The translations under genes were made by a program, and so were the position numbers. Shown here in pieces: positions 1 to 64,000 of a stretch of DNA of 64,000 bases. Under the pieces are notes generated by a model. It worked only from the letters and a program-made list of their open reading frames with translations, searched no databases and had not been told where the DNA came from. Source of the stretch: Saccoglossus kowalevskii (taxonomy: Eukaryota > Hemichordata > Enteropneusta > Harrimaniidae). The stretch is from contig NW_003119426.1 in assembly GCF_000003605.2 (NCBI RefSeq), positions 537,960 through 601,959 of the forward strand, in the 5' to 3' direction. The first letter of the stretch is position 1, and each line of letters begins with the position of its first letter.

Positions 1-3000
1 CGTCAAAACGTTAGCGACCATTTAGACTTCGAGAGCCATTTCTCGTCTGTTCAAATTTCAATAGTCACGCGCGTGGTTTCAGGGATTCTTCCGAGAAAAT
101 CCGCGAATACGTTCTATATTTCAAGCACACACATTCTGCATTAGTATAGCGCCGCGGTGCGTCTATATTTTCTTTATTCATTTTCGCCCGATGCTTATCT
201 TTCCCATATATACATCTTTAGTTCTCCTGATATAAATATACATGACACCGAAAACAGTAGAATTTACCCGTCTGTAAAACGCCTGGCGTGTTCGAAAGTG
301 TACGGACCTGTTCGAATGTCTTCCTTATTTGGAAAATTGTGCGTCACATTCCTGCACTTTATTTTGTTTAACTTCTTATGTAGAAGTATTGTCAGTATGT
401 TAGCTAAGACGTATGAGCAGTCCATATCTCTGTTGCGAAGAGTGAGAACTAGTCGAACGTGATCGCAGAACTGGTCGACACGGCGTGTTGCGTTTCAAGC
501 GCAGAACTCAAACATTACACATTGCGGGCGGTATCCAGAACATCAATAGACTTAATCTATTGCATGGTTGTCGCTTAACTACATGTATACATAATAATTT
601 AAATTGAATAATATTAACTTCAAAAGCGACTTGTATAACTCAGTTCCTGTAGTAAAATCGAGGTCAAGCTGAGGAATAAAAATTTAATTTTTTCAATTTT
701 CTCCAACATATCCCCCAAAGACTGAAACACATAACTGAGTTAATAGGTATTTATATAGCGCATCCGTAATTGATGAGTACTCGAAAAAGAAAATCGCGTG
801 AGTGGTATACTCCAAGTTAATAGTAGCAGGCTGGGGTCCCTACTTCACAAATATGCTGTGATGATCGGCTGTGAAACCCCATGATTCGCACGACTCAATC
901 TCATGATAAAATCTCGAGAACTCTTATGAATATGTTCCGCTGTGTCAAATCCATGCATATGATCATTTTTCTGATACATATATTAGATACATATCTCTAT
1001 CTGCGAAAGCAAATACGATTCGAAACCCCTGATAAGGGGTGTACGAAGTGAACTGCATTAGACAAGGATAGCTTTTCAGATAGATTCAATCATCGCATTT
1101 TATTCTGTGTGCGGTGTGATGTGATCCATAGACTCATCACATGGACTATTATGATGGCACTGCGACGCATCTAATAACTTAGGGTACAATCTCAATCCTA
1201 TTTCCTGAGCCATGACGCATCATAGTAATATTCATTACAATTCATTCAATTCATTTGAGTCGTGTCTAAACACGGCTTCGCTCATCAATGCGAGGACAAA
1301 GACGTAGTACGCAAAACTGTTATCCTTTGCAGCACGCATAGAATGGATACCTGCGCTCGACACATATTAATGACGCGCGTAGTCAGAGAGTGAATTATGG
1401 TATCACTACGAACTTCGTTATTCTAACTCTTCGTTATTTTTATTATGAACGTTTACTGATCGTGTCTTTTATTTGGGATACATTTAACCAAAAAGGTGTA
1501 CATTGTGGGTATAAAAATGTACTCCATAGAAATGCATGTTGTGGCAGAAAATAAGATAATATGACGTATTGAGATAGACGTGCGCAAACAAATTATTTGC
1601 GCTTGATTTAACGCAATACTTGTTATGGCCATTAGCAAATTGCCTTGCATTCCATATTTCTTCAGGTCTAATTGATTTTTTTGGGAGAGTATATGTTCTG
1701 TGTATCTGTTCACTGAAATGTTGTGGGTAGATGTAATTACTGAAACCAATGTCGCTTTGCACTGCCAACAAATAGTTAGTCTTACTTTACCTTTGGGAGG
1801 TATGCAAACAATATACAGTCGATTGGTGTCAACACCACCTGAATGAATGTCGGTTTTTAATTGCGTCAGGACTACGAAGTAGCCTTGGAAAAGATCCGCG
1901 GATCGTGAATAATACAACAGAGAATTAAAACAAACAAAAAACGTAACGTATGGGTAATGTCGAAGTGATGTCAATTCCCTTTGACCAGTATGACACTGTA
2001 CCTCGTGTCAGATTTCGTAAAAGCCAGAAAAGTGCTTGTTGTTACAGTGGTAACAAGGTCACAGTGATACTACATTGGATTAGATGATGTTACACTTTGA
2101 AAGGATCAACGGATTACGGACGAATAACACCGTTAATATACGTCAAGGGAACTCCATGTTGTTGGGATAGCGCGAAGTGACGTTCATGTACGTGTTTTGA
2201 CATCGGACACGGATGTACGATTTCCGAATGCATGACATATGGTGTCGGAAATGTTAATGATGTTGCTGAAAATTACTTACCGGGTGTGTCGGTGACGTAT
2301 TTTTGATAACAGCGTTAACCAATTCAACGAGTAGTATGATACGACGGTGGTTATTGAAGTTGGTTTCTTCCTGAATATACGCCAGTGTTGATTTCCTCTA
2401 TTGGGAATGAGACTGTGAGGTCTGTCTTCTGAGCATAACAAATGCAAACGTCACTTGTAATAGGACATGGTATGTCATGGCTACATTAATCTAGCTATTA
2501 GCGTAATATTTTACCTCAAAGGGATAATACACGAACTGCTGTCGCCACCATCGTGTGTATTTTGCCGCGAGAAATGATATTAAAATATGATTACATCAGC
2601 TTGTATTGAAAATCAGTCATCATTGTGTCCCACGCTGGTTTGAGGTTGGGTTTCTTCTTGACGACCATCACATGTCTAATTAAGTTCACTCCCTGAACCG
2701 TCGATCACTTTTAAAAATGCACCGTAATGACATTATTTTGGGAAGGTTGTGATTAGTGCGGTACATCAGTGTGCTCATTACCGTGTGCGATTGTAGTGAC
2801 AATCTCGCCGCTTACAGCTCAGTTTTCTATCTCCGTGAATAGAGTAAACGATTTGCAAGGAAATGGCATTCACGGGTTTGTTAGATTGTGTCTAATTTCA
2901 ACGCCCACCTAGTCGCATTTGTGGCCAACAACATTACTATGACGACAGTTCATGACACGTTCATGATGCGACTCATAGTATTTTCTTTTCTTTTCATACG

Positions 3001-3180
3001 GAATACAGCTTGTAGAACATCTGCTCATGGGCATGCATATTCGTTAATATACTTTGTCCGTGGAATGAATACAGTTAGAAATTGAAAAAGCATTCCACTT
3101 TCAAATTGGTTTGTTTAACAAAATAGACGTATATGCAATTGTATATTTCTGGATGCAATTAACATGAATAACACATCATA
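1..3180. other. intergenic, no supported gene
   Basis: Open frames here are short, lack splice-site support and show no recognisable motif. The plus-strand frame at 157-462 and the overlapping minus-strand frames at 1453-1974 have compositions expected of AT-rich non-coding DNA. CpG is common. No tandem repeat was noticed. Confidence 0.6.
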
Positions 3181-4812
3181 ATATATAACATGACGAGTGT
3201 ATGTGATAACACGGTACATATACTAATATATAACATGACGAGTGTATGTGATAACACGGTACATATACTAATATATAACATGACGAGTGTATGTGATAAC
3301 ACGGTACATATACTAATATATAACATGACGAGTGTATGTGATAACACGGTACATATACTAATATATAACATGACAATTGTATGTGATAACACGGTACATA
3401 TACTAATATATAACATGATAAATGTATGTGATAACACGGTACATATACTAATATATAACATGACGAGTGTATGTGATAACACGGTACATATACTAATATA
3501 TAACATGACGAATGTTTGTGATAACACGGTGTATATACTAATATATAACGTGACGAATGTATGTGATAACACGGTACATATACTAATATATAACATGACA
3601 ATTGTATGTGATAACACGGTACATATACTAATATATAGCATGACGAATGTATGTGATAACACGGTACATATACTAATATATAACATGACGAATGTATGTG
3701 ATAACATGGTACATATACTAATATATAACATGACGAGTATTTGTGATAATACGGTACATATACTAATATATAACATGACGAATGTATGTGATAACATGGT
3801 ACATATACTAATATATAACATGACGAATGTATGTGATAACAGGGTACATATACTAATATATAACATGACGAGTATTTGTGATAATACGGTACATATACTA
3901 ATATATAACATGACGAATGTATGTGATAACATGGTACATATACTAATATATAACATGACGAATGTATGTGATAACACGGTACATATACTAATATATAACA
4001 TAACGAGTGTATGTGATAACACGGTACATATACTAATATATAACATGACAAATGTATGTGATAACACGGTACATATACTAATATATAACATGACGAATGT
4101 ACGTGATAACATGGTACATATACTAATATATAATATGACAAATGTATGTGATAACATGGTACATATACTAATATATAACATCACGAATGTATGTGATAAC
4201 ACGGTACATATACTAATATATAACATGACGAATGTATGTGATAACACGGTACATATACTAATATATAACATGACCAATGTATGTGATAACACGGTACATA
4301 TACTAATATATAACATGACGAGTGTATGTGATAACACGGTACATATACTTATATATAACATGACGAGTGTATGTGATAACACGGTACATATACTTATATA
4401 AACATGACGAGTGTATGTGATAACATGGTACATATACTAATATATAACATGACGAATGTATGTGATAACATGGTACATATACTAATATATAACATGACAA
4501 ATGTATGTGATAACACGGTGCATATACTTATATATAACGTGACGAGTGTATGTGATAACACAGTACATATACTAATATATAACATGACGAATGTATGTGA
4601 TAACATGGTACATATACTAATATATAACATGACAAATGTATGTGATAACACGGTGCATATACTAATATATAACATGACGAATGTATGTGATAACACGGTG
4701 CATATACTAATATATAACATGACGAATGTATGTGATAACACGGTACATATACTAATATATAACATGACGAGTATTTGTGATAATGCATTACATATAATAA
4801 TATATAACATGA
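3181..4812. repeat. 45-bp minisatellite, about 36 copies
   Basis: The unit begins ATATATAACATGACGAGTG and ends GGTACATATACTA. Units start at 3181, 3226, 3271 and so on. Copies differ by a few substitutions (GAGTGT, AATGTA and ACAATTG variants). One 1-bp deletion near 4399 shifts the phase. The last unit decays near 4790-4812. Because 45 is a multiple of three and the unit lacks stops in several frames, both strands are open for over 900 bases (15-residue periods). This is a by-product of the repeat, not evidence for a protein. Confidence 0.97.
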
Positions 4813-6294
4813 ACCCATGTCACCAATGATGCAATATATTAATGGTTCTGAAGTACTTGTATTGAGATATTCATACACGAATAGGTTTCCTAAACACACC
4901 ACCATAAAGCGTGAACATGTGAATTAAACCTCTTAAAATTTCAAACTCCCTGACGAAGTTTAGAAAAGAAATGAGGCATTTTAAAACATAAATGCTCGTG
5001 TGTGCCTTTATTTAATTTGTGTATTTTGTTATAACATCTCGATAATGCACTTCTATTGCAACTACTCGCGGAACACTGGGTTATACTATTAGATTATAGC
5101 TAGGATTGAAAATAATGATATATTAAAATTAATTCTTTGTTTCCAACTGGTTAGTAGTATAAACAAGGTATATTCACATCATTGCCTGAAACAACAGGTT
5201 ATTCTGCATAATTACAAAATTACGCTCCGTACGTGTATCTCCACAGTGTGACGTAATGCAAGAAAAATAGTTTTACGTCACATACTGCTGAACTATTTTT
5301 CTTTGTACCCGCCACCAAAACCTGATTATATGGTTGAATAACTACGGTTTACGATGAAAATGGTACAGGTTGACAAGCTCATGTGTTAGAATAGAATAGA
5401 GTAAAATAGAATACTGTTGCGTCAACACTATTAGCATACTAGACATGTGCAATGACACTTCTTATTCGGTATTATTTCACAAACACTCTACCTTTTCACT
5501 TCTTCGGATTTGGGATTATGTGTGTCATAAATATTTAATCTAATGATTTCTCTTGGATTGACGTCAGCGGATACTAGTGATTCAATCCTCGCCTGTGGCT
5601 CGGATTGATACTAATAGGCTGACGTCAGCCTATCAGAAAATATCCTGAGACTACATATGTGCCATGAAATAAAATGCTATATTTATTTCAGATACAATAC
5701 ACACTACACGCAAAACCCGTGTCAAATTAGTCATCTTCTTTACTACAAACAATATTCACTTTGCCATTGTTTTGAGATTTTGCCATAAAACATCCAATAA
5801 ATGTTCTAATAAAGATGTTTTCTTGCAGTAAATCGTGTCGAATTTCCTAATCGCAAATTATCTGAAATTGAGACGGAATTACACAATATTGTGTTTTAAA
5901 TTACTGTGGGACTTTTCATGTATACATCAGAAGCAATTTCAGCACTCTTATTTCATGGAAGCCGGAAATCAATTACAAGCAACAATTTACATCAAATTAT
6001 CCTAAATCTCGCATAAACTACGCGTAGTTTTAACTTCCCCAGAAACGAAACTCACCGGGAATTCTGCTGACCTATTGCCCGCATATATTTACCTTAGTTC
6101 ACTGTAAACCTTCAGTGGGTGGCCACCGTCGCTTATGTTACGAGGTATGTCGGAGTCGCTGTTTTTAATTGTTACGTCTTATTCACAGCAGAATGATCGA
6201 TCACCAGCTTCGTTCGTATACAATAATAATATCGATATAATTGCCTGTATCTCATTTGCGTAAACATTGCTCGTAGAAATAATAACTCTGTGGG

Positions 6295-6298
<4 letters not shown>
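4813..6298. other. intergenic with palindromes
   Basis: No gene seen. It holds interleaved inverted repeats at 5248-5302 and two full CRE octamers (5559-5566 and 5620-5627), the second at the centre of a 20-bp palindrome. Confidence 0.6.
5614..5633. promoter_or_regulatory. CRE octamer inside a 20-bp perfect palindrome
   Basis: The sequence is ATAGGCTGACGTCAGCCTAT, self-complementary over its full length, with TGACGTCA at the centre. A second TGACGTCA lies at 5559-5566. CREB/ATF-type bZIP proteins bind this octamer in animals. No adjacent gene is seen. Confidence 0.4.
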
Positions 6299-6343
<45 letters not shown>

Positions 6344-6360
6344 CGTGTGTGTGTGTGTGA
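6299..6360. repeat. compound (AT)n(GT)n microsatellite
   Basis: About 20 AT units run from 6299 to 6338, then GT units with one GC interruption to 6359. Confidence 0.97.
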
Positions 6361-8754
6361 AGTCGAATGATGTACAAAACATCGACTTGATTCACGCTAA
6401 CTCGGTTTTGACTTTTTAAGATGTCAGTTTTGTAAGAAGTGTATGACTTGGCAGCGCCGAAAACGGCATATTTTGGGCAGTTTTTGCCCTCCATTAATTA
6501 TCGTTAAACATATATAAGAATTGTTCAAGTGTATGGAACTTTTGAATTGTATCCATGTTTGAGTTTTTGTTAATTTGCACTCTATTCATCATAGTGGCGC
6601 CTTGATGTCCAGATTTCTTCCTAATTGTTCATGTTGTTGCATAGCAATGTATGATTATATTAGTGTTGGTTAACACATCATCTACACAGTTCAAGTTTAT
6701 TCCGTGTACCGTTCCTTCCTAGTTTGGATACACGAGTCAGCATTGATATATTATCTATAAGCTCACTGCTGTCGTACTTAGATAGAGGTTTACCACTCTA
6801 CTCCGAGTGATATTCTAATGGTAACTACTTATGTTAAGTCGATCTAATGGGTCGTGGTATGTCTATATTACTTCTATAAATAAAGTATATTTATACAAGC
6901 TGAATGTGTGTTTTTACTAAATCGTCGGATTTTCCCACTCTTCGTTGATATTACCATATGGTGTAAACATTATTTGGACCAAATCAACAACAACAGTTGT
7001 GTGTTGATTCGTGGGACGATAACTAAGGCTCGTGTTAAAATGTGTTGAATATGCCCAGAACTAACAAGTTTAATGTCTCGCTGAATAGTCAACAAAAAAA
7101 GGTTGGTGCAACATTTGGTGTATTTTATCGTATTTTTCTATAATTTTGAACAAAATAGACATAATTTCCTATTTGGTACATGACTTGATAAAAAATGTGG
7201 CAAAATTATGTGGGTTTGAAATATGTGAATGGTGACAGAAGTCGATTTTGTCGCTCAAAGGGTTAAGCTTGAAACCTACATTTATACATTATGCAATTAT
7301 GCATATAATTATAATTTAACGATCAGCAGGATTGTTGTATTTCCTGAAAGATCATATAATTACTTGTTTAATTCGAAATAGACAGTGTATTCGTTTTTGT
7401 AGATCATTGCAAGCTAATTGGCGTGGGTTTTATTTGTCTAATGACCTTTCTACGAACGTATGCGGTGTAATTATAGTCACTCTTATTTTTGAATAGTTGT
7501 AAGTTGTTTTACATTGTTGTGTTTTATAGTGCTGCGTTGCGTTGTGTTACATTGTTTCGTTTCATATTGTACTGTGTTGTTCTGATTTGTGTTGTGTTGC
7601 AAACGTACAATAAAGGATTTGCTTGCTTTATGAATTTCAGAAGAACAACATTCCTTTCACCATTTGTCCTCCTTTTATTTGTAAAATTTATTGTGTCTTA
7701 AAGGTTTGTTCGTTGTAATGTATTGTATGAAACTTTTATCATGTTAAACGGCCACAGGGAGATAACAGTTCTTGCTGTGCCTCTTTCTTTTACGGTGTTC
7801 TTAGTATTTAATCCTAATAAAAAGTCCAACAACGTTCTCGTGTCATATCATCGCTGTCACTATTATATAATTATATTATATTAGCTTCGTCATTACCGTG
7901 TGTATGGACAAAAAAAACGTTTCTGTACATTTTCGTATACTCAAGGTGGGGTCATATGAAATCGGGTTGAGTAAAACAAATAATATACAAATTCCTTGCT
8001 TTAATAACATCGGTTTTAATGTTGATAACCTTACGTCTGTCCTGCTGTGAAGTAGATATGTGTACTCTCTTTAGGCGAATTCGTGGCATTTTAATCTCGC
8101 AAGTGAGTCGAAGATTGCCCAGCGTGTGGCGCCTTACGTCATAATATTAACAATTTCAAATCGTTTTTTTTAGATAAAGATGAGTTGAATTTGTCCGCGT
8201 TTTGGAATGTGTGCCCTGCTTTCACTACGATGGTTAAATATTTTCACGTACATTTTCGTTGCGTGTCACACAATAAATACTCCTTAACTTCATAATGTGT
8301 TGCTATGCCAGTTTATTTCAGGTGAATATGCAATACGATATTCGCCTTACAGGGACAATGAGAGATTTAGTTGTCTGTGTATGTGTATTCCATTTCGTAA
8401 AACCACGGATTGTTAACTTAATTAGCACTCATTGTGTCATAATCCACGTGTCTTCAATGTTCAGATAGGCGACGTGATAAACAACATAATGAAGGGCTTC
8501 GATGAATAACTGAATGACTGCTTTCTTGGAATGTTCAGTGGCATTTCATTTCATTTCATATCAGGCAAAAAGATTCTATCGACTAATACGAATATGTAAG
8601 GGTGGGAAACCATTGATGCAAATAAACGTAAACTCTGCACAGTACGATTGTCTGAGACAATCGAGCACATTTATTGACGCAAGCGGAAATTAAGTGTTAA
8701 TACCTCTCTGTGGTCGAGTATATTATTGAACGTAACGTGGTGTTTTTTGTCCGC
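6361..8754. other. intergenic, no supported gene
   Basis: AT-rich DNA. An imperfect GTT/GTG-rich stretch occupies about 7495-7600. No splice-supported frame or known motif seen. Confidence 0.55.
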
Positions 8755-8822
8755 GTCTAAGATGAATAAAATTACGTTTTTAATGACGTATCATTAAAAA
8801 CGTCACTTTATTTATCCTAGAC
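8755..8822. repeat. 68-bp foldback (inverted repeat, 34-nt arms)
   Basis: The left arm starts GTCTAAGATGAATAAA. The reverse complement of the right arm starts GTCTAGGATAAATAAA. A 13-bp perfect core (ACGTTTTTAATGA with TCATTAAAAACGT) surrounds a 4-nt CGTA loop. The arms differ at only a few positions. It could be a minimal foldback MITE or a hairpin-forming transcript. Nothing shows expression. Confidence 0.7.
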
Positions 8823-9005
8823 ATGTAGTCCTCAATTATCGATTTATCCATAAACGGCTGTGAGTATGCAATTCAATATACCACCTCTTGGCACACAAAT
8901 GTTAGTTTTTAAATGTCGCGAAATCGATTCAGTCAGCGAAATAAGTATTCTATATGTACATTTTAAACTAAACATGGATATCTCTAGAATACATGACATG
9001 ATCTT

Positions 9006-9032
9006 TGGATTTGATGTACCATCGAGGGAGTG

Positions 9033-9064
<32 letters not shown>

Positions 9065-9519
9065 NNNNNNNNNNNNNNNNNNNNNNNNNNNNNNNNNNNN
9101 NNNNNNNNNNNNNNNNNNNNNNNNNNNNNNNNNNNNNNNNNNNNNNNNNNNNNNNNNNNNNNNNNNNNNNNNNNNNNNNNNNNNNNNNNNNNNNNNNNNN
9201 NNNNNNNNNNNNNNNNNNNNNNNNNNNNNNNNNNNNNNNNNNNNNNNNNNNNNNNNNNNNNNNNNNNNNNNNNNNNNNNNNNNNNNNNNNNNNNNNNNNN
9301 NNNNNNNNNNNNNNNNNNNNNNNNNNNNNNNNNNNNNNNNNNNNNNNNNNNNNNNNNNNNNNNNNNNNNNNNNNNNNNNNNNNNNNNNNNNNNNNNNNNN
9401 NNNNNNNNNNNNNNNNNNNNNNNNNNNNNNNNNNNNNNNNNNNNNNNNNNNNNNNNNNNNNNNNNNNNNNNNNNNNNNNNNNNNNNNNNNNNNNNTGGAT
9501 TTGATGTACCATCGAGGGA

Positions 9520-9560
<41 letters not shown>
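9006..9560. repeat. direct repeat with (TA)n flanking assembly gap
   Basis: A 25-base segment beginning TGGATTTGATGTACCATCG, followed by a TA run, occurs at 9006 and again at 9496, either side of the gap. The offset is 490 bases. This suggests a tandemly repeated, TA-rich unit that the assembly could not resolve. Confidence 0.8.
9065..9495. other. assembly gap (431 N)
   Basis: Run of N. Frames drawn through it carry no information. Confidence 1.
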
Positions 9561-9566
<6 letters not shown>

Positions 9567-9850
9567 AGTGATCATTACGTGACATATATACATATATCAT
9601 CGATTAATCAATTGTATATGGAGATAGGATCCGTACTATCCCCAAAAACAATATATATATTCAATAGTGATCATTACGTGACATATATACATATATCATC
9701 GATTAATCAATTGTATATGGAGATAGGATCCGTACTATCCCCAAAAACAATATATATATTCAATAGTGATCATTACGTGACATATATACATATATCATCG
9801 ATTAATCAATTGTATATGGAGATAGGATCCGTACTATCCCCAAAAACAAA
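9561..9850. repeat. 99-bp tandem repeat, about three copies
   Basis: Copies start with TTCAATAGTGATCATTACG at 9561, 9660 and 9759. They are nearly identical and joined by short TA runs. The third copy ends at CCCCAAAAACAAA. The 33-residue periodic open frame is a consequence of the 99-bp period. Confidence 0.97.
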
Positions 9851-10264
9851 GCTTTTCTAAACAGTGTTTGAATCTATGGATGTACGTGATGACCAAATCT
9901 GACAGTTGTTAATTTCAAAGATTTTTACCGTTTCCTAATAATAAACTGCAGCTTCTTTTTAAACGATTATTTATCTTGATATATTTCAATGTCTGAAACA
10001 TTTATGACAATTTAAGGCCTACAAATATTAATGTAATATCTTCAGGCGTGGTGTTAAATGAAAGTGCACGCAAGGACTCATGCGTCATACCACTTTAGAT
10101 ACATATACAAGGTGGCCGAATAAAGGTAATTTTAATGTGATAAATTCACGCGTTTCTGCCAATCGAAACCGGATTTAGATGCTGGCTTATCACAGGACTT
10201 ATAGACACATTCAATCCTATATGAGTTTACATTGAAAACGGAAGCGGGCTGTGTCATATCATGA

Positions 10265-11425
10265 TTTATTACATATATAAACTCAAGGGGAAATCGCATC
10301 ATTTCAATCTGTTCACTGTTTATTTGGAATAAATAATAATGTCTATTAGATCGTGTCAGGAGGAGTGGTATTTATACTTTTATACTACCACACTATATGC
10401 TTCACTTCAGAAGTAAATATATTCCAGCAAATGCTAAAATAGTAGAAGAAAAAAATGAGTTCATCGGTGTATAATTACGATATTTAATACTGCTGACCAT
10501 TAAGAATAGCTGTGTTGTAATATACGTGCCAAATTATGACTGAAACATTCAAAGATGTATTTCCACGATTAGTTGGCATAGTTGCTTATACATTGGGGGA
10601 AATTATACATGTAAATAAGCATTACAACATGAGACACAGGAGTTGTACTCAAAATCACGGCTCAATGGGTACGTCACTACAGGCAGAAGCACTTTCTACC
10701 ACGTAACTCTTTTCTAACAAATATTTCAGAAATAATGTTTGCCGATTTCCATTTACGCGTTATTGTGACACTGGTCGAATATGCATGCATAATAGTTTGG
10801 GCAAAGATTGTATGTAAGAAGATATTATATTGTAAGACTTTTCCCGCAAGCAGACTGTACGTACCACAGTGGGACTGTAGCTATAAGTACAGCCATCCAG
10901 TCAATGGGATACCAAATAATCGTAAACACAAATCGTAAAATACAAATAACCATAACAATAAATGTCAGGTACTCCGAAAGTGATTCTCTTAAAAATTACA
11001 ATTAATCAAATGTTTCACCAAAAAGTATATGAATTTCATGTTTTGAATAATAAATTTAAAGGTAAACTTTCCTCCTCGTCAGATGAAGAGATGTATTGGT
11101 GGTTGTATTTGCAAAGTTCACGTGATACCTATATACGCTGTAAATTCAATCAAATCACTCGTACATTTAATTCAAACCAGACATAGGTGGCATAATTACA
11201 TTGCAATCAAATACATATTCAATATGATGTATTCCGCCATGGTTCAAACAACACCTTGATGAACGTTTTCCCATGCAAAATACACTGATGAAAAAATTTA
11301 AATGTATTAACATTAAAGTGTTGTAGTACAACTACGTCATGTATGTTAATTGTGTGTGTATGTCTTTTGTCTGCGACCATGAAAAAAACATGCGTTTGGT
11401 GACAAGACTGAGTACAATTATTCGC
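10265..11425 (+). mobile_element. dispersed repeat family, copy A
   Basis: About 1.1 kb similar to copy B at 18585-20035. Shared landmarks include TATTTGGAATAAATAATAATG near 10321, the near-identical core at 10797-11050 (CCCGCAAGCAGACTGTACG) and the 3' part with CATGAAAAAAACATGCGTTTGG near 11379. No transposase frame is seen, so it is non-autonomous or ancient. Orientation is arbitrary. The class is not recognised. Confidence 0.75.
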
Positions 11426-11545
11426 CATTCAATCAGCACGTTAAACATGCAATCAACACATTAACCATTCAATCAGCACATTAACCATTCAATCAGCACA
11501 TTAACCATTCAATCAGCACATTAACCATTCAATCAGTACATTGAA
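11426..11545. repeat. 20-bp tandem array, left block (about 6 copies)
   Basis: The unit is CATTCAATCAGCACATTAAC. It starts directly at the end of dispersed repeat copy A. The first units are degenerate (CACGTTAAA, CAACACATT) and the middle ones exact. Confidence 0.95.
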
Positions 11546-12311
11546 TAGGAGTGGCACATCAGGAGTGTTCGATGCCGTAAAGAGCAATACAAGGTTGCTG
11601 ATTTCATGTCTCAAGGCTACCGAAAGTTATTCGGAATGAGTAAACATACCTTGCTGACGAGTAACACTCATAATGTTATAAACTTTACAATTATCAAGTG
11701 TTCTATATGGAGCCGCCATTATGAATACTGTCTCTAGCAGTACAAATAAATGTGAGATTTCAGTTCTATTTCAGATCTATTGTGTTGTGATTTCCCTTAT
11801 TTTTCTAAGAAGAAACCCAGCTTTTTGTTTATATTTACTATTTTATTCAATCTTTCTTGCATATATGACATTTGTAATTACAAAATCAAAAGATGAAATG
11901 ATTGGGTGTTTTTTTTCTAATTAACAGTCAAAGAAGTTCTTAATAACCATGTTTTGTGCGTGTTTATCTGATTGCTAGTTAGCTAGGTCTTATTCAAAAA
12001 TCGTAATATGACCTACATGTCATATTATACACCATAAGCTGGAACTGCGAACTGAGTGAAGGTGACTTAAAAGTTACAGGAAATTGTAATCATACCTCAC
12101 TCGTACTAGGTATTGTGTAAACCATTAGATTTTATTTGGAGGATACGATCGATCTCAGCTCGGTCATTGATGAGTTCTTCATGAAGGTAACTAAAAAAAC
12201 TTCTCGTTTTTTAAACTTGAGATAGATAGATATAGCAAGAAATTGTATAAATTCAACTTCATAATAATACACAAATAAATCTGCACGATGTGTGCTCATT
12301 GGTATACCAAT
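11546..12311. other. spacer between two 20-bp arrays
   Basis: About 770 bases with no supported gene, flanked by two arrays of the same 20-bp unit. The short frames inside are AT-rich and unrecognised. Confidence 0.5.
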
Positions 12312-12437
12312 AGCCATTCAATCAGCACATCAACCATTTAATCAGCACATCAACCATTTAATCAGCACATCAAACATTCAATCAGTACATTAACTATTTA
12401 ATCAACACATTAACCATTCAATTAGCACATTAACCAT
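12312..12437. repeat. 20-bp tandem array, right block (about 6 copies)
   Basis: Same unit as 11426-11545, in the same orientation, but more diverged (CACATCAACCATTTAATCAG variants). Confidence 0.93.
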
Positions 12438-12639
12438 TTCTAGTGGATAAACTGAGCAAGGCTGTCTCTAGTTATATAACATGATCCTTTGATTTGAGGT
12501 ATCATTGGCCCAGAGTGGCCCAGACAATATATTCAGTGCACGTACTCAAACATACGAGTACATGTTATACTGTACATTCGGCGCGAAATCACATAATGTC
12601 GATCATTGATTATAAGGGGTAGATTATAATTATTATATC

Positions 12640-13085
12640 AGATTTGCGCCACGGATAGTGATATTTCCAACAATTACTAAATTAATGAAAATAAATACAT
12701 ATTTGGTGGCAGAATGTACAATTACAATATATATAAAACTACTGGGTTAAATTTCATCATGAACAATATTTGTATCGTTATACATGCACAAAATGATGTC
12801 AGAAACTTTCAGTGATGTCATTCAGAGATTATTTGATATAGCTGCGTGTATATTGCATGAAACTTTCTAAGATTGTTTGCAAGAAGGTATTATATTAGAA
12901 GACTTTTCCCGCAAGCAGACTGCACCACAGTGGGACGGTAGCTATAAGTAAAGACATCCAGTCAAATAATCGTAAACAAAAATCGTAAAATACAAATAAC
13001 CATGATAATAACTGTCGGGTATTCCGAAAGTGACTCTCTTAAATATTACAATTAATCAAACATTCACTAATTAAATATATGAATT
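12640..13085 (+). mobile_element. dispersed repeat family, copy C (diverged, shortened)
   Basis: Aligns with copy B from the TTTCCAACAA segment through the CCCGCAAGCAGACTG core to CTCTTAAATATTACAATTAATC, with several small deletions (for example, the GTACGTACC of the other copies is shortened). It is the oldest-looking of the copies. Confidence 0.65.
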
Positions 13086-13310
13086 TCAATACCAGGTACA
13101 TGTCATTTATTACGGTTAGTGAAAAGCGCCTTCATTGGTCAACTCCAAAATAATCAAATAAGAGTGCTCGTTTCATCTCGTACAAATGTGGCGGGCCATA
13201 TAAATAAACTATGTGTATGTATCGTGTTCGTGATGTCGTAAATGAGCTTGTTCCGGCTATTAAAAGACAACGTGAGCAACGTATATCAAATGTGGTGATA
13301 TATGGTAAGA

Positions 13311-13506
13311 TCTTGATGGGGAAAGAATTCTTCTTTGCACCCCACGCCTAACCACAACTCTATCCGCTAACCTCCAGTGCTTCCCAATTTAATTGTATAT
13401 GACCCTTCTATCGAAACCTATAGTTATCTAGAGGGGTAATTTCTAATGGAGTCGGAGGGGGGCTCGGGTTAGGAATGGGGTGCAAGAAGAACTATTTCAT
13501 TCAAGG
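13311..13506. mobile_element. foldback element, about 196 bp with 40-nt arms
   Basis: The left arm (13311-13353) contains TTCTTCTTTGCACCCCACGC followed by CTAACC. The right arm (13467-13506) is its inverted counterpart: GGTTAGGAATGGGGTGCAAG, then AAGAACTATTTC. The arms match over about 33 positions with a few mismatches and a 1-bp indel. There is no coding frame inside. A non-autonomous DNA transposon is likely. Target duplications are unclear. Confidence 0.6.
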
Positions 13507-13859
13507 CGTTGAGCGAGAAAATGTATGAAAATTTAATGTGTCGAGTGAAACGAGCGAGCAGAAACAGGATGAAAAGGTACCAGTGCAACTGAAAAATCAG
13601 GATTTCAAGATTCTGTGAGAATGTCTAAAAAATGTATGTTTTTTTTCGATCACAGAAATAACGTCCCGACCCTGGTTTGCACAATTCAACACATTTCCAA
13701 AAATCACAAACTTTTTATTATATTGAGAGTGCTATTTAAATTATGACGTTTTTCAACAATAATTCTGTCTACGTTTGTTGTTTTAGAGACATTCTCCGGT
13801 GATGCAGACTATGCGTCTTTTAGCCAATCAGCGATCGCATACCACGTCACGTGTCAATA

Positions 13860-15064
13860 GTTTTACTAGCTGCCCTTGTGCAAGTACAACTGCCTGTTCA
13901 AAGCAAACTGTCCCTGAAAGGTCAGAGTGTCTCCCAAAACCCCATCCAAACATACAGTGCAGTCCCTGCTACTATTGAAAGAACATGTGACCATCACAAG
14001 CATATCTCTCACATGTCATCTGTCCGTAATCACATGTACTTGCGAGTGAAACTTGATGTACCTTTAACCTCCTTCAACTCAGGTCTTTGTATGTTAACAG
14101 AACTTGGGTTTGTTTTCGATCAATCATTAGTATATACTATATATAAATAGTATACATTTTTTGTCTACTACACAAATAAAAGGCAAGATTTTTCACAGTG
14201 CATACGTCTAACGTCATTGTATACATTCCATAAAGTGAACATGCTTTGGTCGACTCTTACCTTCATGCAAAAAGTTTTTCTTTAAGCAATATTCACAACA
14301 TGAAAAAATTAATATACCAATTATAGGCAACATGTTATTTTCTAATGAATAGTTTTAATTGACACATGGACATTCTTGGACAAATAGAAAGTGATTTACT
14401 TACAACACCAAGAATTAATCATGTATAATTTAATATAATGTAAGGCTATTTACAAACTAGATTTTGTGTGTCTTTATATTTTATACATTTTAATATTCTG
14501 GTTATTTATTGGCAATCAGCATTACTATTTACATTGTTAGCACACCACAGGATGTACATCCCCTTACACATTTTAATGAAAATGAAGAATCTACCAATGT
14601 GAACTCTTACGATGCCTTTTTGAAGCTCTTGCAATCTGACCACTGAGGGTTGAAACAAAAAATAAACCCAGCATATACAATGATACAACACTCTGTCAAT
14701 TAAAGGTCATATATAATAATACTGCATTACTTCCCCATTTGTATTTCATACAAACTTGTGTTAGGTGCATAATTTATTTATTTATTACTGTAGAATAAAA
14801 ATACAATTATGACAACTTATTTGTTAATATCTTGTGCAGTAAAAATACTAAGTTTTCACATGTTTGCTGTTGTCATATGTCAACAACATTGTTATAAAAA
14901 ATAATACTAATATTTTAAAACGTATTATTGGTGGAATCGGAATCTAACTGAATCGATGTATGATGAGCATGCACAGTTGTTCTGGCGGTGTTGAGAGAGG
15001 TCATTTATGATGAAAATCATGAAACAAATCAGAGCTTCTAACAGTATTATTGTTCATCAACCTA
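13860..15064 (-). other. CpG-poor non-coding stretch downstream of pseudogene
   Basis: Compared with its surroundings, this stretch has very few CpGs. If the reading frame at 15065-15515 comes from a gene, this would be its former 3' region on the minus strand; AATAAATAAATAA (minus) occurs near 14771-14785. The 99-residue plus-strand frame at 13851-14150 lacks family features and is not called. Confidence 0.35.
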
Positions 15065-15515
15065 TCAAGTTTCATTGATATCTGCTGCAGAATTTCTGAG
15101 AAAATTCTGAATACGTATATGGACATCTGGACATCCAGAAGACTGAGCCCACATCAGTAGTCCCCTACCTAAACAATTCAGAAAGTTTCTTGCATCTGGT
15201 AAATGGAAAGAAGCATTGCTGTGCTTTTCTGGCAAACTCTTAGAATAGGTGTGAACCAGAGTGTCTAAAAGATGCTCTACGTCAAACATGATGATAACTG
15301 TTTCTGTAAATGGTTCCATGGTTGAGAGTGAAGTAATTGAATTAAAGAGTGATCACAAGAAGCTGTTACTCATCTCTGTTTTCCATGCATCCCATTCATC
15401 ACAGGTTGATCAAGTCAATAATGTGTATATTCCTAGTCCAGATGTTCCAATGTTGACTATAATTTGTGCAACTAACATGTAGAAATGGCAGAATTGCACT
15501 TGTCAACAAAATTTC
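15065..15515 (-). pseudogene. decayed protein-coding remnant, family not recognised
   Basis: One minus-strand frame runs from about 15515 to a stop at 15067-15065 and is interrupted by two TGA codons (near 15411 and 15345). The C-terminal 84 residues from Met at 15319 have a natural protein composition: amphipathic segments such as VEHLLDTLVHTYSKSL and GRGLLMWAQSSGCPDVHIRI. Upstream, DEWDAWKTEMSNSF continues in the same frame past a TGA. Both stops could be former CGA codons lost by CpG decay, and the area is CpG-poor. I read it as a gene fragment or retrocopy of an alpha-helical protein. It could instead be a terminal exon of a live gene with a splice acceptor at TTTACAG near 15306. I cannot assign a family. 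Confidence 0.5.
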
Positions 15516-15579
15516 TTACAGCAGAGACACTACAACTCGGAGTGAGAACTTGCCATCTTATATAATGGAAAATATTTGA

Positions 15580-15990
15580 TACAGGTAACTCACTAAATTA
15601 GTGTGTAAACCACTGATGCACTTTGTTCATTGATTTTCCAGTTTTCCTGTTCCCTGCTGGAAGATTGTTTTATCTTGATCCTTTAGATAGGCCTCAACTG
15701 TTTAGATTACGTCATCGTTAGTCTCAAAACGGTGACCACGCAAGTGGGACTTCAGTTCAGGAAAGGTAGAAGTCCGACAGTGCCAGGTCAGGTGAGTAGG
15801 AAGCGTGAGGTAAGAGTTCAAAGCCACATTCGATTGCTGCTGCCACTGTCACCTGTGCTGTGTGGACAGGTGTATTGTCCTGGAACACACCAGCTCGAAG
15901 CTTTCCTCTTCTTTTCTCTTTTGATTGCTGCTCTTAACTGTCGCACTTCTGAAACATAGTACTCTCCAATAATTGTTTAACCCTTTTGCA
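15580..15990 (-). mobile_element. mariner transposase remnant (C-terminal part)
   Basis: Translation of the minus strand, with frameshifts, gives in order: an EYY..VRQLRAAIK segment, FQDNTPVHTA with the second catalytic Asp at 15879-15877, LLPHASYSPDLALSDFYL with the third catalytic Asp at 15774-15772 (34 residues between, the D,D34D signature of mariner), LKSHLRGHRFETNDDVI, and VEAYLKDQD..F..G ending TKCISG. This is the typical order of a mariner C-terminus. Two frameshifts (near the second Asp and after FYL) and in-frame stops make it dead. The N-terminal DNA-binding half and the first catalytic Asp are missing, and no terminal repeats were recognised. It lies directly upstream of the pseudogene-like frame, on the same strand. 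Confidence 0.88.
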
Positions 15991-16448
15991 AGTACGTACA
16001 TGAACAACATTAATAGCTTGAGTGCGCCTGTTTCGAAAATACCGGATTTCTATATATATATTTGAAATGAGATTAAATTTCAAGAATTGTCGGCGCATCA
16101 AAACTTTCATTTCGAGAGTCATTTGAGGTCGTTCGTCCTAATTCAAGCCTTATTTTAGTTTTAAAGTTTTATAGAGCTGTTACGTGTAAGATAAATAGGT
16201 TATTCAGCGCCAACACGAAAATATCGCGTTATATCACGAGTTGTTTGTTCGTGGTGGCGAATAGTCTTTAAGTATTTCCAATGTTTTTATCCCCCCCCCC
16301 CATGTACATAATTGGTCAGTTTATCCATACATGCTGCTATCTAATAAGCATGTAAAAATTATGTTTCTGTTCGGGTCGAACGTTTTGTTCACTTTTGCCA
16401 CTGCACGGCGTCCTCTATTGACGTAAGAACGAAACCTGCTCCGTCAAA

Positions 16449-16600
16449 AAATCATTGATGAACGTTCTCCCATGTAGCATACAATAATAATAAGGTTTCA
16501 TGTCAAAATCAAAATTAAAGTGTTGTGGTGAAATATCGTCTACAGCAAATGCTAATTTTGACCAGTCGTACGTTAATTATTTTATTCATGTGGGGTGTAT
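16449..16600 (+). mobile_element. dispersed repeat family, copy D (3' part, empty MITE site)
   Basis: Shares TGATGAACGTTCTCCCATG and GTGTTGTGGTGAAATA...GCTAATTTTGACCA with copies A and B. At 16573-16582 it has TTAATTATTT, the exact target into which the MITE at 19754-19909 inserted in copy B. Confidence 0.65.
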
Positions 16601-18584
16601 CACTCTATTATTGGGGCCATGTTTGTGAAACATCTTATCGATAAGAACGAGCTGTAAAACGGTGTGGATATTTGCAGGTGTACCAATTGTACAGCCTGAT
16701 GTAATAATTATGTGATTTTATATTATAGACAATTATGAAATACGATATATATTAGCGTATGCAAATGCAATAATTCAGGTAATGTATCATTTTAAGCCTT
16801 TAACACTATAGCTAGTTGATTTCTGATTAATTGTGATATTTTTGTTTTTTGTGGCATTAGTTAGTTTGAAATATTCCTAAATCTTTGAAACTCAAGATCA
16901 CGAGGTACATTTGGTTATACTTATTTTTTCCTGCTATTTGAAACTTTGTGTAATTTATTATTTGTGTAAACTTTGAAAGAATATAGCATTTTTGGTTAAA
17001 ATATAACGTTGCTGTCATGAGAACTTTTCAACGAATCGCACTCTGTGCAGTATCCACTGCCACATGGAAGCGCAATGTTTGTTTTTTTACGTTTTCAGTC
17101 CCGTTCGTACGAAGTCAGACAACGAAAACGTATGCTCCTACAACTTGGGTATGCTTAGTTTTGCAACCATTTTAGGACTACTATAATCAACAAGAATAGA
17201 CATTTCTGCTATAATTCCAAAACTGGATCTAAATGATATAAGTATAGATATCTGTGCATTGAGCCTTGCACGTCATTTTGATTTTCAGATCGAATTCCAA
17301 ATTGTGACTGATGGCAATTGATTTAGTGAATGCTGCCCCCCATGACATGATTTGGCTGATCATTTCAAACTAAAATACATCATATAAACATTATATGCAC
17401 ATGCTTGTGTTTCACAATGCAAACAACAAGATGACGTCCATTTTTGCTAATCTGGGACCGAATCAAATCAAACTATACACAAACAAATAAACCAATATCG
17501 CCAAGTTATGATTCTAATCAACTCACTGGTTTATCACGAGACATGTGTATACATTCACTTCTATATAAATTGGCATTTGAAATGAACGATCACACTGTCA
17601 TGTCATGACTTGTGTTGTTTATATTATGCAAATTAGCATAAATCACGCAACCAAGCCTAAGAGCATTGGCTAGCTTTGTATTTTATTTTGAATTTATTCA
17701 AATCATAATAACCAGTGTACCATGTATTTATATGGGCTCTACGCAAGTTGCTGTGGAACGCCGGTCGATGAGCCGGTTGAATTCGAGAAAACAGCATTAA
17801 CTCAACTTTGAAGTAATCTCGAGCAACCAAATGTATATATTGCACACGTAAGTGTAATCATGGAGGTATAAACATACCTCCATTGTGTAATCTTGTTACA
17901 CTGTTCAGGAGAGTCTCAAGAACTATCCCAAAATACAATAGGTGATTTTCCGAACAATTGCGAGATCTCGCGAGATGCATGAAAGACGCGCGTCGAACGT
18001 CTGCCGTTTGAACTAGAATTTCTTTATTTCGCAGCTTACATTGACCGGCCGATCTTCGACAGAGGAATATTGCTTCCGAATACCCTCACTTAATCGAAAT
18101 TGCCTATCATCAAATGTGGACAGCACATTATTAAGCATGGAAATGTCCCCGAAATACTTTCGCGTTTGTCGAATCCCACGCGATGTTTGACGCGACTACG
18201 ACGCTATGATCTTTGTTTGTCCTGTTTTTACGTTCGATTTCACGCATAACGCGTGATTATCGCAGTGTACGGAAAATGGTCTATTCTGAGAGTTTATGAC
18301 CGCGGTTGCCAGGCGTGAAATTGTCCGGATGTCCGCCCCGAGAATAGATGGTTGTCAATCAACTGGACAAATCTACTCTATAAGTACTCATGAAACATTC
18401 AACGCACACTATCTAGTGGAATAAAATATCTATCTTTATTTGGCATTACACTAAATGATTATACATAATTATAATACATAACACATCGAAGACAATGAGC
18501 AATTCAGTGTTGTGTATCCGTATGTGTGTTTAAACAAAATAATAAAAACATCGTCATACTAGTGTGTGTTACACTCTAGGGGGA
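16601..18584. other. intergenic, no supported gene
   Basis: AT-rich with a more CpG-rich patch at about 17940-18360. No recognisable frames, RNA genes or long inverted repeats. Confidence 0.5.
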
Positions 18585-20035
18585 ATCACATCATAGCAAT
18601 CTGTTTATTTGGAGTAGATAATAGTGTCCATTAGAATGTGTCGGGAGGAGTTTTTTATACTGCCTCAGAATATTCAGAAACTCTTGTCAAACATATTTTG
18701 AATATTTCAATAACAATTTTCTGAGATTTAAATTATTACCCAATAAATATACATTTCCAACAAACGCTACGTTATTGAAAGAAAATAAATACACCCATTG
18801 GGAGCAGTACGTAGGATAACAATATATAATACTTCTAGATTAAATCCCATCATGGACAATGGTTGTGTTGTAGTACACGTGTCACATGATGACTGAAACA
18901 TTCAGTGATGTATTTCCAAGATTCATTGACATAGTTGCGTATGCATTGCAGAAAACTTTCTAAAATAGTATTCATGTTATATGTAATCTAAACCTTTTCT
19001 AATGAACATTTCAATGATATCTTACGCCTATTGCATTCAATGCGTCGTTATGATACAGATATGCACGCATTGTAGTATTATTTCGCCGATTAGGCTGGGA
19101 CAAAGATTGTATGTAAGAAGATATTATGTTAGAAGACTTTTCCCGCAAGCAGACTGTACGTACCACAGTGGGACTGTAGCTATAAGTACAACCATCCAGT
19201 CAATGGGATACCAAATAATCGTAAACACAAATCGTAAAATACAAATAACCATAACAATAAATGTCAGATACTCCGAAAGTGATTCTCTTAAAAATTACAA
19301 TTAATCAAATTTTTCACCAAAAAGTATATGAATTTCATGTTTTGAATAATAACATAAAAAGTGAACATTCCTTCTCATCAGACATTAGTCTGTAACGTTT
19401 TCAGCGATGTATTGGTGGTTGCATTTGCAATGGCTGACGTTATACGTTATGCTCTCAATTCAATCGAACATTTCATTCAAACCAGACAAAAATGACAGTA
19501 TAGTAATTTATAGATAAACTGCAATCAAATTATAATACATATTCAATATGATGTATTTCAGCAGGGTTCAAATAACTCGTTGATGAATGGTTTTCCATGC
19601 AACATACACAATAAAGTTTAATTTTTTTCAAACAAAATTAATAAATATGAATAAATATGAACAGATTCGAAAATAATTCAGTTGTGTTAAAATGAAAGTG
19701 TTATGGTTCAAATACGTCTGCGACAAATGTTAATTTTGACCATTTTACCTTAAAGCGGGGAGTCGTCATCTGCGCATGCGTCAGATGGCCATAGCGTGTC
19801 ATTGTTTACAAACAAGCGTCTATCCATGAGCCTTTGCGTTTTTAAAGTGTGTTGTTATCGTCGCTTGGGACTCAATTCCCACGCGTGCGCATGTGACGAC
19901 CCTCCCGCTTTAATTATTTGAAGCGTGCGTATTGTGTCATACGCTGCGAAGATGTTTTAGGTTAAGAGTGAGGACCTTACGACCCAATCATGACAAAAAA
20001 CATGGTCCATGCGTTTGGAAGTACGATATGTATTC
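18585..20035 (+). mobile_element. dispersed repeat family, copy B, interrupted by a MITE
   Basis: Similar to copy A along its length. The core at 19098-19350 is almost identical to 10797-11050 (a handful of differences in about 200 bp), whereas the flanks are clearly more diverged. The 3' part resumes after the MITE (CATGCGTTTGGAA near 20008). Confidence 0.75.
19754..19909. mobile_element. 156-bp MITE with TTAA target duplication (piggyBac-like)
   Basis: TTAA at 19750-19753 and 19910-19913 flanks inverted termini: AGCGGGGAGTCGTCATCTGC on the left, and AGCGGGAGGGTCGTCACATG as the reverse complement of the right end. The match extends over about 28 bp with few differences. TTAA duplication is the hallmark of piggyBac-type transposition. 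The element carries no open frame. A related repeat copy (16573-16582) preserves the unfilled TTAATTATTT site, confirming insertion and one TTAA before integration. Confidence 0.85.
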
Positions 20036-21804
20036 AGTTTGCAAGGTGGGATTATTAGCTATAAATTAAATTTGTGACTATGAAAGAGTCATCGTTCACT
20101 AATTTGTACTGCCTATAACATACACTTTAGCGCTTTTCTTTATATTTTCAGTTTGCAATTTGGAAACAAAATATCATTCATATATTTTTCTAAAATAGAA
20201 AGGGTAACTGTTCCCGAATAAATTGCCCATGACAAGTGTGTATAAAGCGCAAGTCAGTGGTGTATCATACAGCACGAAAAAAACAACATTTGTCCAGCAG
20301 CGTATATCCAATATTTTAATTGTCGGAATACTGGCTACTAAAGTCGGTGGTTCCAACTGAGCTCGTCAGTTGCCACATCAATCAAAATTAAATTACTTTA
20401 ATAAAAATAGAAAGTATATAAGCAAACAATTCTAGTTCATCCAATATCCATGACAATTGGGCATATAATAATTGAGTTCTAGTTAGAAATGCCTTAAACG
20501 CAACTGCCAGCCGAGATTGTTGAATAGTGTTCGATCCTTCAGCGCCATCGCGTCTACGCTTATATATACCATGGATACATATGCCAAGGGAACTGTGCGC
20601 GCGATGATGTTAAAGAGTGAAGTCTCGCGGTTCTCGCTCCCAACGAGAACTCGGTATCCATTTGCATCTAAGGTGTATTGTTCCTGATGACTTTTACATA
20701 GCAATTTATAGATATTCCTTTTTCCCACACAGATTGCAAACAGTGTATATCGTAAGTATGATTCATCAGTACAGCGGACATTGATTGGCATATTTCAGAT
20801 CAATGAATCCTTCGTTATTTTCTTGATATATTTACACTGTATTTATTTGCGGCGTGGCTAAGGAGGTCAGGTCAAATACGTCTTAGCCACTTCGTCTTAA
20901 TCTGCATGGCGAAAACCATTATGTCACAATGTAATTCTCGACTGTTTGCTCGCAATGAACAATTAGTCAACAACTCATTGCCCGCCTCAGGCATCATTTC
21001 CAATAGATAATCATTCTTTTAATTCATTATTGTGCTGCAACAATTATAAATTGGAAATGAGGCTGAAAAACCATGACAACACAAACATACATCAAGCCAC
21101 CAGGTTTTCTTTAAAAAAAAGCGCATCCATTATGAATATCAGTTTGTGTTCAAATGCATATTTATAGGGTATCTAATAATTGTTAATGATCTAATATATC
21201 AGTAATTTTGTTTCTACAAAATTCAAAGGAAACAAATGTTAAACTTAAATAAATCCCAAGGGTTGCCACTTGTGTTATTTAAATCGCGTCTGAACTCTTG
21301 CATATGTCGGTAATATGCAGGCTAATACGGGGTATGTGCGGAACATGCAGAAAAGAGAGTTGCATGCAGTGATCATGCAACAGAAACCATGCTAACAAAA
21401 TATTGGAATAACGACAACCTTTCGGCTGGTGCATAGTCTTCTTGGAGAATGAAACAAACTAAGACAGTGTGGAAGATGGGTGATTGATGGACTGATTGGT
21501 CGATAGATGTTCGTTGCGGTGACGTCACAGGCGTCGCCATGTCGACATTATGAAGATGTAAAACAGATTGCCTTGACAACAGCGACAGAGGTAATAAGCA
21601 CGTAGCGGCATGTGAGCCAGGGAAGATGGATACAGGCTACATATTACAGATGTACAGGTGTGCTTTTGGCGGCGTGGCGTAGGTTTACGTTGGGAAAGTT
21701 CCGCACTAAAAGAAAATACATAACAGGTAGTATTGAGTGACATATTACCGACAAAATATGATATTACAACGTTAAACTCGTAAAATGCAAATTAAACTTT
21801 GTTT

Positions 21805-21838
<34 letters not shown>

Positions 21839-22551
21839 CAAAAAAAGTGCAGTTGTACAAAAAATACTCCAAATCCATATTCGGTATGTTTCGCAATACT
21901 TTATCAAATTACCCCCAAACAACTGATTAATATCTTACATATATTCTAAATTAGGCTGTATATGTATAATTAGCATAATATAAGAATTTAATTTAAAATA
22001 AGCTATATATAAACTATACACAGGCGAGACTTATAAAAATAGTCTCGAAAACGGAATTACGTATTTACTTCGTCCACTTATTACACAACATTCCACTACG
22101 GTGCTATATCGCGTAATATTTGCGACGAATATAAACCGCATGCCTGCTCAATTCAGTTTCCATTCATATGTCTGTCACTCTTTTTGACATAATAACTAAT
22201 TAACTAATTAATAAATTTGACATAATTTCACAAGAGTTTCACAATATCAAGTAATTATCTCATATGTAAATTTCTATATAAGTATATTCCGAATATATAA
22301 TTAATAAACACTTAATTTAGATGTCTATATATATAATATTACGAGGTGTCATTCTTAATATTAACATCAATAATTAAAGCTACAGAGCGGTGTCCGTCTA
22401 ATGTTGGACGTGGACTATCAAAGCGATTACTTTGCAAAAGATTGTGGAATAACTAGCCTAATTTACTTGATCATTAATGCTCTTAAATTTGTGATTATAC
22501 GTTGATTCCGTGTATCGGTGTATGCTTTTAACATAAATTAATTGGTGTGGT
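20036..22551. other. intergenic, no supported gene
   Basis: It holds a 9-bp inverted repeat at 20854-20890 (GTGGCTAAG/CTTAGCCAC) and a 31-base T run (21808-21838). Open frames at 20483-20791 and 21373-21743 (minus) lack motifs and splice support. Confidence 0.5.
21808..21838. repeat. poly(T) tract
   Basis: 31 consecutive T. It could be the tail of a minus-strand retro-inserted sequence lying to the right, but no body was recognised. Confidence 0.95.
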
Positions 22552-22557
22552 TTTATT
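22552..22557 (-). terminator. candidate poly(A) signal AATAAA of the GPCR
   Basis: TTTATT on the plus strand is AATAAA on the minus strand, about 127 bases past the stop codon. It is the first canonical hexamer I see downstream, so the 3'-UTR would be short. Confidence 0.45.
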
Positions 22558-22683
22558 GTTTTATCTTGTCGATTCGCGCTCGCATTATTCAGAATGGAAT
22601 TGTGGCAAACAACTCTCTCGATGACTAGTATATTGTAATCGACCTGTCCTTGCTTTTAAAGTCTTCCTTCGTGTTCTTGCTAC

Positions 22684-23150
22684 TTAGGAATCGCCCTCTA
22701 CCGATGAGAATGTGGTATTATTGTAGCTGCTGCCAGCCATACCTGTGGATCTCAGTCGGGTGCTTCCCACTGCGCTGTAAGTTCCGACCCCGGCGGCCTC
22801 TGTCGTCTTTCCGCAGCATCCAAAAGCTTCTAAGAAACCCTGACGGAACTTCTTGTTCATGAAGCAGTAGGTGATCGGGTTCACGCAACTAGAAATGTAG
22901 GTCAGCAGCTTGACAACGGCGGCATCCAAGGCTGATACCGATGTGAGGGCGCTCTCGCTGTCATAGAAATACCACATGTTGAGGCACCATGAGGGCATCC
23001 AACATACGAAGAACAGTAATACGATCACAATCAGCATTTTCACAACTCGTCTCTTAGCAACGTTGCTAGATGTGCTTCGTGGATGGCTGTGCGTTCGGTT
23101 TTTTGAAGAGGAGCTGTCGCCGTTAGACTTGCCACGGGAGTTGTTTTTAT
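22684..23150 (-). CDS. GPCR coding exon 4 (loop 3, TM6, TM7, C-tail)
   Basis: The acceptor is CTATTTCTTCTGCAG just before 23150, and phase 1 fits exon 3. It encodes a Ser- and Lys-rich loop 3, TM6 (about 326-350) with CWMP, TM7 (about 363-386) with NPITY, helix 8 with the Cys-Cys pair, a 40-residue tail rich in Ser, Thr and Gly, and a stop codon at 22686-22684. An ATG at 23190 lies upstream in the same frame, but the acceptor at 23151 is the only one that matches the phase of exon 3, so 23151-23190 is read as intron. Confidence 0.9.
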
Positions 23151-25126
23151 CTGCAGAAGAAATAGACCACGAAATGCTCATTATAGACATTGCCTGTATA
23201 TTTCGAAATGTACATTAGTGTGCAATAGTGTCGTGTTAACGGCAATAAAGATTACGCTTCTGGCGCTATCCGTTTATAATTCATTTCATAGTTGAACGTT
23301 ATGGCACATCGAGTAGACCACGTTCCGTGCAACGTGACGTCATACCGCGAACAGAACACATTGCTTCAGGTGAATAATTTAACGTGTAAATATATCAAAA
23401 CAAAAACTGAATTATATACTTTGGCTTTTATATATTTGTCGATAGCACTACTAGTACACTGTCGTTAGATGTAAACACGTAATTTGATTAATACGTAATG
23501 TGTTGGTCACATACGTCTAATCTAAACACTTCGTAAACCTTTCCGTTGGCCTCGAACCCCGGTCACTGTGACCTCCAACGTTCAATCATTCGCACCGTCA
23601 CCTGACAAAACTTCAATATGACTATTTCTATAAATGAAATTCTAGATTGTTTGCTTTCAGAAATTGCACATTCTAATCGATCAATGTCGGCAGCCACGTA
23701 CGGCGTATAGTAAACTTCAATCATGTCAGTTGAGGCAGACCTTGCTCAAAACTACTAAGGGGTCTTCCACAGGCAAATCACTAATTCGTTAGTCAAATGC
23801 CTATATTCCCGTTATTCGCCGGCAAGCCATGCAGTGTACATAGTCATGAATGTACCAAGATACTATATATTCTCGATCACATTAAAGATTGCCACCGCGG
23901 ATTTAGCAGTCACATTTAAGAAACGGCTTAAAAACTAATTTGGTCGGACCTGGATCTTGAGAAATATTAAAGACTTTCACGAACAATCTTTGTCCATTTC
24001 ATGCACTATTTTGATCATCTTTACTATCGATAAAACCAATCTAATCATTACTGGAATTATTTTCTAATCGCAATGACACACATACGCACACTTGGTTCAC
24101 ACGACGTTGCAGTATTATATGCATGTTTAAAGTATACATTACAAACATATATTACAAAAATTATATAAACAGACTATTTCCTAATTGTATTCAGTAGCAA
24201 TTTCGCAATGCTTTAACCGTGAGACACGTTTCTAGTAATCACGTGATCGTGCCAACGACTGAGGCGAGTGGCTGATCGCATGTTTACTTAGAGCCTTAGA
24301 GTTTTATTGGAGAGTAAGAGAAGACAGCGACGTGTTACATTCCGTTGACGGTTTAGATGAATAAAGCTGGTTTATATGTAATGAACTTAGGTGTTCCTTT
24401 GGGTCGAAACTGGTATCTCTACGTGTAAGTGTTATCAGCCAAGCGATTCAGAGCTCCCTGCATACAACGCTTTGTTCACAACAATCTCAACAAAATTTAA
24501 TATATACGCAGTCGAGACTCGGGTAAACCCGTGGCATATTTGTAAGTCGGGCGGATGAGCCGAATTCCAAAGTCAGCGCGCCAGCACAGTCATGTTGTGG
24601 AGAACATCGATATGTGAACATTAGTCTGTGTTGTAATCGTGTTGCAGTGTCTGTTTTCCTTCAGACAACTAATATTTATTAGTTGTCTGAGGTTTTCTTA
24701 ATTTTTTTGCGTGTCATAATCTGCCACATAGTGTCGTGCGATATGCATAATTTAATTTAATTCAATTCAATTTAATTTAGAAACAAATGTGTATGTCTCC
24801 ATACTGGCTACAGATCCTCTGTAAAGTTTTTTTTTCTAAAACAATGAAAACATTATATGGATTTTATTACGGAGAAATGCGACATTGGCGTTCGAAAGAC
24901 ATCTTCTTTTTCATTGATTGGATTTACATATGGGAACATAGGATTAATCATAGTGGCCAACGACATTATTCGGCAGTCGTTTAAGTTAAAATCTTACCGT
25001 TACCTGTTGGGCTATGTTCATTCTGCATACCTCTCCATAGCTCGACGATGATGAGGCTGTACGCGACTACCATCACAAGAAGTGGTATCACCATTAAAAT
25101 AGAAAACAAACATGTCTAAAGCGAGC

Positions 25127-25157
<31 letters not shown>

Positions 25158-27052
25158 TATTAAACATGTGCAAATATAGCCAACTATTCATTTTGCTGGG
25201 CGTGGCGTGTTTGTTTTAAATAAAATATTTTCAACACTATATTGAATCAGAACCGCGGTGTTGATATGTTAACCAGACTCCGTAATCGACGAAAGATTAT
25301 ACGCTAAGTATCGTTAAATGTACCCAACAACTAAGGGACGAACGTTTGGATAAATTATAAAACTTAAAATCAATGCGTTTTGTATTTACGAATGAATAAT
25401 ATCCATACAAAAACAAAAGCAGATTCTCGATGTGGGGGGGCGCTCTTATTTACTGGCTTCAAGCGTACTATACTTGTCCATGGAAACCCGTTGAAAAACA
25501 TTGCACGATGAGGGCGCTGTATTTTTCACCGTATAAATGACTGTCTACAAACTACCACATCCATTTAATGTCCATCCACTTTAAATATTATTTTTTTCTT
25601 TATATATGTATAACCGATGTCTTTGTGTAGTGTTACGAGTATGTGTATGGACTATTACGAAATACTTGGTAGGTGAAGCGATGCTATTTGTTCAGTCTCA
25701 CATATTTGTTTCAAATGAAAGAACCCAGCTGGGGCAATAACCTGTATGTCAAGCTCCTGGCAGTGCGTTATTAGGCATTGTATTTAAAAATAAATTGCCC
25801 GTCCCAAATACGGGATAATTCATCGCAATGCAATGAATGTTGATAGTTAGACTCATATTAGGACGAGGCATTGCATCAGACACGATAATTTCTTTTAAAA
25901 AAAGTATCATGAAGATATCAATTGCTTTTGTTTTCTGTTGAAAAGTGAAGAAACAGCGTTTTTTTTTGTTTTGTTTTTTTTGTTTTTGTTTTTTTTATCT
26001 AAAACAGTTTCATCTCAAGTATCGACAGAATCGCTTCACACTATCCAGCCAAATTGTTTTAGGGGAGAAAACAAGCATTTGTACTTACAGTGTAGGCTTT
26101 ATATGCCCTGGGGTCAGGCCACTCGTCTCTGCATTTGTACGTATGCGGTTTGCTCAGTGGTGTTAGTTTCGTGAAGACGACTGTCGGTATAAAGAGAATA
26201 AATCCCGTCAACCAGACAGCGCCTATTAACTTGTAGGCGTGGGCTTTTGTCTGCCAACCGCGGGAGGTGAGAGGTCGACATATTGCGAAGTATCTTTCCA
26301 TGGATAGCGATACCATAGTCCACACCGAAACAAAAACAGCGACCACTGAAAAATACAAAAACATACTATGTGACCACAGCATTGAAAAAAAAAGAAAATG
26401 TGTCGCAATACCTGTTATGGACGCATTGTTCTTGAACACGTACGTATTTTCAAATTTCTTATCAGATCGAGAAGATGGAACAATATGTGTTGCCGTTATA
26501 TTTGGAAAATTGCAAATACTAAATTGTTATTTCCTGTCATAGAAAGACAATAATATAAATACCTTGTATGTAGGGGAGTATACGGCAGAATCCCTCTCCG
26601 AAGATAAAGTTTTGAAGGATTGCCCCGACAATGGTAATGGGCATGCAAAACAACGCGAAAATCAAATCGCTGACAGAGAGACTCAGCAAGAATATATTAG
26701 TAACAGTTCGCATTCGTTTGTTCTGAGCCAAGGTCACGATAACTAAGATATTCCCCACGACAGCCAAGAGGAAAATAACAGAGTACAACACCAGCGAAAG
26801 CCTGACATCCATGGCAGGAGGCGGTGCTCTGGAACCATAGTGATGGTCGACGTCCACATCCACGTCCGTTCCGTTGGTACAAGTGTCATTATGTAAAGTT
26901 AGATTGCACATTTGAATCAAGCTTTTGGTTACATTTAACGTTGTCCCGTTATCACACATATTTAATAAAGCGTTCTCGCATAAATCCCGTAAATCGGCGG
27001 CGAATCCCGGGGTAGATGTTCCAGTCGCGTTCTCCATAGTTTCACTATACAT
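22684..27052 (-). CDS. CCK/sulfakinin-type neuropeptide GPCR, four coding exons
   Basis: Spliced gene: join of 27052-26563, 26345-26089, 25115-24998 and 23150-22684. It encodes 443 residues, or 438 if the second in-frame Met is used. Introns have GT/AG ends and phases 1, 0 and 1, and the reading frame closes across all junctions. Class-A GPCR landmarks seen: N101 in TM1 (GNILV), D129 in TM2, Cys156 at the top of TM3 and Cys235 in extracellular loop 2 (expected disulfide), ERY at 180-182, CWMP at 338-341 in TM6, NPITY at 379-383 in TM7, and a Cys400-Cys401 pair after helix 8 (likely palmitoylation). The extracellular N-terminus has six N-glycosylation sequons (N8, N35, N40, N50, N55, N60). Family evidence: RGWQTKAHAYK after TM3, a Cys-Arg-Asp-Glu-Trp-Pro loop 2 as in sulfakinin receptors, and SSCVNPITYCFMNKKFR in TM7, very close to CCK receptors. 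Expected role: peptide-activated plasma-membrane receptor. Length is normal for the family. The exact ligand is inferred. Confidence 0.9.
23540..23600 (-). repeat. possible tRNA-derived SINE fragment
   Basis: On the minus strand, GGGGTTCGAGGCC (box B-like, about 23560-23548) follows a box A-like TGCGAATGATTGAACG (about 23595-23580). The spacing is shorter than in tRNAs, so this is weak. It lies in GPCR intron 3. Confidence 0.3.
24661..24690. repeat. 30-bp perfect hairpin in GPCR intron 3
   Basis: TCAGACAACTAATA and its exact reverse complement are separated by TT. It can form a 14-bp stem or cruciform. No function is shown. Confidence 0.8.
24998..25115 (-). CDS. GPCR coding exon 3 (TM5)
   Basis: This short exon is recovered from the splice sites and reading frame. 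The acceptor is CGCTTTAG, preceded on the minus strand by a (TC)n tract. Translation in phase 0 gives a TM5 helix (about residues 251-275) ending in VELWRG, like the CCK-receptor TM5 to loop 3 boundary. Three in-frame phase-1 donors are possible: after 25031 (GTATGC), after 25004 (GTAACG) or after 24998 (GTAAGA). The longest is chosen here for its GTAAGA donor. The shortest would remove 11 residues from intracellular loop 3. Confidence 0.8.
25127..25150. repeat. (GA)12 microsatellite at the exon 3 acceptor
   Basis: On the minus strand this is (TC)12, ending about 10 bases before the acceptor AG of exon 3. It therefore forms most of the polypyrimidine tract. Confidence 0.95.
26089..26345 (-). 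CDS. GPCR coding exon 2 (TM3 to extracellular loop 2)
   Basis: The acceptor is TTTTTCAG just before 26345, and the donor GTAAGT starts at 26088. It encodes the last two bases of codon 164 through Thr249: the rest of TM3, the ERY motif, the second intracellular loop, TM4 (about 199-221) and most of extracellular loop 2 with Cys235. Joined to exon 1, the spacing from the TM3 Cys to the ERY motif equals that of vertebrate CCK receptors, which supports both splice sites. Confidence 0.9.
26563..27052 (-). CDS. GPCR coding exon 1 (N-terminus to top of TM3)
   Basis: It encodes residues 1-163 plus the first base of codon 164. It holds the glycosylated, Cys-containing N-terminus (Cys25, 33, 49, 58), an Asp/Val run at 63-69, TM1 (about 84-106), TM2 (about 118-142) and the start of TM3. 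It ends CAAG before the donor GTATTT at 26562. An in-frame TAG lies at 27070-27068, so the coding sequence starts here. Met1 (27052) has a weak context (T at -3, T at +4). Met6 (27037) has A at -3 and G at +4 and is the more likely initiator. Confidence 0.9.
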
Positions 27053-27118
27053 TAATAATGATATCTCCTAAAATCAGGCATTTACGAGTTGTCCAATCAC
27101 TTGATCCAGAAGTTTTTG
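27053..27118 (-). other. 5'-UTR part of GPCR exon with upstream splice acceptor
   Basis: On the minus strand, TTTTTTCTTCCTAC followed by AG at 27120-27119 is a near-ideal polypyrimidine tract and acceptor, with no coding frame behind it. It implies at least one non-coding exon further upstream. The 66 bases to the ATG carry an in-frame stop (27070-27068). Confidence 0.65.
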
Positions 27119-27596
27119 CTGTAGGAAGAAAAAATATGTGTAAATTATCAATATATCTGCTACTATGCTACCGCAATTTTGTCGGATAGAAAGTGGAATG
27201 CCAAAAAGTACGACGATAATCGTTTTAGAAGCTCACTCGCTCGGCAGTACCACCGGTGTCAACGCTCAAGTCAATGGCGAATAGTTCCCTCTTTCAACTT
27301 TGCCACCCTGGAAACAAATTATTCAACATTTGTTCACACGTCTGACAACTCGAATAAAACTTGAATGCGACACCGAGCTCCAATTGCGCGGAAAAACGAA
27401 TCGCCCCCGGGATAATTTTTTTTTTTTATGAGAACAGGACAAGGTTCAATCCGCCTGTGTATAGCATGGAAGTCAACTGTTGATGCCACCCGTCTTCCGT
27501 TATCGTAAAACTGTCGTAATTTTTCCCAAGTATTATGACGTACTGAGATAAACACAGTCGCAAATGTTTAGATTTGCTGTAAAAAGTAAGTGTTAC

Positions 27597-27663
27597 CCTG
27601 ACCCCCCTGTCAACGATGAGCCAGGGCGGCATGCATGCATTCTGCTTCGCATCTACAAACAAC
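27597..27663 (-). other. possible non-coding first exon of the GPCR
   Basis: This is inference. A TATATA element sits at 27691-27696 (minus), and about 30 bases downstream would be a start site near 27663. A GTAACA donor follows CAGG at 27597-27596. Splicing to the acceptor at 27119 would give an intron of about 480 bp. No expression evidence is available, and the TATA-like sequence could equally serve the plus strand. Confidence 0.25.
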
Positions 27664-27690
27664 TAGAGCAATGTGTAGAGACAACCCACC

Positions 27691-27696
27691 TATATA
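27691..27696 (-). promoter_or_regulatory. candidate TATA box upstream of the GPCR
   Basis: CTTATATAGG on the minus strand, in a locally more GC-rich, CpG-containing patch (27595-27840) about 640 bp upstream of the start codon. Two TGACGTCG CRE-like sites lie further upstream (about 27901-27926). Position and motif fit a promoter, but AT-rich DNA gives many TATA-like words. Confidence 0.3.
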
Positions 27697-27699
27697 AGA

Positions 27700-30600
27700 A
27701 GCCTGAGAGAACTGAAACGACCAACGCTACAACTGTATTCCGATGTAATCGCATCAAGGCGCTCTCCGTCAGTTTGCAAATTCCGCCGCGATTATCAGAT
27801 GCTGGGCTCGACTGAATGTCTGTGCGGGTGGACACGGCAGTGGCGTATTAAAGCATTAGAAAGTAATTATAGAACTCCCGCACACTGATCACGTGAAAGC
27901 GTGACGTCGCATCTGATGACGTCGAGTTCCGTATCTTATGCATAAACAACACACCGAGGATGGGAACCGAATTATATTGATCACCGTCTATAATACATTG
28001 AAGCGGAAGATATAGCCATTGAGCCTCTTCCGACAATATCGCCATTATGCCACTTTATAAGGAATTTGTATTACGTGACGTGGGACGAATATGAGGGGAA
28101 AAATTAAACCAACGACAGAAGGATTTCACAGTTAATGTTTTTTTACGGAATAATAAGTCCGATTGCTAGATTGCAGCAAGGGCGAAAATAATACCGGTAT
28201 TTGTTTTGGTGTGTGAGGGGGGGGGGGTAGTGTGTGGAAAAAGTAGGTTGATACGATACGATACATTGTGGATTAGCTGGTTTCATTCACCATCATTTCT
28301 AAGATTGTCATTATTTAATTAATGGTGAAAAAAGTACTGGTCAATAAGACCACAAACTGTTGGTCGTCATTCATTTCTGCGAGGTCAAGTGTATGGAATA
28401 GACATTTAGGCGCTGCGTCATCATGTATTGTCGTATTTCTGTATCTGTCTGTTCCCGTTGATAAAGCCGTGTTTGAGACATCATTTCGGGGTGTCTTCTT
28501 TATTCGGTCATGATTGTTGTATCACATCCTGTGGCATATTTTGTAATTTCATATTCTGTTCATCAGTCACTACAACAAATTCTGAACACAACCAAATACA
28601 TATGGAATACCAAATATATATGGAATACCATTCAATGTCTAATTGTGCTGTCGCGCTGTCCATGTACAGTAACATAATCCGATGAGCAGATTCGAAAATC
28701 CTGATTGTTTGGGGTTTGTTGTCACAATATACTGAGGCAGGCTGTTGTAGCGGTACATTCCCAGCCTTGGTATATATAACCGCATCTGAGTTAAACTTAT
28801 TAAATACGCGATAGCTCGCCTCCGCCTCACACTGCGGCGCTCGGTAATTACTTGTACATGGGCGTGTCACGTGCTCTTTATAAGGTCAATTTAGTTGCTT
28901 AATTAAACGATGTATGTTGTCATGTATAATCTAGACGTCTAACCGTGATCCCTCTCTCACACGCGACACGGCAGCCTTTCCGTTAAAATGATGTGCAATT
29001 TGCCAAATAAGCACCACATTTAATCTAATTCAAAGTGTTTACCCTGATTCGTATTGTATGAAAATGTTCTTTTTTCGCTTTGTGAGTAAATATAATTGAG
29101 TGAATATCAACGCGATTAATTCATCACAATACAAAGAACGCCCCGTGGGATACTGCCGTTTTTACCTCATTGAAGTGTTTTCGATATGGGTCCCATCCGA
29201 CGTATAAAACGCGTGTAAAATACACTATTTGCACAAAATTAGAACTAGCGCGGACGTAGCGATTTTACTCAACCTTTGTATTATACGAAACGATGTCCAA
29301 AGATTTAGGAAAAATACACCGCTCCACTTAAAAAATAATAAATCCAGGCAGACAACATTATCGCTCAAGCCCGTTCATAACTCTAAACGTTAAACGTAAC
29401 TGCGTCGCTGATGTGCGGAATTATGACAGGAGTAATTGTAATATATACTGGACGGTATAATTTCGTGATGAAATGTCAAATTTAATAAAACGAAATCGCC
29501 GTGTATGCTTAGACGGTGTTCTGTAGACGACGTATTAACCATAATAGGCTATATTGTATTATTTGTGTCGGTTTTATAGCTCATGAAATTTTACGACATT
29601 AAAATGGATCCGAAACTCTGACTTATCCTTGTAATAAAACCTTCTTCGAATCACATATGTACTAGTATATCACACCATAATTTAAGATGCGCAGTTAGTG
29701 GCATATTACAACTGAACAACGTAATGGTCGGTATAAAAGAACGCACGAATATCCCAGTAATGCAAACTCTCCAATTACTTCCACGTAGAACATTTTTACA
29801 TACTGATGAACCATAGATTATGATCTTGAAATGCAAACATACATGCACGAATTACTCCAGAGCTTCTATGCTTAGCTCACCACATCGATTTTTATACATC
29901 GCGAGAGGGGATCTTTCTTTGATGAACGTTTTTTTTTTGTTTTTTTTTATACCGAGGGACCAATAGCAAACGATAGCTTACAGGAGGGGGATTTACAAGA
30001 GGTATACATATGCGTTGAATATACTACCATTCCTGATAGTAAAAAAACACATTTAATTTTGAAAAGTAAATATATTGCGTTTAACGGTTTTACCAAACCA
30101 GAAAGGTTGATATATACTACTATAATAACAGCGGAGTGGTTACAATCACAAAGGTTTCTTTCAATTAGTATATGTATTGTATTCACGATATAATAGTCGT
30201 ATGATGTCAGTATCTGATTTAACGTCTTATAGTTTTGCTGAAAAAAATGAAACACGAGACATACGGTTACCGGTTTGGATTCCATTATACGTATAACGTC
30301 CGCAGTTAAGACTCTCAAATATCCCTACTAAGTTTGACACGTTTCTATGAGATATCTAAGAACTGTTTATTATTCTTAATACTTCGCTATAGCATGTAAC
30401 AGAAAGACATCAGCGTAAAGCGAATCGGGGTAATAAGTGATTGTAAGTCTGTCACGATAGTTACTGTTAAACATTGCGGATTTGTTATTCGTCTCGATTT
30501 ACTTTAAATGCGCCATTGAACCCCGTAAATGTGATTCATCGTGTCATTTTGCGCGTCAGAAGCCCAAACCACAATACCATATAGATTGGGTACTTATCTG

Positions 30601-32350
30601 ACGCTAACGAATCTGATCACCACAAGTCAATTTCCTGGATATCACTGCAAAGTCAATGGCATAAATTGATAAACACGGGATCGCCTCTACGCACGGAAGT
30701 ACATCCAAAACGAACCGCAGTCGATTCTAACCGGAAACTCCGATAAACGGCGACATCTGCGTCTACCGCAATAATTGTGGCTGATTGAAACGCCGATGGT
30801 GGATGTTTTCTTATGCATAAATGCGTTTGTAACTCGGCGGTTTGGACGATCAATATGTATTCTTATTATAGTAGGGCGTTTTTTTTATATTTAACCTTAA
30901 TCTCCCTAAATAGACGACTTGTACGTTTTAGTATCACGTGTTGTTTGTGTTCAAATACGTCGTACATACTGCTATCCCGTTCGATACTAGTCGTGCAAAA
31001 AAAATCCTTTGAAAATCTATCTATAAAACTGTGTGACGATTGAATATTTAATTTGAAACACTGTAAAATCCTGGAAAAGTTGCATTTGCTTGACTCGTTT
31101 GAGTGTGTGAACTTGACGGTGACAGTGATCACCATTCATCAAGTTTTAACGAACCTAAACACGAAGTTTATGATATTTTAGGATCGTATATAATCCGACC
31201 TATGGATTGAAATGAGATCTGCTACAAATCCCGCTATGTATTAAACTTATTATATATTTTTTTAGTATTCATCAGTGTTGTGGGAATTTGAGAATAGTTG
31301 AAATATACACACACGAGCTATTCCATGAACCTTGATAGATGCAACAAACCGTAGACAATTACTCCAAATTGTAGCTATTTTCTGATTTGTAACAATAAAA
31401 ACATAACTGATTAGAAACAAATTGTTGATAAGTACGCCCTCAAACCATCCCTAATCGCCATGTTTCTATACTGGCTAAAAGCGAATATAACTCCAGATGG
31501 GGTTTAACATCTCCAATTCTTATTACATATCTCTTGATTCACACACTTTTGATTCTCCTCCCGTTATCGAATAAAATGTGTAAAGCAGAACGAATCGACG
31601 TGTCTATTCTCGCGTCTTGCGATGCGAAGAAGTAAATGCTTCTCTGATCATATCTACGCTCATTACGGTAAAACCTAAACAGTTTAGTTGATAAGAGGAA
31701 GACAAGCATTTGCGTTTTCAGATAACCGTCAGTATGACGTCATCAGTGAAGTGTCCGCATGTTCAATGTAACACGTGGTAAATACGTACTCTCAGATGAA
31801 TATATAACTTATTATTTTTTTTCAAATGTTTTATACATAGGCGTATTTTTTTTTTTATTCGCAAACAAATCATTCGAATGAATCCTAAAAGCTAATATAT
31901 GGCGCCATTGACGCAAAACGATTGGATATGACGCAAACATTGATATCATGATCTCGACAAACATATTACTATAGTAAAGGAATACGTAATTTATTAAAAT
32001 AAAAATCACATTTAATAAACAAAATATGTGCATAAACGAAGAAAATCGGCGGCCACGCCATGTGTGTGCCTCAATTCACTTATACAGTTACGTACAATCC
32101 AGAGCATACAATTTTATTTTTCTTGAAGACCGACCTTTCCAGAAATCAACAAAAGGATTGGACTTGATGTTGGGGAGGGGGGTCCACTTTGATTCAGGAT
32201 CCTTACAAAATCGGTCCTTTAAGAGGGCACACTGTACTGCAGGGAATATTTGAAACAGAATTTCGAGAATAGATAGTACAATGATACTACAGCAGATGCT
32301 AAACATTTGTGTAAATGTTCACTATGATTGTTATAGTGTTCATTCTATCT
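27700..32350. other. GPCR upstream region and intergenic DNA
   Basis: No supported gene. 27840-27930 holds two TGACGTCG sites. TATAAA-like words on the minus strand lie near 28048-28054 and 28868-28876. A G run (28207-28217) is present. Near 32100-32230 a minus-strand frame reads like a decayed coding repeat (CKDPESKWTPLPNIKSNPF) but is unassigned. Confidence 0.5.
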
Positions 32351-32571
32351 NNNNNNNNNNNNNNNNNNNNNNNNNNNNNNNNNNNNNNNNNNNNNNNNNN
32401 NNNNNNNNNNNNNNNNNNNNNNNNNNNNNNNNNNNNNNNNNNNNNNNNNNNNNNNNNNNNNNNNNNNNNNNNNNNNNNNNNNNNNNNNNNNNNNNNNNNN
32501 NNNNNNNNNNNNNNNNNNNNNNNNNNNNNNNNNNNNNNNNNNNNNNNNNNNNNNNNNNNNNNNNNNNNNNN
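32351..32571. other. assembly gap (221 N)
   Basis: Run of N; nothing can be said about its content. Confidence 1.
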
Positions 32572-35500
32572 CGTACTAGTATTACGCTGATACATACTGA
32601 GATCAGTTACCGAGTGATATCCAGGTGGCAATATATGTGAATGTTATACGCTAGCAAGTTTACCGATAGCATTTTGATTGTAAAATCAGGTTGTTTTTTA
32701 TCTCGAAGCTGTCGCAATATGTACATAAGGGTGTATACTTAAAACAGATATGTAAAATATGTTCTTTTGTATTCTATACAATCAACGGAATAGCGACTGG
32801 AGGTCAAAAGTCAAAGTGCATGCATGAACCAATGGTATCACAGGAGACGAATGCAAGGTGGAGATAGTGCACGCATTCCACATGATGATATCTCATGTAA
32901 TTACAAGTATAAGCGGGATCAGATTAATTACTTTGACGTTTTGTATTATCTGAAAATGTGGGTATTGTGTAATCGTACTGCTTGAGGAGCTTGCCTGGAG
33001 TAGGAATACAAGTAAACGAGTGCATATTTAGGTGAAACGACGACTGGAAATCAAATGATAGAATCGCAGAACCAATAAGTATATGCTCACCCGGAAAAGC
33101 ACTGCGACACGTTAAAGATAAGCCGATGTGAAATCCAGCCGTACGACATGAATCCCTCAAAGTTTGCTCATAAACCTCCCCCCACAACTCTTTACAATGT
33201 ACAACCCCTCTGACCCGAAGACGAGTTGCTATGCAGTTTGATGAAATAAACAAGGTGCCATCCTCGGTGTATTTTATTTAACCCACTAACGTACAGATAG
33301 GATTTACCTCATAACATTCAACTCCATAAATGCATAGATCTATGTAACACATTATTCGCGGTAATCAATCTATTCGGGACGTCATTGCACTTTAAATGAC
33401 GTCACCAAATCCCAAGAATGGCAAAGGATTATATAAATTGTGTTTAAATCATGGCCGGTTCAATCATGCATTTAATTAATTAACCAATCAATCAATTATC
33501 GTTAATCGGAAAACAGAACATGATTATGGATTTATTATTACCCGTTGATTTGTTGTAATGTACTAATGGCATAAAGATAAAGAAATTCTCATTCATGTTC
33601 AGACACACTGAATGTCATCTTTCTGTCACGTTACGTCCCTCGTGTAGTATCCCTACGTAAAACACGTCACCGCCAAGTAACGGGAAAACACTACTGATCC
33701 TGTACGTGTTTTCGAAGCGATCTCATTCTAATATAAGTTGTGAAAGAGATATTCTAAGGGGATTCCAATGTGCTGACTTCCATCTCATTCATGTATTGAC
33801 TAATGTCTGTTGGTCATATACGTGAAATTACTTTTCAGCAAAACAGCTGGTGCCTAAAAGTTTTATAAATGTCGACTTAACCACATAGCTTGTATGCGCA
33901 TTTCAGAAGTTTAAAGTAGCATGGTGATCAACGCTTGTACTCATAATTTTAGCATTTTAATACGCTTGCAAATGCAAGTTTAAACACTACGTATTCCCCT
34001 GTACTCATGTGATATATCTCCATTTTACGGCAATAATATTCCTGTGAGATATGATGAGTATACGTAGTTATGCGATATATAAACTGCAATCTTCTTGTTA
34101 AACGTTTGGATTGGAAATCGATTTATGTAATATGGTTTTGTGTTTTGGCGTCCCCGAATGAAGGTATAAATGATACTGTTAATATCGGAGGTTGGGTACA
34201 CCAGCTGCCGGTGTGTGTCGAACAGTTAAACAGAGTTAGTCGAATTTGTTTAAGATACGTTTGAGTGTGACATTGAACTTTATTTAACCAGTCAAAAAGG
34301 TTGAGGAAATATGACTTTGGTGTTAATACCGTGGGGTCACTTTTATTTAGATGTATGCATGATGTATTTAAGGTTATTCAAGTTGTTTCTAATGAACTTG
34401 GTTCATCGGAATTTGGTGATCATGTGACCCCACAGATTTTGAAACGTGAATATTCATGACTGAGTTTGTGTCCGTTCTGACGGAGCCAGTGGGGAATACA
34501 TGTGTGTACTCTGTTGTGTGTGCAGCCGACAACATACATTAAACTCCCCTAACACTTGGACGGACACGTCAATAATTATGCCACCCATACATCATTTTCA
34601 ATACACAGTACGCTAAGTAAAATAGTGAATTCCGATAGAAATGTCTATAACTCATATATTCTCGAAATCAATACCCCATTTTTTTCAATGCGGTATGTAT
34701 AACTGCATTCCATCCTCTACACATTACCCTATCAAAACATAATGTCAGGTGTGTTTGCTGTTCCACCGCTCTCAGATATCCTGCATTTCAATGCCAGTCA
34801 GCTATAACTCTGAATAATAACACTAGGGTAATTCTATATTTCTTTTCAGTGTTTCAGTTTGTATAATAATTTGAAATTCATGATTAGTTTCTTTTTACGG
34901 AGAAACGTGTTTTCTACAACACGACACAAGGTAACGCTATTGTGTGGAATTAGACAGAGTGGCGCTGTTACGACCATGAACTCGCAGATCGAATAGATCA
35001 AATCACTGTTCATTCATACAAACCTTGATGAGAGGGTGAGATTTGACGAAAGGATATCTTAAAAGATTCCACTGTGTCACTAATTAGCCACAGAACAGGT
35101 GCCCACTTTGAATATATGAGATACAAGTACACACATACACGAATATTACCTTTGCCATGATTGGAGGAGAGACATATTGCAAAGGATAGTTGACTGATAT
35201 ATATATAATGTGTCACTAATTGACCATTTTACACTTTCGAATCTGTTTTTGTCCACATGAAGAACATTCAGGAAATCTCCATTTCCACTTAAGCCACCTA
35301 CATTTGTATTGTATATACGAAATACAGGCTTCATTAGCGGCGAACACATTGGGGTGTTTATTAATGGTTAATCTGAAATTCGCACATCAGGTTGTTTCTG
35401 TTCGTCGCGTTAAATGTCAAGATGTGAAACCTAAATGAACTTGAGGTGAAACTTGTGTTTATGGGCATTTGACGTACCTTATTGTATGCTATTAAGCTTA

Positions 35501-38500
35501 TTTGAATCCGGTTTTGAAATACGTGAAATGATTTGATTGTAATGCGAGACTTCCACCCAATACAACTTCGGTTAAACAGAGAAAAGGATAAAGTATTGAC
35601 AGGGGATGCTAGATACTGTTCTAAGATGTGGATTAAGGATAATGTGTTTTTTTTTTGATTTTCTTGCAATCTCCGATGTTTTTGCCGGCGTTTGTTTAGT
35701 ATTGTGTGCATATTTGTCTCTATCAAAAGTCGAAACGTTATTTTAGAAGAATTTTTAGGAAAAAAGTATCTCTAAGACAGGAGGCATGCGATTATATTTT
35801 GAATGAAATTGCTATAAAATTTCCATGAAAATTTGAAACATTTCCTTATTGCCAGATAACTCGAAAGCTTGTACAAAGTTACTATGGAAGAGGGATTTTT
35901 TAAATATTTTTGTTTAATTGTCACATAAATAAAAATGTTGTAGACGTATTTTCATTTATGCAAGAACTAATCTAACTAATTGAAAGAGATTTGGATCCGG
36001 TGTCATGGAAACACACATGTTTTGAAGGATTATCCACCAATCCTAGATAGAAACATTTCTTATTCGTTGAGTAACTAAACTATTCGAAAAAAATCTTCCC
36101 TTTAATAAAACTTTTGTCATTAAGACGTTTTATCATAATAAGACATGTTATTTTGTAAAAGGACGGTATTTTATATATGCATAAAACAATAGAACTGATA
36201 ATTTAAAACACATTTTTTTTTTCCTTCGACTCAAATTGCTCAATTGCTGCATAATCTTCTTTCACATAATCTGTACGTCAATTTATATTAGAAGTGCCAC
36301 AAATGTTCACTGGCAACAAGAGATTTATTCAGAACACCAATATACACTTATTCGCCTCTATAGCCACGATTTTAAACGGTATTTACAAATGTAATTGACG
36401 TCCACGAACCTACAAAAATAGTATGTATATAACACGTATTATCTATGAAGGTCAGCGATTGGATGCTTAGCCACGTACAACATTTCTAGCCTTGACCATA
36501 TTGCATATAATGTAAAAGAATTGAATTTGGCAAAAAATATTTATTTATTTCAAACAACAAAATTATAAACTCTTCGAAATATTCAATATTTCACATAAAT
36601 ATATATATTTTTTTATGAAATAGATTTGAGTATGTTCTTCTATACGTCGGGAAATGCCGCTATTTTTCAAACACAATGTAACCTAGTAACAATCGGCAAT
36701 TGCAATTATATACTCAACAGAAAAAAAAACAAATGCACAAAAGTAGCATTCACTATTATACAACAAGTTATCGACCGATATAAAAGTGGAATGTCGAATT
36801 ATTAAAGGTATGGATCACCATGTATTTAAAGAACTCAGGTATAATTTTCAACATGCTGTTAGACTAATTTAAAGTATTCATTTAGAGTGCATATGTATTA
36901 GCGTCATAGTGCCACCTTTATGTATACCGTCGGCGTGGTGATTTAGAGCGACGGTATCAATTCAGCGCTAAAAGCTTCATTTAACAGTTTCTTCCTACCG
37001 AGTTTACCGTCACAATATATACACAACAAGGTGAGAACGGTACTTCCCTTCCACTGTCGTATATAATTTATTCCGGCGCTGATGCGGTACTTAGCATGTG
37101 TTCTGAACTACGTGAACTCATATGTAAGCACCAAGCTGCGTGGAATGAGTATAAAGCGTTCTGGGTATAGGTGAAACTAAAATACACTCAAACGCAGATA
37201 TCATTCCGACATCATGGTGCTTCTTATCCCCTGAAAAATTTTCTTCATTTTCGGTACATTCATCGATAATTCGTATTTCCCTTGCTGATGCATAATTCTG
37301 TCCCATCATGTACAGATCGCATTTTTTCAACAACCGTTTTTCTTTTCTTTTTTGTTTTAAAAAGTTTTCAAGATCATGATGACCTATGCATCAAGACATA
37401 TCAAGGACGTATGACAAATGGAGAAAGTTGCGATTGCGAGATATCCAAGTTTACAATAACATATATAATACCAACGTATGTGATTCATTCGTTTTAATGA
37501 GTCTAGTGGGTGTGTTAAAGCGTCGATGATCATAATCGCTTTGAAGGCATTCCTTGGGCAAGTTATACGTGTCGGGGGTACTCTTGTGCGTTACGTCTGT
37601 TTTAGATGCATTCGATTGCGGTATTGTGCGTGGTCATATTGAATGTTTCTAGAAATTTGAAATCGCCCACTATGCCACGCACGGATATTTTTCCTCAAGG
37701 TCAGATTCAACATTTCACGAATCAGTTCATGTGCTTGTCATGCACGGTTAACATTTTCCAGCCCACAGTTGCAGAGGTTAGTACACGTGTTTCTAACCGA
37801 CAAGAGCCACGAGCGAATTAATACATTATTACAAACAAAACAAAACAATCATATACTAGTAGTTTACTACGTACAATAAAATGATAAGTAAGCGTCGATA
37901 ATTCAACAATCGGATCTCATCGTGTATGCATGGATCAAGTATAACGGGACTGCGGGGCTCCCGTTCACAACGCACGTGAGAGGAATTGCTAAGCAAGGTG
38001 GTCGTACTGTGCATCGCCTGTTTGACATGGATAGCGCATTGATGAGCTTATGCGCACATCGACAATATTAACACCAATTAGAGAAACGCCGTGCAATTGA
38101 ATAAGATTGAGAGTATTCAATACAGGGACGTGGGTTACATGTTATACATCGTATGTATGTGTGGTGGTAAAATTGTGGGGTATATCTGTTAATCACAATT
38201 CGATAATGTCACAGTATAGTACGTGGCATTTCATTTATTAGTTTTTTCATCCGTGATTATGATAATCTTACATTCCCCTTTATTTCTCTTTAGTTTCCAG
38301 ATATAACGTTGTTGTTTACAATTACCTACGCAAGTTGTTATGAGAAGCAAAGGAAAAAAAAGCATGTTCTTCGCCATTTGGTAAACGAGCATGAACAAAT
38401 GAACAGTTTATAAATCGGATCTCACAGATCCTAATAAGCTGCGGCAATATCATTAATTGTCATCGAATTTCAATGTGACAAATTTGCAATTTTCCAAAGC

Positions 38501-39793
38501 TTCGAATTTCCAATTTGTTGGTAGATCCGTTTTCACTCGGTTGCCATGGAAACGCGAGTCATTCGATTTGCACTCTGTTGACGGTGGTTTTCCTAAGAGG
38601 GAACTGTGCCACTACTAGATGCAATCCCAAGGTGGCCGTGACGACAGAAATACGTGTCATTACCATTCAGTGCTTGAGAGGACAACTATTCAAAGTAGAT
38701 AGGGGCTCGCTAAGTAACGAAGCAATATAAATCAGACCTAAACCTCGAATACGAACATCTGAATTAATTTATCTACCGAGCCTTCAATGTACTTCAAGGT
38801 AAATATATATACTACTTGACCTGCGCAATTCAAACAGATATTGTGGGATGTTTGCAATTTTGGACAAAAGTAGACTTGTTTGTATTTATTTGTATATTTC
38901 ACGCGGTTGTTCTATTTAAACACAGCAATTTCCAAGCTGAGAAGAAAATAAAGGTGTTTTGACCAATCGTCAACCATAACAAGTCCTGATGTTAGATCGG
39001 TATCCCCTCTGAGCTAATGGGTATACAATGTTGTTGTGTTTTTTTTTACTTTTGGCGTAAATAAAATGTGTATTAACGAAGAAATATGTTTTTATGAGAT
39101 ATACTGGGTGTGTACAACAACCTTGGCACTTAACGGAAAGCTAAACACGATGATCGAAAGATATTCGGACGTGACGTGTAGTTACACCCTTGCTGATATA
39201 TGTTCTCATCGAATCCTTCTACTGTAACCAATGAGAGCTGATAGGTCCCGCGCGGTGCTCGACAGTATCCCGGTATGCGATAAATTCGCATGTACACGCA
39301 CACGACCAACAGACATGTCTTCAGTAATAGTGTGAACAGTAACTAACTCTTATTTTGTTTGAAACGATCAACCATAGATGGAGGAGACTATCAACGTGGC
39401 TTAATCGAAACAACATTGGAAAGTACATAGACATAAAATGGGTATGCTACTCTGCCACAAAGGTGTGTGCGACTTTTTGCAGGTTTTCTGAATGCAATTA
39501 CCTATCGAATATCATTTCAAAATTTCGTCTCTAGGCCACTGGGGACGGGGAGTAGCATGCGTTGTCTGAACTTCACGCGTCCTCCAAATATCGACACTGC
39601 GCGAAACAATGTATCACACCCACTCGGTACTACCCTTCAGTATTCACGCGTGTGTAACGTCTGAGAATCACCCCAACACAAGATATTTGTATGTAGTCGA
39701 ATATATACTGGGATGATATTCCGTTAATCTTACCGGGTTCTTCTTCTTCCTCCTGAGAAAACTGGAAAATTATAGCGCACTCAATGAATGGTG
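32572..39793. other. intergenic, no supported gene
   Basis: AT-rich. It contains an inverted repeat GTGGGGTCAC/GTGACCCCAC (34331-34433) and an X-box-like GTTGCCATGGAAAC (38540-38553). The minus-strand frame at 35361-35726 has no family features. Confidence 0.5.
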
Positions 39794-40088
39794 TCAGCTC
39801 TGAAGCAAAATCCGTACACAGTAGTGCCTAGCTTCATGTTCTCCGATGACAGTGTACAGAAATGCGTTGAAGTGAGGCGCCTTTTGAACAGCTACGATGA
39901 CGAGAATGGTATTGTGTGACTTGAAAATTGCAATGATGTCATCGCAAGTCGACGCGATGATGAAGATAGCAAAACCATGTAGTCGGAAGTGGGGACGCCA
40001 TCCATGCATCCCTTTATCCCTCATCGGGGCGCCATTCCGAGCAAGACTTAACAGATTATCCCCGGATGTAGATTTCAAGTTTGTGCCC
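39794..40088 (-). pseudogene. possible ankyrin-repeat-like exon or remnant
   Basis: A clean acceptor (ATTTTTTTCAG before 40088 on the minus strand) opens a frame of about 97 residues. It begins TNLKSTSGDNLLSLARNGAP and ends GEHEARHYCVRILLQS before a stop. The segments resemble the loop-helix patterns of ankyrin repeats (SGDxxLSLAR; GEHEA..CVRILLQS), but the middle does not fit and no partner exon was found upstream. It may be a decayed fragment or chance. Confidence 0.25.
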
Positions 40089-40800
40089 CTGAAAAAAATG
40101 ATTTAATGCAGCACGTCCATCGGCGATGTGAAACACTATGATAGAGGATTTAATCTTACGATTTATTTCATTTATGGGCCATTACTAAAGATTACTTAAA
40201 AATGATTTAATGACTGGCGTTTTAATTAACTGTAAAAGAAAATTGAATTGTTTAACAGGAAGTATAAATTTATGACACAGAACAGTCACCTTGAGGTTTC
40301 AATCATGAACAACTTCTCGAAATGAACACAGTGTCTTTGAGTTCATTATTAAACCAGGACAACTTAAAAGGAAACAGTGACTTAATTAATACATTTGTAA
40401 TTTTGTTATATTCATATTACATATTGGCGCATGCGCATAATTACTGCTCTTGCGTTATGCAAATTATGAAAAACAGTTTGTAGTTTAAAAACGTATCTGG
40501 GTCACCTGATATTCAGTTGCTTTGAGAACTAAGTGCAAATTCTGGTAATTAAGTCACACACTATCAATCGGGGGGGGGATTAATTATTCAATCACACTCC
40601 AGTCATGTGTACATGTACCAAATCCACCCTGGGCCAGCCTTGTATAAAAGTAAAGACACGTCGATACATGGCTGTAGTGTCAGTGGGCAATTATGAGGCC
40701 AACCGTTAAGTCAGCATTCAAGCGTTAATTTGTATTGTACGCCACGGTGTAATAGTTTGTGTAACGCCGTGACTGAGTTATTAACTGCATGAATAACAAT

Positions 40801-40850
<50 letters not shown>

Positions 40851-41024
40851 CGGTGTTCTCTTAATATTAATGCGTATTTATCGATGTATGAAAGATATTG
40901 GTTCGGTAGAAAGATACTATACATTGCGTTGTAATTTGAATGTTAAGCTGTAGTAAATAAGACGTTAACTGACAGCCCGATGTGAGGCATATATGTGAAT
41001 ATAGATGGCACAAGACAGACATAT
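40089..41024. other. intergenic with (TA)n microsatellite
   Basis: (TA)n at about 40805-40845 and a G run at 40569-40577. No gene seen. Confidence 0.6.
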
Positions 41025-41110
41025 TGCAGGTGATTCGAACCATAAAACACAGCGTGGCGTCGCGCCTACGAAATCAGATTAGTTAACCACTAGATTAAAC
41101 GACATGCGGA
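41025..41110 (-). repeat. tRNA-derived SINE head or tRNA pseudogene
   Basis: On the minus strand, box A-like TTTAATCTAGTGGTTAAC (41098-41081) is followed about 40 bases later by box B GGTTCGAATCA (41041-41031). This is the internal RNA polymerase III promoter spacing of tRNAs. The flanks do not pair as an acceptor stem, so a SINE is more likely than a working tRNA. Confidence 0.55.
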
Positions 41111-53371
<12,261 letters not shown>

Positions 53372-53769
53372 TTGAGTAATACAGACATATATATGTATAT
53401 ATATCTTTATATGTCTATATTATGTTTACAATATTCTCGTAACTTTTGTGACTACTGTTTACTTTTGTAGCTATTTGAAATAGGGAATATAAATGTGTAT
53501 AAACAGTGTAAATGCTTTCCCCGTATGATTATTATCATAACACATTATCATTAGTAATAAAACTATGATCACACGTATTATCAAGTATGATAACATGCAG
53601 TTATACATGACCATTTGGGTGTTGGTGATTCAGGGCATTGGTAATAAATGCATCCGTTTTTTTTGAAACTCATTAATTTAATTTCCGCAAACATAATATA
53701 GCGTGTTGTGTGATCTACTAGGCAGAATGTACTCTAGTTTATACGGTTGAGTGAGCAAGTCGAAGAAGT

Positions 53770-53850
53770 CAACAAAAGAGGGGTCGAACCCACAGTCTCC
53801 GTGATGCGAGGCGAATACGTAAAACTTTGTACCACGCGTAGATCACACAT
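53770..53850 (-). repeat. tRNA-derived SINE head
   Basis: On the minus strand, box A-like TGATCTACGCGTGGTAC (53846-53830) precedes GGGTTCGACCCC (box B, about 53791-53780). Between them CGCCTCGCATCACGGAGAC looks like a degenerate anticodon arm. A SINE or tRNA pseudogene is more likely than a functional tRNA. The 90-residue plus-strand frame across it (53747-54019) is therefore not called. Confidence 0.55.
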
Positions 53851-56177
53851 ACACAATGCCGCGGGCTGGTCGTGCCCACGCAGTCACGATGGAGAAATCA
53901 ATTCAAGACCTGGTTCCATTTATCGCGCAAATCAACGAGCAACTCAACTGACATATTATAAGGATACGTTCCAGTTATCCCGGGGTAATCCGCTACACAT
54001 GGCGACAATGACACCGTGAATTTTTACGTGCACTGCGTACAGGAACAACACATGTTGCCGACAGGTTTATGCCACACATCAGTTCCTCGGACCACACATA
54101 CTCTGCCATAGATCATTCAGAACATATGACGTAATTTCAAGATTCCTTCATTACGTGATCATGAAAGCAGTTTCTTTTCAGACAACCTACTATTTGCGAA
54201 TACATTGTTTTGAACACGAGTCTGGGATCAATGTTTGAAGTGTTTGAACTTCTTTGTGGACGATAGAGTGCCATTGGAGGGGGGGTATTTTTACCATGCA
54301 TCAATGCCAATGTGACTGGTCATTTTCAAAGTATCTATTATATTACGCATTAGTTAACATCACCACCAACTGTTACTAAATGCATGCAATTGGTTCAAAA
54401 CATTTTGAAATGTACACCAACACTTAGCGTACATATATAATGACTGAAGACGAGCGTGAACATCGTTGTTATATACATGGAAACAAAAATACTGTGTGAG
54501 ATTACACAACTATAAGGTAACTTAGTTGAATTTGACCAATGACATGTCGATTATAAAAGTAATTGATTTGAAATCCCGCCGACCTAAAAAGTCATCCAAG
54601 ATTGTATGTAGACAACTGGTTAGCTTTCTACAATTTTAAAAGATACCGAGTAATGGATACATTAAGTACATCATGATGTTTCCATGGATACGCTCAATTT
54701 GTTGCCCAAATGATAACATGTCTAGCTGGTCTCTGTGCCAGACCGCGTGGAACTAAATGTTAATATTTACTAGGAAAGCTGTGTAGGGGTTTATGCTTGA
54801 TCTGATTTGCTTCGGACTATTTGGATAAGACTTAAGGTGGATTGTGCTATTAAAGACGTATTCCTTCGAGTTCACTGACATAGTACATGGATCATGTGTG
54901 GGCAGGCTGACGTACGTATATCATACGTATTTCAATACTGAAATATCTTTAGTGCACGTGCATGGTGCAATCAACACGGAAATGTACTGTAGTTTTGTTG
55001 AGGCCGGCAACACGAGGTTTATAAGCAAGTTCAGTTGTTTTCGTCAACGTGTCTGTAATATACTTTTAACTGTATGTCATGCAATAGTTGAGCGCCAATA
55101 TGCTGAAATATCTTCATTAAAAATAACTGCAAAATGATCAGAATACTAAAACTGTCAATGAATTGTTAAATCCAATTGAAACGCTATTCACTATATGATC
55201 TTCTGAACTGTTATCGTTTTAATAGATGCATTTTTATATGAGCGGTGTTGTCTAATGTACACTTGAAGTAAATGGCAAGTACCGTGACGGAAGCGACACA
55301 TACTGGTCGATTGCGGCATCAGATAAACATGAGCACTCTACGGACGTCGGATGCAAACGAGATTTACTGTTAGGGAGCTTGTATTACACGCTATGTTTGG
55401 TTCGGTAATTCTTCTTCAATTTCCGGTAACGCTGAATTTAAAGGGTACACTTTTCCCTAGACCAATTCAAAGTCGGTCAAGATATTTCAAATGCAGGAAA
55501 TTGAACGGTCTGACCTCTGCTAAAAAGTAATCCAGTTAGAAACAGTGATTATGATCCTTGGGTAAGGTTATCGCTATTTTCATTTTGAATTCATGATTCG
55601 AATTAATGAGTTCTTGGACGGTAACGCATGGAGATGCAATCGCTTCTGTGGGAATGTTTTTCTAATTTGAACCGATCTAATTCTGATCTTCAAATGCCAA
55701 TATTTTGGGATAAGATTGCTGACAAAATTGTCGCGCTGCATGGCTTTTTCAGTGCGCTTAACTGAACATATCTTTATATGTATGGTGTCACGCATTGACG
55801 CAAGGGTATACTTGTCATACTTTCCAAAGTTGGCAGCAGTAGACACGATACCGATAATACGTCGTTTCTTCCCTCGGTTTATGTGATTTTACATATCTGG
55901 GTAATTTCACGTAGAACTATTCTTCCGTCATAAACGAATCGAGGACGACCTTTTTGTATTTATAGAAGATAGTCGCTTTCTTGTGTTTCCTGACGAACTC
56001 GGGCCTGATAATAGCAAAGTAGTACAGACCAAACAAAAACAGGGAGAAAAAAAAAAACATTTATATTTATCGTCACTCATTCAAAGTAAAAGGACACATA
56101 CTACAAAGCACTCTTGGTATGCAATAGAGTAATTGCGAATATCAGTACCACATGGTGTTTTCGTCTGAGTACGTAAG
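53851..56177. other. intergenic, no supported gene
   Basis: No recognisable domain or repeat. The plus frame at 54844-55137 is unassigned. Confidence 0.5.
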
Positions 56178-56212
56178 ACCATGGAACTATAAACCCGTTA
56201 TAGTTCCATGGT
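56178..56212. repeat. perfect 15-bp stem, 5-nt loop hairpin
   Basis: ACCATGGAACTATAA, loop ACCCG, then TTATAGTTCCATGGT. Both sides are flanked by GTAAGA-type words. The origin is unknown. Confidence 0.85.
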
Positions 56213-59200
56213 AAGACTATCTGCTGTCTCGTTCGAAGCCTGTCGCGCAATGATAATCACTGAAATTGTCTTCCATATGTACATGTAATTTACCAGTGCA
56301 TGTCAGGTAATTGTTTGCGCAGTCCTGAACAAATTTACATTCATTTGTTCGTGTACACGAGACGGTGACCCAGCTCCAGAACGAGGCTGCAAGTTGTTGA
56401 CGTAAACCGGACCGGTTCTAACGCGCAACAGAAACCCGCAAATGATATATATATGACCTTAGGTGAGATGTATATCGAGCGACAGGTTCAATGTTTGTCT
56501 CAAGTTCCACTGGCAAATTCAATTAAATGACTATCTATGACACGTCGTATAAAAAGCTTCCAATTCCATCAACTTGATCCATCAGAGAAACAATCATCGT
56601 AACACAATACGTAGTCGAATTGTGTACCGTGACGTTGTTCGTCTGGTATTTCACGATAAAGTCGCCCTTAGATAACTAACCCAACATACGACTTGCTGGT
56701 GACGTCCGAGTACGTCATACCATTTATACTAGTAGTCTCGTTCGCAGGCACTCGTTAGGTGAGTGGGTTACACCATAAACCCTATAAAACCTCTCTGGTT
56801 ACACACTCTCAAATTCTACGCATATATATCGATTTTACATCAGTTTTTAATACATCGAAACGCTTTTATGCATCAATGTGAGATATATCAACTCTTCCGC
56901 TGTTTGTAAAATTAGGATAGATAGAATCGTACATGAACAAACACAGCCTGTTCAGGGATGTACAAATGTAAATATGATTTAAACTGTAATTGTTGTAATT
57001 CGACTTAGCTTTAACACCCCACAAATATTATGATATGGTGCGTACCACGTCATATAAAATCTTACACCACTGCATATGTTTTCGCATATACCCAAAAAAG
57101 GATCCTTTTTAGGTTTATTGTTCTGACGGGGCATTCTCTGGTCGATCTAGACAATGCCCACCATCTAGATACAAAGTAGACACTCGTGTCGATTTTAGAG
57201 ACTGTGACTGTCTCTGATTTTCATATATTTATGGAAATTAAATTTTTTTTAAGTTATGTTTATGATCAAGACGCAACTGTCCTGCTTGGGTTGTAACTCA
57301 AAGGCCAACATCTTGTATGACAAGTGTCAGTGTTCAGTTTTCGAACCTCGTCGTGTTTAAAACGTAGACATAGATATTCATAAGTAGATCATGCAGTGTA
57401 GCGTTGTCCACCTGTGACATCTATAACATGTAAGTATTACGTGGAACAAATGTACACCAATATCATCAGTTGAACCTGATTAGTTGGAACAAACTCCAGG
57501 TGTGATTGGTGTATTTTAAGTCAACTTATGCATTCGTGTCGTGCAGGTATTAACATACATAAACGAAACGAGGGCCGTTGACGGTGAAACATGTAAACGG
57601 AAGCATGACTCTACTCAAGTGCAGTATTTTACACGTTCTCGCAGCATCATTTCCCTTTATACCAGAACGATTCAAATGAAGCCTTTGTAAAATACTCATC
57701 TTAACAGATTACGCAAGCCATGTGCTTTTTGTATTATGTCAGATCTAATATATTATATATAATATATTGGGTGACAGTTCGTTTATTTGAGTAAGTTATA
57801 TAGATAGTATGAATATCTTACGACGATTCTGGAAGCAATGAATAAATGCATATGTTTTAAAATGCAGAGAGAAAATAATACTATTTTAGATCTCTATACA
57901 TATTCAGATATCTGTTATAAGTATTTATAAAATAGCTACAATGTATTGGACATAACTGTTATCATATGTCGACCACACATGTAGAAAGATGGTGGAAATC
58001 ATTTCATTATGTAATCAATCCCAAACTATCTTATAGAATGCCACATGACAGTTTCTGGATATATTTCCTGACGATCTAATTGGTTATAAGTGTTCAGTTG
58101 ATTAAAAAGTGGGCGTAACTATGTATTGTACAAACTATGATACAGACTTATATAGCCAGGGGTTATTGAGTTTTGTCAAACAAATTGGACTGGGGTGCTG
58201 AACACGATTCAAAGTCTGACCACATTATCATTTCGTACGTTCCTAATCTTAAAACATTATAATGTAAATTTGTCAGAAACCACGTATACATTAGATTTGT
58301 CGCTGCCCTGGATTGACAAGACTGTATTTTGTAGGCGTGATTCCGTTAATGATCAATAATTTTCATAATGATTCATACTTATCGGTTGAAATACAATTAA
58401 TGTTAAAATTAATCCAACAATTACAAATTGCCTATTTGCCTTTTTTGCCTATTTGCTGGAAACAAATAGCGACACATAAAGGTGTGAATTTGGGTGAATT
58501 TGGTAAAAATATTATTTAATGAAAACTTATTTACATCCCCCAGGTTATATTATATAAACCACCTTACATATATTGATGATACATTATCCACATGTTGTGT
58601 GATGTTCTTCATTGTTAACCACGGGACACCGAACCTCTTTGATGGAACTTCACTTAGAACACGCTGTATAATTGCATCGACTTAAGCCAAGACGAATACA
58701 GGAAACATTTTGCAAGGAAGTCGAATAATCAAAGGCATGCGTCGGCAACTTACCTTTTGTGGAAGTGTAGTTGAATGCACGCTGGGGTATACAGCCTGGT
58801 AATGTCGACTCTGTGCTATGTGAAATTAACTAAGTGGAGATCCCGTGGTTTCGGCTCGATGGCGAACGCTGCTAAAGTCACGAAGAACCCAGCTTGGTGT
58901 TGTAAGAAAGAACAAATTCTGTAACCAAATAAAAAAAGGAATATATTAGTCGTTTTATAACATGTACTGTTATGTTTGGTTAAAAACACTAATCTTGCTC
59001 CCGTGCATATTGCTTAATAGTTGGACGCAACGATTAAAAAACCCAAACATCCAATTTTTGTACATAACCACTTACTACGAAAGCACTGTTCCCAAGTTCT
59101 GATGTATACGTTTCCGTATACGATGGCAGATATGATAAAATGTTTGAGCAATGCTGTTGGAATCAACCAAATTGCGTAGAGGGAGGTTGGGTTAAACTAT

Positions 59201-62200
59201 AGGCTGTACGGTATGGTAACCATACTTCATGATACATCTGTCCTAAAGTGATGTCACTGTATTCAACTTGCGCATGCGTACCTTCGATATTCATGAATGA
59301 TCGATTGCATTCCAGACTTCTATAATTAAGTAATTCGTGCTACGGATATTTATGACCACCGAAGTTTTATGATTGTTTGAGAAACAAATCAGGACTCCTT
59401 ATCCGTGGATTCCATGTATTGGACAAGTATTACGCAGTGTGGTACACGACAATGACAACTTCACACCACGATTGTAAAGCTATTTTTACGGTCGATATAT
59501 CACAATATGTATTGTTTATTTTTTGTATTGTTTATTTATTGCAAAGCAAAATGCCATTGGCCCAAAGAACAAATACACCGCGAAGCCAGTAGCGTAGTTC
59601 GCGACATCCGTGATGACTTTCAAGGCACAAATCGAGATGGCTAAACGTTTTGTTTATAAGTTGACATATTTTTTTTTAAATAAGAATATGATGCAATAAC
59701 AATTAGGGATAACTTGTGATAATACGGTTTTTTTGAACCATTTGTCATTTGGTTTATATTTCGAATTATGTGTGTTATAACTGTCTTGGGACAGAAAAAA
59801 TAGTTGTTGGATTGACAGTATACTTTGTGTATGTCTTTTTATCGGGGGTTTGAGTTCGGCTTTCCCTTTATTTCTTGGTGTCGTGTTGTACTCACGCTAC
59901 TTAACAAGGTTCGTATGTTGTCTTGCTACTTTTCATTCTTCCAACATGTCACGACGTGGAGGTAGGGGAGAGTGACATGATTACCGATACGGGAAGAGAA
60001 CAATTTAAATAAACTATGGATAATATAGATCACTTCCGATCTGCTTGAAATCCTGTGTAGAGAGTTACGTCAGATTTTAATCAGACAGCGTCTCCTCATA
60101 CACATCAGTAACGGTTCTGTACCCCATCCTTGAATGTCGTTACTATGACAACACGTCGCAGTAGCAACGTAACGAACACGTAATAGCGCATTGCACATCA
60201 TTGCAAAAAGCCGATCAAGGGATGATTATAAGAAACGCTAAGAATTTGTAAAGCTATACTTGTATAGAAGCTTTTTTCACGACAAAAGCCATATAAGACG
60301 AGATAAATACCCACACGAGAAAATCAATCGTATCGGCTGTTTACATTTGAATTCCCTCTTTATATGACCTGTAAATATCATCACACTGTCTCCTTGTAAG
60401 CAGTACGAGGACTTTGGGTTTATGAACATTTCAGATTTTTCTTGAGTGACAACTACAATGACAGTTATGGTTGATCTGGTGATTAGACACTATGGTCTTG
60501 TGTCTGTCAAATGCTGGATTTGCGTGTTGGTGGTAAGTAATACTTCTTGAGTAGTTTTGGTCAATGACGTCTTGTAAACGCGCGCCTCCCGTCAAACGAA
60601 AAGTCTCGCATCCAACATTGAGTACCACCGGCCTGCTCTACCCTATTCTCTTGGTGAATGATGCACCGCACACAGCTCCTTTTCTTCACGAACCAATTAT
60701 TTCTGTCCGATACATACCGACAATGCCTGTATTTGAAAACTAATTTGAATAATCATGAGTAAGCGCCGTGAAAGCGATTGACCAATCAGCGACAAGGATC
60801 GTTTGCTTCTACAAGAGAATTGATTGGTTTTCTAGTTGAAAAAGCCCTGTTGATTGGTGCATTTGCAAGCCATTGAGTACTGCGATGAACGGTAGACGTG
60901 TTTTACAAAGTCTTTCGTCGGAAAGAGGCTGGGGGTTTTGCGGCGATGTTTAGGGGCGATAGCGAAACCATTTTGTTGATTTCTTTTATAACATGACGGG
61001 TTGACATAAACTTCATGAATATGCATGCTTAATTTGCATAAACTGTTTTTGCGTATGGTGTATTACTTTCTCCACACAATTATTTTATGACATAATCGAC
61101 ACATAATTTTCACTGACCGTGACATTCCGAAGATATCGGAGTTATCGATGTTCGATTACCGGGCTCGCCATCCGACCCGCCGTCCGTATACTGATGTCAT
61201 ACCATTCGAAAATTTAACGTATTCACTCGCATGTCATTCTGAGAGTAATACAGACTCGTGTCCCAGACTTTTAAAAGTTGTTGTACACGACAATTTTAAA
61301 ATTGCTTTAGATTTGTAAGAACACAGGAAAAGAATTTCTTTGAATTACGTTCGAAAATGGCATGATAACTGTTCCGGAAACAAACAAAAATGTGCACTTA
61401 GACGAGAAAAATAATTGACAGATATAAACGTTACGCTTGCCTGCGTGGAAGAACGTCGGACATTTATCGTAACTTCTGGGTGGTATATTCTGTCCATCAC
61501 TTAACGTAAGAAAGGAAACAGATCTTTTTTCGGGGGTTGGTTTCTTTGCGAGTACTTGTAATGCTGTGCTGTATCAATGTTGTCTCACTACTCCAGCCCC
61601 CACCGTGACGCACACGACTTTTGGAGTAGTCACGAATCGCATGAGCGCTACTTCCGTTTTCAGAATCGTCTCCGATTTCGCGGTTATTCATCTAAAGATA
61701 ATGTAATCGTATCTTTGCATAATAACAACGCACGGTATATGGCACCAACAAGTACCTTTACAGACAGTGTACATCATTTTTGTCATTGCAAACAATTGGA
61801 AAATATGCTAAAATATACAAAATAGACTTCGTTCATTCCATTCCGTAGATCAATTTGCTTCGAATTGAGTAGGAGGACAGCAATTTTTTTTTGCAATCCT
61901 TAAAAAAGATATGTAAAAAAAATATGTATTCGATAATATTAAGTGGTTAAAAGCTCAGTTGACGTGTTGTGCTACTTTGACGTATATTCCGTTCCATCTC
62001 TCGACGCCTTTATACAATCTACATACACATATGCCATTCTCCATCATTGATATTGCCACGAGCATTGTTGTATACATATATGAAATAACGACTAGAGCAA
62101 GAAACTGTCACTTTATCGCAGTCCAGCTAGACTTGGTGTTATTCTCCTTAATGGCGAGATTCGAAATTATCATAAATTCTCACGAATTTGTTTGCGAATT

Positions 62201-62601
62201 TAAAAATTCCCACTGTTCTATTGGCGATAATCTAAATCCTCAATAAAGTATTCGTGAGAATGTACAGAACAATTAGTGCGAATGTGAAGTATCGACAAAA
62301 AAATTGTGAGAATAATTCCTCCCCGAAGTCTCGCCAAACTGCGAGAGAGTCTCGTCTCGCATTTTACACCGTTAGTGTTACCGGAACGAATGTCGTTCAG
62401 TGTTTTTCTATGTCTGAATACTGGACTGATTACATCATATACCGCCGTCTGATTCAGAAGTGGAATTACGCTTTCGGTATAACAACTGTTGGAGAATTTT
62501 GCAAAAAAATGTCATGAGTGAATATGTAAATATGATAAATGTAAATAAAATATTTGTAGAAGGTCAAATTCCCCGAGCCCCATAGTTTTCTTATGAATAG
62601 C
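56213..62601. other. intergenic, no supported gene
   Basis: AT-rich. It holds a 22-bp AT palindrome at 57747-57768. Open frames are short and unrecognised. Confidence 0.5.
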
Positions 62602-62636
62602 CCCGGGCACAGTCCTTCCGAGCAACTGTGCCCGGG
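62602..62636. repeat. GC-rich hairpin, 12-bp stem
   Basis: CCCGGGCACAGT, an 11-nt loop, then ACTGTGCCCGGG. It stands out from the AT-rich surroundings. Confidence 0.8.
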
Positions 62637-63226
62637 TTAAAGCGGCAAATACGCCCACCTTCAGAAAGTTGATAAGTTGATTGACACCTTGGTTGTGATC
62701 AGACATGCCGCCATACATGATTGCGGCTGAAAATTCATGTTTTGTGAAAATGAGATACCGGGCGTACATTTTCAAAACTGTACACGTGACTTCATGCCAC
62801 CTGCCATAGTCGTAGTCATGACAACTATAGGTTCATATATAATATATTAATGTTTTCTTTAATTCAAGTAATGCTTTACTGAGGTTACAGTGTACATTAA
62901 ATGTGATTATTTTCAGTTTGCAACGTTCCTACACTGTTACATGATATTACCTCCTCTGGATGCATTAAAATTACCCCCCTATAGACTGGCTATGAATAGT
63001 TCCTGTCTCTGGTGAATTAAAGCAATATTTCCGCGAAATGCCCCACTCACCGCGAAATACCCCGGGGTTGATTCCGCGGTAAGTAGGGAAAATATTGTTT
63101 TTCAATTGAAAATTACACCAATGTTTTAAAAAAAATCGTCCCGACTGGAGCCAGTCTACACCCCGTACTCCGCATTGCTTGTTGCCACGGGTGATGTCAT
63201 TATGCGCGCGCATGTCAAATGTTTTT

Positions 63227-63237
63227 AAGATGGCGGC
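63227..63237 (+). promoter_or_regulatory. YY1-type AAGATGGCGGC motif, possible promoter
   Basis: An exact match to the AAGATGGCGGC word that marks many start sites of housekeeping genes in animals. It sits in a CpG-rich patch (about 63010-63370). A minus-strand exon could run from here to a strong donor, CGCG followed by GTGAGT at 63050. A plus-strand leader could end at AAG/GTAAAG (63377). No downstream coding exon lies within the window. Confidence 0.3.
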
Positions 63238-63639
63238 TTGGGAATCATAACACACTTCAATTGGCGCCCATTTATTCGAATCTTTTGACGTTTACGAGTA
63301 TCTACGAGTCGGGATCATAGTCGCGACATCTTACGGCATCGTAGTACTGACTGCAACCCTCTGATCAAGTATAGAAGGTAAAGGAAAGTCAACAGACGCT
63401 AGTTTCAGTTCAAACGAGCTGATCAGCTGCAGAGGCAGTCCTGTTCTGAGCTGCCACAACTGTCACACATGTGTTTACATGTTGATCCACCCATGATCCA
63501 CCGTTGTTTCAGCCAGTTTTTGTATCAGAGTGTCTTCAACTCTGCGCGTGGCTGCAGCAAATTGCACATGCTGTGATATAAATTTCATTTTGAAGATATG
63601 CCGTAGGTCGACACCATTGCAAATGAATTATAAATGATG

Positions 63640-63662
63640 GCATATGTGTGTGTGTGTGTGTG
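63640..63662. repeat. (GT)n microsatellite
   Basis: About 10 GT units. Confidence 0.9.
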
Positions 63663-64000
63663 ATTCCGTCACGTGTCTGGGATTTAATTACGTCACTGTT
63701 ATATGGCCATTTCAATGAAATTTATTAAAGTAGAGATATTGACATTCCGCGTCCAACTGTAGTACATTCCCTCCAGTAAATAATCGTAGGAGCCAATAGT
63801 TTACAACATAGTGTACTTGAACATATTATTTTGTTGTATATGTTGAATATTCTGTTTTACTAGTCTCAAATTTGTCTGTCATTTATTGAGTGAGAAGTTT
63901 AGGTGTAAAGATGTACCGTAGAAAATGTTATTTGTTTTACATACATAGACCTGTTAACACACAAAATCTTTGTGGGATTTTTTTTTTTTATAGCTGAATG

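Follow-up and report, generated by a model that had tools for sequence, protein, structure and literature searches.

This study identified a gene of the hemichordate Saccoglossus kowalevskii that very probably encodes a CCK/sulfakinin-type class-A GPCR and is one of two tandem co-orthologues of the vertebrate receptors CCK1R and CCK2R; the ligand and the signalling proposed below are inferred. CCK-type signalling, the work of an ancient gut-and-brain hormone family, is among the oldest feeding-control systems of bilaterians. The gene is a further member of a well-known receptor family and is not a surprise, and nothing established is overturned by it. Its value lies in a complete, intron-resolved receptor pair from a hemichordate, an additional point of comparison, between starfish and vertebrates, that allows a direct test of the Arg197/Arg336 changes along with the ligand.

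The gene lies in a 64,000-nucleotide stretch of contig NW_003119426.1 (the window), with all of its features on the minus strand. The coding sequence runs from the first in-frame ATG to the stop codon (27052-22684) and comprises four exons, 1332 nt including the stop, for a protein of 443 aa; by the splice model drawn from the DNA sequence, it is an intact four-exon gene. Coding exon 1 (26563..27052) carries the N-terminus, with six NxS/T sites, and extends to the middle of TM3, ending in phase 1; its match to CCK1R starts at residue 40, and exon 1 of the paralogue described below aligns with it. Coding exon 2 (26089..26345), which passes from phase 1 to phase 0, holds the remainder of TM3, ERY, TM4 and extracellular loop 2 with KCRDEWP. 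TM5 and the beginning of intracellular loop 3 are encoded by coding exon 3 (24998..25115), which ends in phase 1, and coding exon 4 (22684..23150) supplies the rest of loop 3, TM6, TM7 with NPITY, helix 8 with CC, the C-tail and the stop. Intron 1 (26346..26562) interrupts TM3 in phase 1, intron 2 (25116..26088) falls immediately ahead of TM5 in phase 0, and intron 3 (23151..24997) falls in intracellular loop 3 in phase 1. Their junctions, marked here by a slash, read CAAG/GTATTT ... TTTTTCAG/TG, ACT/GTAAGT ... CTTTAG/AC and ACG/GTAAGA ... CTGCAG/AT, respectively. The preliminary description had proposed four exons with GT/AG ends and matching phases and had placed the introns within TM3, ahead of TM5 and within loop 3; all three junctions and all three locations agree with it. 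The genes of the human CCK receptors are interrupted within TM3, ahead of TM5 and within loop 3.

Several details of the model allow variants. Exon 3 has a second in-phase donor 6 nt earlier (CAG/GTAACG, last exon base 25004), the use of which would shorten the protein by two residues. Translation may instead start five residues downstream, at the second in-frame ATG (27037), whose context includes A at -3 and G at +4. On the 5' side of the first ATG, a probable UTR acceptor, TTTTTTCTTCCTACAG, would make 27118 the first base of the exon. In-frame stops also precede the ATG, at 27070 and 27076, and the stretch 27053..27118 is accordingly a probable 5'UTR portion of this exon. An in-frame TGA within the genome-search match to exon 1 lies past the donor, in intron 1. 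Downstream, a putative AATAAA polyadenylation signal (22552..22557), a consensus match only, is located 127 nt past the stop.

The predicted protein has the 7tm_1 domain and the full set of class-A (rhodopsin) motifs. Pfam PF00001 matched it at 2.9e-65 with 260 of 260 positions covered, and inspection by eye found GN in TM1, the disulfide Cys pair linking TM3 and loop 2, ERY in the ERY/DRY place, CWMP as CWxP, NPITY as NPxxY, and CC after helix 8. The earlier statement that every class-A landmark is in place is thus borne out.

Sequence searches and trees placed the protein in the CCK receptor family, as had been suggested by the preliminary description, which named BLASTP and a phylogeny as checks. 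In BLASTP, identity was 47.6% to human CCK1R (CCKAR; 317 aligned residues) and 38.5% to human CCK2R (CCKBR), and at most 33.1% to each of the other 30 receptor sequences in the set. The window gene, its paralogue and human CCK1R and CCK2R were grouped with support of 99/97 in a tree with 29 other sequences and 100/99 in a tree with 14 others. It is very improbable that the CCK likeness is general class-A similarity and that the true family of the gene is a neighbouring one among the peptide receptors, of the orexin/allatotropin, tachykinin, NPY or QRFP type. Orexin, QRFP, NPFF and tachykinin receptors do match as well, at 5.3e-47 and weaker among the best 60 of 385 matches to PDB sequences, and loop-2 CxxxWP is common to the window gene and NK1R. 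However, among those same 60 matches, CCK1R (E 7.8e-87) and CCK2R (3.5e-77) came ahead of OX2R (5.3e-47), a gap of about 40 orders of magnitude between CCK1R and OX2R. Both trees also strongly separated OX2R, NPY1R, NK1R and the receptor sequences from the same genome, which served as outgroups; the trees contain no QRFP or NPFF receptors and, besides the two genes of this genome, vertebrate CCK/SK receptors only. A search of the genome with CCK1R, in which 125 of 619 candidates were scored, gave 126 matches; the four with at least 45% identity all fell within exons of the window gene and its paralogue. The top match by E-value was a single-frame receptor (C3178; 34%, 2.5e-40), which ranks ahead because the window gene was scored exon by exon.

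The tandem paralogue is a new observation of this analysis. It is situated about 29.3 kb from the window gene, on the same contig and strand and outside the window, and shares 54.7% identity with the window protein over 384 residues. Its first two introns match those of the window gene in aligned position and phase; its third likewise interrupts loop 3 and has a phase-1 donor, the acceptor being our choice among several. The two genes are sisters in both trees (100/98; 100/99). When the two gene regions were compared by blastn, four blocks of one exon each were found and nothing further at E 1e-3, although the exon-3 block takes in some 10 bases of adjoining intron. The presence of two neighbouring copies would fit a decaying or silent window gene beside a working paralogue, a reading we regard as very unlikely: the window gene retains a complete frame with class-A motifs, and its branch is shorter than that of the paralogue in both trees (0.36 vs 0.57; 0.24 vs 0.43). 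Moreover, over 286 core codons, the copies differ at 90 first, 49 second and 172 third positions, which indicates coding constraint between them.

With the window gene taken as an intact CCK/sulfakinin-type receptor, its ligand-contact residues give some indication of function. In the human CCK-A receptor, the penultimate Asp is said to pair with Arg336 and the amide with Asn333 (title of a reference in PMC3841022), and the loop-2 Arg is reported as the partner of the ligand sulfate (PMC6219549). The window protein keeps Cys-Arg 196-197 and Asn333 of CCK1R and has Tyr at the Arg336 position. The loop-2 Arg beside Cys, used as the sulfotyrosine criterion of CCK/SK receptors, is thus present; it is absent from CCK2R and C. 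elegans receptors and is common rather than universal. Of the vertebrate-type pair Asn333 and Arg336, Asn is kept and Arg is replaced by Tyr, so the gene is not of a vertebrate CCK receptor subtype; because known non-chordate ligands lack the Asp, this Tyr is no argument against the wider CCK/SK family. Taken together, these residues suggest that the ligand is sulfated and amidated and lacks the penultimate Asp seen in vertebrates.

We thus propose a plasma-membrane receptor that would bind a C-terminally amidated CCK-type peptide, by preference tyrosine-sulfated, via the Arg at the CCK1R Arg197 place. The peptide amide would be held by the Asn at the Asn333 place, and the penultimate Asp of the vertebrate ligand would be unneeded, the Arg336 place being Tyr. 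By analogy with studied relatives, the receptor may signal chiefly through Gq and calcium and may act in the regulation of feeding and digestion. An increase in cAMP, also reported for CCK1R, C. elegans CKR and a beetle SKR (PMC6219549), counts against a mainly-Gq view. In models of two beetle sulfakinin receptors, the sulfated tyrosine is placed beside acidic residues in one receptor but not in the other (PMC4542541), suggesting that the loop-2 Arg need not be the sulfate partner in invertebrates. Genome searches for a ligand gene with Aplysia and starfish peptides gave no match, queries of 33 and 35 residues having little power.

Residues 234-240 of the window protein are KCRDEWP and the paralogue has RCNDFWP; both copies have Asn at the Asn333 place and Tyr at the Arg336 place. 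We do not claim that the paralogue has lost sulfate binding, since it carries Arg on the other side of Cys (RCN). A figure legend lists two CCK-type precursors for Saccoglossus. Conceivably, though we consider it rather unlikely, the two genes arose in tandem, separately from the split of CCK1R and CCK2R in vertebrates, and then divided sulfate recognition between them, with KCR kept in the window gene and moved or lost as RCN in the paralogue, paralleling vertebrates; the copies could then match two CCK-type precursors. The pair may be a further instance of duplication with an altered sulfate site.

Comparison with known receptors showed both likeness and difference. Human CCK1R shares ERY, CWMP, loop-2 Cys-Arg, Asn333 and the tail CC with the window protein, but has Arg336 in place of Tyr and CRFLLP in place of CRDEWP in loop 2. 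Human CCK2R shares loop-2 CxxxWP, but has no Arg after Cys and has Arg at the 336 place. The starfish ArSK/CCKR (PMC8428848) is an ambulacrarian member of the same family, alike by its description rather than by sequence; its ligands are described as sulfated peptides ending in GLFW- or GLFF-amide without Asp, and one receptor transcript is reported there, whereas two tandem genes occur here. The oyster receptors Cragi-CCKR1 and R2 are likewise two and carry the loop-2 Arg; in that account, however, their genes are on separate scaffolds and both have Arg, unlike the tandem pair here, one copy of which has Asn (PMC6219549). Rhodnius SKR-1 is reported with an ORF of four exons and three introns and with ERY and NPITY motifs (PMC6748952). 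The same oyster report describes an intron that the CCKR genes of vertebrates and oyster share with insect SKR genes (PMC6219549). That introns might inform on family evolution is a fair point but not new, the shared intron having been published.

A reading of mixed signals, with a protostome loop 2 and a vertebrate TM7, was not supported by comparison with human receptors and with receptors of the same genome, and is rejected. Loop 2 had been likened to a protostome sulfakinin pattern, but CxxxWP also occurs in human CCK2R (CVHRWP), in human NK1R (CMIEWP) and, among 27 further receptor sequences of the same genome, in two (CTEVWP, CSEAWP). Judged from the sequences, the Arg directly after the loop-2 Cys is more telling than CxxxWP, and human CCK1R has this Arg too. 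TM7 had been described as very close to vertebrate CCK receptors; its identity to CCK1R, 24/41 with helix 8 included, is similar to that of TM1 (16/28) and TM6 (21/36) and below that of loop 1-TM2 (27/40).

Of the window's 42 ORFs of 100 aa or longer, a Pfam scan covered 10 and gave no match at 0.001; exons of the window gene lie in three of the remaining 32. ARAGORN found no tRNA in the window, and Rfam gave nothing there at the gathering score.

The mitochondrial contig of the assembly (C4830) was also inspected; except for cox1 and cob, its protein genes were named by eye. It has the order cox3-G-nad3-R-nad4L-nad4-H-S-nad5, with nad5 adjoining cob, as described for hemichordates, and also carries rearrangements. 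The contig suggests a hemichordate (deuterostome) rather than a protostome. That the gene is an ordinary lophotrochozoan CCK/SK receptor of a protostome, a reading which the oyster pair with its loop-2 Arg and the rearrangements on the contig would favour, is therefore unlikely. In cox1 and cob, counted by eye, ATA at 17 alignable sites stands opposite mammalian Ile at 8, Val at 4, Met at 1 and other residues at 4, and AAA stands opposite Lys in 5 of 6 cases.

The four coding exons of the window gene (27052-26563, 26345-26089, 25115-24998 and 23150-22684, minus strand, all with GT/AG ends) are spliced into a single 443-aa frame with intron phases 1, 0 and 1, which bears out the gene structure proposed in the preliminary description. 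Pfam 7tm_1 matched the protein over all 260 positions (2.9e-65). The gene is real and its prediction well made. An acceptor-like site lies 66 nt 5' of the first ATG, and the interval holds two in-frame stops; therefore, an intron in the 5'UTR is likely. AATAAA occurs 127 nt 3' of the stop codon, and use of an alternative exon-3 donor, located 6 nt before the end of that exon, would shorten the protein by two residues.

A search of the S. kowalevskii genome (572 Mb, 4830 contigs) with the window protein listed 123 matches, including the window gene itself, and found three exons of a second gene outside the window on the same contig and strand. The third exon of this paralogue was located by reading frames between the exons already matched. 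As read out from the contig (C1211, on which the window occupies 537960-601959), its exons are 531335-530810, 523229-522976, 521608-521488 and 520734-520292, the acceptor of the last being a choice among several. The paralogue's ATG lies about 29.3 kb past the stop codon of the window gene. The two proteins share 54.7% identity over 384 residues; introns 1 and 2 have equal aligned places and phases, and both third introns fall within loop 3. Blastn between the two gene regions gave four blocks of one exon apiece, the exon-3 block extending about 10 bases into the intron. Among 286 core codons, 185 encode identical amino acids, and differences at codon positions 1, 2 and 3 number 90, 49 and 172. 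The window gene is a newly described member of a known receptor family, with a tandem sister gene. Among the titles and abstracts found by literature search, none reports that a hemichordate has CCK receptor genes in a tandem pair, which is weak evidence of absence.

In a PDB sequence search, nine distinct CCK1R or CCK2R sequences ranked first (7.8e-87 to 4.2e-77), ahead of orexin OX2R (5.3e-47). A 33-row tree was built from 32 receptor loci of the genome, minus five with a frame below 320 aa and one overlapping another, plus human CCK1R, CCK2R, OX2R, NPY1R and NK1R, the window gene and the paralogue; the genomic rows were chosen non-randomly, by likeness to the window protein or to 7tm_1. The assignment to the CCK/sulfakinin type held in this phylogeny: both hemichordate genes grouped with CCK1R and CCK2R at 99/97, and at 100/99 after removal of 15 long-branched or distant rows. 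The hemichordate genes were sisters (100/98), as were human CCK1R and CCK2R (100/99); therefore, the two duplications look independent in these sequences, human being the only other species compared. A genome search with CCK1R, in which 125 of 619 candidates were scored, listed 126 matches with E no higher than 1e-10. The four listed matches of at least 45% identity were all exons 1 and 4 of the window gene and paralogue; the top listed match by E-value was a different single-frame receptor (34% identity).

The preliminary description had also set a protostome sulfakinin-like loop 2 against a vertebrate-like TM7. These features do not indicate two sources. The loop-2 CxxxWP pattern also occurs in human CCK2R and NK1R, and in 2 of the 27 other S. 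kowalevskii receptor rows. TM7 is among the stretches more conserved with CCK1R without being the top one: identities were 24/41 for TM7 plus helix 8, 21/36 for TM6, 16/28 for TM1, 27/40 for loop 1-TM2, 9/12 for intracellular loop 2, 16/32 for TM5, 14/36 for TM3 and 7/25 for TM4, with extracellular loop 2 at 5/23.

According to passages in PMC6219549 and PMC4542541 and a title cited in PMC3841022, Arg197 of CCK1R interacts with the sulfate of CCK, whose amide and penultimate Asp are contacted by Asn333 and Arg336. The window protein keeps the first two (Arg236, Asn346) and has Tyr349 at the Arg336 place. The paralogue has Asn at the Arg197 place, Arg immediately before the Cys, and Tyr at the Arg336 place. 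The window gene and its sister show one pair of residue changes of interest. Starfish CCK-type ligands have GLFW-amide and GLFF-amide ends, without Asp; the change from Arg336 to Tyr may therefore fit a non-chordate ligand. A modelling study of beetle receptors (PMC4542541) counts against a straightforward sulfate role for Arg: in one receptor it placed the sulfated tyrosine at acidic residues, in the other at no acidic residue. We infer that the window receptor couples through Gq; in PMC6219549 the oyster receptors produced no cAMP response, but a cAMP rise is said there of some relatives. A feeding role might be expected from published accounts of studied relatives such as starfish.

Other receptor loci were seen in the genome. 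Three single-frame receptors, close relatives of one another, lie on one contig (G000:C363 62823-63830, 142109-143062 and 172115-173080; L014, L012 and L013) and group with L017 and, weakly, human OX2R in one tree; they form a local expansion that is perhaps of the orexin type. Six matches at G000:C593 403832-826834, receptor genes or fragments with 31-35% identity to the window protein, end near the end of TM5, three having in-frame stops in the 7tm_1 match. This cluster is a lineage-specific receptor expansion.

Within the window, 3179-4812 is a tandem array in which a 45-base unit recurs 36.3 times with 93% matches. As the unit length is divisible by 3, both strands carry long open frames (409 and 425 aa), which are not gene evidence. 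A 99-base unit in three identical copies (9552-9849) adjoins TA repeats and a 431-base N run (9065-9495); a second N run spans 32351-32571.

The mitochondrial contig C4830 (17,037 bp; L043 and L044) contains rearrangements. It reads cox3-G-nad3-R-nad4L-nad4-H-S-nad5, followed directly by cob, and cox1 lies on the strand opposite to most genes (tRNAs named by ARAGORN, cox1 by Pfam, cob by PDB match, other protein genes by eye). Passages of PMC2697986 describe nad5 adjoining cob in hemichordates and Xenoturbella, and in birds by convergence; ATA as Ile in echinoderms and hemichordates, not Xenoturbella; and AAA as Lys in Saccoglossus. Counted by eye, 17 of the 21 ATA sites in cox1 and cob could be placed against the mammalian chains listed first, where they faced Ile (8), Val (4), and Leu, Met, Ala, Phe and Ser (1 each); AAA stood opposite Lys in 5/6 sites. 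A hemichordate fits this gene order and codon use best. Repeats spaced by 191 bases lie between the apparent atp8 and atp6.
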